Of a DNA stretch of 54,158 bases, positions 1-54,158 are shown one piece after another. The DNA is from an uncultured Rhodospirillales bacterium. Its GTDB lineage: Bacteria > Pseudomonadota > Alphaproteobacteria > Acetobacterales > Acetobacteraceae. Under the pieces are notes generated by a model that did no database searches, was not told the origin of the DNA, and saw only the letters and a program-made list of their open reading frames with translations. Numbering within the stretch: the first letter of the stretch is position 1; each line of letters starts with the position of its first letter. Made by a program: the position numbers and the translations under genes. The DNA is taken from assembly GCA_903843125.1 (NCBI GenBank), contig CAIMOR010000119.1, forward strand, positions 1 to 54,158. Direction: 5' to 3'.

Positions 1-2
1 CA

Positions 3-1007
3 CAGCCTTCGCGTCCGCCCGAGACGGGCAGCGGCGCTGCCGCGCCGCTGCGTGGGCGCCGCACGCTGCTTGTGTCCCTGCTCGCCGCGCCCAGCATCGC
101 CCGCGCGCAAAACTTCCCGGACCGGCCCATCCGCTTCGTCGTGCCCTATACCGCCGGCGGCGGCACCGACATCACCGCGCGCAAGGTGGCGGAGGCGGTG
201 GCGCCGCTGCTCGGCCAGCCCGTCATCGTGGAGAACCGCAGCGGCGCCAATACCGCCGTCGGCGCCGAATACGTCGCGAAGTCCAGGCCGGACGGCTACA
301 CCCTGTACTTCGCCGGCGGCTCCTCCGTGGTGGTGCCGCCGCTGGTCTGGAAGGGCCGGCTGAACTACGGCCCGGCCGACTTCGCCCCGGTCTCGCTGGT
401 GCTGAAGCAGCCCTACGGCCTGGGCTGCGGCCCCTGGGCGGCGCGCGACCTGGCCGACCTGCTGGCGCAGATGCGGGCGGCACCCGGCAGCTTCTCCTTC
501 GGCCACACCGGCACCGGCGGCATCGGCCATCTGCTGGGCGAGCGACTGATGGCAGCCACCGCCACCCGCATGATCAGCGTGCCCTATCGCGGCTTCCAGC
601 AGACCGTGGTCGACATCATGGGCCGCCGGCTGCAGCTGACCTTCGAGAGCGTCAACAACATCCTGCCCTTCCACCGCGACGGCTCGGTCAAGGTGCTCGG
701 CATCACATCCGACACACGGGTGCCGCAACTGCCGGAGGTCGGCACCTTCGCCGAACAGGGCCTGCCCAGCATGTCCGTGATGTCCTGGCTGGCGGTGCTG
801 GCGCCGGCCGCGACGCCGGCGCCGATCGTCGCGCGGCTGAACCAGGCGGTGGCCCGGGCGGTGGACAGCGAAGGTTTCCGCAGCTACGCCGCCACGCAGA
901 TCCAGTTCGCCGAAAGCAGCACGCCGGAAGGCCTGGCCAGCTACATGGCGCGCGACATCGAGGAATGGCGGCGGGTGATCGACCCGCTCAACCTGCAAGT
1001 GGACTGA
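3..1007 (+). CDS. Bug/TctC-family periplasmic solute-binding protein, 5' partial
   Basis: The protein belongs to the Bug/TctC family, extracytoplasmic receptors for small carboxylates, often part of tripartite tricarboxylate transport. The reading frame is open to the left edge of the window, so the true start is probably outside; a GTG at 72 is possible but would cut into the signal peptide. A basic RGRR stretch, a hydrophobic run and an A-R-A-Q-type cleavage region (bases about 50-110) form the signal peptide. Family landmarks follow: FPDRPIRFVVPYTAGGGTD just after cleavage, then V-I-V-E-N-R-x-G-A-N, and P-D-G-Y-T-L. No TctA/TctB membrane partners are visible, which is usual for this family. 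The stop is 2 bases before the next gene, so the two probably share an operon and this protein may deliver an acid degraded with that dehydrogenase (inference). Confidence 0.9.
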   Translation, partial: QPSRPPETGSGAAAPLRGRRTLLVSLLAAPSIARAQNFPDRPIRFVVPYTAGGGTDITARKVAEAVAPLLGQPVIVENRSGANTAVGAEYVAKSRPDGYTLYFAGGSSVVVPPLVWKGRLNYGPADFAPVSLVLKQPYGLGCGPWAARDLADLLAQMRAAPGSFSFGHTGTGGIGHLLGERLMAATATRMISVPYRGFQQTVVDIMGRRLQLTFESVNNILPFHRDGSVKVLGITSDTRVPQLPEVGTFAEQGLPSMSVMSWLAVLAPAATPAPIVARLNQAVARAVDSEGFRSYAATQIQFAESSTPEGLASYMARDIEEWRRVIDPLNLQVD

Positions 1008-1009
1008 GC

Positions 1010-1927
1010 ATGGAACAGCAACACGCCGCCATCATCGGCTGCGGCCTCATGGGCTGCGATATCGCCGCCATCTTCCTGGCCGGCGGTTGGCGCGTCACCG
1101 CCGTGGAGCCGAACCGCGCGCTGTGGCCGAAGGCGCTGGACCGCATGGCCAGCAGCATCGCGCAACTGGAAGGCGACCCCGCCCGCACCGCCCAGGCCAG
1201 CATCGTCGAGAGCCTGGCCGATATCGGCTGGTCGGATGTCGCGGTGGTGGTGGAGGCCGCACCGGAAAAGCTGGCGCTCAAGCAGAAGATCTTCGCCGAG
1301 TTGGACAAGCTGGTGCCGCCGGGCATTCCGGTGGCGTCGAACGCGAGCAGCTATCGCATTACCGACATCGCCGGCGATTGCGCCACCCGCAACCGCATGG
1401 CCAACCTGCACTTCTTCCTGCCCGCCCACCTGGTGCCGGGGGTCGAGGTGGTGCAGGGCCAGCACACCGAAAAGCCGGTCTGCGACAGGCTGGCCGAGAT
1501 CATGTCCTCGCTCGGCCGCGTGCCGATCCGCGTGGCGCGGGACGTGCCGGGCTTCCTGGCCAACCGCATCCAGCACGCGCTGATGCGCGAGGCGTTCAAC
1601 GTCATCGACGAGGGCCTCGGCAGCGCCGAGGATGTCGACAACGCGGTGCGCTACTGCTTCGGCTTCCGCTACCTCTCGGCCGGGCCGATCATGCAGAAGG
1701 AGCTGGCCGGGCTGGAGACGCAGCTGGCCGCCGCCGCGACGATCTATCCCAGCCTGCACAACGGCACCGAGCCCAGCCCCACCTTGCAGAAACTGGTGGC
1801 GGAGAACCGGCTTGGCCCGAAGACCGGCCGCGGCTTCTGGGACTGGACCGAGGAGAAGGTGGCCGCCGAACGCGCCCGCTACGAACGCGCGCTGCTGGCC
1901 AGCATGAAGGTGCTAAAGGGGGAATAG
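1010..1927 (+). CDS. 3-hydroxyacyl-CoA dehydrogenase family protein
   Basis: This is a 305-residue NAD-dependent dehydrogenase of the 3-hydroxyacyl-CoA / hydroxybutyryl-CoA dehydrogenase family. The N-terminus has the Rossmann dinucleotide motif G-C-G-L-M-G followed by a second-strand acidic residue (V-E-P-N) that favours NAD. N-A-S-S and L-H-F-F-L-P around residue 140 match the usual catalytic-His region, except that the normal H-F-F-N-P asparagine is leucine. The C-terminal helical domain ends with K-T-G-R-G-F-W-D-W, typical of the family. The ATG at 1010 lies 2 bases after the upstream stop, which argues for translational coupling; the frame is open further upstream to 965 but only inside the preceding gene. 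The substrate is not identifiable; the Asn-to-Leu change may mean a non-CoA or unusual hydroxy acid. Confidence 0.9.
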   Translation: MEQQHAAIIGCGLMGCDIAAIFLAGGWRVTAVEPNRALWPKALDRMASSIAQLEGDPARTAQASIVESLADIGWSDVAVVVEAAPEKLALKQKIFAELDKLVPPGIPVASNASSYRITDIAGDCATRNRMANLHFFLPAHLVPGVEVVQGQHTEKPVCDRLAEIMSSLGRVPIRVARDVPGFLANRIQHALMREAFNVIDEGLGSAEDVDNAVRYCFGFRYLSAGPIMQKELAGLETQLAAAATIYPSLHNGTEPSPTLQKLVAENRLGPKTGRGFWDWTEEKVAAERARYERALLASMKVLKGE

Positions 1928-1931
1928 TCGC

Positions 1932-2031
1932 CGCCAAGCGAAGCCTGGTCGGCCCGCCGCCAAGTGAAGCTTGGTCGGCCCGCCGCCAGGTGAGCCTGGT
2001 CGGCCCGCCGCCAAGCGAAGCCTGGTCGGCC
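1932..2031. repeat. Tandem array of four 26-bp hairpin-forming units
   Basis: Four head-to-tail copies start at 1932, 1958, 1984 and 2009. The first two are 26 bases, the third 25, and the last is cut at 23. Each contains CCAAG-gaag-CTTGG or a near version flanked by GCCG and CGGC, so each unit can fold into a small hairpin; the copy at 1958 has the perfect 5-bp inner stem. The array fills nearly all of the 123-base gap between two convergent genes. It looks like an intergenic palindromic repeat and may act as a bidirectional transcription end or an mRNA stabiliser (inference). Confidence 0.8.
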
Positions 2032-2050
2032 GAACCTCGGTCCGAGCGGC

Positions 2051-3493
2051 CTACAGGACCGGCTCGCCCACCCCGGCAATGCGCAGTTCGCCGCCCCACT
2101 CCGAGAGCATGTCGCCGCCCGGGATGCTCTCGGCCGCGTTGTGCTGCGGCTGCACCAGCACATCGGGCCGCAGGGCGCGGATCGTGTCCACCGCGCTGCC
2201 GCCGCCCAGCGCCGTCACCAGGTCCACCAGCGGCAACTCCGCCAGCGCCGCCGCCTCCGGGCTGTCCAGCGGGCCGGCCACGCCGACCACCAGCCGGTCG
2301 CACCAGCCGCGGGCCTGCTCCAGCAGCCCCTGGCCGGCGACGCTGGCGAAATGCCCGGCCTCCCCGGCCAGGAAGCCGATCCGCAGCCCACGCCGGCGCC
2401 AGCGCTCGGCGCGCTCCACCGCCTGGCCCCGGCCGCTCAGCTTGCGCGCTGCCAGCAGGCCGGGGGTCAGCATCTCCAGCAACTCGTCTTCCCGCACCAC
2501 GGCGATGCCGGTCTTGCCCATGGCCACGCCGGCCGCCAGCGCCGCCAGCCGGGCGATCAGCGGCAGCGCCAGTCCGGCCGCCATGCCGGCCGCCGCCACC
2601 GCCACCACCGCATCGCCGGCGCCGGCCGGGTCGATCAGCTCGGCCGCGTCGCAACGGAGTTGCCGCACCTCGTCGATGCCCGGCACCGCGCCGCCCTGCA
2701 CCAGGGTCAGCCCTTCCTCGCCGCGCACCACCAGCACGGCGCCGAATCCATGCACCGCGCGCAGCGTGCGCGCCGCGGCGGCCACCTCGGCGGCGGTGCC
2801 CACCGGCAGGCCGGTCGCCTCGGCCAGCTCCTCGCGGTCCGGAATGATCAGGTCGGCGCCGGCGAAGCGGGCGTGGTCGCCGCCCTTCGGGTCCACCACC
2901 ACCTTGCGGCCACCGGCATGGGCGGCGGCGATCAGCCGCGCCGGGGTATCGCCGGTCAACACGCCCTTGCGATAGTCACTCAGCACCATCACCGCCGTGG
3001 CGGCAGCGGCGTCGCTGGCAATGCGGATCAGCCGGTCCGCCAGGCGGGGGTGGATCGGCGCCACCTGTTCCTGGTCGGCCCGCAGTATCTGCTGCCCCGC
3101 GGCGACGAAGCGGGTCTTCGTCGTGGTCGCCCGGCCACCCTGCACCAGCAGCCAGGGCTCCACGCCCGGCTGGCCACCGATCAGGCCGGTCAGGTCGCTG
3201 CCGGCCTGGTCGTCACCGACAACGGAGACGAAGGCGACGGCCGAGCCCAGCGCGGTCAGGCAGCGCACCACGTTGCCGGCGCCCCCCGGCAATGCCAGCT
3301 CGCGCTCCACCGAGAGCACCGGCACCGGCGCCTCCGGGCTGATCCGCAGCACCTGGCCGTAGACGTAGCGGTCCAGCATGGCGTCGCCCACCACCAGCGC
3401 GGTGCCGCGGCGCAGTTGGCGCACGGCATCGGCCAGTTGGGCCTGGGTTGGTTCGAGAGCGAGAGGGGAGGGTCCGGGCGCGGGGCCGTGCAT
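2051..3493 (-). CDS. hldE: HldE-like D-glycero-beta-D-manno-heptose-7-phosphate kinase with degenerate adenylyltransferase domain
   Basis: HldE normally phosphorylates heptose 7-phosphate and then adenylylates heptose 1-phosphate to make ADP-heptose for the LPS inner core. Residues about 30-350 form a PfkB/ribokinase fold: V-G-D-A-M-L-D-R-Y near the start, the Gly-rich G-G-A-G-N at 70-74, D-P-K-G-G-D at 201, and D-P-A-G-A-G-D with the catalytic Asp near 294. Residues 365-480 align with the cytidylyltransferase-like half (E-Q-A-R-x(4)-D-R-L-V-V-G-V; R-P-D-V-L-V), but the H-x-G-H nucleotide motif and the terminal S-T-T-N-I-I motif are absent. The start at 3493 (480 residues) fits the family; an in-frame ATG at 3511 is an alternative. 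It may act only as the kinase. Confidence 0.88.
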   Translation of the reverse strand: MHGPAPGPSPLALEPTQAQLADAVRQLRRGTALVVGDAMLDRYVYGQVLRISPEAPVPVLSVERELALPGGAGNVVRCLTALGSAVAFVSVVGDDQAGSDLTGLIGGQPGVEPWLLVQGGRATTTKTRFVAAGQQILRADQEQVAPIHPRLADRLIRIASDAAAATAVMVLSDYRKGVLTGDTPARLIAAAHAGGRKVVVDPKGGDHARFAGADLIIPDREELAEATGLPVGTAAEVAAAARTLRAVHGFGAVLVVRGEEGLTLVQGGAVPGIDEVRQLRCDAAELIDPAGAGDAVVAVAAAGMAAGLALPLIARLAALAAGVAMGKTGIAVVREDELLEMLTPGLLAARKLSGRGQAVERAERWRRRGLRIGFLAGEAGHFASVAGQGLLEQARGWCDRLVVGVAGPLDSPEAAALAELPLVDLVTALGGGSAVDTIRALRPDVLVQPQHNAAESIPGGDMLSEWGGELRIAGVGEPVL

Positions 3494-3844
3494 CCCCCTG
3501 CGGTAGCCCATGCTACCGTTCGGTGGCAAGGTGCGGCGCGATGTTTCGGGCGCTTGGCGCCAGCCGAAGCCTGATCGCCTGGAAATAATGCTCGGCAGGC
3601 GAAGGGCGACCCCGGCGGGCAAGCCGCGTGCCGCTGAACGCCGCCGAGAAGCGCTCCGGACCCACCACGGGACGTCCATGCCTCCACGCCGACAGCGCGG
3701 GGTTTCCTTGGTCCCGGGGCGCTGCTTCGGCACGAAGCCTCGCCGGGCGCGGCGAGGCTGGTCGCGCGCAGGAGGCCATCGGCCAACCCAGGCGGGTCAG
3801 CCTGGCGCCCGCAGCAAGGTCCTGCGTGCCGGCAGGCGCCGGGG
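3494..3844. other. Gap without a supported gene
   Basis: This 351-base stretch lies between two minus-strand genes. Reading frames cross it on both strands, but they are extensions or shadows with Arg/Pro-rich composition and no family motif. It contains one strong hairpin (3736-3759), listed separately, and a stretch near 3558 that loosely resembles the 26-bp repeat at 1932. I see no tRNA or other RNA gene. Confidence 0.5.
3736..3759 (-). terminator. Hairpin downstream of the phosphatase gene, terminator-like
   Basis: AGCCTCGCC at 3736-3744 and GGCGAGGCT at 3751-3759 form a perfect 9-bp stem with a 6-base loop. It sits about 85 bases past the stop of the minus-strand phosphatase gene and before hldE. 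There is no T-tract, so Rho-independent termination is only a possibility. Confidence 0.4.
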
Positions 3845-4558
3845 TCACGCCACCAGGAAGCCCATGCGGTGGGCCTCCAGCACCAGGCAGGTCAGGTCGC
3901 CGCCGAAGCAGGCGCCGGTATCGATGCCGATCCGGTTCTCCCGCACCACCGGCAGCGCGGCCGGGGTATGGCCATGCACCACGATACCCGGCAACTCGCC
4001 AGGCCAGGACAGGAAGGGTTCGCGGATCCACAGCAGGTCGAAGGGGTCCTGTGCATCGAGCGGCACCTCCGGCCGCAGCCCGGCATGGGTGAACAGGTAG
4101 TCGCCGGCGCCCCACAGCAGCCGGCAGCGCCGCAGCATGTCCAGGTGCGTCTCCGGCAGGTGGCGGTGCCAATGCGGGTCCGCAGCCTCGGCATCGTAGC
4201 TCGCCAGCGTCGCCGTGCCGCCATTGTCCAGCCAGTAGGGCAGCGCGCCGGGGTGGGCGTCCGGCGCGGCGGCGTCCAGCAGCATGGTCTCGTGGTTGCC
4301 CATCAGGTTGACCACCTGCGCCCCGGCCACCGGCGGCGGCCCCAGCAGTCGCTCGAGCACCGCCGCGCTGTCCGGGCCGCGGTCGATGTAGTCGCCCAGG
4401 TGCACCACGGTGATGCGCGGACCCGGCCGCTGCTCGGCATCCTCGGCGATGCGGGCATGCAGCACCGCCAGTTGCGCGGCGCAGCCATGCACGTCACCCA
4501 CGGCATAAATGCGCTGGCCGGGCGGCAAGGCGCCCGGCGCTAAGTCTTCGTTCAGCAT
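3845..4558 (-). CDS. PPP-family metallophosphatase (bacterial serine/threonine phosphatase type)
   Basis: This is a 237-residue cytoplasmic phosphoesterase of the calcineurin-like PPP family, probably a protein phosphatase or a related diadenosine tetraphosphatase-like enzyme. The whole metal-binding signature is visible in order: G-D-V-H-G at residue about 20, G-D-Y-I-D-R-G-P-D-S around 54, G-N-H-E-T around 86, then F-T-H-A-G and V-H-G-H-T in the C-terminal half, so both metal sites look complete. The start at 4558 gives MLNEDLAPG; there is no in-frame alternative that keeps the first motif well inside the protein. It is transcribed away from the EAL-like pair that begins at 4665, and the 106-base gap must hold both promoters. 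The substrate cannot be read from sequence. Confidence 0.9.
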   Translation of the reverse strand: MLNEDLAPGALPPGQRIYAVGDVHGCAAQLAVLHARIAEDAEQRPGPRITVVHLGDYIDRGPDSAAVLERLLGPPPVAGAQVVNLMGNHETMLLDAAAPDAHPGALPYWLDNGGTATLASYDAEAADPHWHRHLPETHLDMLRRCRLLWGAGDYLFTHAGLRPEVPLDAQDPFDLLWIREPFLSWPGELPGIVVHGHTPAALPVVRENRIGIDTGACFGGDLTCLVLEAHRMGFLVA

Positions 4559-4664
4559 GAACCGCGAGTTTACCTGAGCAGGAACCGCTCCGCACCGCGC
4601 CGAGCGACACCGCGCCAGGATAGCGCATGAACGTGACATCGACCGCCCCCGGCCTCGCCAGGGC

Positions 4665-5873
4665 ATGACCAACCCAGCCATGCTGGCCAGGATGGGTACG
4701 CCCCAAACCGCCAACCGTGGCGCCCTGCTGGAGGCCGCGCGCCGCGCCGTCGCCGCCGGGCTCAACGGCCGGGTGGCGCTGCGCCTGGCCGGTGTGCCCG
4801 CCGCCAGCCATCGCCGCCGGGTGCTGAAGGTATTGCTGCAGGACGCCGCGCAGACCGGCGGCGGCCAGGTGTTCGAGACCACCGCCGGTGAGATGCTGCT
4901 GCTGGGCACCCAGGCCTCGGCCGCCAGCCGTGCCACCCAAGCCCTCGGCCGTCTGGCCGGCGGCAGCCCGCTGACGCTGGAAACCTGGCCGCTGCCGCAG
5001 GAGGCGCCGCGCCTGATGGCCTGGGTGGAGGCGGCAACCCTGCTGCCGCCGGCCAGCCCGCCAGCCGCCACGCCGGGCATCGGCGGGCTGGACGCGCTGC
5101 TGGCTGCGTTGCCGCCCGAGACGGTCCTGCGCCGCCGCGCCATCCTGCGCCTCGGCCACGAAATGGCCCTGCCCGGGCGGCTGCTGGAACTCTCCCGCCC
5201 GGCGCTGGCGGCCGAGCTTGGCGCCATGGCCGAGGATGCCGACCTGCGCCGCCATGCCAAGGACGCGCTGATCCGCCGCCTGCTGCCGCGGCTGGCCGGA
5301 CCGGGGCCGTTGCGCCCCCAGGGCACGCTGCTGCTGCCGCTGCCGGTCGATTTCATCCCTGGCCCGGCGCCGCGCCCCGGGTTGGTCGGCGTGCTGCCGC
5401 TGCTCTGCGCCGCCGACCCGGATGCGCTGGAGGAACGCCGCGCCGCGCTGGCCGACCAGGGCTGGGGCCTGGCCATCGCCGGCCTGGATGCCGCCGCGCT
5501 GCGGCTGGTGGTGGCGGACGCGATCCCGGCCGACTGGTTGCTGCTGCGCTGGTCGCCAGCGCTGGCGGCACTGGACCCGCCGCTGGCCCCGGCCACCGCC
5601 GCGCGCTGCCTGCTGGTGGGCTGCGATACCCCGGAGGCGCTGGCCTGGGGCACCGGCCGCGGCATCCAGCGCTTCGTCGGCCCGCATGTAGAGGCGGTGC
5701 TGGCCGCCGCCCGGCTGGCGGGCTGCCGCGAGGCGGCCGGCTGCACCCAACGGCAATGCGGCGAACGTGCCGCCGCCACCGCCACCGCCGCCCGCACCGC
5801 CTGCCGCAACCACGCGCTGCTGGACGCCACCCTGCCGCTGCCCAAGCCCTTGCCGGCGGGTGCCGCCGCATGA
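4665..5873 (+). CDS. Degenerate EAL-like protein with Cys-rich tail (paralog 1)
   Basis: I do not know a named family for this 402-residue protein. Its region 255-345 reads like a worn EAL domain: G-W-G-L-A-I-A-G-L-D then A-D-W-L-L-L-R-W-S-P-A-L matches the strand that carries D-D-F-G-T-G and V-D-Y-L-K-I-D in active enzymes, and C-L-L-V-G-C-D-T-P-E-A-L matches the V-A-E-G-V-E-T strand. None of the metal-binding or catalytic residues is kept. The N-terminal part (20-95) resembles that of the next gene, and both share L-R-W-S-P-A-L, so they are paralogs. The tail has four Cys (about 354, 360, 365, 380) that could bind a metal or cluster. The ATG at 4665 follows AGGG; later ATGs at 4680 and 4692 are possible. 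It overlaps the next gene by ATGA. Confidence 0.75.
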   Translation: MTNPAMLARMGTPQTANRGALLEAARRAVAAGLNGRVALRLAGVPAASHRRRVLKVLLQDAAQTGGGQVFETTAGEMLLLGTQASAASRATQALGRLAGGSPLTLETWPLPQEAPRLMAWVEAATLLPPASPPAATPGIGGLDALLAALPPETVLRRRAILRLGHEMALPGRLLELSRPALAAELGAMAEDADLRRHAKDALIRRLLPRLAGPGPLRPQGTLLLPLPVDFIPGPAPRPGLVGVLPLLCAADPDALEERRAALADQGWGLAIAGLDAAALRLVVADAIPADWLLLRWSPALAALDPPLAPATAARCLLVGCDTPEALAWGTGRGIQRFVGPHVEAVLAAARLAGCREAAGCTQRQCGERAAATATAARTACRNHALLDATLPLPKPLPAGAAA

Positions 5874-7048
5874 GCGCGAACCTGCTCAACCCGCCGCAGG
5901 CCGCCAACATGCTGACCGCGGCGCTGGCCCGCACCGGCCCGCAGGATGCGCTGGCGCTGGCACAGCTGGTGCGCGAAGCCGTCGCCGCCGGGGCCGAGCG
6001 CCAGGCGCTGCACCTGCGCATGTCCGGCCTGAACGACCGGTTGAAGGCCGAACACCATCACCGCCTGGTGCGGGAGGCGCTGGAGCCCCTGCTGCGCCCG
6101 AGCCGGTCCCGGCTGTTCGAGTTGCCGAACGGCGACCTGGTGGCAGTGGTGCCGCCGCGCAGCAATCACGTGGACGTTGCCCGCGCCGCGCTGGACGTGC
6201 TGCTGCACGCCGATGGCGAACTGCCGGGCCAGGCCTATACGGTGCTGCGCCTGCCGCAACAGGCCGCCGCGCTGCTGGCCGTGGTGGAGGATTCGCTCGG
6301 CCCGGCGAATGCCACCCCGCCGCCGGCGCCAAGCGGCAGCTTCAACGCCGCCGGGCTGGCCGAGCTGGAGCGCGTGCTCGGTTCCGCCAGCCTGGCCGCG
6401 CATCTGCGTCAGCGCCCGGTCTGCCGGCTGCGCCCGGGCGGCATGGGGCCTGAGCCGGAATGGCAGGAATACCGGGTCGCGACGGAGGAACTCTGCGCCA
6501 CGCTGCAACCCGGTGCCGCGCCGGCCGGCACGCCCTGGCTGCATCGGCGCCTGAAGCGCCTGCTGGACCGCCGGCTGCTGGCCGAACTCGCCCGGCCCGA
6601 GGATATCCGCCAGATGGGCCGCATCGGCCTTTCGCTGACCGTGCAGGGCCTGACGGATCCGGAGTTCCTGCGCCTGGACAGCCTGCTGGGCCAGGACGCC
6701 CGCCGCCAGGTGACGCTGGGGTTGAGCGTGGCGGAACTGCTGGCCGACCCCGAGGGCTTCACCTTCGCCGCCAGCTTCTGCCGCACCCGCGGCTACCGGC
6801 TGGCGCTGGAACAGGTGGAGGCGGCGACGCTGACGCTGCTGCCCATCGACGGGCTGCCGGTGGACCTGCTGAAGCTGCGCTGGTCGCCGGCGCTGACCCT
6901 GCTGGGCCCCCGCCTGACCGAGGCGCTGCCCAGCCACCCCGACGGGGTGGTGCTGACCGGCGTCGACCGTGCCGCCGCGATCGGGTGGGGCTGGGAGCTG
7001 GGCATCACGCTGTTCCAGGGCAGCCTGGTGGGCGGCCGCGGCCGCTAG
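5870..7048 (+). CDS. Degenerate EAL-domain protein (paralog 2)
   Basis: This 392-residue protein has an N-terminal region (about 20-140) shared with the preceding gene and a C-terminal region (245-388) that follows the layout of EAL c-di-GMP phosphodiesterases: G-Y-R-L-A-L-E-Q-V-E at 309, L-P-V-D-L-L-K-L-R at 329, V-V-L-T-G-V-D near 360 and G-I-T-L-F-Q-G-S-L-V-G at 378. In active enzymes these read G-Y-x-L-A-L-D-D-F-G-T-G, L-P-V-D-x-L-K-I-D, V-V-A-E-G-V-E and the Q-G-Y-x-x-x-x-P end. Here D-D is E-Q and K-I-D is K-L-R, and the E-x-L-x-R signature is gone, so catalysis is very unlikely. Its ATG overlaps the previous stop (ATGA), which suggests equal production and perhaps a heterodimer. It might bind a nucleotide or a protein instead of hydrolysing c-di-GMP (inference). 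Confidence 0.8.
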   Translation: MSANLLNPPQAANMLTAALARTGPQDALALAQLVREAVAAGAERQALHLRMSGLNDRLKAEHHHRLVREALEPLLRPSRSRLFELPNGDLVAVVPPRSNHVDVARAALDVLLHADGELPGQAYTVLRLPQQAAALLAVVEDSLGPANATPPPAPSGSFNAAGLAELERVLGSASLAAHLRQRPVCRLRPGGMGPEPEWQEYRVATEELCATLQPGAAPAGTPWLHRRLKRLLDRRLLAELARPEDIRQMGRIGLSLTVQGLTDPEFLRLDSLLGQDARRQVTLGLSVAELLADPEGFTFAASFCRTRGYRLALEQVEAATLTLLPIDGLPVDLLKLRWSPALTLLGPRLTEALPSHPDGVVLTGVDRAAAIGWGWELGITLFQGSLVGGRGR

Positions 7049-7155
7049 TCAGGACCGTGGCCTGGAGTCCGCTCGACGCTGCCCGATGCGATCGCGGGCG
7101 GTCCGGCGGGAAGCTTCACACCGCCCCGCTTGGCGCCGTCGGCGCGAGCCGGCAT

Positions 7156-7926
7156 ATGCAGCGCATGGAAACCCCCGCCCTGCTGGTCGAGAACCTGGTG
7201 AAGCGCTACCGGCCGGAGGCGCGGCCGGCGGTCGACGGGCTGAGCTTCGTGCTGCCGCGCGGCCAGGTGCTGGGGTTGCTGGGTGGCAATGGCGCCGGCA
7301 AGACCACCACCATCGCCATGCTGCTGGGCCTGCTGGTGCCCAGCTCCGGCCGCGTCGTGGCGCTGGGCCACGACATGGCCAAGGACCGCTTCGCGGCGCT
7401 GGCGCGGATGAACTTCTCCTCGCCCTACCTGGCGTTGCCAGCCAAGCTGACGGTCCGGGAGAACCTGCGCGTCTATGGCCACCTGTACGACGTGCATGGC
7501 CTGGAGGTGCGCATCGCTGAGCTCTCCGCGCAGCTGCAGCTCGCCGATTTCATCGACCGCGCCGCCGGCGACCTCTCGGCGGGGCAGAAAACCCGCGTGG
7601 CGCTGGCCAAGGCGCTGATCAACACGCCCGACCTGCTGCTGCTGGACGAACCCACCGCGAGCCTGGACCCCGATACCGGGGATTGGGTGCGCAGCTGGCT
7701 GGAACGCTACCGGACGGAGACCGGCTGCGCGATCCTGCTGGCCAGCCACAACATGGGCGAGGTGGAGCGGCTGTGCGACCAGGTGCTGATGCTGAAGCAG
7801 GGCGAGGCGGTGGACCGCGGCAGCCCGGCCGACCTGCTGGCGAAATACGGCCGCGACGACATGGAGCAGGTGTTCCTCGACATCGCCCGCGGGCGCCCCC
7901 TGGGCCAGCACGGCGTGCCGGCATGA
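7156..7926 (+). CDS. ABC transporter ATP-binding protein, ABC-2 exporter type
   Basis: This is a 256-residue ATPase subunit that powers the membrane partner encoded directly after it. Walker A is G-G-N-G-A-G-K-T-T near residue 50, the signature is L-S-A-G-Q-K-T-R around 144, Walker B is L-L-L-L-D-E-P-T-A near 165, and the switch His is in A-S-H-N-M near 196. The length and the single-ATPase, single-permease arrangement are like those of polysaccharide, lipid or drug exporters (NodI/DrrA types). The ATG at 7156 is used; a second ATG at 7165 is equally close to weak ribosome sites. The stop overlaps the permease start by ATGA. The 107 bases upstream hold no gene. Confidence 0.93.
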   Translation: MQRMETPALLVENLVKRYRPEARPAVDGLSFVLPRGQVLGLLGGNGAGKTTTIAMLLGLLVPSSGRVVALGHDMAKDRFAALARMNFSSPYLALPAKLTVRENLRVYGHLYDVHGLEVRIAELSAQLQLADFIDRAAGDLSAGQKTRVALAKALINTPDLLLLDEPTASLDPDTGDWVRSWLERYRTETGCAILLASHNMGEVERLCDQVLMLKQGEAVDRGSPADLLAKYGRDDMEQVFLDIARGRPLGQHGVPA

Positions 7927-8729
7927 CCCGCGCCTCGCTGCGGCGCATCTACGCGCTGATCTACCGCCACACCTCGCTGTACCGGCATTCCTGGCCGCGC
8001 ATCGTCGAGCTGGCCTATTGGCCGGTGCTGGAGATGCTGGTCTGGGGCCTGACCACCAAGTACCTGGCCAGCGGCGGCGCGCCCGGTGCGGCCGGCATGA
8101 CCGTCGCGGCGCTGCTGGGCGGCGCGCTGCTGTGGGAGATCACGCTGCGCGCCCAGATGGGCATGACCTTCTCCTTCATGGAGGAGATCTGGTCGCGCAA
8201 CCTCGGCCATATCAGCGTCTCCCCGCTGCGGCCGTGGGAGTTCGTGCTGGGGCTGATGGGCATGTCCGTGCTGCGGCTGAGCGTCGGCATCACGCCGGCC
8301 ATGCTGCTGGCCTGGTTGCTCTATGGCTTCGGCATCTTCTCCATGGGGCCGGTGGTGGTGCTGTTCTTCGTGGCGCTCGCCATCACCGGCTGGGCGGTGG
8401 CGCTGGGCGTGACCGCGCTGATCCTGCGCCATGGCGCCGGCGCCGAGGCGCTGGCCTGGAGCGTGGTGTACGGCCTGACGCCCTTCGCCTGCGTGTTCTA
8501 CCCGCTGGCCTCGCTGCCGTGGTGGGTGCAGCCGGTGGCGCGGGCGCTGCCACTGGCGCATATCTTCGAGGGCATGCGCCAGGCGCTGGGCGGCGGCGGC
8601 GTGGCCTGGGGCCATCTCGGCTGGGGCTTCGCGTTGGCGTTCTTCTGGCTGGGCGTCATGGCGCTGGTGTTCCGGGCGCAGTTCCAGGGCGCGCGTGTGC
8701 GCGGCGCCCTGCTCAACATCGGCGAGTAG
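7923..8729 (+). CDS. ABC-2 type transporter permease
   Basis: This is a 268-residue inner-membrane protein, the channel partner of the ATPase encoded just before it; the ATG overlaps the ATPase stop by four bases, which indicates coupled translation. About six hydrophobic segments are visible, with the short cytoplasmic N-terminus followed by R-I-V-E-L-A-Y-W-P-V-L-E-M and the conserved ABC-2 C-terminal region S-L-P-W-W-V-Q-P-V-A-R-A-L-P-L-A-H. That pattern is the NodJ/DrrB-like ABC-2 fold. The substrate is unknown; nothing nearby names it. A histidine phosphatase gene follows 8 bases later in the same direction, so the three genes may form one operon. Confidence 0.92.
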   Translation: MTRASLRRIYALIYRHTSLYRHSWPRIVELAYWPVLEMLVWGLTTKYLASGGAPGAAGMTVAALLGGALLWEITLRAQMGMTFSFMEEIWSRNLGHISVSPLRPWEFVLGLMGMSVLRLSVGITPAMLLAWLLYGFGIFSMGPVVVLFFVALAITGWAVALGVTALILRHGAGAEALAWSVVYGLTPFACVFYPLASLPWWVQPVARALPLAHIFEGMRQALGGGGVAWGHLGWGFALAFFWLGVMALVFRAQFQGARVRGALLNIGE

Positions 8730-8737
8730 GAGACCTG

Positions 8738-9367
8738 ATGCCCGAGCCGACCCGGCTGTTCCTGATCCGCCACGCCCTGGTGGAGCCCAGCGCCCGCGCC
8801 ATGCTGTACGGCAACATGGATGTGCCGCTGTGCCAGCTGGCGCTGCGGGAGGAAGCCGCGCTGTACCGCTGGCTGGCGGCCCGGCTGCCGCGGCCGGCGC
8901 ATTGGGTCACCTCCCAGCTCGGTCGCACCCGGGCGACGGCCGCCGCCATCTTCGCCGCCGGCTACCCGGCGCAACCACTGGCCACCGAGCCCGACCTGGC
9001 GGAGCAGCACCTGGGCGACTGGCAGGGCATTCCGCACGAAGCCCTGGTGGAGAAGCTGCGCCATCCGCCGCACCCGTTCTGGCCGCACGCCGCCGAGGAA
9101 CAACCGCCTGGCGGCGAGAGCTTTGCGCATGTCCGCGCCCGCGTCGGCCCGGTGCTGGAACGGCTGGCAGCGCAGCATGCGGGCGAGGACGTGGTCCTGG
9201 TCGCCCATGGCGGCAGCATCCGCGCCGCGTTGGCGCATGCGATGGACCTCAGCGGGCATCAGGCCCTGGCGTTCAGCATCCGCAACCTCGGCCTGACCCG
9301 GCTGGAGAAGCACGGACCGGATTGGCGCGTGGCGGCGGTGAACGAGGAACCCTGGCTGCTGGATTGA
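8738..9367 (+). CDS. Histidine phosphatase (phosphoglycerate mutase/CobC-like)
   Basis: This is a 209-residue member of the histidine phosphatase superfamily, related to alpha-ribazole phosphatase (CobC) and phosphoglycerate mutase-like enzymes. The phospho-accepting His is in L-I-R-H-A-L near residue 11, where most relatives have R-H-G. The second His is in V-A-H-G-G-S-I-R near 155. Q-L-G-R-T-R-A-T-A near 66 and E-Q-H-L-G-D-W-Q-G near 88 fit the family. The ATG at 8738 has GGAG 7 bases upstream. It lies 8 bases after the ABC permease, in the same direction. No cobalamin gene is nearby, so the CobC role is not supported by context; a general small-phosphate ester phosphatase is equally likely. 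Confidence 0.85.
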   Translation: MPEPTRLFLIRHALVEPSARAMLYGNMDVPLCQLALREEAALYRWLAARLPRPAHWVTSQLGRTRATAAAIFAAGYPAQPLATEPDLAEQHLGDWQGIPHEALVEKLRHPPHPFWPHAAEEQPPGGESFAHVRARVGPVLERLAAQHAGEDVVLVAHGGSIRAALAHAMDLSGHQALAFSIRNLGLTRLEKHGPDWRVAAVNEEPWLLD

Positions 9368-9616
9368 TCCCCCGCGCCGAAAGCCCCGACGTCTGCCGCA
9401 CGATATCAGGTTGCAGTGTTTGCCTGGCGGCCGCGAGCGGAAACGGGCTCTCGCCGACCCTCGATCGCCGCGCGGACATGTGCGGCATCCCTGGCTTCGG
9501 CGTGCGCACGGCACGCCCCCGCCGCCGGCGGGCGCCATCCGGCGTCTCGGCGCGGGCCATTGCCTCCTGCCGCTGGCATCAGGCAGGGCGCCACTGAAGC
9601 CGGTCCCGGAGGAGCC

Positions 9617-10255
9617 TCAGGCTGGCGGGGGCAGTGGTCCCTCGGCGTGCCCTGGCGCTTGCGGCGCCAGGCCGAACAGGCCGGCCAGCACGCGCTCCAC
9701 CACCCGCTGCCCCTCCAGCATGGCATCGTCGGCGGCTGCGGCCCGCGCCACCAGCATCGCCATCTCGATCAATACCGCCAGCAGGGCGTGGGCGTAGGGC
9801 TCCACCTGCTCCGGCCGCAGCCGCCCTGCCGCCGCGGCCATGCCCAGCCCCGCCTTGAGCAGCCCCAACCCGCATTGGTTGTCGATCTCGCGCCAGCGCG
9901 CCCATCCCAGCACGCCCGGGGCGTCCTGCAGCACGATCCGGCGCACCGCGGCATCGCCGGCGGCCAGCCGCAACCAGGCGGCGCAGCCGGCGCGCAGCGC
10001 GTCCAGCGGGTTGCCGGCCTCGCGCCCGGCCGCCGCCACCGCCGCGGCCACCCGCTGTTCCTCGGCCTGCAGAACGGCGGTGAACAGCGCCTCCTTGCCG
10101 GCGAAGTGGTGGTACAGCGCGCCACGGCTGATGCCGCAGGCGCGCAGCACCGCCTCGATCGAGGTCGCCTCATAGCCCTGGCCGGCGAACAGGCCGGTGG
10201 CCACCCCGACAATATGCTGACGCGTCGCCTGGCCGCGCTCACCCCGCCGATCCAT
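9617..10255 (-). CDS. TetR/AcrR-family transcriptional repressor
   Basis: This is a 212-residue one-component regulator. The DNA-binding domain lies in residues 8-55, with Y-E-A-T-S-I-E-A-V and a recognition helix R-G-A-L-Y-H-H-F, followed by K-E-A-L-F; the rest is a helical ligand-binding domain with no assignable effector. Among three in-frame ATGs (10267, 10261, 10255), the last is chosen because GAGG lies 6 bases before it. The gene diverges from two small membrane-protein genes, and two palindromic operator-like sites fill the shared promoter region, so it very probably represses both itself and the pair. Its stop faces the histidine phosphatase gene across a 249-base convergent gap that holds no gene, only a weak 6-bp hairpin around 9567-9588. 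Confidence 0.92.
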   Translation of the reverse strand: MDRRGERGQATRQHIVGVATGLFAGQGYEATSIEAVLRACGISRGALYHHFAGKEALFTAVLQAEEQRVAAAVAAAGREAGNPLDALRAGCAAWLRLAAGDAAVRRIVLQDAPGVLGWARWREIDNQCGLGLLKAGLGMAAAAGRLRPEQVEPYAHALLAVLIEMAMLVARAAAADDAMLEGQRVVERVLAGLFGLAPQAPGHAEGPLPPPA

Positions 10256-10266
10256 CCACATCCTCA

Positions 10267-10307
10267 TTGACAAACCGACAGTCGGTATTCATAAACCGAC
10301 CGTCAGT
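10267..10307. promoter_or_regulatory. Two palindromic TetR-type operators overlapping a divergent promoter
   Basis: ACCGACAGTCGGT at 10274-10286 is a perfect palindrome around its central base, and ACCGACCGTCAGT at 10295-10307 is the same site with one mismatch. Their centres are 21 bases apart, two helical turns, so both face the same side of DNA. A plus-strand TTGACA at 10267-10272 followed 17 bases later by CATAAA (10290-10295) makes a plausible sigma-70 promoter that both sites cover. Confidence 0.8.
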
Positions 10308-10347
10308 CTGGTTTCCTTAACCCCATGCCGATGCAAGGAGAAGCCCC

Positions 10348-10785
10348 TTGTCCGCCACCTCCACCCTGGCCCTGCGGGCACCGCCCGCTGCCGACCTCAC
10401 CGCCTCCCGCATCGCCAGGGCCATGCTGGCCGGGGCCCTGCTCTGGTTGCTCGCCGCGCTGTTCATCCACTACCTCGGGCCGCGTGGCGCCTTCGAGGGG
10501 TGGCGGCTGCCGCTGACCTATGCCGGCACGGTGCTGGTCACCATCCGCTCCAACATCGCCTGCCGCCGGCTGGCCGGGCTGGGCGCCGACCAGGCTCTCA
10601 CCGTCGTCGCCATCGGCTCGGCCACCGCGCTGTTCATGGATGTCGTCGCCTTCGCCTGGCCGGACCGAATCTATGGCAGCGATCCGGCCGTGCTGCTGGG
10701 CGGTGCCGTCTGGCTGCTCTTCGCCATCGGCGTCGCGCTCGGCCTGGCGCTGCTGACGACGCAGCGGGCCAGGACGGCGCCATGA
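10348..10785 (+). CDS. Small integral membrane protein (possibly DUF5367-like)
   Basis: This is a 145-residue membrane protein with four likely hydrophobic spans (residues about 25-45, 55-70, 85-105, 115-138). I read a TTG start at 10348 because AAGGAG lies 7 bases before it; the upstream ATGs at 10325 and 10331 are not in this frame. The overall form, a compact four-helix protein controlled by a TetR regulator, resembles the DUF5367 family, but I hold that assignment loosely. It is the first gene after the twin operator and overlaps the MAPEG gene by ATGA, so the two are probably expressed together when the repressor releases DNA. Function unknown. Confidence 0.75.
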   Translation: MSATSTLALRAPPAADLTASRIARAMLAGALLWLLAALFIHYLGPRGAFEGWRLPLTYAGTVLVTIRSNIACRRLAGLGADQALTVVAIGSATALFMDVVAFAWPDRIYGSDPAVLLGGAVWLLFAIGVALGLALLTTQRARTAP

Positions 10786-11186
10786 GCGCCGAGCTCAGCG
10801 TACTGGTGGCCGCCGCCGGCCTTTCGCTGGCGCTGGCGCTGGCCACCATCGGCATCCACCTGCACCGCTTCGGCGGGGCGATGGTGCGCAGCAACCGCGA
10901 GGACTATCCCGCGCTGCAGGGCCTGGCCGGCCGCGTCGTGCGCGCCCAGGCCAACCTGAACGAGGCGATGCTGCCATTTGCCGTGGTGGTGCTGGCGGCC
11001 GCGCTGGCCCAGGTCAGCAACGGCCTCACCGCCGCCGCGGCGGAGACCTTCCTGGCGGCACGGCTGGCCCATGCCGGGCTGTACCTGGCCGGCGTGCCGG
11101 TGCTGCGTTCGGTGGCGTACTACGTCGGCCTGGCGGCAACCCTGGTCTTCGCGGCCCAGTTGCCGCTGCCAGCCATCGTCGGGTAG
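10782..11186 (+). CDS. MAPEG-family membrane protein
   Basis: This is a 134-residue member of the MAPEG family (membrane-associated proteins in eicosanoid and glutathione metabolism). Bacterial members are short four-helix proteins, some with glutathione transferase activity. Family features: an N-terminal helix, then a loop with N-R-E-D-Y-P and R-V-V-R-A-Q-A-N-L-N-E, equivalent to the R-A-x-x-N-x-x-E signature, then A-R-L-A-H-A-G-L-Y-L-A-G and R-S-V-A-Y-Y-V-G, which match the conserved R-x-x-H-x-x-x-Y and R-x-x-x-(Y/W) elements. Translation is coupled to the previous gene by ATGA. Under TetR control it may take part in detoxifying an electrophile or lipophilic compound (inference). Confidence 0.88.
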   Translation: MSAELSVLVAAAGLSLALALATIGIHLHRFGGAMVRSNREDYPALQGLAGRVVRAQANLNEAMLPFAVVVLAAALAQVSNGLTAAAAETFLAARLAHAGLYLAGVPVLRSVAYYVGLAATLVFAAQLPLPAIVG

Positions 11187-11292
11187 TGCGCCGCGCGCCG
11201 CCCGGGCGCCTGCCCGATGCCTTCTCCTGCACCGTGGTCGGGTTGCTCCCAGGGCGGGGCTACCGTCCTGGCGATTTCAGCAGCGCGCCTGG

Positions 11293-12726
11293 CTAAGGCC
11301 GCGGCAGGTGCAGCACCGCTGCCAGGCCGGGCGGGTCCATCCCTGGCTGCGCATCGGCCAGTTCCAACTCGCCGCCATGCAGGTGCGCCATGGCCTGCAC
11401 CAGCGAGAGCCCCAGCCCCGAGCCCGGCGTGGCCCTGGCCTTGTCGGCGCGGAAGAAGCGCTCGCCGGCATGGCTGCGGTCCTCGGCCGGCATGCCCGGC
11501 CCGTCATCGCTGACCGTGATGGCGATGCCCGGCTCCTGCATCGCCGCCGCCAGCCGGATGGTGCCGCCGGCCGGGCTGAACTTGATGGCGTTGTCCAGCA
11601 GGTTGGCCACCGCCTGCAGCAGCAGGTCGCGGTCGCCGACCAGCGGCAGGTGGTCCGGCAGGTCGGTCTCCAGCACCTGGCCGCGCGCTTCCGCCGCCAC
11701 GGCGTAGAACTCCGCCACGTCGGCCAGCACCGGCACCATGTCGAAGGGGGCGAAGGCAGCGCGCCGCGCGCCGGCCTCGGCCTCGGCGATGCGCAGCAGC
11801 GCCTGGAAGATGCGGCTGATGTTGTCCAGGTCCGCGATGCCCTGTTCCACCGCGCCGCGCAGGGCCGCACCCTCGGCCGTGCGGGCCGGCGGCGCTGCCT
11901 CCAGCGCTTCCTCCAGCTTGGCGCGGGCGCGGGCGATCGGTGTGCGCAGGTCGTGCGCGATGGCGTCGGAAACCCCGCGCACGCCTTCCATCAGCGTCGC
12001 GATCCGGTCCAGCATGGTGTTCAGCGTCTGGGCCAGGCGGTCGAACTCGTCGTCGCGGCCGGAGAGCGGCACGCGGTGCCCCAGGTCGCCGCCGGCGATG
12101 GCGATGGAGGTCTCGAACGCCGCGCCCAGCCGGCCCTGCAGGGCGCGGCGGATCAGCCAGGCGCCGGCCAGCGCAAACAGCACCACGGCGCCGGAGGCCC
12201 AGACCACGCCCTCGGTCAACAACCGGCGCAACTCCACGCGCTGGTCCTCGTCGCGCCCTATCAGCAGTTGCAGCCCAGGCAGGTCCAGGCGGTGCAGCCG
12301 GGCCTGGCTGGCGTTGTTGTCGTGCGTGACCCGGGTACGGAACCAGGAACCATCGGGCGGCGTATCGGCCGGCCAGGCGTCCAGGTTGCCGGCCAGCCGG
12401 GTCACCCGGCCATCCTCGGAGACCTGGCGCAGCAGGTAGATGCTCTCGTTCTCCACATCCACCGTGATGCGGTCCTCGATCGCCTCGGCCAGCCTGGGGG
12501 CGCCGGCCTCGCGCCAGCGTTCGGTCAGGGCGATGGCGTCGGCGCGGATCGCCGCGTCGGTCTGCCGGTCCAGCGCGATGGCGGTGGCCCACCACAGCAC
12601 GCCGACCATGGCGATGGCCGCCACGCTGAACATGGCGGCGAACAGCACGGCAAAGCGGAAGCCGGCGCTGGCCAACAGCCGCGGCGGACGGACCGTGGGC
12701 GCGCCGCTCAGCGGGACGTAGGGCAT
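11293..12726 (-). CDS. Membrane sensor histidine kinase of an OmpR-type two-component system
   Basis: This 477-residue kinase is the sensor for the regulator encoded 13 bases upstream. There are two membrane spans (about 22-48 and 172-192) around a periplasmic sensing region of about 120 residues, then a HAMP linker (190-245), the dimerisation box A-I-A-H-D-L-R-T-P with the phospho-His near 258, and the ATPase core: N-L-L-D-N-A-I-K-F (N box), D-D-G-P-G-M (G1), F-F-R-A-D (F box) and G-S-G-L-G-L-S-L-V (G2). All catalytic motifs are intact. The signal is unknown; an adjacent DegP-like envelope protease gene on the same strand hints at envelope stress, but no regulatory link is shown by the sequence. 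Confidence 0.95.
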   Translation of the reverse strand: MPYVPLSGAPTVRPPRLLASAGFRFAVLFAAMFSVAAIAMVGVLWWATAIALDRQTDAAIRADAIALTERWREAGAPRLAEAIEDRITVDVENESIYLLRQVSEDGRVTRLAGNLDAWPADTPPDGSWFRTRVTHDNNASQARLHRLDLPGLQLLIGRDEDQRVELRRLLTEGVVWASGAVVLFALAGAWLIRRALQGRLGAAFETSIAIAGGDLGHRVPLSGRDDEFDRLAQTLNTMLDRIATLMEGVRGVSDAIAHDLRTPIARARAKLEEALEAAPPARTAEGAALRGAVEQGIADLDNISRIFQALLRIAEAEAGARRAAFAPFDMVPVLADVAEFYAVAAEARGQVLETDLPDHLPLVGDRDLLLQAVANLLDNAIKFSPAGGTIRLAAAMQEPGIAITVSDDGPGMPAEDRSHAGERFFRADKARATPGSGLGLSLVQAMAHLHGGELELADAQPGMDPPGLAAVLHLPRP

Positions 12727-12739
12727 GGCGGCGCTGCCG

Positions 12740-13420
12740 CTAGGGCTCCGCCCGGATCATGTAGCCGGCGTTGCGGACGGTGTGGATCAACGGCTTCTCG
12801 AAACCCTTGTCGATCTTCTGGCGCAGGCGGGAGACGTGGACGTCGATCACGTTGGTCTGCGGGTCGAAGTGGTAGTCCCAGACCTTCTCCAGCAGCATGG
12901 TCCGCGTCACCACCTGGCCGGCATGGCGCATCAGGTGCTCCAGCAGGCGGAATTCGCGCGGCTGGATGTCGATCCGCTTGCCGCAGCGCATCACGATGCG
13001 GCTCAGCAGGTCCAGCTCCAGGTCGGCCACGCGCAGCTTGGTCGCCGGGGCGTCCACGCTGGGGCGCCGGCCGAGCGCCTCCACCCGCGCCAGCAGCTCG
13101 GCGAAGGCGAAGGGCTTCGTCAGGTAGTCGTCGCCGCCGGCCTTCAGGCCCTTCACCCGCTCATCCACGCCGGACAGCGCCGAGAGGAACAGCACCGGGG
13201 TACGGTTGCCCTGGCTGCGCAGCGTCTCCACCAGGCGCACGCCGTCCACCCCGCCGGGCAGCATCCGGTCCAGCACCAGCAGGTCAAATTGCTCGGACGC
13301 GGCCAGGAACAGGCCATCGCGGCCATTGCCGGCGTGCTCCACGGTATGCCCGGCCTCCTGCAGCCCCTTGCGGACGAAGCGCGCCACCTCGGCATCGTCT
13401 TCCACCAGCAGGATGCGCAT
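12740..13420 (-). CDS. OmpR/PhoB-family response regulator
   Basis: This is a 226-residue transcription factor. The receiver domain (1-115) has the acidic pocket E-D-D at 7-9, the phospho-accepting Asp near 51 in L-L-V-L-D-R-M-L-P-G, and the conserved Lys in D-Y-L-T-K-P-F. The C-terminal winged helix (125-226) shows the usual R-E-F-R-L-L-E-H-L and V-D-V-H-V-S-R-L-R-Q-K-I-D elements. The ATG at 13420 follows GGAGGAG at good spacing, so the start is secure. The kinase gene lies 13 bases downstream, so the pair forms an operon. Targets are not identifiable here. Confidence 0.96.
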   Translation of the reverse strand: MRILLVEDDAEVARFVRKGLQEAGHTVEHAGNGRDGLFLAASEQFDLLVLDRMLPGGVDGVRLVETLRSQGNRTPVLFLSALSGVDERVKGLKAGGDDYLTKPFAFAELLARVEALGRRPSVDAPATKLRVADLELDLLSRIVMRCGKRIDIQPREFRLLEHLMRHAGQVVTRTMLLEKVWDYHFDPQTNVIDVHVSRLRQKIDKGFEKPLIHTVRNAGYMIRAEP

Positions 13421-13552
13421 TGTCGTTCTCCTCCGGCCCCCAAGGGGACAATGACGGGGCCATGGGCCCAGGCGAATCAGCCGGTCAGTCTACCGCCGCC
13501 AGCCGGCGCCAGGCGTTAATTTGCCCCAAGGTAGCACAGGCTGGCCACCTGC

Positions 13553-14653
13553 TCACTCCGGCCTTGCTGTCCCGCTGGTGGCGGGCCGCCGGCCGACCTG
13601 CACCGCAATCTCCTGCGGCCGGCCTTCCCGCAGCACCGTGACCCGCACGGTCTGGCCAGGCTGCACCGCCGCCACGGCACGAACCAGGATGCGCGAACTG
13701 TCCACCCGCTCGCCATTGATCGCCAGCACCGTGTCGCCGTTGCGCAGCCCGGCCCGCGCCGCCGGGCTGCCGCGCTCCACGCCGGCCACCAGTACGCCAC
13801 GCCCGGGCGCCCCCGCCGCGCTGCCCGCCTCGGCCGCCTGGTCGCGCACCGAGACGCCCAGCCAGCCGCGCTCCACCCGGCCGCCATGCATCAGCGCCTC
13901 GATCACCGGGCGGGCGATGTCCGACGGGGTGGCGAAGCTGATGCCGGCATAGGCACCCGTTGGCGAGTAGATTGCGGTGTTGATGCCGATGACCTCGCCG
14001 GCTGCGTTGAACAGCGGCCCACCGGAATTGCCGGGGTTCACCGCCGCATCGGTCTGGATGAAATCGTCGAAAGGTCCGACCCCGATCTCCCGCCCGCGGG
14101 CCGAGACGATGCCGACCGTGACCGTGCCGCCGAGACGGAACGGATTGCCGGCCGCCAGCACCCATTGGCCCACGCGCATCGCCGCCGAGCTGCCCCAGGG
14201 CACTGCCGGCAGCGCACCGCGGTTCTCCACCTTCAGCAGCGCAAGGTCGGTGGCCTCGTCCGTGGCGATGATCCTGGCCGGCAGCTCGGTGCCGTCCTGC
14301 AGCGCCACCACAACGCGCGTGGCATTGCCGACCACGTGGTTGTTGGACACCACGAAGCCGGCGGGGTCGACGATGAAGCCCGAGCCGGCGCCCGCCACCT
14401 CCTGCCGCCGCCGGTTGCGGAACAGTCGCTCATAGGGCGTGCCGCGCAGTTCGGCGGGCATCTCGCCGGATTGTTCCGAGGTGACGGCGATGTTGACCAC
14501 TGCCGGCAGCACCCGCTCCGCCAGGTCGGCGAAGTCCGGCAGGAAGGCGGCGCCGCGCTGGGCCACGGCCGGCCCCGGCTGCTGGGCGCAGCCGGCCACG
14601 GAAAGGCCCAGCATCCCGAGGCCAAGGCCGCGACGGTTCAACGAGGGGGGCAT
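13553..14653 (-). CDS. DegP/HtrA-like trypsin-type serine protease, lipoprotein
   Basis: This is a 366-residue envelope protease. The N-terminus is a lipoprotein signal with a G-L-S-V-A-G-C lipobox (Cys about 22), so it is probably anchored to a membrane instead of free in the periplasm like DegP. The catalytic triad is complete: His in S-N-N-H-V-V (about 106), Asp in A-T-D-L-A-L-L (about 136), Ser in N-P-G-N-S-G-G-P-L (about 210). One PDZ domain follows (about 255-345, G-W-L-G-V-S-V ... G-L-R-N-G-D-T-V-L-A-I-N-G), so it is closer to DegS/HhoB in layout than to two-PDZ DegP. The start at 14653 is picked because it leaves a proper lipoprotein signal; the open frame further upstream runs inside hrpB. 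It lies 82 bases after the hrpB stop. Confidence 0.93.
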   Translation of the reverse strand: MPPSLNRRGLGLGMLGLSVAGCAQQPGPAVAQRGAAFLPDFADLAERVLPAVVNIAVTSEQSGEMPAELRGTPYERLFRNRRRQEVAGAGSGFIVDPAGFVVSNNHVVGNATRVVVALQDGTELPARIIATDEATDLALLKVENRGALPAVPWGSSAAMRVGQWVLAAGNPFRLGGTVTVGIVSARGREIGVGPFDDFIQTDAAVNPGNSGGPLFNAAGEVIGINTAIYSPTGAYAGISFATPSDIARPVIEALMHGGRVERGWLGVSVRDQAAEAGSAAGAPGRGVLVAGVERGSPAARAGLRNGDTVLAINGERVDSSRILVRAVAAVQPGQTVRVTVLREGRPQEIAVQVGRRPATSGTARPE

Positions 14654-14735
14654 GGGCAGGCGCTTCCAGGGAGTGGGTCGGGGGAGAGGGCGGGGCCGAT
14701 ATTGCTGCCAAAGCTGGGGCCGGCGCTGCGTTCCT

Positions 14736-17222
14736 TCAACGCCGTACCCGCTCGGGCGGCGGCGTGGCGGTCGAGGGGTCTTCCGGCCAGTCGTGCTTCG
14801 GGTAGCGCCCGCGCATGTCCTTGCGGGCATCCAGCCAGCCGCCCTTCCAGAAGGCCCCGAGGTCCCCGGTAATGGCGATCGGCCGCCCCGCCGGCGACAG
14901 CAGCGAGACCTGCAGCGGCACCCGGCCCTCGGCCAGTTTCGGCAGGCTGGCCAGGCCATAGAGATGCTGCGCCCGCGCCTCCAGCGTCGGCGTCTCGCGC
15001 GCATAGTCGATGCCGGCGCTGCGCCCGACCAGCAGCGGCAACCGGGTCGGCAGCGCATGATCCAGCCGCTGGCGGCGCTCCCACGGCAGGGCGCCGAGCA
15101 GGATGTCGGTCAGGTTCAGGCCACTGAGCTCGCTCAGCTTGGTGAGGCCGTGCAGGTGCGGCGCCAGCCAGTCCTGCACGCCGGCCAGCAGGGCCGGGTC
15201 CGCCAAGTCGGGCCAGGCCTCGCCCTCCACCCGCCGGAGCCAGCCGACCCGCGCCTGCAGCTGGCGTGCGCCGTCGGTCCAGGGCAGGTCGCGCAGGCCG
15301 CGTTCCGCCACCGCCGCGGCCAGCGCTGCGGCCACGGCGGCCGGGTCGGCGTGCGGAATGGTGCTCTCCTCCAGCACCAGCGGCCCGAAGCGCAGCCGGC
15401 GGCGGGACTGCACCGCCCCGGCCCGGGCGTCGAAGGCGGCGGCCTCCTCGCGCACGAAGCGCGTGGGGAAGCGGGCCTCCAGCACCGCCCGGTCCAGCGG
15501 CGCCGCCATGCGGATGCGCGCCTCGGTGCCGAGCAGTTCCAGGTCCGCCACCGCCAGCAGCGCGTGCCGGCTCAGCGGGTCCGCCACCGAGAGCCGGGCG
15601 CCCTGGCCGCTGGCCATGCGGAAGGCGCCGGCCATCACCCCGCGCCGCGCGGCGATGCGGTCCGGGAAGCCGGCCGCCAGCAGCGCGCCGGCATCGCCTT
15701 CCGGCGCGGTATTGCCATGCACGCCCAGCCGCCGCCGATGCAGGCTGGCGGCACGGCGGATACGGTGGATGGCGCTGGCATCGGCTTGTTCGCGTGCATA
15801 GCCATGCAGCAGGTCCAGCCGCAGTTGGATGTCGCTCGGCGCCTCCCGCCCGCGGATCGGGTCGCGCTCCTCCAGCAGGGCGGCGAGGTCGGCGGCCAGC
15901 GCCTTCTCGCCCTCGCCCTCGGCCGCCAGCAGCATCCGCGCCAGGCGGGGATGCGTGCCCATCCGCGCCATCCGCCGGCCCATGGCGGTGACGCGGCCCT
16001 GGTCGTCCAGCGCATCCAGCTCGGCCAGCAGGGCGCGCGCCACCTGGAAGGTCCGCAGCGGCGGTGGGTCGAGGAAGGCCAGCGCCCCCGGCTCGGTCCC
16101 CCAGGCCGCCAGGTCCAGCGCCAGGCCGGAGAGCTCCGCCTCCAGCATCTCCGGCCGGTCCTGCGCCGCCAGGCCGCGGTGCAACGCCTCGGACCACAGC
16201 CGTACCGCCACGCCGGCCGCCTGGCGCCCGGCGCGGCCGGCGCGCTGCTCGGCGGCGGCCTTGGAGATGCGCACCGTGACCAGGCGGGACAGCCCGGTGG
16301 CGGCATCCAGCTGCGGCGTGCGGCGGAAGCCGCCATCCACCACGATCCGCACCCCGGGCACGGTCAGGGAGGTTTCGGCGATGCTGGTCGCCAGCACCAC
16401 CTTTCGGCGCGTGCTTGGCCCCAGCGCCCGGTCCTGCTCGGCCGGCGGCATCTCGCCATGCAGCGGCAGCACCTCGGCCTCCACGCCATCCAGCCGTTCG
16501 GCCGTGCGCCTGATCTCGCTCCAGCCGGGCAGGAAGGCCAGCACGTCGCCGGGGTGGTCGCGCAGGGCGCCGCGAATGGCGGTGGCCATGGCGTCCGGCA
16601 GTTCGCGCAGCTCCTTCAGGTCGCGCTGGCGATACTCCAGCGCCACCGGAAAGGCCCGCCCCAGGCTCTCCACCACCGGCGCCGGCCCGGACTCGCCGGC
16701 GCCTCGGCGCATCAGCGTGGCGAAGACACCGCCATCCAGCGTCGCGGACATGGCCAGCAGCCGCAGCTCCGGCCGCAGTTCACGCTGCAGGTCCAGGCAC
16801 AGCGCCAGCGCCAGGTCGGTGTCGAGGTTGCGCTCATGGGCTTCGTCCAGGATCACGGCGGCCACGCCGTCCAGCCCCGGGTCGGACTGCAGCCGCCGCA
16901 CCAGCAGGCCCTCGGTGATCACCTCCACGCGCATGGCCGGCCCCGCCACGCGGTCCAGCCTGGTGGCCAGGCCGATGCTCTCACCCAGCGGCTCGGCGCA
17001 AAGCTCCGCCATGCGCCGCGCCGCCGCCCGGGCCGCGACGCGCCGGGGTTCCAGCACCACGATCTTCTGCCCGGCGGCCCAGGGTTCGTCGCGCAGCACC
17101 AGCGGCACCAGCGTGGTCTTGCCGGCGCCCGGCGGCGCGATCAGCACGGCGTTGCTGGCCTGCCGCAAAGCGGCGCACAGCGCCGGCAGGGCTTCGGTAA
17201 CGGGCAGGTCGGGCAGGTCCAT
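14736..17222 (-). CDS. hrpB: ATP-dependent RNA helicase HrpB
   Basis: This is an 828-residue DEAH-box helicase of the HrpB family, near the usual length of about 800-850. Helicase motifs in order: motif I A-P-P-G-A-G-K-T-T at 29-37, motif Ia E-P-R-R-V-A-A-R-A, motif II D-E-A-H near 126, motif III M-S-A-T-L-D-G, motif V A-T-S-I-A-E-T-S-L-T and motif VI Q-R-A-G-R-A-G-R. The C-terminal HrpB-specific region follows and ends with F-W-K-G-G-W-L-D-A-R-K-D-M-R-G-R-Y-P-K-H-D-W-P, a hallmark of the family. It is dispensable in many bacteria; the role in RNA metabolism is poorly defined. The start at 17222 leaves a 268-base divergent gap to the MFS gene that holds no gene of its own. Confidence 0.96.
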   Translation of the reverse strand: MDLPDLPVTEALPALCAALRQASNAVLIAPPGAGKTTLVPLVLRDEPWAAGQKIVVLEPRRVAARAAARRMAELCAEPLGESIGLATRLDRVAGPAMRVEVITEGLLVRRLQSDPGLDGVAAVILDEAHERNLDTDLALALCLDLQRELRPELRLLAMSATLDGGVFATLMRRGAGESGPAPVVESLGRAFPVALEYRQRDLKELRELPDAMATAIRGALRDHPGDVLAFLPGWSEIRRTAERLDGVEAEVLPLHGEMPPAEQDRALGPSTRRKVVLATSIAETSLTVPGVRIVVDGGFRRTPQLDAATGLSRLVTVRISKAAAEQRAGRAGRQAAGVAVRLWSEALHRGLAAQDRPEMLEAELSGLALDLAAWGTEPGALAFLDPPPLRTFQVARALLAELDALDDQGRVTAMGRRMARMGTHPRLARMLLAAEGEGEKALAADLAALLEERDPIRGREAPSDIQLRLDLLHGYAREQADASAIHRIRRAASLHRRRLGVHGNTAPEGDAGALLAAGFPDRIAARRGVMAGAFRMASGQGARLSVADPLSRHALLAVADLELLGTEARIRMAAPLDRAVLEARFPTRFVREEAAAFDARAGAVQSRRRLRFGPLVLEESTIPHADPAAVAAALAAAVAERGLRDLPWTDGARQLQARVGWLRRVEGEAWPDLADPALLAGVQDWLAPHLHGLTKLSELSGLNLTDILLGALPWERRQRLDHALPTRLPLLVGRSAGIDYARETPTLEARAQHLYGLASLPKLAEGRVPLQVSLLSPAGRPIAITGDLGAFWKGGWLDARKDMRGRYPKHDWPEDPSTATPPPERVRR

Positions 17223-17490
17223 GCGCTGCCTCTACGGCCCGCGCGGCCGCTTGTCACGGCAACGCCAAGGCGCTCCCCGGCAGCGACCGTGGACCCGGCC
17301 TGCCGGCGCCATCCGCGGCCGCGGAGGCCCCTGGCTTGACGCCGCCGCCCCCAGCCCGGACCCTGGCGACGGCCGTCGGCGGCGCCGCACCTGGGCAAAC
17401 CCGGCCCCGGCCCCACCTCGACCCTCGGCCAGCCCCGGCCCGGGGCGCCTCAGCCACCCTCGCCCCTCAGTCGGAACCGTACCGCGCAAG

Positions 17491-18666
17491 ATGGCCAGCT
17501 TCTCCCCTTCCGGCAGCCTGGTCGTCACGCTCGGGCTCGCCGCCTTCTCCACCAGCTTCGCCGGCCGGCTTACGGACCCGCTGATCGTGGTGCTGTCGGA
17601 GCATTTCCATGCCAGCCCGGACGATGTGGCGCTGCTCGGCGCTGCCTACACGCTGCCCTTCGCGCTGATCCAGCCGATCCTCGGCCCGGTTGGGGATGCC
17701 TATGGCAAGCAGCGCGTCATGCTGGTGGCGCTGGCGCTGACCACGCTGATGCTGGCTGCCTCGGCCTTCGCCACCAGCCTGCCGGCGCTGTTCTGGCTGC
17801 GGGCGCTTTCGGGCGCGGCGGCAGGGGGCGTGATGCCGCTGGCGCTGGCGGTGATGGGCGACCGCGTGCCGATGGACCAACGCCAGATCGCCATCTCCCG
17901 GCTGCTGGTACTCTCCATCAGCGGCCAGGCCGCCGGCGGCTTCGTCAGCGGGCTGCTGGAGGGGTATGCCGGCTGGCGCGGCGTGCTCGGCCTCTGCGCC
18001 ATCCTGGCCGGCGCTGCCAGCCTGGTGATGCTGCTGGCCGCCCGCCGCGCGCCGCCCGAACCCAGCACCGCCTTCAGCCCCGGCCTGGCGGTCGAGCGCT
18101 ATGTCGCGCTGTGGCGCACCCGGGCGGCGGTGGTCTGCTACGCCGCGGTCTTCGTCGAGGCGATCATGGTGTTCGGGCTGTTTCCCTACATCGCGCCGCT
18201 GCTGGCCCTGCATGGTTTGGGCGGCCCGCCCGAGGCCGGCTTCGTCGTCGGGGCCTTCGGCGCCGGCGGGCTGGTTTACGCCGCCCTCGCCCCGCTGATC
18301 CTGCGCCGGCTGGGCCAGGGCCGCATGGTGGTGCTGGGCGGCGCCCTGGTGGCGCTCAGCTTCGTGCTGTTCGCGGTTTCGCCCTGGCTGGCGCTGTTCA
18401 TCCTGTGCGGCCTGCTGCTCGGCACCGGCTTCTACATGATCCACAACAGCATCCAGACCCGTGTCACCGAGGTGGCGCCCAAGGCGCGCGGTTCCGCCAC
18501 CGCGATGCACGCCTTCAGCTTCTATGTCGGGCAATCGGTGGGGGTTGCGGTGTTCGGCGTGGCCGCGGCCGGGCTGGGGCTGGTGGCGACCCTGCTGACC
18601 TGCGCTGGCGGTGCGCTCGCGCTTGGGCTTTGGCTGGGGATCGGCGCCGGAGCGAACAGAAAGTGA
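17491..18666 (+). CDS. Major facilitator superfamily transporter
   Basis: This is a 391-residue inner-membrane transporter with about twelve hydrophobic segments in two halves. The cytoplasmic loop between helices 2 and 3 carries G-x-V-G-D-A-Y-G-K-Q-R-V, the conserved MFS motif A (G-x-x-x-D-R-x-G-R-R) in a relaxed form, and helix 5 has the Gly-rich exporter-like stretch S-I-S-G-Q-A-A-G-G-F. The pattern fits drug or metabolite efflux (DHA1-like), but no substrate can be given. The ATG at 17491 begins M-A-S-F-S-P-S-G and leaves a short cytoplasmic N-terminus. It diverges from hrpB. Downstream it faces the repeat field at 18707. Confidence 0.9.
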   Translation: MASFSPSGSLVVTLGLAAFSTSFAGRLTDPLIVVLSEHFHASPDDVALLGAAYTLPFALIQPILGPVGDAYGKQRVMLVALALTTLMLAASAFATSLPALFWLRALSGAAAGGVMPLALAVMGDRVPMDQRQIAISRLLVLSISGQAAGGFVSGLLEGYAGWRGVLGLCAILAGAASLVMLLAARRAPPEPSTAFSPGLAVERYVALWRTRAAVVCYAAVFVEAIMVFGLFPYIAPLLALHGLGGPPEAGFVVGAFGAGGLVYAALAPLILRRLGQGRMVVLGGALVALSFVLFAVSPWLALFILCGLLLGTGFYMIHNSIQTRVTEVAPKARGSATAMHAFSFYVGQSVGVAVFGVAAAGLGLVATLLTCAGGALALGLWLGIGAGANRK

Positions 18667-18706
18667 TTCTGCAAGCGCGATGAATTGCGTGATTTCAAGC
18701 GCTTCG

Positions 18707-19241
18707 CCCGAGTCGCGGGAACGAAGCGGCCACCTGCGACTCGGGCGGCTCGTCGCGGCCTTCGCCACAATCCCTGGTGGTATCGGCCTCGCGGCAACCA
18801 CAATGGCGTTCGCGGCTGGTTCCGATTCCGCGGCAAATGCCGGCCCGGCTGCGACTCGGCGGGGCTGAAAACCCAATTGCCCCAAGGGCTTGTGGTGCGC
18901 GGCGGCGCTTGGCCACAATCGCGTTCGCCAATGAATCACGCTGCGTGCCGGTGGTTTCCGCCGAGTCGCATCAAGGAATCCCTGGCGCGACTCGGCGCCC
19001 GTTCTCCTCGCCCGAGCGGCTGGCTGGCAGGCGTCGCCGAGCCGGGTTCCAGCGGCCGGTGCGGCTGCGGGGTTCAGCCGGCAGGGCGACAACGTCGCGG
19101 TTGCACCAGAGCCGCGCGCGAAACCACCAGTGCTTGCGGTATCGCGACGCCCGCACACACAAGCGTGTTCGCCAATGAGTCACCCGGCGTTCCCGGCGCC
19201 ATCGCCGAGTCGGCCCAAGGAATCCCTCCTGCGACTCGGTG
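18707..19241. repeat. Field of inverted and direct repeats in a convergent gap
   Basis: The 589 bases between the MFS stop (18666) and the SDHAF4-like stop (19256) carry three hairpins with the same arms, CCGAGTCGC and GCGACTCGG: 18707-18716 with 18736-18745 (10 bp perfect), 18959-18969 with 18987-18997 (11 bp perfect), and 19205-19212 with 19232-19239 (8 bp). A lone right arm at 18851 marks a decayed copy. The last two hairpins belong to a longer direct repeat of about 75 bases (18923-18997 and 19167-19241) that begins GTTCGCCAATGA and holds AAGGAATCCCT in the loop; the copies are 244 bases apart. Open frames across it are low-complexity and frame-shifted between copies, so I regard it as non-coding. 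Confidence 0.8.
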
Positions 19242-19255
19242 GCGTGTTCCGCGGC

Positions 19256-19465
19256 TCAGAAGTCGCTGACGCGGCCCTTGCGTTCCCAGTCGCCATACCG
19301 GGTTGGCTCCGGCCCGCTCGGTCCACCGATCTCGGGCGGCATGGGTTGCTTGACCGCCGGCGGCACCAGCGGCTGGGCGACGCTGGCATCGGGCGCCGGC
19401 GGCACGGCGGCGGCTTCGGACGGGGGCGTGGTCACGGGGGGATCGGTCTCGCTCATGCGCCGCAT
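19256..19465 (-). CDS. DUF1674 / SDHAF4-type succinate dehydrogenase assembly factor
   Basis: This small protein of 66-69 residues has a disordered, Pro/Ala-rich N-terminus and ends in the family hallmark E-I-G-G-P-x-G-P-E-P-T-R-Y-G-D-W-E-R-K-G-R-V-S-D-F. In mitochondria SDHAF4 binds the free flavinylated SdhA subunit and helps assemble complex II; the alphaproteobacterial DUF1674 proteins are its relatives, so a role in SdhA maturation is likely. Two ATGs are possible (19465 and 19456); a G-rich stretch lies closer to the first. It is last in a minus-strand run after a Pro-rich small gene and a cytochrome b561. In many alphaproteobacteria this gene lies near rsmB, which here is 3 kb away. 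Confidence 0.88.
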   Translation of the reverse strand: MRRMSETDPPVTTPPSEAAAVPPAPDASVAQPLVPPAVKQPMPPEIGGPSGPEPTRYGDWERKGRVSDF

Positions 19466-19485
19466 GTGCCCCCGGGCCAGCGCAT

Positions 19486-19683
19486 TTACCAGCCCCGCGA
19501 GTGCAGCGGATGCGGCTCAGGCGGGTCGCCGGCCGGTGGCCGGTAGGGGTCCTCGCCCGGCGGCTCGTGCGGGTTGGGTGGGTCGCGCTGCGGTATTTCC
19601 GGCAGGTCCGGCCCCGGCGGGGGCATCGGCGGTGGCGGCACGGGCCCGGGCGGGCCGGCGGGCGGCAGCGGGTCGGATGGCAT
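19486..19683 (-). CDS. Small proline-rich protein of unknown function
   Basis: This encodes a 65-residue protein, about 40% proline, with P-P-P-P-M-P-P-P-G and E-I-P-Q-R-D-P-P-N-P-H-E-P-P-G-type stretches and no membrane span or signal peptide. The ATG at 19683 follows CGGAG at 7-8 bases, and the gene sits 20 bases before the SDHAF4-like gene on the same strand, so I believe it is real even though composition alone would make it doubtful. Short Pro-rich proteins like this occur in many alphaproteobacteria. Function unknown; a disordered binding segment is the most that can be said. Confidence 0.6.
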   Translation of the reverse strand: MPSDPLPPAGPPGPVPPPPMPPPGPDLPEIPQRDPPNPHEPPGEDPYRPPAGDPPEPHPLHSRGW

Positions 19684-19755
19684 GTTGGGCTCCGCGGCGG
19701 TGTGGCGACAGAACGCCTGCCGCCGGCCGCGGATGCCTGCGGCGTGCAGCCCGGC

Positions 19756-20286
19756 TCAGCGCAGGCCTGGCAGCATCCGTCGCAGCACGCCGTCGCGCCG
19801 GATGAAGTGGTGCGCCAGCGCCACCAGCGCATGCAGCCCGGCCAGGATCAGCAGCGCATTGGCCAGGAATTCGTGCCAACCGGCCGCCGCCCGCCGCAGC
19901 GCCCGGTTGCCGGCATCGAAGGACGGCACCTGCAGCAGGCCGAACAGGTTGTCGCCGCGGACCCATTCCAGCCACAGGCCGTAGCCCAGCACCGCCGCCA
20001 GCAGCGCATAAAGCGCGACATGCCCAAGCCGCGCCGCAACGCCTTCCCAGCCGGCCGCATAGCCGAGCCGCGTGCCGCCGCGGTGCCGCCAGGCCAGGCG
20101 CGCCAGCAGCACCGCCACCAGCGCCAGCCCGCCCAGCACGTGCAGCCCCACCATGGCCCGCCGCCCCGGCGTGCCGCCGGCGGAGACCAGGTCGATCAGA
20201 TGCGCCTCGCCCCATTGCCAGCACACCAGGAAGGCGGTGGCCCAGTGCAGCCTGATGGTGGTGCGGTCGTAGCTTTCGGTGCTCAT
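19756..20286 (-). CDS. Cytochrome b561 family protein
   Basis: This is a 176-residue inner-membrane di-haem b cytochrome of the bacterial b561 (CybB) family, which moves electrons between the quinone pool or superoxide and membrane haems. Four hydrophobic segments are visible. Candidate haem-binding histidines are in R-L-H-W-A-T-A-F-L (helix 1), V-G-L-H-V-L-G-G-L (helix 2), H-E-F-L-A-N-A-L-L and L-A-G-L-H-A-L-V-A-L-A-H-H-F (helix 4); the end H-H-F-I-R-R-D-G-V-L-R-R-M-L is typical. The ATG at 20286 gives M-S-T-E-S-Y. It is first in a minus-strand run with the proline-rich protein (72 bases on) and the SDHAF4-like factor, a loose respiratory grouping. Confidence 0.92.
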   Translation of the reverse strand: MSTESYDRTTIRLHWATAFLVCWQWGEAHLIDLVSAGGTPGRRAMVGLHVLGGLALVAVLLARLAWRHRGGTRLGYAAGWEGVAARLGHVALYALLAAVLGYGLWLEWVRGDNLFGLLQVPSFDAGNRALRRAAAGWHEFLANALLILAGLHALVALAHHFIRRDGVLRRMLPGLR

Positions 20287-20391
20287 GCGGGCGGGCCGTC
20301 CAGGTTCGAGGGCGAGGTTCGCGCAACGCTACCGCACCGGGGCTGGATTTATTCCCGGCCGCGCCGCCTCAGTTGCGAATGACTTGCAGTA

Positions 20392-22080
20392 TCACCGGGC
20401 CGGCGCCGCATCAATGCGGTACAGCTGCAGGGTCAGGAAACGCCCACGCGTATAGTTCAGGCCGGTCACCATGCCGATCTCGCTCGGCGCCATGCCAAGC
20501 CTGGTCGCCTCGCGCTGGAACGCCGCCTCGGCGCGATCCCCCACCGCCACCACGCGCCCAGGCCCAGCGGCCAGGAACTGCGCGGCGTCCTCGCCGGTGC
20601 GCAGCAGGTGCGTCGCGGTGCCGATGGCGAAGACCATCGACGGCTCGGAATAGCTGGTAACGCCGAACTGCTGGGGGTCCAGCCCCGGCGCCGCCCGGTG
20701 CAGCGTGGCGGCCAGCCGCTCGGAAACCCAGATGGCGCGGACGCCGGGCAGGACGCCTTCCATGACCCCCAGGTATATCGGCACCGCCAGCACGCAGGCG
20801 GCCAGTACCGCCCCGGCCCAGGCGCCCCGCGCCCGCAGCCGCAGCACCACCCAGACCAGCACCGCGGCGCCGAGCAGCGCCACCGGCCCGCCCCAGAGCA
20901 GGCTGACCACCAGGCGCCAGGGCAGCACCAGCGCCAGCAGGGCAAGCCCGCCGGCCACCCCCACCACCGCCGCCAGCCCGGCCCAGCGCAGCCAGGCCGG
21001 CGGCATCCGCCGCAGCGGGTCCATGGCCCAGCTGGCGCCCAGCAGCATCAGCGCCGGGAACATCGGCAGCACGTAGTGCGGCAGCTTGGTCTGCACCGCC
21101 TCGAACAGCAGCCAGGCCGGGACGATCCAGGCCAGCAGGAAGCGCGTCGGCGGGTTCAGCCGGTCGCGCCAGGCGCTCGGCAGCGCCGCCAGCACCACCC
21201 AGGCGCTGGGGAAGGCGGCGATGACGAAGCTCAGCACATAGAAGCCGGGCGGCCCCCAGTGCTTCTCCTCGCCGGCGCCAACCTTGCCCAGCATGTCTCC
21301 GCCGACCGCCTGGGAGAAGAACCGCCCTTCCGTGGCGATGCCGATGGCGACCAGCCAGGGCAGCGCCACCGCCAGCATCAGCGGCACGCCCCAGGCCGGG
21401 CGCAGCGGCTTCCACCACGGCGCCTGCTTGTCCGCGATGGCCAGGGTCACGCCGGCCAGCACCGCCACCAGCGGCCCGATCGGCCCCTTCAACAGGATGG
21501 AAATGCCGAGGATGAGCCAGAACGCCGCGGCGTCCTTGGCCGAAAAGGCGGAAGGCCGGAGGTAGCAACTGCCGAACAGGCCCATGGCCGCGGCGACGCT
21601 GGCCAGCAGGGCGGCATCGGTCTTGGCGATATGCGCCTCTACCGTCAGCAGCAGGGTGGAGGCCAGCATCGCCGCACCCAGCCAGGCGGCCCGCCGCCCG
21701 ACCAGGGCGCGGCCCCAGTGGAAGGTGGCCAGGACCGCCAGCAGCGCGCCGAGCAGCGACGGCAGCCGATACGGCCAGATGTCGCCGCGCCAGCCGAGGT
21801 GCAGCACCTCCGCGGCGCGCACCGTGGTCACCTGCAGCCAGTGGATGCCGACCGGCTTCTTGTTGCGCTCCTCGTCCTGGTAGCGGATGCGGACATGGTC
21901 ACCGCTGTCCAGCATCTGCCGCGTCGCCTGGGCGAAGCGCGCCTCGTCGCGGTCGCTGGGCGGAATGCTGAAGAAGCCGGGCAGCCACAGCGCCAGGCAA
22001 AGCAGCACCAGCGCCAGGCGCGGCCGGCGCTCCACGGCGGGCATCACGCGGTCGGAGGCGGCAAGGATGGGGCTCGGCAT
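20392..22080 (-). CDS. ArnT-like polytopic glycosyltransferase (GT-C, PMT family)
   Basis: This 562-residue integral membrane transferase uses polyprenyl-phosphate sugars. The first periplasmic loop has P-P-S-D-R-D-E-A-R-F-A-Q-A-T-R-Q-M-L, the catalytic acidic region of the ArnT/PMT fold, followed by about eleven to twelve hydrophobic spans. T-K-L-P-H-Y-V-L-P-M-F-P-A is the conserved loop near helix 8, and a soluble C-terminal domain lies at 430-562. In enterobacteria ArnT adds aminoarabinose to lipid A and gives polymyxin resistance. No arn pathway genes are in the window, so the donor may be another sugar. The frame opens with M-P-S-P-I at 22080. The 259-base divergent gap to rsmB shows no gene. 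Confidence 0.88.
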   Translation of the reverse strand: MPSPILAASDRVMPAVERRPRLALVLLCLALWLPGFFSIPPSDRDEARFAQATRQMLDSGDHVRIRYQDEERNKKPVGIHWLQVTTVRAAEVLHLGWRGDIWPYRLPSLLGALLAVLATFHWGRALVGRRAAWLGAAMLASTLLLTVEAHIAKTDAALLASVAAAMGLFGSCYLRPSAFSAKDAAAFWLILGISILLKGPIGPLVAVLAGVTLAIADKQAPWWKPLRPAWGVPLMLAVALPWLVAIGIATEGRFFSQAVGGDMLGKVGAGEEKHWGPPGFYVLSFVIAAFPSAWVVLAALPSAWRDRLNPPTRFLLAWIVPAWLLFEAVQTKLPHYVLPMFPALMLLGASWAMDPLRRMPPAWLRWAGLAAVVGVAGGLALLALVLPWRLVVSLLWGGPVALLGAAVLVWVVLRLRARGAWAGAVLAACVLAVPIYLGVMEGVLPGVRAIWVSERLAATLHRAAPGLDPQQFGVTSYSEPSMVFAIGTATHLLRTGEDAAQFLAAGPGRVVAVGDRAEAAFQREATRLGMAPSEIGMVTGLNYTRGRFLTLQLYRIDAAPAR

Positions 22081-22339
22081 GGCCGGCCACTAGAACAGAT
22101 CGCCCGGGCGCGGAAGGGCAGCGGCAGCGCCGGGCCGGTGCCGCGGTGCGATTAGCCGCGGGCGCGGCATTTCGGCCCGGCCGCGATGGGCCACGCCAAG
22201 CCCGGCCCGGCATGGGCGGCGCACCGCACCCGGCCGCGCGGCCTGCCTGCGCAGTCCAGGCGTCCTGCCCTGCGTCATACCTCCTTGGCACCATATCCCC
22301 TGGCACCCGAACCGCGCCCGGCCCATAACCCGCCGCCTG

Positions 22340-23608
22340 ATGGTCCGCTCCCGCCCCACCCAAGCCGCTCCCCAGCCCACGCGCAGCGCCGCCTACGCCC
22401 TGCTCAACGCCGTGCTGATGAAGCACCGCGCGCTGGAGGAGGCGCTGGACAGCCTGCCCAAGGGCATCGAGCCGCGCGACAAGGCCGCCGCGCACCGGAT
22501 TGCCGCCGCCGCGCTGCGCCGCTACGGCAGCCTGGACGCGGTGCTGGAACCCTGGCTGCGCCGCAACCCGCCGGACGAGGTGCGCAACGCCCTGCGGCTC
22601 GGCGCCGCGGAGATCCTGCTGCTGGGCACGCCGGCGCATGCCGCGGTGAACGGCACCGTGGGCCTGGTGCCGAAGCCCTTTGCCGGCCTGGTCAACGCCG
22701 TGCTGCGGCGCGTCGCCGAGGCTGGCGAGGCGGCGCTGGAGGGGCTGGACGCCGAGCGGCTCGACACGCCGGGCTGGCTCTACAGCGCCTGGCAGCAGGC
22801 CTATGGCACCGGCGTGCGCAGCATCGCCGCGGCGCATTGGGTGGAGGCCCCGCTGGACCTGACGCTGGCCCCGGGCGCCACGGCACCGGAGGGCGGCACC
22901 GCGTTGCCGAATGGCAGCTGGCGCTACCCCGCCGGCACCCGCGTGACCGACCTTGCCGGCTTCGCCGAGGGCGCCTTCTGGGTGCAGGACGCCGCCGCCA
23001 GCCTGCCCGCCCGGCTGCTGGGGGTGCAGCCCGGCGAGCTGGTGGCCGACCTCTGCGCCGCGCCGGGCGGCAAGACCGCGCAACTGGCTGCGGCCGGCGC
23101 CACCGTGGTGGCGGTGGAACGCGAGGCGCGGCGGCTCGACCGGCTGCGGGAAAACCTGGCCCGGCTGCGCCTGACCGCGCAGGTGGTGGAAGCCGATGCC
23201 GCCGAATGGGACGGTGCCGGCCAGCGCTTCGACGCCATCCTGCTCGACGCCCCCTGCACCGCCACCGGCACCATCCGCCGCCACCCGGACGTGCCGCACC
23301 TCAAGCGGTTCAAGGACATTGCCACCCTGGCCGCGGCCCAGCGCCGCCTGCTGCTCAATGCGACGCGGCTGCTGAAGCCCGGCGGCCGGCTGGTCTTCGC
23401 CACCTGTTCGCTGCAGCCGGAGGAAGGCGAGGCCCACCTGGCCAGCGCCGGCGAGTTCGGCCTGGCGCACCACCCGATATTGCCGACCGAACTGCCGGGC
23501 CTGGCGCATGCGCTGAACCGAGAACGCTCGCTGCGCACCCGGCCGGACTATTGGCCCGAGCAGGGCGGCATGGATGGCTTCTTCGCCGCGCGCTTCGTGA
23601 AGAACTGA
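22340..23608 (+). CDS. rsmB: RsmB-type rRNA (cytosine-C5) methyltransferase
   Basis: This is a 422-residue enzyme that puts a methyl group on a cytosine of 16S rRNA (C967 in E. coli) using SAM. An N-terminal NusB-like RNA-binding helical domain (15-130) is followed by the methyltransferase core. Motif I is V-A-D-L-C-A-A-P-G-G-K-T near 235-246. D-A-P-C-T-A-T-G puts the releasing Cys near 306 and A-T-C-S-L-Q-P-E-E-G-E puts the catalytic Cys near 356. The end, Q-G-G-M-D-G-F-F-A-A-R-F-V, is typical. The ATG at 22340 has no clear ribosome site. Its orthologs commonly lie between a DUF1674 gene and a heparinase/purH pair in alphaproteobacteria; the partners here are a few kb away. Confidence 0.94.
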   Translation: MVRSRPTQAAPQPTRSAAYALLNAVLMKHRALEEALDSLPKGIEPRDKAAAHRIAAAALRRYGSLDAVLEPWLRRNPPDEVRNALRLGAAEILLLGTPAHAAVNGTVGLVPKPFAGLVNAVLRRVAEAGEAALEGLDAERLDTPGWLYSAWQQAYGTGVRSIAAAHWVEAPLDLTLAPGATAPEGGTALPNGSWRYPAGTRVTDLAGFAEGAFWVQDAAASLPARLLGVQPGELVADLCAAPGGKTAQLAAAGATVVAVEREARRLDRLRENLARLRLTAQVVEADAAEWDGAGQRFDAILLDAPCTATGTIRRHPDVPHLKRFKDIATLAAAQRRLLLNATRLLKPGGRLVFATCSLQPEEGEAHLASAGEFGLAHHPILPTELPGLAHALNRERSLRTRPDYWPEQGGMDGFFAARFVKN

Positions 23609-23720
23609 TCCCAACGGTCAACGCCGCCGGCCGCTGGCATCGGCGTACCCGGCCCGCTGTCGCCGGGCCGCAGCCTGCGGCTTGCCCGGCTTGCCGCACC
23701 GGCGGCGGGCGCCGCCCGGC

Positions 23721-24692
23721 CTAAGGCGCGGTGACGACGCCGGCCCGCCGCAGCACATCGGCCATGCGGGGGATTTCCGCTGCGATGAAGCCGGTAAAGG
23801 CCTCCGGCGTGTCATCCACCAGTATCGCCGCCATGCCGTCCAGCCGCGTCCGCAGCGCCGGGTCGCCCAGCGCCGCATGCACATCCGCCCTGATCCGCGC
23901 CACCAGCGGTGGCGGCGTGTGCCCAGCCGCCAGCAGGCCGAACCAGGCGCCGAAGTCGAACCCGGGAAACCCCTGTTCCGCCACGGTCGGCACCGTGCCG
24001 AAGGCCGGCAGCCGCGTGGCCGAGGAGACCGCCACCGCCCGCAGCGTGCCCTCCCGCACCATCGGCCCGGCGGCGAAGGCGTTGACGAAGGTGAGCTGCA
24101 GCCGCCCGGCGATGACGTCCTGCAGGATGGCGCCCATGGTGGGGTAGCCCACCCCGGTCATGTCCAGGCCCGCGCGCTGCTTCAGTTCCTCGGCGCCGAT
24201 CTGGATCGAGGTGCCCGGCCCCAGATGGCCGTAGCTGAAGCCGCCCCTCGCCGCCCTGGCCGCGGCCAGGGCAGCCGCCAGCGTGGCCGGGCCATCGGCG
24301 GCGCGCACCACCAGCAGGTTCGGCATCCGCGCCACCAGCGTTACCGCCGCCAGGTCGCGCCGTGGGTCGTAGGACAGCGGCGGTTGCATGCTCGGCCGCA
24401 CGACGATGGCGGCGTCGCCGGACATCACCAGCGTGTGGCCATCCGGCGCGCTGCGGGCCACGCGCTCCACGCCGATGGCACCACCGGCACCGGGCAGGTT
24501 CTGCACCACCACCGGCTGGCCCCAGGCCTGGGTCAGGTGCGGAACCAGCATCCTGGCGATCAGGTCGCCGCCATTGCCGGCGCCGGAAGCGACGATGATG
24601 GTCACCGGTCGCTCCGGCCAGGCCAGGGCCGGCCGGGGTGCCAGCAGCGCCATGGCCAGCAGACAACAGAACGCAACGAACCTGGCCGCCAT
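23721..24692 (-). CDS. Bug/TctC-family periplasmic solute-binding protein
   Basis: This is a 323-residue receptor of the same family as the partial gene at the left edge. It has a clear signal peptide (about residues 1-24: basic M-A-A-R, hydrophobic core, A-L-A end). The mature start W-P-E-R-P-V-T-I-I-V matches the family F/W-P-x-(R/K)-P-I strand. G-G-D-L-I-A-R, V-V-V-Q-N-L-P-G-A-G-G, S-A-P-D-G-H-T-L and P-T-V-A-E-Q-G-F-P-G-F-D follow in order. The ATG at 24692 follows GGAGG. It is a lone gene, convergent with rsmB and divergent from a methyltransferase; it interrupts what looks like an rsmB-rpe-heparinase-purH neighbourhood. The ligand is a small organic acid by family, not by direct evidence. 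Confidence 0.93.
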   Translation of the reverse strand: MAARFVAFCCLLAMALLAPRPALAWPERPVTIIVASGAGNGGDLIARMLVPHLTQAWGQPVVVQNLPGAGGAIGVERVARSAPDGHTLVMSGDAAIVVRPSMQPPLSYDPRRDLAAVTLVARMPNLLVVRAADGPATLAAALAAARAARGGFSYGHLGPGTSIQIGAEELKQRAGLDMTGVGYPTMGAILQDVIAGRLQLTFVNAFAAGPMVREGTLRAVAVSSATRLPAFGTVPTVAEQGFPGFDFGAWFGLLAAGHTPPPLVARIRADVHAALGDPALRTRLDGMAAILVDDTPEAFTGFIAAEIPRMADVLRRAGVVTAP

Positions 24693-24825
24693 CCCATCCT
24701 CCCGGCGCCTTCGAACCAGCGCAGCGCAGCCGAGTTTAGCCCTGGCGGGACCGTTGCACCATCGGCGACGCAGCCAGCGCCGGCGGCGCCTAACGCAGTC
24801 GTGCGCCGAGGCCTCTGCGATCAGT

Positions 24826-24842
24826 GAGTATACTAAATACTC
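24826..24842. promoter_or_regulatory. AT-rich inverted repeat with TATACT box before the methyltransferase gene
   Basis: GAGTAT and ATACTC flank a 5-base centre, a perfect 6-bp inverted repeat in an otherwise GC-rich gap. It contains TATACT at 24829-24834, a good -10 match, 33 bases before the ATG at 24867. No convincing -35 is seen. It could be a promoter under an operator; the regulator is unknown. Confidence 0.45.
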
Positions 24843-24866
24843 TTCAACGGGATCGTGAGGCTTGCC

Positions 24867-25649
24867 ATGCCGGACAAAGCCACCGTCGACGGGAAGTTCT
24901 ACCAGGCGGCCCCGCCGCAATCGCTGGGCGAGCGCCTGGTGATCGCGGCGCGCGACCGGATCTACCGTGACTTCATCGAGTTCTGCACCCCACGGAAGGG
25001 CGACGCGATCCTCGATGTCGGTGTCTCCGACGTGGTGACCGACGCGGCCAACGTGCTGGAGCGGCTCTACCCGCATCCGCGCGACATCACCGCGGTCGGC
25101 CTGGGTGAGGGCGACGGCTTCCGCCAGGCCTATCCACAGGTGGACTACCGGCAGATAGCACCCAATGCCCGGCTGCCGTTCGAGGATCGCAGCTTCCGCT
25201 TCGCCACCGCCAACGCGGTGCTGGAACATGTCGGCAGCCGCGCCGACCAGCGCCGCTTCATCGCCGAGCTGTTCCGCGTGGCCGAGGAAGTCTTCGTCAC
25301 CGTGCCCAACCGCTTCTTCCCGGTGGAGCATCACACCGCCATTCCGCTGGCGCACTACTGGGACCGCAGCTTCCGTACCGCGTGCAAGGTTCTCAACAAG
25401 GGCGAGTGGGCGCGGGAGGAGAACCTGATTTTGATGCGCTGGTCCGGCCTGGCCGAACTGGCGCCGAAGGTCGCCGGCGCCACCATCGGCTATACCGGCC
25501 TGCGGCTTGGGCCGTTCAGCTCCAACCTTTTCCTGCACCTGCCGCCGCGGCACGCGATGTGGGCGACCGGCCGCGGCGTGGCACGTCGTCCGTCGCGTCC
25601 CATGCCGGAGCCGCCCGGCCAGCCTGGCGAGCACGCAGCCCGAGGCTGA
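24867..25649 (+). CDS. Class I SAM-dependent methyltransferase, type 11-like
   Basis: This is a 260-residue Rossmann-fold methyltransferase. Motif I reads I-L-D-V-G-V-S-D (residues about 49-56), less Gly-rich than usual. L-P-F-E-D-R-S-F-R-F-A-T-A-N-A-V-L-E-H-V near 102-121 is the post-motif II/III region typical of Methyltransf_11 enzymes acting on small molecules or lipid-linked sugars. The ATG at 24867 is chosen over a GTG at 24855 because GAGG lies 7 bases before it. The last 44 codons overlap the end of the membrane-protein gene on the other strand (134 bases, convergent), so its Arg/Pro-rich tail may be dispensable. The neighbours (membrane GT-C-like protein, glycosyltransferase) suggest a glycan or lipid substrate (inference). 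Confidence 0.85.
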   Translation: MPDKATVDGKFYQAAPPQSLGERLVIAARDRIYRDFIEFCTPRKGDAILDVGVSDVVTDAANVLERLYPHPRDITAVGLGEGDGFRQAYPQVDYRQIAPNARLPFEDRSFRFATANAVLEHVGSRADQRRFIAELFRVAEEVFVTVPNRFFPVEHHTAIPLAHYWDRSFRTACKVLNKGEWAREENLILMRWSGLAELAPKVAGATIGYTGLRLGPFSSNLFLHLPPRHAMWATGRGVARRPSRPMPEPPGQPGEHAARG

Positions 25650-27009
25650 GCGCCAGCAGCGGCGCCACCCAGACCAGCCGGGTGCCGTAGCGGTCGTGCA
25701 CCGGCGCGGCCAGCGCGATCACCGCGGCATTGCCGAGCCACAGCAGCAGGAACAGCGCCGCCGGCCACCACACCGCCGGCCGTCGCCGCACCAGGCCCCA
25801 GACGCCGAACCCCAGCACCCCGAGCAGCCCGACAGCGCCGAGCGCGTCGGCCAACGCCACCGGGGCGTAGGGCAGCAGGCCGTTGTCGAACTGCCGGCTG
25901 CCGGTCATCAGCGGCACCACCCAGGGCAGGCCGAAGCGTGGCATGTCAAGCGCCAGCATGTGCGGTCCCTCGGCGTCGAAGCCGTCGCCCAGGCCGAAGG
26001 TGACCATCTGGCCGAGGGTGCGCTTCACCGTCGCCAGCAGCCATTGCGGCCAGACCTGCCGCAGGATCAGCGGGTTCAGCTGCGCGGCCTCGGGGTAGAA
26101 GCCCTCGATCCAGCCCATCTGCCGGATCGGCGAATTGTCGAACCAGAGGAACTCGTCGGCACCGACGTGCAGCCGGTCCAGGTAGCGGCAGGCGACCCAG
26201 GGCGCGCCTTGTGCGCAATAGGGCGCCAGCACCGCCGGCACGTCGCTGTCCTCCAGCAGCCGGGCGAACAGGAAGACCGGCGAGCCCAGCGAGATCGTCG
26301 GGGTCTTGTAGGTGATCAGGTTGGCCGCCACCAGGAAGCCGGTGCCCATGGCGGCCGCCAGCAGCGCCACCGCCGCCAGCCGCCCGGCGGCCGCCCGCAC
26401 CGGACGGGACAGCACCGACAGGACAGCCAACGCCACCGCCAGGCCGAACAGCAGCGGTGGGTGGGTCAGGTGGATGCTGGCGGCGCCGCACAGGAAGCCG
26501 ACCAGTACCAGCCGTTCCAGCCAGCCGATGCGCCGCCAATGCAGCCCGAGGATCAGCAGCGCCAGCACCAGCAGCCCGGCGAACAGGTCCGGCATCAGCC
26601 AGCTGGCCAGCCAGGGCAGCGGGCCGGCCAGCAGCAGTGCCACCGCCGCCAGCGCCAGCGGCCCACGGCCCCGGGCTGGCCAGCGTGCTGCCTCCAGCGC
26701 CACGAAGCGCAGCGCCAGCCAGGCCGAGAGCAATGCCTGCACCACCGCCGGTAGCCACAGGCTGAACATGCCGCCGCTGACCCGCAGGAAGGCGCCATAC
26801 CCGAAGGCGCGCATGTGGCTTGGCCGGAACCGGTTCATGTTGTCCAGGTAGCCCTGGGTATCGGTGAACACTGGCGGCGTGCCGTTGACCACCGCCGGCG
26901 CCAGGCAGGCCGCGGTCAGCAGCGCCACCAGGCCGAACCAGGCCAACGGGGAGAGCCCCGCCCTGGCCGTGGCGGCCGAGGCGGGATGGGCATGCAGGGC
27001 GGAGGACAA
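25516..27009 (-). CDS. Polytopic membrane protein, possible GT-C-like glycosyltransferase
   Basis: I do not recognise a named family. The 497-residue protein has about ten to twelve hydrophobic spans and a large loop of about 130 residues in the middle (C-R-Y-L-D-R-L-H-V-G-A-D-E-F-L-W-F-D). An early loop with P-V-F-T-D-T-Q-G-Y-L resembles the acidic first loop of GT-C enzymes that bind lipid-phosphate sugars, but that is weak support. The start is a TTG at 27009 preceded by GGGAG at about 8 bases; no ATG is available before the first helix. Its 3' end runs 134 bases into the convergent methyltransferase gene. Confidence 0.75.
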   Translation of the reverse strand: MSSALHAHPASAATARAGLSPLAWFGLVALLTAACLAPAVVNGTPPVFTDTQGYLDNMNRFRPSHMRAFGYGAFLRVSGGMFSLWLPAVVQALLSAWLALRFVALEAARWPARGRGPLALAAVALLLAGPLPWLASWLMPDLFAGLLVLALLILGLHWRRIGWLERLVLVGFLCGAASIHLTHPPLLFGLAVALAVLSVLSRPVRAAAGRLAAVALLAAAMGTGFLVAANLITYKTPTISLGSPVFLFARLLEDSDVPAVLAPYCAQGAPWVACRYLDRLHVGADEFLWFDNSPIRQMGWIEGFYPEAAQLNPLILRQVWPQWLLATVKRTLGQMVTFGLGDGFDAEGPHMLALDMPRFGLPWVVPLMTGSRQFDNGLLPYAPVALADALGAVGLLGVLGFGVWGLVRRRPAVWWPAALFLLLWLGNAAVIALAAPVHDRYGTRLVWVAPLLALSLGLRARQAGRAAPAWDATDDVPRRGRSPTSRAAAAGAGKGWS

Positions 27010-27163
27010 GCGGCGGCTCCCGGATGGCGGATCGCTGAGGCGTTAGCCACCGTTCGCGCTCAGGGTTCCCCACGGCTCCGCGAATGGTGAAGGCGCCGCC
27101 TTCCTCGCCGCCGCCCTTGCCACCGTCCTTGCCCCTGGGAAACCGGGGCGGTTAGAACGCCCC

Positions 27164-27826
27164 ATGTCCCCCAACTCCGTCCGAATCGCCCCCTCCCTGC
27201 TGGCCGCCGACTTCTCCCGCCTGGGGGAGGAAGTCCGCGCCGTGGCCGCCGCCGGCGCCGACTGGCTCCACCTCGACATCATGGACGGCCACTTCGTCCC
27301 GAACATCAGCTTCGGCCCGGTGGTGCTGGAGAAGCTGCGCAAGCACTGCCCCATACCGTTCGACGTGCATCTGATGATCTCGCCGGTGGACCCCTTCCTG
27401 GAGGGTTTCGCCCGGGCCGGCGCCGACTGGATCAGCCTGCACCCCGAAGCCGGGCCGCACCTGCACCGCTCGCTGCAGACCATCCGCGCGCTGGGAAAGA
27501 AGGCGGGCGTGGTGCTGAACCCGGCGACGCCTGTCGCGGCGGTGGAGAACGTGCTCGACCTGGTCGACCTGATCCTGGTGATGTCGGTCAATCCCGGCTT
27601 CGGCGGGCAATCCTTCCTCGATAGCCAGTTGACGAAAATCGCCACGCTGCGCCGAATGATCGACGAATCGGGCCGCGACATCGCATTGCAGGTCGACGGC
27701 GGCGTCACCATCGCCACCGCGCCGCGCTGCATCGCGGCCGGTGCGGATGTGCTGGTGGCCGGCACCGCGGTGTTCGGCGCGGCGGACTACGGCGCGGCCA
27801 TCGCCGCGCTGCGCGGCCAAGGCTGA
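27164..27826 (+). CDS. rpe: Ribulose-phosphate 3-epimerase
   Basis: This is a 220-residue TIM-barrel enzyme that interconverts ribulose 5-phosphate and xylulose 5-phosphate in the pentose phosphate and Calvin pathways. Family signatures are complete: [10 protein letters not shown] near the start, [12 protein letters not shown] with the metal-binding His and Asp, [19 protein letters not shown], and V-D-G-G-V at the end with the second catalytic Asp. Length is normal. No strong ribosome site precedes the ATG at 27164. It starts 154 bases past the divergent membrane-protein start and is followed by a strong hairpin and the heparinase-like gene. Confidence 0.97.
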
Positions 27827-27851
27827 TATCCTTGGCAGCGGTTTCCGAATT

Positions 27852-27871
27852 GGCCGGCGTCGTCGCCGGCC
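27852..27871 (+). terminator. Strong hairpin between rpe and the heparinase-like gene
   Basis: GGCCGGCG and CGCCGGCC form a perfect 8-bp GC stem with a 4-base TCGT loop, 26 bases after the rpe stop and 31 bases before the next ATG. No T-tract follows, so it may stall or protect RNA ends within an operon instead of ending transcription. Confidence 0.45.
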
Positions 27872-27902
27872 CTGAGCGTGGTTGAGGGAGCGAAGGAGCG
27901 CG

Positions 27903-29567
27903 ATGGGCCTGTTCGACCGCCTGTTCTCCGGCATCAGGCCCGGCCGCGCGCCGGAGGCCCTGGCACGCTCGTTCCGCGACCTCTGGCCCGGTGATGCGGC
28001 CCGCGGCGCGGCGTTGCTGCGCGGCGAATTCGAGGTGGCCGGCACCGCGCTGACCCTGGAGCCCGCGCCCGAGGACGTCACCGGGCCACAGGGCTGGGAC
28101 GCCGGCTCCGGCCCCATCACCTGGCGCGCCGCCGCCCACGCCTTCGCCTGGCTGCGCGACCTGCGGGCGCTGGGCACCGACACCGCCCGGCTGCGCGCCC
28201 GCGACCTGACCGAGGACTGGCTGCTGCGCGGCAGCACGCAGGACCTGGCCCTGGCGCCACAGGTGGCCGCCGCGCGGGTTTCCGCCTGGCTGGGCCATTG
28301 GGACTTCCTGGCCGCCACCGCCGAGGACGGCTTCCGCAAGCGCCTGCTGCTGCGCCTGGCGCAGGATGCCCGCGGCGTGGTGCTCTCGCTGCCCGCCGAG
28401 GCTGCGCACCGCGGGGCGCTGGTGACGCTGAAGGGCGCGCTGGCGGCCGCCGTGGCGCTGGAGGAGGAGGGCTGGTTGACGCGGGTGCTGAAGTACCTGC
28501 CGGACGAGCTCGGCCGCCAGTTCAACAGCGATGGCGGGCATGTGGAGCGCAGCCCGCTGCAGCAGCTGCTGGCCTACCAGGACCTGATCGAGATCCGCAA
28601 CCTGATCACCGGCGCCGGCCTCAACGCCCCGCCGCAGTTGGGCCACGTGCTGGACCGCGCCGGCCTGGCACTGCGCATGCTGCGCCATGGCGACGGCGCG
28701 CTGGCGCTGTTCAACGGCAGCCGCGAGGAAACCGCCGCCCTGCTGGACCTGGTGCTGACTCAGGGCCAGAGCCGCGGCCGGGCGCCGATGTTCCTCGACC
28801 TCACCGGCTTCCAGCGCCTGCAGGCGGCGCGGACCCTGGTGCTGATGGATTGCGGCGCGCCGCCGGCCGGGCGCGGGCGGGACATCGCCAACGGCCTGCC
28901 GCTGGGCGCCGACCGCTTCGCCCATGCCGGCACGCTGAGCTTCGAGATGTCGGTCGGCCGCGAACGGCTGATCGTCAACTGCGGCGCCGCACCGGCAGCC
29001 GAGGAGGAGTGGCGCGACGCGCTGCGCGCCACCGCCGCGCATTCCACCCTGGTGCTGGCCGATACCAACAGCAGCGAGCTGAAGAACGAGGGCCTCGGCC
29101 GCCGGCCTGAGCGCGTCAGCGCCGACCGTGTGGAGCATAACGGCCAGTTCTGGCTGGACGCGGCGCATGACGGCTGGCGGCGGCCCTACGGCGTGGTGCA
29201 TCGGCGCCGGCTGTACCTGGCCGCGAATGGCGAGGACCTGCGCGGCGAGGACCTCCTGGAACTGGCCGAGGGCGCCGAGATGCCACCCTTCGTGGTGCGC
29301 TTCCACCTGCATCCCGGCGTGGACGCCAGCCTGCAGCAGGATGAAAGCGGCTGCCTGCTGCGGCTGCCCAGCGGCCAGGGGTGGCGGCTGCGCGCCATGG
29401 GCTGCCGAGTGGAGCTGGAGGAAAGCATCTACCTGGGCGCCGAGCCCCGCCGCACCAGCCAGGTGGCATTGCACGCGGAGAACGGCGTGGTGGCGCTGCA
29501 ATGGGCCATCACCCGCATCGGCGCGGCCGGCGAGGACGTGCCGGAGGAGCCGCCGGCGGAGGTTTAG
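27903..29567 (+). CDS. Heparinase II/III family protein
   Basis: This is a 554-residue protein of the alphaproteobacterial heparinase II/III-like group. These have an N-terminal alpha/alpha toroid (A-H-A-F-A-W-L-R-D-L; G-G-H-V-E-R-S-P-L-Q-Q-L-L-A-Y-Q-D-L) and a C-terminal beta-sandwich lyase-like region (A-H-S-T-L-V-L-A-D-T-N-S-S; V-V-H-R-R-R-L-Y-L; F-H-L-H-P). Family enzymes cleave uronic-acid polysaccharides by elimination, but no substrate is established for this genomic type, and there is no signal peptide. The ATG at 27903 follows AAGGAG by 6 bases. In many alphaproteobacteria this gene lies between rsmB and purH; here rpe is directly upstream and purH 1.8 kb downstream. Its stop overlaps the convergent YcxB-like gene by 4 bases. 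Confidence 0.92.
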   Translation: MGLFDRLFSGIRPGRAPEALARSFRDLWPGDAARGAALLRGEFEVAGTALTLEPAPEDVTGPQGWDAGSGPITWRAAAHAFAWLRDLRALGTDTARLRARDLTEDWLLRGSTQDLALAPQVAAARVSAWLGHWDFLAATAEDGFRKRLLLRLAQDARGVVLSLPAEAAHRGALVTLKGALAAAVALEEEGWLTRVLKYLPDELGRQFNSDGGHVERSPLQQLLAYQDLIEIRNLITGAGLNAPPQLGHVLDRAGLALRMLRHGDGALALFNGSREETAALLDLVLTQGQSRGRAPMFLDLTGFQRLQAARTLVLMDCGAPPAGRGRDIANGLPLGADRFAHAGTLSFEMSVGRERLIVNCGAAPAAEEEWRDALRATAAHSTLVLADTNSSELKNEGLGRRPERVSADRVEHNGQFWLDAAHDGWRRPYGVVHRRRLYLAANGEDLRGEDLLELAEGAEMPPFVVRFHLHPGVDASLQQDESGCLLRLPSGQGWRLRAMGCRVELEESIYLGAEPRRTSQVALHAENGVVALQWAITRIGAAGEDVPEEPPAEV

Positions 29568-30142
29568 GGCTTCAGCCGCGCGGCGCAGAAGGCCTTCACC
29601 GCCGCCACCTGCGCAGCCGTCAGCGTGTGCTTGGGCAAGCCAAAGCCGCCCGCTGGCCGAACGATAAGGCCGAGCAGGCGCTCATTCTCAGCCACTTCGC
29701 GCAGCATCGGCCAGCGCCAGCTGACCTGCTCCAGCGGCGTCTCCAGCTTGAAGCCCACATCGTCCAGCGTGCAGGTTGCGGCCATCGGCTCGGCCAGCGC
29801 CGTGCCGGCAAGGCGCCGGTTCAGCTCAATCGCCCGCCGCCGCCGCTGCCACGCCGTGGCCAGTATCAGCGCAAGCAGGCCAAGCCACAGGCCGCAGACG
29901 AGCAAAGGCAGCACCGGGCCCGGCGGGCCGGTCCAGGAACCCGGCGGCCCCGGCGGCAGCAGCAGGCTGGCCAGGGCCAGCAGCAGCAGCACTACCACCA
30001 GCCAAAGCGCCAACGTGCGCCAGGCCCGCCCGCCCCGCGCCCGGGCGGCCCGGCGCTGGTTCAGCAGGGCGAAATCCACGCGGTCCTCCAGGCTCAGCGA
30101 AAACGCCAGAACCAATGCTTCCCCGGCCATGCCCATCCCCAT
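29564..30142 (-). CDS. YcxB-like membrane protein
   Basis: This is a 192-residue protein with two close membrane spans (about 42-62 and 76-95) and a soluble C-terminal domain. The C-terminal half, D-V-G-F-K-L-E-T-P-L-E-Q-V-S-W-R-W-P-M-L-R-E-V ... G-F-G-L-P-K-H-T-L, follows the YcxB-like C-terminal fold: a PH-like beta domain with W-x-x-(hydrophobic), followed by a strand and a P-K-(R/H) turn. Its function is not known. The start at 30142 gives M-G-M-G-M; ATGs at 30136 and 30130 are alternatives. It diverges from the glycosyltransferase gene with only 40 bases between, and lies inside the heparinase-purH interval. Confidence 0.75.
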   Translation of the reverse strand: MGMGMAGEALVLAFSLSLEDRVDFALLNQRRAARARGGRAWRTLALWLVVVLLLLALASLLLPPGPPGSWTGPPGPVLPLLVCGLWLGLLALILATAWQRRRRAIELNRRLAGTALAEPMAATCTLDDVGFKLETPLEQVSWRWPMLREVAENERLLGLIVRPAGGFGLPKHTLTAAQVAAVKAFCAARLKP

Positions 30143-30182
30143 GCGCTGCCGCTCCGGCTAGTATCACGCCGCCGCGCCGCCA

Positions 30183-31319
30183 ATGAGATTTCCGCTGACA
30201 ACCCCACGCCAGAAAATCGTCCAGGTCACCAATGTCGATTTCTCGCTGCGGCACTTCCTGCTGCCGCTGATGCGCGGCGCCCGCGACCGCGGGCATGAGG
30301 TGGTGGGCATCTCGGCAGAAGGCCCGCTGCTGGAGATCCCGCGGGCCGAGGGATTCCGCATCATCCCGGTGCCCTTCGCCCGCAGCCTGTCGCCCGCCGC
30401 CAACTGGCGCGCGCTCAGCGCGCTGCGGCAGGTGTTCCGCGCCGAGCGATTCGACCTGGTCCATGGTCACATGCCGATCTCCGGCCTGCTCGCCCGCGTC
30501 GCGGCGCGGGCCGAGGGCGTGCCGCGCGTGGCCTATACCTGCCACGGCTTCCTGTTCAATCAGCCAGGCCCGGCATGGCGGCGCGGCCTCTCGCTGGGCC
30601 TGGAATGGCTGGGCGGCCGGCTGACCGATACGCTGCTGACCGTCTCGGCCGAGGAAGCCGCCGACGCCCGCCGGCTGCACATCCACGCCGGGGCGCAGGC
30701 GGTGCTGAACGGCCGCAACCCCGCGCTGTTCCGGCCGGACCCCGCCGCCCGCGCCGCCATCCGCGCCGAACTGGGCGTGGCCAAGGATGCGCCGGTGGTC
30801 ATCGCCGTCTCCCGCCTGGTGCGGCACAAGGGCTACCCGGAGCTGCTGGCCGCCCTGCCGCAGGTGCCGGGGGCGCATCTCTGGGTGGTCGGCGAACGCC
30901 TGGCCTCCGACCATGGCGCCGACCTGGAGCCGGATTTCGCCGCCGCCGCGGCCGCGATGGGGCCGCGCCTGCGCCGGCTCGGCTATCGGCACGATGTGGC
31001 GCGGCTGTTGGCCGCGGCCGATATCTTCGTGCTGCCGAGCCACTTCGAGGGCCTGCCGATGAGCATCATCGAGGCCATGTTGACCGGGTTGCCCGTGGTC
31101 GCCACCGCCATCCGCGGCCCGCGCGAGCAGGTGGTGGCAGGCGTCACCGGCCTGCTGGTGCCGCCCGCCACCGTCGCGCCACTGGCAGCGGCCCTGGCGC
31201 GGCTGGCCGCCGACTCCGGCCTGCGGGCCGCCATGGGCGCCGCCGGCCGCGCCCGCGCGCTGGAACGGTTCGACGAAGCCCGGGTGGTTGGCCATACGCT
31301 GGACCTGCTGGGGCTGTAG
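30183..31319 (+). CDS. Glycosyltransferase family 4 (GT-B)
   Basis: This is a 378-residue retaining GT-B glycosyltransferase. The N-terminal domain is of the Glyco_trans_4 type ([22 protein letters not shown] at about 95), and the C-terminal domain holds [10 protein letters not shown] and the donor-phosphate motif [13 protein letters not shown] near 285 (the E-x(7)-E pair). Enzymes like this build polysaccharides, LPS or glycolipids; the acceptor is unknown. The ATG at 30183 has no clear ribosome site. purH begins 41 bases after its stop, so both may be transcribed together. It is one of the genes that appear inserted between the heparinase-like gene and purH. Confidence 0.9.
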
Positions 31320-31360
31320 GCGTAGACCGCGCGGCTCTGCCCTACCGGGAGGCCCCCGCC

Positions 31361-32944
31361 GTGACCCTCGCCACTGCCATACCCATCCGCCGCGCCCTGA
31401 TCTCGGTCTCGGACAAGACCGGCCTGCTGGAATTCGGCCGCTTCCTGGCCGACCGCGGCGTGGAGCTGCTGTCCACCGGCGGCACCGCGAAGGCGTTGCG
31501 GGACGCCGGCATTCCGGTGAAGGACGTGAGCGACCATACCGGTTTCCCGGAAATCCTGGACGGCCGGGTCAAGACCCTGGTGCCGCAGGTGCATGGCGGC
31601 ATCCTGGGCCGGCGCGACCTGCCGGCGCACCAGGACCAGATGGCCCAGCACCACATCGCCCCGATCGACCTGGTGATGGTCAACCTCTACCCCTTCGAGG
31701 CGACCGTGGCGAAGGGCGCCGCCTTCGACGACTGCATCGAGAACATCGATATCGGCGGCCCGGCGATGATCCGCAGCGCGGCCAAGAACCACAACGACGT
31801 GGTGGTGGTGACCGAACCCGCGCAGCTGGCGGAGCTGCAGGCCGAGATCGAGGCCCAGGGCGGCACGACCCTGGCGCTGCGCCGCAGGTTCGCCGCCGCC
31901 GCCTACGCCCGCACCGCCGCCTATGACGCTGCGATCAGTGGCTGGTTCGCCGGGCAACTGGGCGAGACCTTCCCGCCGCGCCTGGCCTTCGCCGGCATCC
32001 TCCGCCAAGGCCTGCGCTATGGCGAAAATCCGCACCAGCAGGCTGCCTTCTATGTCGATGGCTCCAGCCGCCCGGGCATCGCCACCGCGCGCCAGGTGCA
32101 GGGCAAGGAACTGAGCTACAATAACCTGAACGACACCGACGCGGCCTATGAATGCGTCGCCGAGTTCGACCGCCCGGCCATCGTCATCGTCAAGCACGCC
32201 AACCCCTGCGGCGTCGCCATCGACGATACGCTGGCCGCCGCTTGGGACCGCGCCCTGCTGTGCGACCCGGTCAGCGCCTTCGGCGGCATCGTCGCCGCCA
32301 ACCGCCCGCTGGATGCGGCCGCGGCCGAGAAGATCGCGGCGATCTTCACCGAGGTGGTCATCGCGCCCGATGCCTCGCCGGAAGCGCAGGCGGTGTTCGC
32401 CCGGAAGAAGAACCTGCGCCTGTTGCTGACCGGCGGCCTGCCTGATGCGGCCTTGCCCGGCGTGACCTTCAAGAGCGTCGGCGGCGGCTTCCTGGCGCAA
32501 TCGCGCGACGCCGGCCAGGTGACCGAAGCCATGCTGAAGGTGGTGACCCAGCGCGCGCCCAGCGCTGCCGAGATGGCCGACCTGATCTTCGCCTTTCGGG
32601 TCTGCAAGCATGTGAAATCCAACGCCATCATCTACGCCAAGGGGCTGGCCACCACCGGCATCGGCGCCGGGCAGATGAACCGCGCCGAGAGCAGCCGGAT
32701 CGCCGCCTGGAAGAGCAAGGCCGCCGCCGACGCCGCCGGCCTGACCGTGCCGCTGGCCGAGGGCAGCGTCGTCGCTTCCGACGCCTTCTTCCCCTTCGCC
32801 GATGGGCTGGAGATCGCCGCCTCGGCCGGTGCGACGGCGGTGATCCAGCCGGGCGGCAGCATCCGCGACGCCGAGGTGATCGCCGCCGCCGACAAGGCCG
32901 GGCTGGCGATGGTGTTCACCGGGATGCGCCACTTCCGGCACTGA
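31361..32944 (+). CDS. purH: Bifunctional AICAR formyltransferase / IMP cyclohydrolase
   Basis: This 527-residue cytosolic enzyme catalyses the last two steps of IMP synthesis. Residues 1-200 are the MGS-like IMP cyclohydrolase ([11 protein letters not shown] near 12, S-T-G-G-T-A near 40, [13 protein letters not shown] near 130). The transformylase part holds Y-G-E-N-P-H-Q near 220, K-H-A-N-P-C-G-V with the catalytic Lys-His near 280, and the C-terminal [10 protein letters not shown]. The start is a GTG at 31361 preceded by GGGAGG at 8 bases; an ATG upstream belongs to the previous gene. Length is typical. Confidence 0.97.
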
Positions 32945-32963
32945 TGACGCCGCCGGCGCAGCG

Positions 32964-33230
32964 TCAGCCTGACGGCTGCCTCGCTGGGTGCGCAGGGGCG
33001 GGAGGCGCCTGGGCGGCGGCCAGCGCCTGGCGGTCCCGGCGACTTTGCTGGACGGCGCGGTGAAGCCCCATCAGGGCAACCAGCGCCGCCAGGCCGCAGG
33101 ACCGATGAACTTCCATGCCGACCGGCTCGCCGGACCCTGGCTGCGGCGCCAGGCCCTGGTTGCCGCGACCAAGGCCGGCGCGGGAATGTGCGGGCAAGCG
33201 GCCCGGTGCGGTCGGCAGCGTGCAAGCCAT
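32964..33230 (-). CDS. Possible small gene behind a Fur-like promoter, function unknown
   Basis: I do not recognise the 88-residue product. It is placed by its control signals: ATG at 33230, AGGAG 6 bases upstream, and about 30 bases further a minus-strand promoter (TTGCAA, 16 bases, TATAGG) that contains a Fur-like palindrome. The protein has a short hydrophobic stretch in the middle ([12 protein letters not shown]) and a basic, Ala/Pro-rich end with no signal peptide or metal motif. It is convergent with purH, stopping 19 bases from it. The coding frame has ordinary GC-rich composition and could be a shadow; the promoter and ribosome site are better evidence than the protein. It is not HemP or a bacterioferritin-associated ferredoxin by sequence. 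Confidence 0.4.
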
Positions 33231-33259
33231 CGGAGTCTCCTGTTGATGGCGTAGCCTAT

Positions 33260-33276
33260 ATGCGAATCAGTCGCAT
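33260..33276 (-). promoter_or_regulatory. Fur-like palindrome in a minus-strand promoter
   Basis: ATGCGA and TCGCAT flank a 5-base centre (ATCAG) in a perfect 6-bp inverted repeat, next to a second TGCAAAT-type half-site. This is like GC-adapted alphaproteobacterial Fur boxes (T-G-C-G-A-A-T... A-T-T-C-G-C-A). On the minus strand TTGCAA and TATAGG at 16-base spacing straddle it, so a bound repressor would block that promoter. Confidence 0.55.
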
Positions 33277-33393
33277 TTGCAAATTCCGACGGACGCGGGG
33301 CGCGACCGGTCGACCTCGGCGCCGCCGCACCTGCCGCGTCGCCAACCCGCCCCAGTTCCCGCATGATGCGCGCCGCGAATCGAAAGCCGTCGC

Positions 33394-34356
33394 ATGTCGC
33401 AGGAAGCCGCGCTCCTCATCCTTGTCCTGCTGCTGCTGGCGGCGGTGCTGGCCGTGCTGCTGCTGCGCGCGCCCGGCGGCGGCACCGACAAGCTGGCCCA
33501 GCAGGTCACCGCGCTGATGCTGGACCAGACCCGCGCGCTGGGCGAGGCGCTGTCCGGCCAGTCGGATCGCGTCTCCCGCTCGGCGCAGGACATCCAGGCC
33601 CGCCTGTCGGTCATCGACGCCGCCCGCGCCAACCTGGAAGCGCTGGGCAGCCAGGTGCATTCGCTGGCTGCCATCCTCGGCAACAAGCAGGCGCGCGGCG
33701 CCTTCGGCGAAACCCAGCTGGAGGACCTGGTGCGCGACCGCTTGCCGGAGGCCGGCTTCGCGCTGCAACACGTGCTGACCAATGGCCGCCGCGCGGACTG
33801 CCTGATCCGCCTGCCGCATCCGCCCGGGCCGATCGTGGTGGACAGCAAGTTCCCGCTCGAGGCTTTTCGCAGCCTGCACGCCGCCACCGATGACGCCAGC
33901 CGCAGCGCCGCGACGCGCCAGTTCGCGGCCGACGTGCAAAAGCACGTCAAGGACGTGGCCGAGCGCTACATCCTGCCCGGCGAGACCGCCGATGGTGCGC
34001 TGATCTTCGTGCCTTCCGAAGCCATCTTCGCCGAACTGCACGCCAGCCACCCGAACGTGGTCGCCGAGGCGGCCCGGCGCGGCGTCTACATCGTCTCGCC
34101 GAGTACGCTCTGGGCCGTGCTGGGCACCATGCGGGCGCTGCTGAAGGATGTCCGCATCCGCGCCGAGGCCGGGCGCATCAAGGCGGAGACCAGTCGGCTG
34201 GTTGCCGAGGTGAAGCGCCTGGACGAGCGGGTGAGGAAGCTGCGCAGCCATTTCGGCGGTGCCCAGGAAGACCTGCGCGAGATCGAGATCACCACGGAAA
34301 AGATCGTCAAGGCGGGCGCCCGCGTCGACAGCCTGGACGTCGAGGACGCCGCATGA
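33394..34356 (+). CDS. rmuC: DNA recombination protein RmuC
   Basis: This is a 320-residue RmuC-family protein with an N-terminal membrane anchor (residues about 5-24, leucine/valine-rich) followed by a short coiled-coil stretch and the conserved nuclease-like domain (about 95-300). That domain has the landmarks A-R-G-A-F-G-E-T-Q-L-E, I-V-V-D-S-K-F-P-L-E-A-F near 150, H-V-K-D-V-A-E-R-Y-I near 190, and V-F/I-P-S-E-A-I-F-A-E near 218. RmuC limits DNA inversions at short repeats in E. coli and has a PD-(D/E)xK-like fold. The protein is shorter than E. coli RmuC because the coiled coil is brief. The stop overlaps the nucleoside transporter start by ATGA. Confidence 0.95.
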   Translation: MSQEAALLILVLLLLAAVLAVLLLRAPGGGTDKLAQQVTALMLDQTRALGEALSGQSDRVSRSAQDIQARLSVIDAARANLEALGSQVHSLAAILGNKQARGAFGETQLEDLVRDRLPEAGFALQHVLTNGRRADCLIRLPHPPGPIVVDSKFPLEAFRSLHAATDDASRSAATRQFAADVQKHVKDVAERYILPGETADGALIFVPSEAIFAELHASHPNVVAEAARRGVYIVSPSTLWAVLGTMRALLKDVRIRAEAGRIKAETSRLVAEVKRLDERVRKLRSHFGGAQEDLREIEITTEKIVKAGARVDSLDVEDAA

Positions 34357-35600
34357 TGCTCCAGCTGCAATCCGGCTGCGGCCTGCTGCTGCTCTGCGCC
34401 CTGGCCTGGGCGGTGGGCGGTTGCCGCCGCGGCGTGCGCGCCCGCGTCGTTGTCGCCGGCCTGGGCAGCATGGTCGTGCTGGCCGCGCTGCTGCTGCATG
34501 TGCCGCCCATTCGCGCCGGCTTCGCCAGCGTCGGCGACGCGGTGGAGGCCCTGGCCCGTGCGACCCGGCAGGGCACCTCGCTGGTGTTCGGCTACCTGGG
34601 CGGTGGGCCGCTGCCCTTCGCCGAGGCCGCGCCGGGTGCCAGCTTCATCCTGTTCTTCCAGGCGTTGCCGCTGGTGCTGGTGGTCGGCGCGCTCTCGGCG
34701 CTGCTGTACCACTGGAAGGTGCTGCCCTTCGTTGTCGCCATCCTGGCCCGGGGGTTGAAGCGGGCCTTCGGCCTGTCCGGCGCCTGCAACCTTTCGGTGG
34801 CCGCGAACATCTTCGTGGGTATGGTGGAAGCGCCCCTGCTGATCAGCCCCTGGCTGGCCGACCTTTCGCGGGCGGAGCTCTTCGTCGTCATGGTCGCCGG
34901 CCTCGCCACCATCAGCGGCAACATGCTGGTGGTCTATGCGCAGATGATCAGCCAGGTGGTGCCGGACGCCGCCGGCCAGCTGCTCGTCGCCAGCCTCATC
35001 GCCGCACCCGGCTCCGTCCTGGCGTCGCTGCTGATGCTGCCTGAGGACCGCCCCGCCGGCCTGGCCCCGACCGAGGAAGGCCCCGCCCCGGCGTTGTACG
35101 ACAGCAGCATGGACGCGATCGTCCGCGGCACCGCGGATGGGTTGCAGCTGCTGCTCGGCATCATGGCGTCGCTGATCGTCTTCGTGGCCCTGGTTGCGCT
35201 GGCCAACGCCCTGCTGGAGCCGCTCACCGGGCTGACGTTGCAGACCCTGGCCGGCTGGCTGTTCTGGCCACTGGCCTGGGCCATGGGCATTCCCGCCGCC
35301 GAATGCGCCACGGTGGCGCAATCGCTCGGCGTCAAGGTCGTCATCAACGAGTTCGTCAGCTACCTGCAGCTTGCGGCCAGCGGCGGCGCCGGGTTGTCGG
35401 AACGCTCCCGCGTCATCCTGACCTACGCGCTGTGCGGCTTCACCAATTTCGGCTCGGTCGGCATCATGGTCACCGGCATGGCGGCCATGTGCCCGTCCCG
35501 CCGCGCCGAGATCATCCGCCTTGGCCTGCCGAGCCTGGTTGCCGCCAGCATCGCCTGTTGCCTGGCCGGTGCCACCGTCGGCCTGTTGACCGCGCCATGA
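34353..35600 (+). CDS. CNT-family nucleoside transporter
   Basis: This is a 415-residue inner-membrane symporter of the concentrative nucleoside transporter (NupC) family. About ten hydrophobic segments are seen, with the family core A-N-I-F-V-G-M-V-E-A-P-L-L-I near 155 (nucleoside-binding E-A-P), G-L-A-T-I-S-G-N-M-L near 190 and, in the C-terminal core, N-E-F-V-S-Y-L-Q-L near 332 and T-N-F-G-S-V-G-I near 367. It imports nucleosides with Na+ or H+. Start and stop overlap both neighbours by ATGA, so rmuC, this gene and the next are one translationally coupled block. Confidence 0.92.
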   Translation: MMLQLQSGCGLLLLCALAWAVGGCRRGVRARVVVAGLGSMVVLAALLLHVPPIRAGFASVGDAVEALARATRQGTSLVFGYLGGGPLPFAEAAPGASFILFFQALPLVLVVGALSALLYHWKVLPFVVAILARGLKRAFGLSGACNLSVAANIFVGMVEAPLLISPWLADLSRAELFVVMVAGLATISGNMLVVYAQMISQVVPDAAGQLLVASLIAAPGSVLASLLMLPEDRPAGLAPTEEGPAPALYDSSMDAIVRGTADGLQLLLGIMASLIVFVALVALANALLEPLTGLTLQTLAGWLFWPLAWAMGIPAAECATVAQSLGVKVVINEFVSYLQLAASGGAGLSERSRVILTYALCGFTNFGSVGIMVTGMAAMCPSRRAEIIRLGLPSLVAASIACCLAGATVGLLTAP

Positions 35601-36085
35601 GGCTGACCCGCCGCTGCGACCCCACCCTGCTGGCGCTCGGCCGCGTCGCCGGCTACGCCGCCTTCGGTGGCTTCGCCATCGAGCTGGGCCTCGATTCGGC
35701 CCGATGGTCCGGGGCGCCGCTGGGCCGCCTGATGGTCGGCGGTGCGCTGATGATCGGCTACGGCATCTGGGGCCTGGTCAACTTCCTGTTCAGCAGCATC
35801 AGCCTGGACCCCGAGACCAACCAGGTCAGCCTGCGTCGCAGCCCGCTGCTGTTCACCCAGCGTGATTGGGCCGGGGACCGCGCCGCCATCGACGCCATCG
35901 CCATCGTCCGGCGCCCACGCGGCTGGCTCAAGCCACTGCGGTTGGAACTGCAGCTGGCCGACGGCACGCTGCTGCCGCTGGGCACCTTCTCCAGCACGCT
36001 GGGCGTTGAGGACCACGCCTACGACCTCTCGAAGTTCCTCGGCGTCGGCGTCACGGCGCCGGACCCAGGCCCGGCCAAGACCTAG
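35597..36085 (+). CDS. Small membrane protein with a C-terminal beta-rich domain, unknown function
   Basis: This is a 162-residue protein I do not recognise. Two hydrophobic spans (about 12-30 and 43-66) are followed by a cytoplasmic-looking region of about 90 residues: S-L-D-P-E-T-N-Q-V-S-L-R-R-S-P, R-L-E-L-Q-L-A-D-G-T-L-L-P-L-G-T-F. This resembles the strand pattern of bacterial PH-like membrane proteins, but no family motif is certain. The ATG overlaps the transporter stop by four bases, so it is translated from the same message as rmuC and the CNT transporter. An aminotransferase gene follows 16 bases downstream. Function unknown. Confidence 0.7.
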   Translation: MRLTRRCDPTLLALGRVAGYAAFGGFAIELGLDSARWSGAPLGRLMVGGALMIGYGIWGLVNFLFSSISLDPETNQVSLRRSPLLFTQRDWAGDRAAIDAIAIVRRPRGWLKPLRLELQLADGTLLPLGTFSSTLGVEDHAYDLSKFLGVGVTAPDPGPAKT

Positions 36086-36101
36086 CGGAGCCCGAAGCAG
36101 C

Positions 36102-37433
36102 ATGAGCCATGTCGTCCATCGCAGCCTGCGCAGCACGCCGCCGCGCGCCGTCCGTGGCCAGGGCATCTACCTGTATGACGAGACCGGCCGCGAGATCATC
36201 GATGGCTCGGGCGGCGCCGCGGTGGCCTGCCTCGGCCATGGCCACCCCCGGGTGATCGAGGCGATCAAGGCCCAGGTGGACCAGCTCTGCTACGCGCATA
36301 CCGGCTTCTTCAGCTGCGACAGCGCCGAGCAACTGGCGGACATGATGGTCGGCCACGCGCCGGGCGGCCTGACCCACGCCTATTTCTGCTCCTCCGGCTC
36401 CGAGGGCAACGAGGCCGCGCTGAAGATGGCGCGCCAGTACTTCCATGAGACCGGCCAGCCGCAGCGCACCAGGTTCATCGCCCGGCGCCAGAGCTACCAC
36501 GGCAATACGCTGGGCGCCCTCGCGGCCGGCGGCAACGCCATGCGCAAGGCGCCCTATGCGCCCATCCTGAGCGACGCCTTCTCCCACGTCTCACCCTGCT
36601 ACCCCTACCGGGACCGCCGCGACGACGAGACCGACGCCGACTACGTGGCGAGGCTGGCCGGCGAGCTGGAGGCCGAGTTCCAGCGCCTCGGGCCGCAGAA
36701 TGTCATCGCCTTCATCGCGGAAACCGTAGTCGGCGCGACGCTGGGCTGTGTCGCCGCCCTGCCCGGCTACTTCAAGGCGGTGCGGGAGGTCTGCGACCGC
36801 CACGGCGCGCTGCTGATCCTCGACGAGGTGATGTCCGGCGTCGGCCGCTGCGGCACGCTGCATGCCTGGGAAGCCGAGGGCATCGCGCCCGACATCCAGA
36901 TCGTCGCCAAGGGGCTCGGCGGCGGCTATCAGCCGATCGGCGGCATCCTCGTCTCCGGCCGCGTCATCGAGGGGCTGCGCAGCGGTTCCGGCGCCTTCAT
37001 GCATGGCCACACCTACCAGGCCCACCCGGTGGCCTGCGCCGCCGCCGTGGCGGTGCAGCAGGTGATGCGGGACGACAACCTGCTGGCCAACGTCCAGGCC
37101 ATGGGCGCCAGGCTGGAACAGCGCCTGACCGAACGCTTCGGCAACCAGGCGCATGTCGGTGACATCCGCGGCCGTGGCCTGTTCTGGGCGGTGGAGTTCG
37201 TGGCCGACCGCGCGACCAAGCAGGTCTTCGCCCCCGGCCTGAAACTGAACGACCGGGTCAAGCAGGAAGCCTTCAAGCGCGGCCTGGCCTGCTACCCCAT
37301 GGGCGGCACCATCGACGGCGTGCAGGGGGACCATGCGATACTGGCGCCGCCCTACATCGTCACGCCGGCGCAGATCGACACCATCGTGGACCGCTTCGGC
37401 GACGCCGTCGAAGCCGCCCTCGCCAGCCTTTAA
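36102..37433 (+). CDS. PLP-dependent class III aminotransferase
   Basis: This 443-residue fold-type I enzyme is of the omega-aminotransferase class, transferring an amino group from an amine or amino acid to a keto acid. The PLP-binding region has S-G-S-E-G-N-E-A-A-L-K-M near 98-109, D-E-V-M-S-G-V-G-R near 241-249 and the Schiff-base Lys near 270 in V-A-K-G-L-G-G-G-Y. H-G-H-T-Y-Q-A-H-P near 330 is typical of beta-alanine:pyruvate- and taurine-like transaminases. The substrate cannot be fixed. An amino-acid type ABC binding protein is encoded 12 bases downstream, so the pair probably imports and transaminates one compound. Confidence 0.94.
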   Translation: MSHVVHRSLRSTPPRAVRGQGIYLYDETGREIIDGSGGAAVACLGHGHPRVIEAIKAQVDQLCYAHTGFFSCDSAEQLADMMVGHAPGGLTHAYFCSSGSEGNEAALKMARQYFHETGQPQRTRFIARRQSYHGNTLGALAAGGNAMRKAPYAPILSDAFSHVSPCYPYRDRRDDETDADYVARLAGELEAEFQRLGPQNVIAFIAETVVGATLGCVAALPGYFKAVREVCDRHGALLILDEVMSGVGRCGTLHAWEAEGIAPDIQIVAKGLGGGYQPIGGILVSGRVIEGLRSGSGAFMHGHTYQAHPVACAAAVAVQQVMRDDNLLANVQAMGARLEQRLTERFGNQAHVGDIRGRGLFWAVEFVADRATKQVFAPGLKLNDRVKQEAFKRGLACYPMGGTIDGVQGDHAILAPPYIVTPAQIDTIVDRFGDAVEAALASL

Positions 37434-37445
37434 GGGATGTCCAGC

Positions 37446-38456
37446 ATGAAACGCCTGATCCTCGCCGCCGTCGCGGCCCTTGCCCTCACCGGCACAGCGC
37501 AGGCCCAGCAGACCCTCGCCGCAGTGAAGGCGCGCGGCACGCTGATCTGCGGCGTGTCGCAGGGTTTCGCCGGCTTCTCGGCGCCGGATAGCCGCGGCGA
37601 ATACCGCGGGCTGGACGTGGATTACTGTCGCGCCGTCGCCGCCGCGGTGCTGGGTGATGCCGGCAAGGTCCGTTACGTGCCCCTCACCGCCCAGGCGCGC
37701 TTCACCGCGCTGCAGACCGGCGAGATCGACGTGCTGTTCCGCAACAGCACCCAGACCTATTCCCGCGCCACCGGCCTCGGCCTGGCTCAGGGGCCGGTCA
37801 ACTTCTACGACGGCCAGGGCTTCGCGGTGCGCCGCGACGCCAATGTCCGCAACATCGCGGGCCTGGATGGCGCCACCATCTGCGTGGCCCAGGGCACCAC
37901 GCATGAACTCAACCTCGGCGACACCTTCCGTGGCCGCAACCTGAAGTTCAGCCCGGTGGTGTTCGAGCGTATCGACACGATGTACGAGGCCTTCTACGCC
38001 GGCCGCTGCGACGCCATGACCCAGGACGCCAGCGCGCTCGCCGGCGCCTTGACCAGCGCCCGCGACCCCGCCGCCTACATGGTGCTGGAGGAGACCATCT
38101 CGAAGGAACCGCTCGGCCCCTTCACCCGCAATGGCGACGTGCAATGGACCAACACCATTGCCTGGATCCACAACGCGCTGGTGGAGGCCGAGGAATACGG
38201 CGTGACCCAGGCCAATGCCCAGGCCCAGGCGGCCGGCACCAACCCGACCGTCCAGCGCCTGCTCGGCACCACCGGTGAGTTCGGCAAGACGCTGGGCCTG
38301 GACAATGCCTGGGCGCTGAACGCCATCCGTGCCGTCGGCAACTACGGCGAGGTGTTCGAGCGCAACGTCGGCCAGGCCAGCCCGCTGAAGCTGGCCCGCG
38401 GCCTCAACGGCCTGTGGAACCACGGCGGCCTGATGTACTCGATCCCGTTCCGCTGA
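37446..38456 (+). CDS. Amino-acid ABC transporter substrate-binding protein (AapJ/BztA-like)
   Basis: This is a 336-residue periplasmic receptor of the polar amino acid type (SBP_bac_3, AapJ/BztA subgroup). The signal peptide covers residues 1-21 (M-K-R, hydrophobic core, A-Q-A). The mature part starts Q-T-L-A-A-V-K-A-R-G-T-L-I-C-G-V, the AapJ hallmark, followed by G-L-D-V-D-Y-C-R-A-V-A-A-A, V-L-F-R-N-S-T-Q-T and the end G-L-M-Y-S-I-P-F-R. The start at 37446 is preferred because AAGGGA lies 8 bases before it; the ATG at 37437 would sit right on that site. No permease or ATPase gene is here, so it is an orphan receptor tied to the aminotransferase. Confidence 0.94.
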   Translation: MKRLILAAVAALALTGTAQAQQTLAAVKARGTLICGVSQGFAGFSAPDSRGEYRGLDVDYCRAVAAAVLGDAGKVRYVPLTAQARFTALQTGEIDVLFRNSTQTYSRATGLGLAQGPVNFYDGQGFAVRRDANVRNIAGLDGATICVAQGTTHELNLGDTFRGRNLKFSPVVFERIDTMYEAFYAGRCDAMTQDASALAGALTSARDPAAYMVLEETISKEPLGPFTRNGDVQWTNTIAWIHNALVEAEEYGVTQANAQAQAAGTNPTVQRLLGTTGEFGKTLGLDNAWALNAIRAVGNYGEVFERNVGQASPLKLARGLNGLWNHGGLMYSIPFR

Positions 38457-38479
38457 ACCGGCGGCGAGCGGCCGGGCAG

Positions 38480-38505
38480 GCAACTCTCCGCCCCGGGCTG
38501 GCGTT
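38480..38505 (+). promoter_or_regulatory. Candidate EcfG (general stress sigma) promoter before csbD
   Basis: GCAAC (38480-38484) and CGTT (38502-38505) are separated by 17 bases, one mismatch from the alphaproteobacterial stress promoter GGAAC-N16/17-CGTT. The site lies 52 bases before the CsbD ATG; CsbD genes are common targets of the general stress response. Confidence 0.45.
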
Positions 38506-38557
38506 ATGCCCCTGAAGCCGGCGCATCGAGCGCCCGCTCACCAAGGGAACTGACGCC

Positions 38558-38746
38558 ATGGACAAGGACCGCGTTGAAGGCACCGCCCACCAGGTCAAGG
38601 GTGCGGTGAAGGAAGCTGCCGGCAAGGTGATGGGGGATGCGAAGACCCAGGCCTCCGGCGCCGCCGAGAAGACCGCGGGCAAGGTGCAGAACGCCGTCGG
38701 CGGCGCGAAGGATGCGGCCCGCGACGCCGCCGACCCGAAGCGCTGA
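38558..38746 (+). CDS. CsbD-family stress protein
   Basis: This is a 62-residue hydrophilic protein of the CsbD family, abundant in stressed cells of many bacteria and of unknown biochemical role. It is made of amphipathic repeats of the form K-G-A-V-K-E-A-A-G-K-V and E-K-T-A-G-K-V-Q-N-A-V-G-G-A-K-D. It starts M-D-K-D-R-V-E-G-T-A-H-Q-V-K-G, the standard CsbD opening. AAGGGA precedes the ATG by about 9 bases. It is a single gene: an EcfG-like promoter lies upstream and a clean intrinsic terminator 22 bases after the stop. Confidence 0.93.
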   Translation: MDKDRVEGTAHQVKGAVKEAAGKVMGDAKTQASGAAEKTAGKVQNAVGGAKDAARDAADPKR

Positions 38747-38767
38747 ATCCAGCCTTCCGACAATGAG

Positions 38768-38803
38768 AAAGCCCCGGCGCCAGCGATGGTACCGGGGCTT
38801 TTT
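38768..38803 (+). terminator. Intrinsic terminator of the CsbD gene
   Basis: AAAGCCCCGG at 38768-38777 pairs perfectly with CCGGGGCTTT at 38792-38801 over a 14-base loop and runs into five T bases on the plus strand; the A-run on the left also allows use on the minus strand. This is the clearest Rho-independent terminator in the window. Confidence 0.92.
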
Positions 38804-38903
38804 CATGTCGGCTGCCTGCTCCTCAGGCTTTTGACCCTGCCCGAATGACGCGGCGCGCCGGCCCTGCTATCGTCCCGCCGTATCGCGCGTGACGGGGGAC
38901 TTG

Positions 38904-39485
38904 ATGAAGCGTCGGTGGTGGTTGCTGGCCTGGGCCGCGACGGTATTGGCGGCCGGCCCGGCCCTGGCGGATACGCATTTCAAGCTGCAGAACCACACCG
39001 GGCGCAGCATCGTCGGCGTCTACGCCTCGCCGTCGCGGTCGGGCGACTGGGGCCGCAAGCTGAACGCAACGCCCCTGGCGAACCGCGCCGAGGCGGAAAT
39101 GCGCCCGGCCAGCGGGGAATGTCGCCAGGACGTGCTGGTGGAGTTCGCCGGCGGCGTCGAGGAGCAGCGCTTCAAGGTGGACCTCTGCGCCAATCCGCAG
39201 ATCGTCTGGGGTGAACCCGCGCCGCCGACGGACGACCCCAGCTTCGAGTTCATCAACGGCACCGGCCAGCCGATCCTGGAGCTCTACGTGGCGCCGCAGG
39301 GCCAGATCGCCACCGCCTTCGACCTGTTGATCACCGGCCCGCTCGCCCCCGGCGGCCGGCTGTGGATCACCATGCCCGCCGGCGGCGGCTGCCTGCTGGA
39401 CGTGGCGCTGGTGCTGGCCGACCAGAACCGCCGGGAATGGTCGCCGCTGGAAAGCTGCTCGGTACGGGATGTCACCTTCCGGTAG
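38904..39485 (+). CDS. Secreted protein with two copies of a Cys-containing domain
   Basis: This is a 193-residue exported protein (signal peptide 1-22: M-K-R-R-W-W, hydrophobic core, A-L-A). The mature part is an internal duplication. Copy 1 (about 26-95) begins F-K-L-Q-N-H-T-G-R-S-I-V-G-V-Y-A-S-P and copy 2 (about 114-185) begins F-E-F-I-N-G-T-G-Q-P-I-L-E-L-Y-V-A-P. Each ends with a Cys pair 22 residues apart (73/95 and 163/185) around a D-V-x-(hydrophobic)-x-(hydrophobic) strand, so one disulfide per domain is likely. Single or double copies of this domain occur in alphaproteobacterial hypothetical proteins; the function is unknown. The ATG at 38904 (GGGGGA upstream) is preferred over GTG 38889. 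Its stop overlaps the convergent antiporter by 14 bases. Confidence 0.85.
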   Translation: MKRRWWLLAWAATVLAAGPALADTHFKLQNHTGRSIVGVYASPSRSGDWGRKLNATPLANRAEAEMRPASGECRQDVLVEFAGGVEEQRFKVDLCANPQIVWGEPAPPTDDPSFEFINGTGQPILELYVAPQGQIATAFDLLITGPLAPGGRLWITMPAGGGCLLDVALVLADQNRREWSPLESCSVRDVTFR

Positions 39486-40674
39486 CGCCATCGCGCGCAC
39501 CACCCAGGTGGTCGGCAAGCCGGAACAGCAGCGGGTTCAGCCCGATGCTGAGCAGCGCCGCGGCCAGCACCAGGTCTCGGCCCGCGGCCGGCAGCACGTG
39601 CTCCGCCACGCCCAGGCCGGCCAGGATGAAGCTGAACTCGCCGACCTGGCCCAGCGCGGCAGCAATGGTCAGCGCCGCCGGCAGGGGCTGCCCCAATGCC
39701 CGCGCAAGCGCCAAGGCCGCCGCCGACTTGCCCAGCAGCACCACCGCCAGCGTGCCCGCCACCTCCAGCGGCCGGTTCCACAGGATGGCGGGTTCGAACA
39801 GCATGCCGACCGAGACGAAGAACAGCACGGCAAAGGCATCGCGCAGCGGCAGGGTCTGCTCCGCCGCCTTTTGGCTCAGCGGCGACTGGCCCAGTACCAT
39901 GCCTGCCAGGAAGGCGCCCAACGCCAACGAGACCTCGAACACCGCGTAGGCCGCGAATGCCACGCCGATGGCGGCGACCAGCGCCGCCAGCGAAAACAGC
40001 TCCCGCGAGCGCAGGCCGCCGACCAGCGACAGGCACCAGGGCAGCACCCGGGCGCCCACCACCAGCATCAGTGCGACGAAGGCCACCACCTTCGCCAGCG
40101 TGATACCGACGGAGTTGAGCAGGCCCCAGCCGGCCGGCGCGGCGCCGTCGAGCAGCCCCGCCGCAATGGGTGCCAGCACCAGGGCCAGCACCATCGCCAG
40201 GTCCTCCACCACCAGCCAGCCGACGGCGATATGGCCGACCGGACTGCGCTCCTCGCCGCGTTCCTGCAGTGCGCGCAGCAGCACCACGGTGCTGGCCACC
40301 GACAGCGACAGGCCGAAGATCAGTCCGGCGCCATCGCCCCAGCCCCACAACCTGGCCAGGCCCCAGCCCAGCAGCGTCGCCACCAGCATCTGCCCGATGG
40401 CCCCCGGCAGCGCCACGCCGCGCGCATCGGCCAGCTCGCGCGGGGAGAAATGCAGCCCGACGCCGAACATCAGCAGCACGATGCCGATCTCGGCCAACTC
40501 GCCGGCCAGTTCCATGTCACCGGCAAAGCCCGGCGTATGCGGGCCGATGGCGATGCCGGCCAGCAGATAGCCGACGATGGGCGGCAGGGTCAGCTTGCGC
40601 GCCACCACCCCCAGCAGCAGGGCGGCGGAGAGCGCGGCGACGAGGGTCGCCATCAACGGCATGGCATGCGGCAT
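39472..40674 (-). CDS. CPA2-family cation:proton antiporter (Kef/YbaL-like, membrane domain only)
   Basis: This is a 400-residue membrane protein with about twelve to thirteen spans, matching the Na+/H+ exchanger domain of KefB/C and YbaL. Landmarks are P-P-I-V-G-Y-L-L-A-G-I-A-I-G-P near 31, I-G-I-V-L-L-M-F-G-V-G-L-H-F near 63, S-L-S-V-A-S-T-V-V-L-L near 128, D-L-A-M-V near 157 and G-A-F-L-A-G-M-V-L near 255. KefB/C and YbaL carry a C-terminal TrkA-N nucleotide-binding domain of about 150-200 residues; this protein stops before it, so it cannot be gated by NAD or glutathione the same way. It may be an ungated K+ or Na+ antiporter. The start at 40674 may slip to internal ATGs. It overlaps the secreted-protein gene by 14 bases. 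Confidence 0.9.
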   Translation of the reverse strand: MPHAMPLMATLVAALSAALLLGVVARKLTLPPIVGYLLAGIAIGPHTPGFAGDMELAGELAEIGIVLLMFGVGLHFSPRELADARGVALPGAIGQMLVATLLGWGLARLWGWGDGAGLIFGLSLSVASTVVLLRALQERGEERSPVGHIAVGWLVVEDLAMVLALVLAPIAAGLLDGAAPAGWGLLNSVGITLAKVVAFVALMLVVGARVLPWCLSLVGGLRSRELFSLAALVAAIGVAFAAYAVFEVSLALGAFLAGMVLGQSPLSQKAAEQTLPLRDAFAVLFFVSVGMLFEPAILWNRPLEVAGTLAVVLLGKSAAALALARALGQPLPAALTIAAALGQVGEFSFILAGLGVAEHVLPAAGRDLVLAAALLSIGLNPLLFRLADHLGGARDGATGR

Positions 40675-40793
40675 GGACGCAGTTTAACCCGCCGGCTCCG
40701 GGCGCTGCGACGAAATCGCCACGCCATGGTCACAGCCGCGTCAGGCCGCCGGGCCGCGCCGGCGCTGGTGGCTGTGCGGCGGGCGCCGCCGGC

Positions 40794-42275
40794 TCAGCCC
40801 AGGTAGCGCGCCCGCAGGTGGTTGGTGAAGGCGCCGGGGTCCAGGGGCTTGCCGGTGGCGTGGCGCAGCAGGTCCTGGAAGCCGAGCCGGCTGCCCTGGC
40901 TGTGGACCTTCTCGCGCAGCCAGCCCATCAGCGGCGCCATCTCGCCGCGGGCCAGGGCGTCCTCCAGCCCCGGCACCGCAGCACGCGCCGCCTGCATCAG
41001 CTGCGCCGCGGCCATGGCGCCCAGCGTGTAGCTGGGGAAGTAGCCGAAGGCGCCATCGTGCCAGTGGATGTCCTGCAGGCAGCCCTGCGCATCATTCGGC
41101 GGCCGCACGCCCAGCAACTGGTGGAAGCCCGCATTCCAGGCTTCCGGCAGGTCGGCCACTGCCAGGTCGCCGCCGATCAGCGCCTGTTCCAGCCGGAAGC
41201 GCAGGATGACGTGGGCGGGATAGGTGATCTCGTCCGCGTCCACCCGGATGAAGCCGCGCGAGACGTGGCGCCACAGCCGACCAAGGTTCTCGGGGGCATA
41301 TTGCGCTGCATCACCCCCGAAGCTGGCCAGCAGTTCCGGCCCGAGAAAACGCAGAAAAGCGTCGCTGCGGCAGGCCTGCATTTCCACGATCAGGCTCTGC
41401 GATTCATGCGCCGCCATGCCGGCCGCCTCGCCTACCGGCTGGCGCGCCCAGGCCGCGGGCAGGTTGCGCTCGTACATCGCGTGCCCGGTCTCGTGCAGCA
41501 CGCCCATCAACGCCTTGGAGACCTCGGTCTCGCTGTAGAAGGTGGTGATGCGGATATCCGTCGGCGTGCCGCCGCAGAACGGGTGCAGCGATTCGTCCAG
41601 GCGGGCGTGGTCGTAGTCCAGCCCGACGCGCTGGCTCAGGCTGCGGCATAACGCCCGCTGCGCCGCCACCGGGAAGGGTCCGCCCAGCGGCAGGGCGGCC
41701 GGGCCACGCGCCTGGCGCTCCTCCACCAGGGGCAGCGCCTCGCGCAGGAAAGCTTCGTAGGCGGTGAAGACCGGCTCGACCTCGGCCGCCGTGACGCCGC
41801 GTTGGTAGCCTTCCATCAGCGCGTCATAGGGGCTGAGGCCCGAGGCCGCCGAGAGCGCCTGCGCCGTCTCCCGCTGCAGCCGCACCACCTCGGCCAGGAA
41901 GGGCTGCACCGCGGCGAAATCGCTGGCCGCCTTGGCGCCGCGCCAGACTTTTTCGCAGGCACTGCTGGCGCGGGTGCTGGCTTCCACCAGGCTGGTCGGC
42001 AGCGCGGTGGCCCGCGCATGGCTGCGGCGCATCAGGTCGAGGTTCGCCGTGTCCCAGTCCCCTGCCGCCGTTGCCTGCGCCAGGTCGTCTGCCACGTCCG
42101 GCGCGGTCAGCAGCTCATGCGCCAACCCCGCCAGCGTCGCCAGTTGCTCACCGCGCGCCGCGCCGCCACCCGGCGGCATCATCGCGGAGGCGTCCCAGCC
42201 CAGCATCGCCCCGGCCTCGCCCAGGGTGGCGATGCGGGCGAAGCGCGTCTTCAGCCGCGCGTAGGCCGCGTTCAT
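40794..42275 (-). CDS. M32 family metallocarboxypeptidase (carboxypeptidase Taq type)
   Basis: This is a 493-residue cytosolic zinc carboxypeptidase of family M32. The zinc motif is L-H-E-T-G-H-A-M-Y-E near residue 261 (H-E-x-x-H), preceded by H-P-F-C-G-G-T-P-T-D-I-R-I-T-T, an M32 signature, and followed by H-E-S-Q-S-L with the third ligand region, then R-V-D-A-D-E-I-T-Y-P-A-H-V near 347. Length is typical (about 500). The start at 42275 has AAGGAGG just upstream and overlaps the SURF1 stop by ATGA. It is the last member of the oxidase cluster, an uncommon neighbour for that set; coupling suggests co-expression, not a known role in oxidase assembly. Confidence 0.95.
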   Translation of the reverse strand: MNAAYARLKTRFARIATLGEAGAMLGWDASAMMPPGGGAARGEQLATLAGLAHELLTAPDVADDLAQATAAGDWDTANLDLMRRSHARATALPTSLVEASTRASSACEKVWRGAKAASDFAAVQPFLAEVVRLQRETAQALSAASGLSPYDALMEGYQRGVTAAEVEPVFTAYEAFLREALPLVEERQARGPAALPLGGPFPVAAQRALCRSLSQRVGLDYDHARLDESLHPFCGGTPTDIRITTFYSETEVSKALMGVLHETGHAMYERNLPAAWARQPVGEAAGMAAHESQSLIVEMQACRSDAFLRFLGPELLASFGGDAAQYAPENLGRLWRHVSRGFIRVDADEITYPAHVILRFRLEQALIGGDLAVADLPEAWNAGFHQLLGVRPPNDAQGCLQDIHWHDGAFGYFPSYTLGAMAAAQLMQAARAAVPGLEDALARGEMAPLMGWLREKVHSQGSRLGFQDLLRHATGKPLDPGAFTNHLRARYLG

Positions 42276-42961
42276 GTGGCCTCCTTCCAGCGCCGCCAGG
42301 TGAAGGCGGCCACCACGCCGACCAGCGTCAGCGCCAGCCCGTACCAGGTCAGCGCATAGCCCAGATGCGGGTTCTCCGGCTTCGGCAGGCTGGTGGCCGG
42401 CACCGGCAGTTGGCTGCCCATCGCCTCCCCCACCGCCACCAGGCCGAAAGGCAGCACGGGCGGGAGACCCAGCGCCTGGCCGATCGCCGACGGGTCGAAG
42501 GTGTAGAACAGCCGCGTCACCGGGTCGTCCTTGGCGGCAACCCAACCGGCCTGCTCGCCTTCGCGGACATAGCCGGTCACCGTCACCTCGCCGGTCGGCC
42601 GGTTGATCGGCTGGGTCCGGTCCAGCGGCACCCAGCCACGGAGCACCAGCAGTGGCGGCTGGCCCGGGCGCAGCAGCGGTGTGACCAGTTGCGCCCCCAT
42701 GCGGCTGCCGCGCACCTCGGCGCCCAGCAGCACCTCGCGTTCATTGTCGAGCCGTCCGGTCACCTGCAGGCGGGTCCAGGGCTGCGGCAGCGCGGCATCC
42801 AGCGGCACCGGCGCGGCATGCTCGGCAGCGGCCAGCTGGGCCAGCACGGCTTCCTTCCAGTGCAGCCGCCGCACCTGCCAGGTGCCGAGCGCCAGCAGCA
42901 CCGCCAGCACCGGGAGTGCCGCCAGCAAGGGCCAGAACACCGGCAAACCGCGCTTGCTCAG
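42272..42961 (-). CDS. SURF1 family cytochrome oxidase assembly protein
   Basis: This is a protein of about 229 residues that helps insert haem into subunit I of aa3-type oxidase. It has the SURF1 layout: an N-terminal membrane helix (L-A-A-L-P-V-L-A-V-L-L-A-L-G-T-W-Q), a soluble periplasmic region with G-W-V-P near 115 and F-Y-T-F-D near 173, and a C-terminal helix (W-Y-G-L-A-L-T-L-V-G-V-V-A-A-F). The start is uncertain. A CTG at 42961 overlaps the DUF983 stop (CTGA), has GGGGGAG 8-9 bases upstream and gives the proper positive N-terminus (S-K-R-G); the next normal candidates, TTG 42946 and GTG 42940, would remove the basic residues. Confidence 0.85.
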   Translation of the reverse strand: MSKRGLPVFWPLLAALPVLAVLLALGTWQVRRLHWKEAVLAQLAAAEHAAPVPLDAALPQPWTRLQVTGRLDNEREVLLGAEVRGSRMGAQLVTPLLRPGQPPLLVLRGWVPLDRTQPINRPTGEVTVTGYVREGEQAGWVAAKDDPVTRLFYTFDPSAIGQALGLPPVLPFGLVAVGEAMGSQLPVPATSLPKPENPHLGYALTWYGLALTLVGVVAAFTWRRWKEAT

Positions 42962-43323
42962 GACTCGATCTCCCCCTGGCGATGCCGCCATTGCGCCGCG
43001 GCCAGGGCGGCCTTGGCCACGCGCATGACCCAGATGGCCAGCGCCAGGACCGGCAGCGGCCAGACCACCGCATGAACCCAGAGCGGCGGCTGGTACTTCA
43101 CGTCCACCACGATGACGCTGATGATGGCCAGCGTGCCGACGATGAAGATGCCGGCCACCGCGGCGCCGTCGCCAGCGTCGTAGGGCGTCAGCGGCAAGCC
43201 GCAACTGCTGCAGGCCGGCCGGAACCGCAGCAGCCCGGAATACAAAGGGCCGCGCCCGCAACGCGGACAGCGGCCCAGAAGTGCGGTCTGGAGGAGCGGG
43301 GCTCCTCCCCCCGATGCGGTCAT
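42958..43323 (-). CDS. DUF983 family protein
   Basis: This is a 121-residue protein with an N-terminal zinc-ribbon-like segment, C-P-R-C-G-R-G-P-L-Y ... C-S-S-C-G near residues 20-42, and two membrane helices (about 58-80 and 85-106). It is the DUF983 family, found in alphaproteobacteria beside cytochrome oxidase genes and likely to act in oxidase assembly or membrane quality control, though the exact role is not known. The ATG at 43323 lies 4 bases past the ctaE stop, so translation is tight. Its TGA stop overlaps the presumed CTG start of the SURF1 gene. Confidence 0.88.
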   Translation of the reverse strand: MTASGGGAPLLQTALLGRCPRCGRGPLYSGLLRFRPACSSCGLPLTPYDAGDGAAVAGIFIVGTLAIISVIVVDVKYQPPLWVHAVVWPLPVLALAIWVMRVAKAALAAAQWRHRQGEIES

Positions 43324-43327
43324 GGCA

Positions 43328-44212
43328 TCAATGCGAGACGATCTCGCCCGCGCCCCACCAGTAGATGGCGACGAACAGGAACAGCCAGACCACGTCAACG
43401 AAGTGCCAGTACCAGGCCGCCGCCTCGAGGCCGAAATGGCGCTGCGGGGTGAAATGGCCGGCCAGCGAGCGGAAGAAGCACACCGTCAGGAAGATGGTGC
43501 CGACGATGACGTGGAAGCCGTGGAAGCCGGTGGCCAGGAAGAAGGTGGAGGGATAGACGCCGCCGCCGGCGAAGGCGAAGGGCGCTTCCGAATACTCGAT
43601 GGCCTGGCAGGTGGTGAAGGCGAGGCCGAGCAGGATGGTGATGCCCAGGCCGAGCTTCAGGTGGGCGCGATTGCCCTCGATCAGCGCGTGGTGCGCCCAG
43701 GTCACCGTGCAGCCCGAGAGCAGCAGGATCATGGTGTTCAGGAAGGGCAGGCCGAAGGGGTCAAAGGTCTTCACCCCGTGCGGCGGCCACACCGCCGGCG
43801 TGGTGCCGTGCGCCGCCACCGTCGCCGGGTCCATGCTCAGCACGTGGTCGGGGTACAGCGCGAAGTGGAAATAGGCCCAGAAGAAGGCGACGAAGAACAT
43901 CACTTCCGAAGCGATGAACAGCGTCATGCCGTAGCGCAGGCCGATCCGCACGATGGCGGTGTGCAGGCCCGGGGTATGGGCCTCCTTCACCACGTCGCGC
44001 CACCACATGAACATGGTCAGCAGCACGCCGGCCAGGCCGACGAAGAACACCCAGCGCGTGCCGTAATGCGCGTTCAGGATGATGCCGGAGACCAGCGCGC
44101 CGCCGGAAAAGGCACCAACCAGCGGCCAGGGCGACGGGTCGACGAGGTGATAGGGATGCTTGTGCGGGGGCGCAATTTCGCCGTCCGCGGTGACTGTGGT
44201 GCTCGTGGCCAT
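43328..44212 (-). CDS. ctaE: Cytochrome c oxidase subunit III
   Basis: This is a 294-residue subunit III of aa3-type oxidase with seven membrane helices. Characteristic strings are H-P-Y-H-L-V-D-P-S-P-W-P near the start, M-W-W-R-D-V-V-K-E, S-E-V-M-F-F-V-A-F-F-W-A-Y-F near 105, L-N-T-M-I-L-L-L-S-G-C-T-V-T-W-A-H-H near 163, T-G-F-H-G-F-H-V near 234, and Y-W-H-F-V-D-V-V-W-L-F-L-F near 270. It stabilises the catalytic core and keeps proton uptake stable. It lies after ctaG in the cluster with a 148-base gap, longer than elsewhere in the set, which holds short hairpins (for example 5-bp ACCCC/GGGGT arms near 44249) but no gene. Confidence 0.97.
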   Translation of the reverse strand: MATSTTVTADGEIAPPHKHPYHLVDPSPWPLVGAFSGGALVSGIILNAHYGTRWVFFVGLAGVLLTMFMWWRDVVKEAHTPGLHTAIVRIGLRYGMTLFIASEVMFFVAFFWAYFHFALYPDHVLSMDPATVAAHGTTPAVWPPHGVKTFDPFGLPFLNTMILLLSGCTVTWAHHALIEGNRAHLKLGLGITILLGLAFTTCQAIEYSEAPFAFAGGGVYPSTFFLATGFHGFHVIVGTIFLTVCFFRSLAGHFTPQRHFGLEAAAWYWHFVDVVWLFLFVAIYWWGAGEIVSH

Positions 44213-44360
44213 TGCGCGTCCTGGTCGTTACATGGCGAGGCAAAGACCCCTTTCGGGGTTCTGCCGTTCGGCTGGCATCAATCCCGAAAACGGGTTCCGG
44301 ATCAAGCCCGCCCGGGGCGATTTGCCGGCCCCGGTGGCCGGCGCGGCAAGGATTTAACCT

Positions 44361-44951
44361 TCAGCGCACCAAGGGGCCGACATGCGGGCCGGCATTGGCC
44401 AGCGCACCGCTGCGCGCGGCGTCCTCCAGCGTGCGGAAGAAGGTGTAGTTGATGGTGATGGTGCGGATTCCCGCGGTATTCGGGTCGCGTGCAATTTCCG
44501 GGTCCACCCAGAAGGTCAGCGGCATCTCCGCCTGCTGGCCCGCCGCCAGGGTCTGTTCGTTGAAGCAGAAGCAGGCGGTCTTGTGGAAATAGCGGCCCAC
44601 CACTTCCGGCGTGACGTTGTAGGTGGCAACGCCGGTGGTCGCCTCGGTCGCCGTGCTGGCAGCGGTGTAGAAGGCCATGCCTTCCTCGCCGACGCGCAGT
44701 GGCATGCTGCGGCGCTCCGGCGCGAAGTGCCAGGGCAGCCCGGGGTTGACGTTGGCGTTGAAGCGGATGGTCAGCGTGACATCGCCGGCACCGGGCGCCG
44801 CGGCTGCCCCTTCCTGCACCGTGCCGTTGTAGCCGGTGGCCTGGCAGAACATGCGGTACAGCGGCACAGAGGCGAAGGCCAACCCGACCATGCCGGCGAC
44901 GAAGCCGGCGACGCCCATCGCCATCACCCGGTTGCGGCGCTGCAGGTCCAT
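44361..44951 (-). CDS. ctaG: Cytochrome c oxidase assembly protein CtaG (Cox11 type)
   Basis: This 196-residue protein delivers copper to the CuB site of subunit I. A single N-terminal membrane anchor (about 12-30) is followed by the periplasmic immunoglobulin-like domain with the Cox11 copper motif C-F-C-F (K-T-A-C-F-C-F-N-E-Q) and L-Y-R-M-F-C-Q-A-T-G-Y-x-G-T near residue 35. The C-terminus (T-I-T-I-N-Y-T-F-F) is conserved in the family. It starts 9 bases after the stop of the small 42-residue gene and precedes ctaE, the standard alphaproteobacterial order. Confidence 0.97.
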   Translation of the reverse strand: MDLQRRNRVMAMGVAGFVAGMVGLAFASVPLYRMFCQATGYNGTVQEGAAAAPGAGDVTLTIRFNANVNPGLPWHFAPERRSMPLRVGEEGMAFYTAASTATEATTGVATYNVTPEVVGRYFHKTACFCFNEQTLAAGQQAEMPLTFWVDPEIARDPNTAGIRTITINYTFFRTLEDAARSGALANAGPHVGPLVR

Positions 44952-44960
44952 TCGGCGGCC

Positions 44961-45089
44961 TCAGTGATGCACGAACTTGGCGATGGTGATGAAGTAGAAC
45001 AGCACCACCAGCGCACCCAGCGCCCCGAGCATGGCCCAGTTGCGCTGCCGGCGGCGGCGGTCGAAGGCGGCTCTCTCGTCGGGGGTCAT
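44961..45089 (-). CDS. CoxF-like microprotein in the oxidase cluster, 42 residues
   Basis: This is a single-helix membrane microprotein: a basic N-terminus ([15 protein letters not shown]), one hydrophobic span (residues 19-34) and a short end (A-K-F-V-H-H). Between ctaB and ctaG many alphaproteobacteria have such a tiny gene, called coxF or left unannotated, thought to help oxidase assembly. The ATG at 45089 overlaps the ctaB stop by ATGA and the stop lies 9 bases from the ctaG start, so it is almost certainly translated. It is easily missed because it is so short. Confidence 0.85.
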
Positions 45090-46036
45090 CGCAGCACCAG
45101 GTGTTCGGCCGCCAGCGCCGCGAACAGCAGCGCCAGGTACAGCAGGGAGAAGCGAAAGGTTCGGCGCGCCGGCGCGTCATTGGTCAGGCTGCGGCCGGTG
45201 GCGTCCTGCGGATCCCGCCACACCGAAACAGCGTAGTACAGGAAGATCAGCCCGAGTCCGCCGGCCACCACGGCATAGGCCGGCCCGGCAAACCCCAGCA
45301 GCCAGGGCGCCAGCCCGAACGGGGCGAGCACCACGGTATAGAGCAGGATCTGGCGCCGGGTTTCCCGCGCACCGGCGACCACCGGCAGCATCGGCACGCC
45401 GGCATTCTCGTAGTCGATCTGCGCCCAGAGGCTCAGCGCCCAGAAATGCGGCGGGGTCCAGAGGAAGATGATGGCGAACAGCACCAGCGGCTCCAGCGTC
45501 ACGTTGCCGGTGACCGCCGCCCAGCCGATGATCGGGGGGAACGCGCCCGCCGCCCCGCCGATGACGATGTTCTGCGGCGTCCGCCGCTTCAACCAGATGG
45601 TGTAGACGAAGACGTAGAAGCCGATGCTGAAGGCAAGCGCGGCGGCGGCGACCCAGTTGGTCGCCAGCCCCATGACGCAGACCGACATGGCGCCCAGGAA
45701 GATGCCGTAGCCCAGCGCCGCGCCAGGCTCGATCCGCCCCGCCGGAATGGGCCGCGACCGGGTGCGCCGCATGATCGCGTCGATGTCACGGTCGTACCAC
45801 ATGTTGATGGCACCCGCGGCGCCGGCCGCGACGGCGATGCACAGGATGGCGGTGACGGCCAGCACCGGGTGCAGATAGCCCGGAGCCACCAGCAGACCAA
45901 CCAGCCCGGTGAAGACGACCAGCGTCATCACCCGCGGCTTGAGCAGCTGGAACCAGTCGCCCACCTCGGACGGGTTCGCGGAATAGGGAAGGGGGGCAGA
46001 GCCCCCCTTCGTGCTGTCGGCAATGGCCTGGCTCAT
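45086..46036 (-). CDS. ctaB: Protohaem IX farnesyltransferase (haem O synthase)
   Basis: This is a 316-residue UbiA-family prenyltransferase that adds a farnesyl group to haem B to give haem O, the precursor of haem A. It has about nine membrane helices. The catalytic aspartate motif [12 protein letters not shown]-x-R-T near residue 85 and [14 protein letters not shown] near 155, plus [10 protein letters not shown] near 200, are all present. The ATG at 46036 has AGGGG upstream; the frame is open further into ctaD, but earlier starts add an Arg-rich non-family stretch. It follows ctaD by 25 bases. Confidence 0.97.
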
Positions 46037-46061
46037 GTAGCAACCCCTGCGTTCATCCGCC

Positions 46062-47717
<1,656 letters not shown>

Positions 47718-48647
47718 TTACCGGCGGGCCTCCGCGATCTGCAAGGTTGTGCCGGCCGGCGCTTCCGCAACGGCCAAAGCGGTCGCCGCAACGGCGGGGG
47801 CATCGGCCGAGGCGAGGCGCTTCTTCGCGTCCTCGACCCAGGCCTGGAATTCGGCGGCGGGCACGGCCCGCACCGCAATCGGCATCATCGAATGGTTGGT
47901 GCCGCAGATCTGGTTGCACTGGCCGTAGAAGATGCCCTCGCGGTCGGCGCGGAACCAGGTCTCCAGCGCGCGGCCGGGAATGGTGTACTTCTGCACGCCG
48001 AGCGACGGCACGAAGAAGCTGTGGATCACGTCCTGCCCGGTGGTGATCACGCGGATATTGGCGCCCACCGGCACCACCAGCGGTTCATCCACGGAAAGGT
48101 TGCGGATCTGGCCGGCGGCCGGGTTGATGTCCTCGGCCAGGATAGCGCGGCTGTCGAAGGCCAGGCCGCCCTGGTCCGGGTATTCGTAATGCCAGTACCA
48201 CTGGCGGCCCTGCACGTTGATCGTCAGGTCGGCCTCGCGGGCGCGGTCCTCGTAATAGACCAGCCGGAAGGACGGAATGGCGATGACCACCAGGATCAGC
48301 ACCGGGATCACCGTCCAGGCAATCTCCAGACCGGTATGGTGGCTGGTCTTCGACGGCACCGGGTTGGCGCGGGCGTTGAACTTCACCACCACCAGCGCCA
48401 GCAGGATGAAGACGAACACCGTGATGGCGATGATGATGTAGAGCACCAGGTCATTGAACTCGTGGATGCGCTCCTTGAGCACGCCCCCGGCTTCCTGCAG
48501 GCCGATGCCCCAGGGCACCGGCGCACCAATCATCTGTTCGGCCGCCGCAGCGGCATTCATCGCGGAGCCCATAAAGAAGGTCAGTGCCGCCAGGGTGGCC
48601 ATCGCCGCCCCCGTAAGCCTGAACCAGCGCCCGATCACACGTTGCAT
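47718..48647 (-). CDS. ctaC: Cytochrome c oxidase subunit II
   Basis: This is the 309-residue CuA-containing subunit II that accepts electrons from cytochrome c. A signal/anchor helix (12-36) is followed by two membrane helices (about 65-90 and 108-130), then the CuA cupredoxin domain with W-Y-W-H-Y-E-Y-P near 150, H-S-F-F-V-P-S-L-G near 214 and Y-G-Q-C-N-Q-I-C-G-T-N-H-S-M-M near 250, which supplies both Cys, His and Met ligands. The C-terminus is an Ala-rich tail with no haem-binding CXXCH. The ATG at 48647 begins M-Q-R-V-I-G. It is the first gene of the oxidase cluster. Confidence 0.97.
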   Translation of the reverse strand: MQRVIGRWFRLTGAAMATLAALTFFMGSAMNAAAAAEQMIGAPVPWGIGLQEAGGVLKERIHEFNDLVLYIIIAITVFVFILLALVVVKFNARANPVPSKTSHHTGLEIAWTVIPVLILVVIAIPSFRLVYYEDRAREADLTINVQGRQWYWHYEYPDQGGLAFDSRAILAEDINPAAGQIRNLSVDEPLVVPVGANIRVITTGQDVIHSFFVPSLGVQKYTIPGRALETWFRADREGIFYGQCNQICGTNHSMMPIAVRAVPAAEFQAWVEDAKKRLASADAPAVAATALAVAEAPAGTTLQIAEARR

Positions 48648-48755
48648 CGCGTGTCCCGTCCCCAAGCGGCGTCCGCCGATCGTCCAAAGAAACCGCCGAC
48701 GCGCAAGGCGCGACCAACGGGCCGCCCCCGGCGAAACCGGAAGCAACATGCGCGG

Positions 48756-48833
48756 ACCATAGTCGCGCCTGCTGTGTGCCACAAGTGAGCGGCCGACTAT
48801 TCTCCGCCGCCACAGCGCCACCATAGTCGCGCC
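48756..48833. repeat. Two 14-bp direct repeats in the ctaC-mntH divergent gap
   Basis: ACCATAGTCGCGCC occurs twice, at 48756-48769 and 48820-48833, 64 bases apart; a related core lies between them in the opposite orientation, GGCCGACTAT at 48791-48800. They are about 110-185 bases upstream of ctaC and 245-320 bases upstream of mntH. Long exact repeats in a 430-base regulatory gap suggest binding sites for a transcription factor of the oxidase cluster; the factor is unknown. The rest of the gap holds no gene. Confidence 0.6.
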
Positions 48834-48990
48834 GGCGCAGCGGGCTGGTACGGCGCCGGGCGAACGACGCAGCCAGCGCCGCACCTTCCCGCTGCGGCAG
48901 GCCTGGCTGTGAATGCCAAACTGCTGCAGCCTTGCGACAACACGGCCGGCCCGGCACAACGGCCTTGACAGGCGGGAGCGCCGTGCGCAA

Positions 48991-49065
48991 CTGCAGGGCT
49001 CCGCCGCTAAGGCGCTGGAATATCAAGGGAAGCCCTGCAGAATTGAACACCCGCCGATCCCTTGA
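48991..49065 (+). promoter_or_regulatory. Structured mntH leader with crossing inverted repeats
   Basis: Two perfect inverted repeats interlock. A is CTGCAGGGCT (48991-49000) with AGCCCTGCAG (49031-49040). B is TCAAGGGA (49023-49030) with TCCCTTGA (49058-49065). The order A-B-A'-B' means they form either a pseudoknot or mutually exclusive hairpins. A small hairpin CGCC/GGCG (49002-49014) sits inside A. B' ends 12 bases before the mntH ATG, over the ribosome-binding region, where no classical Shine-Dalgarno is seen. A TTGACA at 48965 could begin the promoter. The layout suggests RNA control of translation; it does not match the yybP-ykoY Mn riboswitch as I know it. Confidence 0.6.
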
Positions 49066-49077
49066 CGCCAGCCGGCC

Positions 49078-50394
49078 ATGCTGACCCGGCCCGACGCCGC
49101 TGCGCCACCGGCGGTCAGCCTGCCCGAGATGCATCGCAGCGTGGCCACACCCGCCGGCGCCGGCCGGCTGCGTCGTCTGCTGGCCTTCATCGGGCCCGGC
49201 TACCTGGTCGCGGTCGGCTACATGGACCCTGGCAACTGGGCCACCGCGCTCGCCGGTGGTTCGGCGTTCGGCTACACGCTGCTCTGCGTGGCGCTGCTGT
49301 CCTCGCTGATGGCGATGCTGCTGCAGGCATTGTGCGCGCGCGTCGGCATCGCCACCGGGCGCGACCTGGCGCAGCTCTGCCGCGAGCGGTTTCCGCGCCC
49401 CGTCAACTGGGCGCTGTGGCTGCTGGCGGAGGTGGCGATCTGCGCCACCGACCTGGCCGAGCTGATCGGTACCGCCATTGCGCTCGAATTACTTTTTGGT
49501 ATCCCGCTGCTGCTCGGCGTGGTGCTGACCGCCGCCGATGCGCTGCTGGTGCTGTGGCTGCAACACAAGGGCGTCCGTTGGCTGGAGGCGCTGGTCGCCG
49601 GGCTGATCCTCGGCGTCTTCGCCTGCTTCGCCATCCAGCTGGCCATGGCGCAGCCGATCTGGCGCGAGGTGCTGGCCGGCTACTTCCCCAGCCGCGACAT
49701 CCTGACCAACGAGGCGATGCTCTACATTGCCATCGGCATCCTCGGCGCCACGGTCATGCCGCACAACCTGTACCTGCACACCGCCGTGGTGCAGTCCCGC
49801 ATCGTCGCGCCGGAGGCGCGTGGCGAAGCCATCCGCTTCGCCAGCATCGACAGCACGGTGGCGCTGTGCCTGGCACTGCTGGTCAACTCCGCCATCCTGA
49901 TCACCGCGGCCGCGGTGTTCCATGCCGGCGGCCGCACCGAAGTGGCGGAGATCCAGCAAGCCTACGTGCTGCTGGCGCCGATGGTCGGCAGCACCGTGGC
50001 GGCGACGCTGTTCGCGCTGGCGTTGCTGCTGTGCGGGTTGAACGCCACGGTCACCGCCACCCTGGCGGGCCAAGTGGTGATGGAGGGCTTCCTCGGGGTG
50101 CGGCTGCCGCCGCCGATACGCCGGCTGATCACCCGCGGCGTCGCCATCGTGCCCGCGGTGGTGGTGACGGCGCTGCAGGGGGAAAGCGGCACGGCGCGGC
50201 TGCTGATCCTGTCGCAGGTGGTGCTCAGCCTGCAACTGCCCTTCGCGGTCATTCCGCTCATGCTGGTGGCCGGGGACCGCAAGCGGTTGGGTGCGCTGGT
50301 GGCGCCGCGCTGGCAGGTGCTGCTGGGCTGGGCGGCGGCGGCGCTGATCGTGGCGCTGAATGTCAAGTTGCTGACGGGAATGGCCGGGTTTTAG
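49078..50394 (+). CDS. mntH: NRAMP-type Mn(II)/divalent metal transporter
   Basis: This is a 438-residue proton-coupled metal importer with eleven membrane helices. The metal-binding helix 1 motif [10 protein letters not shown] is near residue 48-56 and the helix 6 motif V-M-P-H-N-L-Y-L-H is near 227, as in bacterial NRAMPs, where the Asp, Asn and Met bind Mn(II). Length is a little above MntH of E. coli (412). Start: ATG 49078 (M-L-T-R-P-D), which directly follows the structured leader and lacks a clear Shine-Dalgarno. No MntR or MntS gene is nearby. In alphaproteobacteria, mntH is usually under Mur/Fur; I see no clear box in the leader. Confidence 0.95.
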
Positions 50395-50428
50395 CGCGTC
50401 GGCGGCTCAGCCGGGTGGCGTCGCAACC

Positions 50429-51109
50429 TCAGTTCGGCACCTGCACCAGCGTGAACAGCCCGAACGGCGCGCATTCCTCGATGCTCGCCGCCTCGTCCGC
50501 ACTCGCCAACAGGTCGGTCAGCGCGAAATCCGGATGCCAGCCGAGGCCGCGCGCCAGCGGCGCCAAGCTGCGCTCGGCCCACCAGCGGATGCCGCGCTCG
50601 GCACGGAAATGGTTGACGAACAGCAGTTGCCCGCCCGGCTTCACCACCCGGCGCATCTCGGCCAGCAGGCGGCGCGCGTCCGGCACCACGGTGGCCGTGA
50701 ACATCGCCACCGCCAGGTCGAAGCTGGCGTCGGCGAAGCTCATCGCCTCGGCGTCCATCTCCAGCAGCGTCTCCACATTGCCCAGGCGCTGGCCGGCCAC
50801 CCGGCGGCGCGCATGCGCCAGCATCTCGGCGGAAAGGTCGATCCCGACCACCTGCTTCTCGCGCCGGTAGAGCGGCAGCGCCAGGCCGGTTCCGACACCC
50901 ACCTCCAGCACGCGCGTGCCGGGCAGGCGGTTCACCGCCGCCACGGCGCGGCGGCGGGCCGGGGCCGACACCGCGCCGAACACCGTATCGTAGACACCGG
51001 CCCAGCGGCGATACGCCTCGCGCACCGCTTCGGCGTCCAGCGCGGCGCGCCGATGGCTGGGCTGGTCCTGGAGCGGCCTGGCGGCTTGAATGGTGGCAGG
51101 TCCTGTCAT
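50429..51109 (-). CDS. PmtA-like phosphatidylethanolamine N-methyltransferase
   Basis: This 226-residue class I methyltransferase resembles the Rhodobacter-type PmtA that makes phosphatidylcholine by adding three methyl groups to phosphatidylethanolamine. Family strings are Y-R-R-W-A-G-V-Y-D-T-V-F-G near residue 33, motif I V-L-E-V-G-V-G-T-G-L-A-L-P-L-Y near 68, V-G-I-D-L-S-A-E-M-L near 90, and V-V-K-P-G-G-Q-L-L-F-V-N-H-F-R near 154. Phosphatidylcholine is common in alphaproteobacterial membranes, so the role fits. The ATG at 51109 (M-T-G-P-A-T) is chosen over an open frame to 51148. It shares its direction with the EamA gene (45 bases upstream) and converges on mntH. Confidence 0.85.
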   Translation of the reverse strand: MTGPATIQAARPLQDQPSHRRAALDAEAVREAYRRWAGVYDTVFGAVSAPARRRAVAAVNRLPGTRVLEVGVGTGLALPLYRREKQVVGIDLSAEMLAHARRRVAGQRLGNVETLLEMDAEAMSFADASFDLAVAMFTATVVPDARRLLAEMRRVVKPGGQLLFVNHFRAERGIRWWAERSLAPLARGLGWHPDFALTDLLASADEAASIEECAPFGLFTLVQVPN

Positions 51110-51154
51110 CGCGTTGTCATCGCTAGGCCAGCCAGCGGCCGGACGCAAGCATGG

Positions 51155-52036
51155 TTAACGCTGAGCCGTCGCCCGCGCCGCACGTTCCGGCACCGCCACG
51201 AGAATGCCGCCGGCGACGATGATCGCCATGCCCAGCAGCGCCATGGGCCGCGGCCAGTCGCCGAACACCACAACGCCGGCCAGCATGGCCCAGATGAGCT
51301 GGCTGTATGACAAGGGCGAGAGCAGGCTGGCCGGCGCCCGGGCGAAGGCCAGCACCAGCAGGCCATGGCCGGCGCCGCCCAGCGCCCCGAGCGCCACCAG
51401 CAGCGCCCAATCCGGCGCCGAGGGCGCCGCCCAGACCAGCGGCAGCGCCAGTGATGTCGCCAGGCTGGCCGCCAGCCCGGTATGCAGGATGGTGGTGTGC
51501 GGGTTGTCGATGGCCGCCAGCTTGCGGGTCAGGATCTGGTAAACGGCGAACAGCGCGGCCGTGCCCAGCGGCAGCAACGCCTGCGGCGGCAGGGGCTCGC
51601 CGCCGAACAGGAAGGGCGGCCGCAACGCGATCACCACCCCCACCAGCCCGGTGATCACCCCGGCCCAGCGCCGCGGGCTGACCTTCTCCTGCAGCCAGAA
51701 CCTGGCCAGCGCCACGGTGAACAGCGGCGAGGCGAAGCCGATGGCGGTGCAGTCGGCCAGCGGCACCACGGCCAGGGCATTGGAGAACATCAGGTTGCAG
51801 CCCGCCAGCAACAGGCTGCGGAGCGCCTGCAGCCCAGGCGCCCGGCTGCGCCAGGGCAACTGCCCGGTCGTCAGCCGGATCACGACACTGGCGGCCAGCA
51901 GGCTGAACAGGAAGCGCGCCCACATCAGCTGCGGCACGGCGTAATGCGCGGTCAGCGCCTTCACCAGGCTGTCCATGCAGACGAACAGCGCCAGCGCCGA
52001 AAGCTGCAGCAGGACGCCGAGAAGGGGAGCAGGCAT
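51155..52036 (-). CDS. EamA/DMT-superfamily transporter
   Basis: This is a 293-residue inner-membrane transporter made of two EamA repeats with about ten helices. Repeat 1 (about 5-135) contains W-A-R-F-L-F-S-L-L, L-M-F-S-N-A-L-A-V-V-P-L-A-D-C-T-A-I and F-W-L-Q-E-K-V-S-P-R-R-W-A-G-V near 112, the motif of RhaT-like permeases. Repeat 2 has A-R-A-P-A-S-L-L-S-P-L-S-Y-S-Q-L-I-W-A near 240. It probably exports or imports a metabolite such as an amino acid or nucleotide base; the substrate is unknown. The ATG at 52036 is chosen; a TTG at 52072 would add 12 residues (M-R-P-R-L-G). It begins 41 bases after the OGT-like gene. Confidence 0.88.
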   Translation of the reverse strand: MPAPLLGVLLQLSALALFVCMDSLVKALTAHYAVPQLMWARFLFSLLAASVVIRLTTGQLPWRSRAPGLQALRSLLLAGCNLMFSNALAVVPLADCTAIGFASPLFTVALARFWLQEKVSPRRWAGVITGLVGVVIALRPPFLFGGEPLPPQALLPLGTAALFAVYQILTRKLAAIDNPHTTILHTGLAASLATSLALPLVWAAPSAPDWALLVALGALGGAGHGLLVLAFARAPASLLSPLSYSQLIWAMLAGVVVFGDWPRPMALLGMAIIVAGGILVAVPERAARATAQR

Positions 52037-52077
52037 CAGCCAGGGGAATACCGCCCCCAGCCGCGGGCGCAAGCCGC

Positions 52078-54158
52078 TTACGCTGTTACCTCGAAGGGCG
52101 CGGGCGGCAGGCCGGCGCGCTGGCGCTGCACCATGGCGGTGAAGGCTGCCTCCAGGTGTTGGGCGAAGCGGTCGGTGTCGAACAGCGGCGCCGTCGCGCG
52201 GTTGAGCGCCAGGCGCTGGCGCAGCGCCGCCAGCCGCGCCGGGTCGCGCGCCAGCGCCAGGGCCAGCGCCTCGTACTCGGTGGCTGTCTCGACGACCAGC
52301 TCGGCCAGCCCGACCGCCCGCAGCAGGCTGGCGGCCACCCGCCCGGCGAAGGCCTCACCCGGCCTTGTCAGCACCGGCAGCCCGGCCCAAAGCGCGTCGC
52401 TGGCGGTGGTGTGGGCGTTGTAGGGCAGCGTATCCAGGAACAGGTCGGCCACGGCATGCCGCGCCAGGTGCTGCGGCAGCGGCACCCGCGGGGCAAAGAC
52501 CAGGCGCGCCGGCGCTATCCCGCGCGCCACTGCCTCCCGCCGCAGATTGGCCTGCAGGGCGGCACCGGAGTCGAGCAACCACAGCACGCTGCCGGGCACC
52601 GCATGCAGCAGTCGCATCCAGGCGCCGAACTGCTCGGGCAGCAGCTTCCAGCTGTTGTTGAAGCAGCAGAACACGAAGCCCTCGGGCGGCAGCCCGCAGG
52701 CGGCCCGGCCCGGAATCTCGGCACCGATGGCGCGATGGCGATCATTCGGCTGGTAGCTGTGCGGCAGCCGCACCAGGCATTCGCGGTACAGCGGCTGCGC
52801 CGCGGCTGGCGTCACGGTGGCATCGCCGATCAGGTAGTCGAGCCACGCCGCCGCCATGGTGCCGGGGTAGCCGAGCCAGTTCACCTGCACCGGCGCGGCG
52901 CGGGCGGCGAGGATGCCCGGCCGTGCCCCCAGCGTGTAGCCCTTGAGGTCGACCGCGATATCCAGCGGCACCTGCCGCGCCCGTGCCGCCGCCGCCTGGT
53001 CATCCAGCCCGTCCAGATCGACGAAACGGTCGAACGCGGCCCGCAATCTCCGGCGCATCGCGCCATCCCGCGCCGGGCCGAAGTGGAACCCGGTCACCTC
53101 GAACCGGCTGCGGTCATGCCGCTCGAGCAGGTCGGCGACCAGATGGGCCGTGGCGTGGTCGTGGAAGTCCGCCGAGAAATAGCCCAGCCTGATCCGCTCC
53201 CCCGCTACCGGCGGCGGGGCAGCCCTCACGGGGTCATGCCGGGCGGCGTAGATGGCCGCCGCCTGCCGGTGCAGCCCCGGCGCATCCACCAGGCCGAGCA
53301 GCAGGAAAGGATCGGCCGCCGGCTCGCCCCGCGCCACCTGGGCCAGCAGGGCGTCGCGCCGTTCGGCCAGCCGATCCCAATCGCACACCGCCAGCCGGCT
53401 CAGCAGCGCGGCCCCGGGCAGCCAGGGCAGGTCCGGTCGCAGCGTCAGGGCCCGGTCGAACGCCACCGCCGCCTCCGGCTCGCGGCCCAGCGCGCTCAGG
53501 GCCAGCCCGCTGCCGTAGAGCGCTTCCGCGCTGTCCGCCTCGGTTGCCAGGGCCAGCCGATGGCTCGCCAGCGCCTCGGCCTGCCGGCCTAGTGCCGCCA
53601 GCGCATTGCCGCGATTGACCGCCGCCGCCGCCAGGCCCGGCTGCAGCGCCAGCGCGCGGTCGAAGCTGGTCACGGCCGCGGCGTATCGCTGCGCCGCGGC
53701 CAGCAGGTTGCCGTGGTGGAACCAGGTGTCCGCACTCTCCAGCCCCAGCGCGAAAGCCTGGTCGTAGCTGGCCAGGGCCTCGGCGGCGCGGCCGAGGTCG
53801 CGCAGCGCATTGCCGCGATTGGCCGCGGCTTCGGCAAAACCGGGCTGCGCGGCCAACGCCGCGTCGAAGGCGGCCAGCGCCGCGGCCGGCTGGCCCCGCT
53901 CCCGCAGCAGGATGCCGCGGTTGTTCTGTGCCCGCGCATGCGCGGGCGCCAGGGTCAGCGCCGCCTCGTAGCTGCCCAGCGCCTCGGCGCCGCGGCCGAG
54001 CCGGCCGAGCACCACGCCGCGATTGTACAGCGCCTCGACATAGCCCGGGTCCAGCGCCAGCGCAGCCTCGTGGCTGGCCAGGGCCTCGGCCAGCTGGCCC
54101 TGGCGCTGACGGCAGGTGCCCAGGTTGTTGTGCGCCGCCGCCACCCGCGAGTTCAACG
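52078..54158 (-). CDS. TPR protein with O-GlcNAc transferase (SPINDLY-type) domain, N-terminus outside the window
   Basis: The minus-strand frame is open to the right edge, so the N-terminus is missing; 693 residues are visible. About seven tandem tetratricopeptide repeats of 34 residues fill the first 250 (A-E-A-L-A-S-(H/Y)-x-x-A-L-x-L-x-P pattern). A GT41-like transferase domain follows: L-G-Y-F-S-A-D-F-H-D-H-A-T-A-H (catalytic His region), V-D-L-K-G-Y-T, V-N-W-L-G-Y-P-G-T-M, C-F-N-N-S-W-K-L-L-P-E (the donor-binding Lys) and the UDP-binding end F-L-D-T-L-P-Y-N-A-H-T-T-A-S-D-A-L-W-A-G-L-P-V-L-T. Family enzymes put single sugars on protein Ser/Thr. Bacterial ones often act on flagellin or adhesins, but none is here. 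All transferase motifs look intact. Confidence 0.93.
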   Translation of the reverse strand, partial: LNSRVAAAHNNLGTCRQRQGQLAEALASHEAALALDPGYVEALYNRGVVLGRLGRGAEALGSYEAALTLAPAHARAQNNRGILLRERGQPAAALAAFDAALAAQPGFAEAAANRGNALRDLGRAAEALASYDQAFALGLESADTWFHHGNLLAAAQRYAAAVTSFDRALALQPGLAAAAVNRGNALAALGRQAEALASHRLALATEADSAEALYGSGLALSALGREPEAAVAFDRALTLRPDLPWLPGAALLSRLAVCDWDRLAERRDALLAQVARGEPAADPFLLLGLVDAPGLHRQAAAIYAARHDPVRAAPPPVAGERIRLGYFSADFHDHATAHLVADLLERHDRSRFEVTGFHFGPARDGAMRRRLRAAFDRFVDLDGLDDQAAAARARQVPLDIAVDLKGYTLGARPGILAARAAPVQVNWLGYPGTMAAAWLDYLIGDATVTPAAAQPLYRECLVRLPHSYQPNDRHRAIGAEIPGRAACGLPPEGFVFCCFNNSWKLLPEQFGAWMRLLHAVPGSVLWLLDSGAALQANLRREAVARGIAPARLVFAPRVPLPQHLARHAVADLFLDTLPYNAHTTASDALWAGLPVLTRPGEAFAGRVAASLLRAVGLAELVVETATEYEALALALARDPARLAALRQRLALNRATAPLFDTDRFAQHLEAAFTAMVQRQRAGLPPAPFEVTA

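Follow-up and report, generated by a model that had tools for sequence, protein, structure and literature searches.

A tandem pair of degenerate GGDEF-EAL-like paralogues with relatives across the Alphaproteobacteria

Two overlapping genes, A and B, encode full-length paralogues whose predicted EAL-type barrels have lost most or all of the residues required for c-di-GMP hydrolysis (Table 1). They lie in the window, that is, the whole stretch of 54,158 nucleotides analysed here, which comes from an uncultured Rhodospirillales bacterium of the Acetobacteraceae. Family matches were found in 88 of the 289 Alphaproteobacteria genomes searched; gene neighbourhoods were fetched at 60 of these 88, the other 28, some of them weak, being counted by match alone. 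In the explanation that we prefer, and to which we give about an even chance, A and B would form a non-catalytic, equally produced pair of GGDEF-EAL pseudoenzymes acting by protein contact in a c-di-GMP and envelope network.

Table 1. Positions in the window of genes A and B, their parts and their neighbours.
Feature	Position	Strand	Remarks
HldE-like heptose kinase/adenylyltransferase	2051..3490	-	start approximate
Calcineurin-like phosphoesterase	3845..4558	-	divergent neighbour
Gene A, degenerate GGDEF-EAL-like protein	4665..5873	+	402 aa
A, predicted N-terminal GGDEF-like domain	4701..5033	+	~residues 13-123, without GGDEF motif; DSSP topology, full-length Foldseek alignments
A, predicted EAL-like barrel	5073..5699	+	~residues 137-345; AlphaFold model
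A, LRWSPAL	5544..5564	+	residues 294-300, where EAL proteins have the KID motif
A, Cys-rich tail	5724..5804	+	C354 to C380
ATGA stop/start overlap	5870..5873	+	ATG of B on TGA of A, -1 register
Gene B, degenerate GGDEF-EAL-like protein, paralogue of A	5870..7048	+	392 aa
B, predicted N-terminal GGDEF-like domain	5939..6298	+	~residues 24-143; topology, Foldseek
B, predicted EAL-like barrel	6338..7036	+	~residues 157-389; AlphaFold model, alignment
B, LRWSPAL	6875..6895	+	residues 336-342, at the KID place; Lys kept (K335), Asp replaced by R337
ABC ATPase	7156..7926	+	downstream
ABC-2 permease	7923..8729	+	downstream
Histidine phosphatase, CobC-like	8735..9367	+	downstream; start approximate

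Paralogy and predicted folds

The earlier note on this DNA, made from the sequence alone, had described two genes overlapping by ATGA and a string LRWSPAL common to both products, and both features are confirmed. It had also proposed a shared N-terminal region. Pairwise BLASTP shows similarity in the C-terminal part only (38% over 96 aa, E 2e-12). However, with a profile built from 42 rows of the A family, the match extends along the entire B protein (175 bits, profile positions 6-379). A and B are thus full-length paralogues. The dN/dS values calculated against three close relatives, 0.25-0.33 for A and 0.10-0.17 for B, are both well below 1. Inverted repeats were searched in 4550-5900 and 6900-7200, where one weak pair, located inside A, was found.

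AlphaFold models (pLDDT 90.7 for A, 89.7 for B) place an EAL-type barrel in each protein. The predicted barrel of A aligns with the EAL domain of PdeA (VIA Z 14.2, rmsd 3.6, 217 aligned) and that of B with the EAL domain of LapD (VIA Z 17.6, rmsd 3.1, 213 aligned; rows within 1 Z are tied). The EAL strand order claimed earlier for the C-termini is therefore supported, and a fold lacking the barrel was seen for neither protein. With Foldseek, A and B align end-to-end with the GGDEF-EAL chains of MorA, LapD, PA0575 and PA0861 (best E 3e-9 for A and 2.5e-12 for B).

In the models, the N-terminal halves, whose resemblance to GGDEF was absent from the earlier description, look like degenerate, dead GGDEF-like domains. 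Their topology resembles that of GGDEF domains and they lie within the full-length Foldseek alignments, VIA-align barely testing this part of the proteins. The window profiles gave no significant N-terminal match with hhalign (E 0.23 or worse). The GG[DE]EF signature is absent from A, B and 60/60 class relatives, and a PF00990 (GGDEF) search returned no match for A, B or 10 class relatives. In B, LPNGDL stands at the presumed place of the motif, as positioned by eye. The Pfam EAL profile (PF00563) finds B with E 6e-6 and 26.2 bits, below the gathering cut-off of 31.3, and does not match A; at E <= 0.1 the homologues matched number 12/33 for B and 8/28 for A.

Profile searches also bear on a possible role like that of CsrD, a degenerate GGDEF-EAL protein that serves as specificity factor of RNase E and steers RNA turnover. 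Of 10 class relatives, 6 have CsrD as their best NCBIfam match, albeit a weak one (E 0.002-0.11; 11-17 bits). However, the best score of a class relative on the CsrD equivalog NF008281, 16.6 bits, is far below the cut-off of 663, A and B have no match to it, and the similarity may reflect merely a common degenerate EAL sequence. We consider such a role in RNA turnover improbable.

Loss of catalytic and pocket residues

The loss of the E-x-L, DDFGTG and KID residues proposed earlier is complete in A, which keeps 0/9 EAL catalytic positions in the alignment. It is partial in B, which keeps 3/9, namely E200 (Glu of EAL), K335 (Lys of KID) and Q383 (Gln of QG). Neither DDFGTG nor KID is present in A or B. 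Among the 60 class relatives, one pattern recurs. In B numbering, Q182, E200, E284, D314 and K335 are each found in 60/60 and N257 in 54/60, and the metal-1 ligands are kept (E in 60, N in 54, E in 60 and D in 60). The metal-2 ligands are kept in 0/60; D2, the Asp of KID and the Glu of AEGVE are each found in 0/60, and none of the relatives holds a complete catalytic set. The Arg following EAL (Arg204) is lost in 59/60, being replaced by Ser in 49 and by Ala in 9.

Within Acetobacteraceae, much of metal site 1 is lost as well. The structure alignments used here combine the window proteins with 50/53 rows for A and 54/57 for B, rows below 300 bits having been left out for B and rows below 90 bits or with a late start for A. 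In B, the Glu of LExTE is kept in 4/55 and the Lys in 3/55, and R44, R79, R227, R235, R278, R307 and W373 are each present in 55/55.

On these residue patterns, catalysis by the family is rejected. The catalytic phosphodiesterases PdeA, MorA and PA3825 resemble A and B in barrel fold and strand order, and the relatives keep the metal-1 ligands and the water-activating Lys. But a passage of PMC5301497 states that metals in both M1 and M2 are required for nucleophile activation, and the metal-2 ligands have disappeared from all the relatives, so that even a residual or altered phosphodiesterase activity is barely credible.

The nearly complete retention of the metal-1 ligands in the relatives suggests that a ligand was still of importance in the ancestral protein, a point that weighs against our preferred explanation. 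A receptor of the LapD/FimX type, where a dead EAL domain would bind c-di-GMP or pGpG and signal to a partner, is a possibility that we find doubtful. LapD shares with A and B the GGDEF-EAL order and dead catalytic residues, and it is the top structural match of B, ties within 1 Z included; one class member has LapD as its best PDB sequence match (E 1e-4). The retained metal-1 ligands and Lys of the relatives, together with the co-occurrence of GGDEF proteins described below, point in the same direction. LapD, which has membrane and periplasmic parts, is a single chain whereas A and B are a coupled pair. Against a receptor, R450 of LapD, directly after the EAL motif, sits in the middle of the c-di-GMP site according to a passage of PMC3032553, and it is the corresponding Arg that the class relatives have lost. 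In the window itself, most of the pocket residues are gone from both proteins. FimX, a type IV pilus protein with degenerate GGDEF and EAL domains, is also structurally very similar to B, and its degenerate EAL domain works via partner contacts according to a part of PMC3989770. But FimX is a pilus protein, and no pilus or PilZ gene occurs in the immediate neighbourhood of the window pair.

Alternatively, an EAL pocket that would hold one metal, and whose base-reading residues have changed, may receive another nucleotide or phosphorylated ligand. The class-wide fixation of Q182, E200, N257, E284, D314 and K335, along with the change of Arg204 to Ser or Ala, is in favour of this idea, but the pocket is eroded in Acetobacteraceae, window included; we judge it unlikely.

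The Cys-rich tail of A had led to the proposal of a metal or redox site. The tail is real, four Cys being found in 31/53 A homologues with a strict pattern, plus 5 by eye. But it is absent from 17/53, including Belnapia A proteins in which both the pairing and the overlap are retained. Since even some Acetobacteraceae lack the tail, its core function is unlikely to involve a metal or redox chemistry, and A as a metal or redox sensor is very improbable.

Pairing, distribution and neighbourhood

Of the 56 testable contigs in one set from Acetobacteraceae, 55 have A immediately upstream of B, and 45 of these 55 pairs keep the four-base -1 overlap, which bears out the tight ATGA coupling noted earlier. 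Adjacency has exceptions, loci L141 and L065 having B without A (L065 is outside the 56-contig set). Outside Acetobacteraceae, a tandem pair occurs at 12/60 loci and one copy in the fetched stretch at 48/60, a count that includes L216 and L248, where there is little or no upstream sequence. Hence, pairing is not universal; homologues do occur singly, but with a full catalytic set in none of the 60. A quick tree of 100 rows comprised 14 A and 14 B proteins of Acetobacteraceae, 12 A and 12 B proteins of class pairs, and 48 single copies. Each of the four paired groups makes up one side of a branch. A tree constrained to unite both A groups is compatible with the data (p-AU 0.477), and the pair may have arisen either once or twice.

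The lineage specificity suggested earlier does not hold, since relatives are class-wide and tandem pairs also exist outside Acetobacteraceae; a restriction to this family of bacteria was rejected. In a search at the level of the phylum, 8/299 genomes match, all of the class of the window, the out-of-class share of the sample being uncounted. A plasmid search with B gave no match, and one with two class relatives found only nine Azospirillum records, annotated as hypothetical protein or unannotated.

GGDEF proteins are encoded in 88/88 family-matching genomes and the family is present in 0/82 GGDEF-less genomes, both being raw counts uncorrected for relatedness. Use of the family in cells devoid of diguanylate cyclases is unsupported by this sample. 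In three small genomes (G515, G420 and G296), the EAL matches found are the A/B pair only, and one of the six proteins exceeds the Pfam EAL cut-off. The pair persists in genomes as small as 1.4-1.7 Mb, with no other EAL-like match found there.

An hldE gene (LPS heptose) is a recurrent neighbour of the family. An HldE-like gene is near 17/60 class loci, in 13 families, against an expectation roughly estimated at 0.25, and near 69/105 Acetobacteraceae-type loci, which overlap and count many genomes twice. At 43/60 class loci, the fetched stretch has no heptose gene.

Proposed role of the pair

Considering these data, the following scenario may be envisaged. An ancestral alphaproteobacterial protein would probably already have lost metal site 2 and c-di-GMP hydrolysis while keeping site 1. 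In Acetobacteraceae, site 1 would have decayed too, and family-specific Arg and Trp positions would have become fixed. Translational coupling would provide approximately equal amounts of A and B, and the two proteins most likely associate as a heterodimer. As site 2 is lost and site 1 decayed in Acetobacteraceae, the most likely mode of action of the pair is by contact between proteins, within the c-di-GMP network, where it would serve as a scaffold or as a regulator. Its output may be directed towards the cell envelope, as the heptose/LPS genes and the ABC-2 exporter would suggest. A bolder version, which we regard as rather unlikely, may also be imagined. The one-metal, Arg-less EAL pocket of an ancient family would sense a nucleotide, perhaps not c-di-GMP, and the A/B heterodimer would link the output of diguanylate cyclases to heptose/LPS and envelope export.

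To our knowledge, the dead GGDEF-EAL proteins described so far are single cases, namely LapD, FimX and CsrD. No description of the A/B family was found among the listed matches of the open literature (titles and abstract starts). In its available part, a survey of c-di-GMP genes covering five orders of Alphaproteobacteria (PMC9756655) does not use the words degenerate or inactive. A passage on Azospirillum (PMC5845226) speaks of hybrid proteins whose GGDEF is highly degenerate but whose EAL domain is conserved. The family, old and present across the Alphaproteobacteria, is apparently unstudied.

Here, a whole family found across the class shows a single fixed pattern, in which metal 1 is kept whereas metal 2 is lost together with the Arg that follows EAL. 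In some lineages the family forms a tightly coupled pair of paralogues, and in 13 or more families of bacteria within the class an hldE-like gene is nearby. Some class members, such as that of locus L196, exceed the Pfam EAL cut-off and could be miscounted as phosphodiesterases. The family pattern makes the role of dead EAL domains a testable question.

Gene order and coupling of the pair

The stop codon of gene A and the start codon of gene B share four bases, ATGA. By BLASTP, the two proteins resemble each other in the C-terminal part only (38% over 96 aa, E 2e-12), yet a profile built from A homologues covers B along its entire length (175 bits).

Gene order around the pair (positions in the window)
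Feature	Position	Strand	Product
HldE-like protein	2051-3490	-	
Calcineurin-like phosphoesterase		-	
Gene A	4665-5873	+	402 aa
Gene B	5870-7048	+	392 aa
ABC ATPase			
ABC-2 permease			
Histidine phosphatase			

Within one set of 61 contigs (L085-L145), 55 have A immediately upstream of B; another five (L092, L098, L139, L140, L145) end too close to B for judging, and L141 showed no A in about 5.6 kb upstream of B, even at the most permissive setting. B also occurs without A in L065, from another, partly overlapping genome set. In 45 of the 55 pairs, the B start codon overlaps the A stop in the same -1 register. Such long-kept coupling is the strongest indication that A and B are produced equally and, by extension, that the two proteins may bind each other as a heterodimer. 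The dN/dS values computed with three close relatives range from 0.25 to 0.33 for A and from 0.10 to 0.17 for B; with L096, which shares about 60% identity, both genes give values near 0.6. In one genome (G067; loci L058 and L135), the B gene has an internal TGA and appears as two ORFs, through either gene disruption or faulty sequencing. A four-Cys tail is present in 31 of 53 A homologues under a strict pattern, and five more have four Cys with another spacing, as judged by eye. Since the pair is kept without this tail in the remaining 17, including those of Belnapia and Roseicella, the Cys tail of A is accessory.

Genomes matching B amount to 48/100 in the family, 60/200 in the order (all within Acetobacteraceae), 88/289 in the class, weak matches down to E 1e-4 included, and 8/299 in the phylum, all eight in the same class. 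The loci fetched from 60 of the 88 class genomes (class relatives hereafter) hold a tandem pair in the same order in 12 cases and one copy in 48, two of the latter with little or no room upstream. In a quick tree, Acetobacteraceae A, Acetobacteraceae B, class-pair A and class-pair B each form one side of a branch; joining the two A groups gives p-AU 0.477, which does not separate a single from a double origin of the pair. Two contigs titled Acidobacteria and Solirubrobacterales (L117, L139) bear an Acetobacteraceae-type pair or B gene, and their titles probably stem from wrongly assigned metagenome bins. Large replicons of Azospirillum (L283) hold distant relatives, unannotated or called hypothetical protein.

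Predicted fold and erosion of the EAL site

Pfam EAL gives 26.2 bits with B, under the cut-off of 31.3, and Pfam gives no match with A. An EAL match at E <= 0.1 is obtained for 12/33 B and 8/28 A homologues; one of ten class relatives scanned passes the cut-off (L196, 41.5 bits), nine staying below. Structure models, built on alignments of 51 (A) and 55 (B) rows, have mean pLDDT of 90.7 and 89.7. Their top Foldseek matches are GGDEF-EAL chains (PaMorA 4rnf; LapD 6pwj/6pwk; PA0575 5m3c; PA0861 5xgb), aligned along nearly the full length (best E 3e-9 for A, 2.5e-12 for B). Over such end-to-end alignments, the TM-score is low (0.28-0.42 of query) and the rmsd 12-20, which we take to mean that the two domains would be oriented differently relative to each other. 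With VIA-align, which barely tests the N-terminal parts, the model of A matches the PdeA EAL domain (Z 14.2, rmsd 3.6, 217 aligned) and that of B the LapD EAL domain (Z 17.6, rmsd 3.1, 213 aligned). In the models, helices and strands of the N-terminal halves follow a GGDEF-like order. No GGDEF motif was found in these halves; by our reading, LPNGDL occupies its presumed place in B and an NxD pattern in class relatives (N 56/60, D 59/60). Sequence profiles gave no significant GGDEF match for this part, nor did Pfam GGDEF for A, B or the ten class relatives scanned, so that the GGDEF-like assignment rests on the models.

In PA3825, metal 1 is bound by Glu39, Asn98, Asp130 and Asp160, metal 2 by Asp161 and Asp183, and Glu217 contacts calcium at the metal-2 site (PMC5301497). 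In BlrP1, Asn239 is located at metal 1, and Lys323, involved in water activation, shares a strand with Asp325 (PMC3989770). Equating these residues with motif columns (EAL Glu, NxS Asn, LExTE Glu, both DDFGTG Asp, KID Lys and Asp, AEGVE Glu) is our own assignment. Columns from LExTE onward derive from profile alignment to 12 class EAL proteins with intact DDFG, the match being moderate (hhalign E is 2e-5 with the class set, 0.002 with the B set of Acetobacteraceae and 0.004 with A). For EAL-Glu and Asn, the columns were assigned by eye on the class alignment. All 60 class relatives keep EAL-Glu, second Glu, first Asp and Lys, with Asn kept in 54 and Gln in 59; none has the second Asp, KID-Asp or AEGVE-Glu. 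By these counts, metal site 1 is retained and metal site 2 lost. Among 55 Acetobacteraceae-type B rows, window included, EAL-Glu is kept in 23 rows, second Glu in 4, first Asp in 25, Lys in 3, Asn in 17 and Gln in 20, and second Asp, KID-Asp and AEGVE-Glu in 3, 3 and 1; R44, R79, R227, R235, R278, R307 and W373 (window B numbering) are invariant. Of nine catalytic positions, window B retains E200, K335 and Q383, and window A none. In a sample of 14 A rows from Acetobacteraceae, EAL-Glu, first Asp, Lys and KID-Asp are each kept in 7 and second Glu in 8, about half; window A is thus among the most eroded.

The main rival explanation is a c-di-GMP receptor resembling LapD or FimX, themselves degenerate GGDEF-EAL proteins. 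In LapD, the c-di-GMP site is centred on the Arg following EAL (PMC3032553). Class relatives have Ser (49), Ala (9), His (1) or Arg (1) there, and this loss weighs most against plain c-di-GMP binding. A receptor role would suit the ancestor more than it suits A and B of the window.

GGDEF company and gene neighbourhood

In the same class sample, GGDEF proteins are present in 207 of 289 genomes: all 88 family-matching genomes have them, and the family occurs in none of the 82 GGDEF-less genomes (hypergeometric P 1.6e-16, a statistic that ignores relatedness). Genome size alone does not explain this co-occurrence, since the family is present in 20 of 49 GGDEF-encoding genomes smaller than 2.0 Mb. 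Three genomes, G515, G420 and G296 (1.4-1.7 Mb), have no EAL match besides this pair, and 3-4 GGDEF matches each.

HldE lies nearby in 69 of 105 overlapping loci, many of them on short contigs; for the permease the figure is 60, for the histidine phosphatase 48. A hand count on L085-L145 gives 38 of 61 for HldE and likewise for the permease. Class loci (n=60) include an HldE-like gene in 17 (107-343 bits, 13 families), vs about 0.25 expected by a rough estimate, and lack this neighbourhood in 43. They also include an ABC ATPase in 14 (11 above 280 bits), permease in 10, phosphoesterase in 8, histidine phosphatase in 7, GmhA in 5 and HldD in 4. The neighbourhood suggests an envelope connection. 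A RegB-like sensor kinase occurs in 16 class loci, downstream on the opposite strand in 13. In the window's HldE-like protein, the kinase domain gives a good match and the adenylyltransferase domain a weak one (33 bits over residues 390-472).

The fold, and dead GGDEF-EAL regulators as an idea, are already known; the literature searched held no description of the class-wide family, the metal-1-only pattern, the coupled pair or its GGDEF company. A and B are EAL-fold paralogues, conserved, coupled and catalytically stripped, and their lineage encodes GGDEF proteins. They would act by contact on some partner within a c-di-GMP/envelope network.
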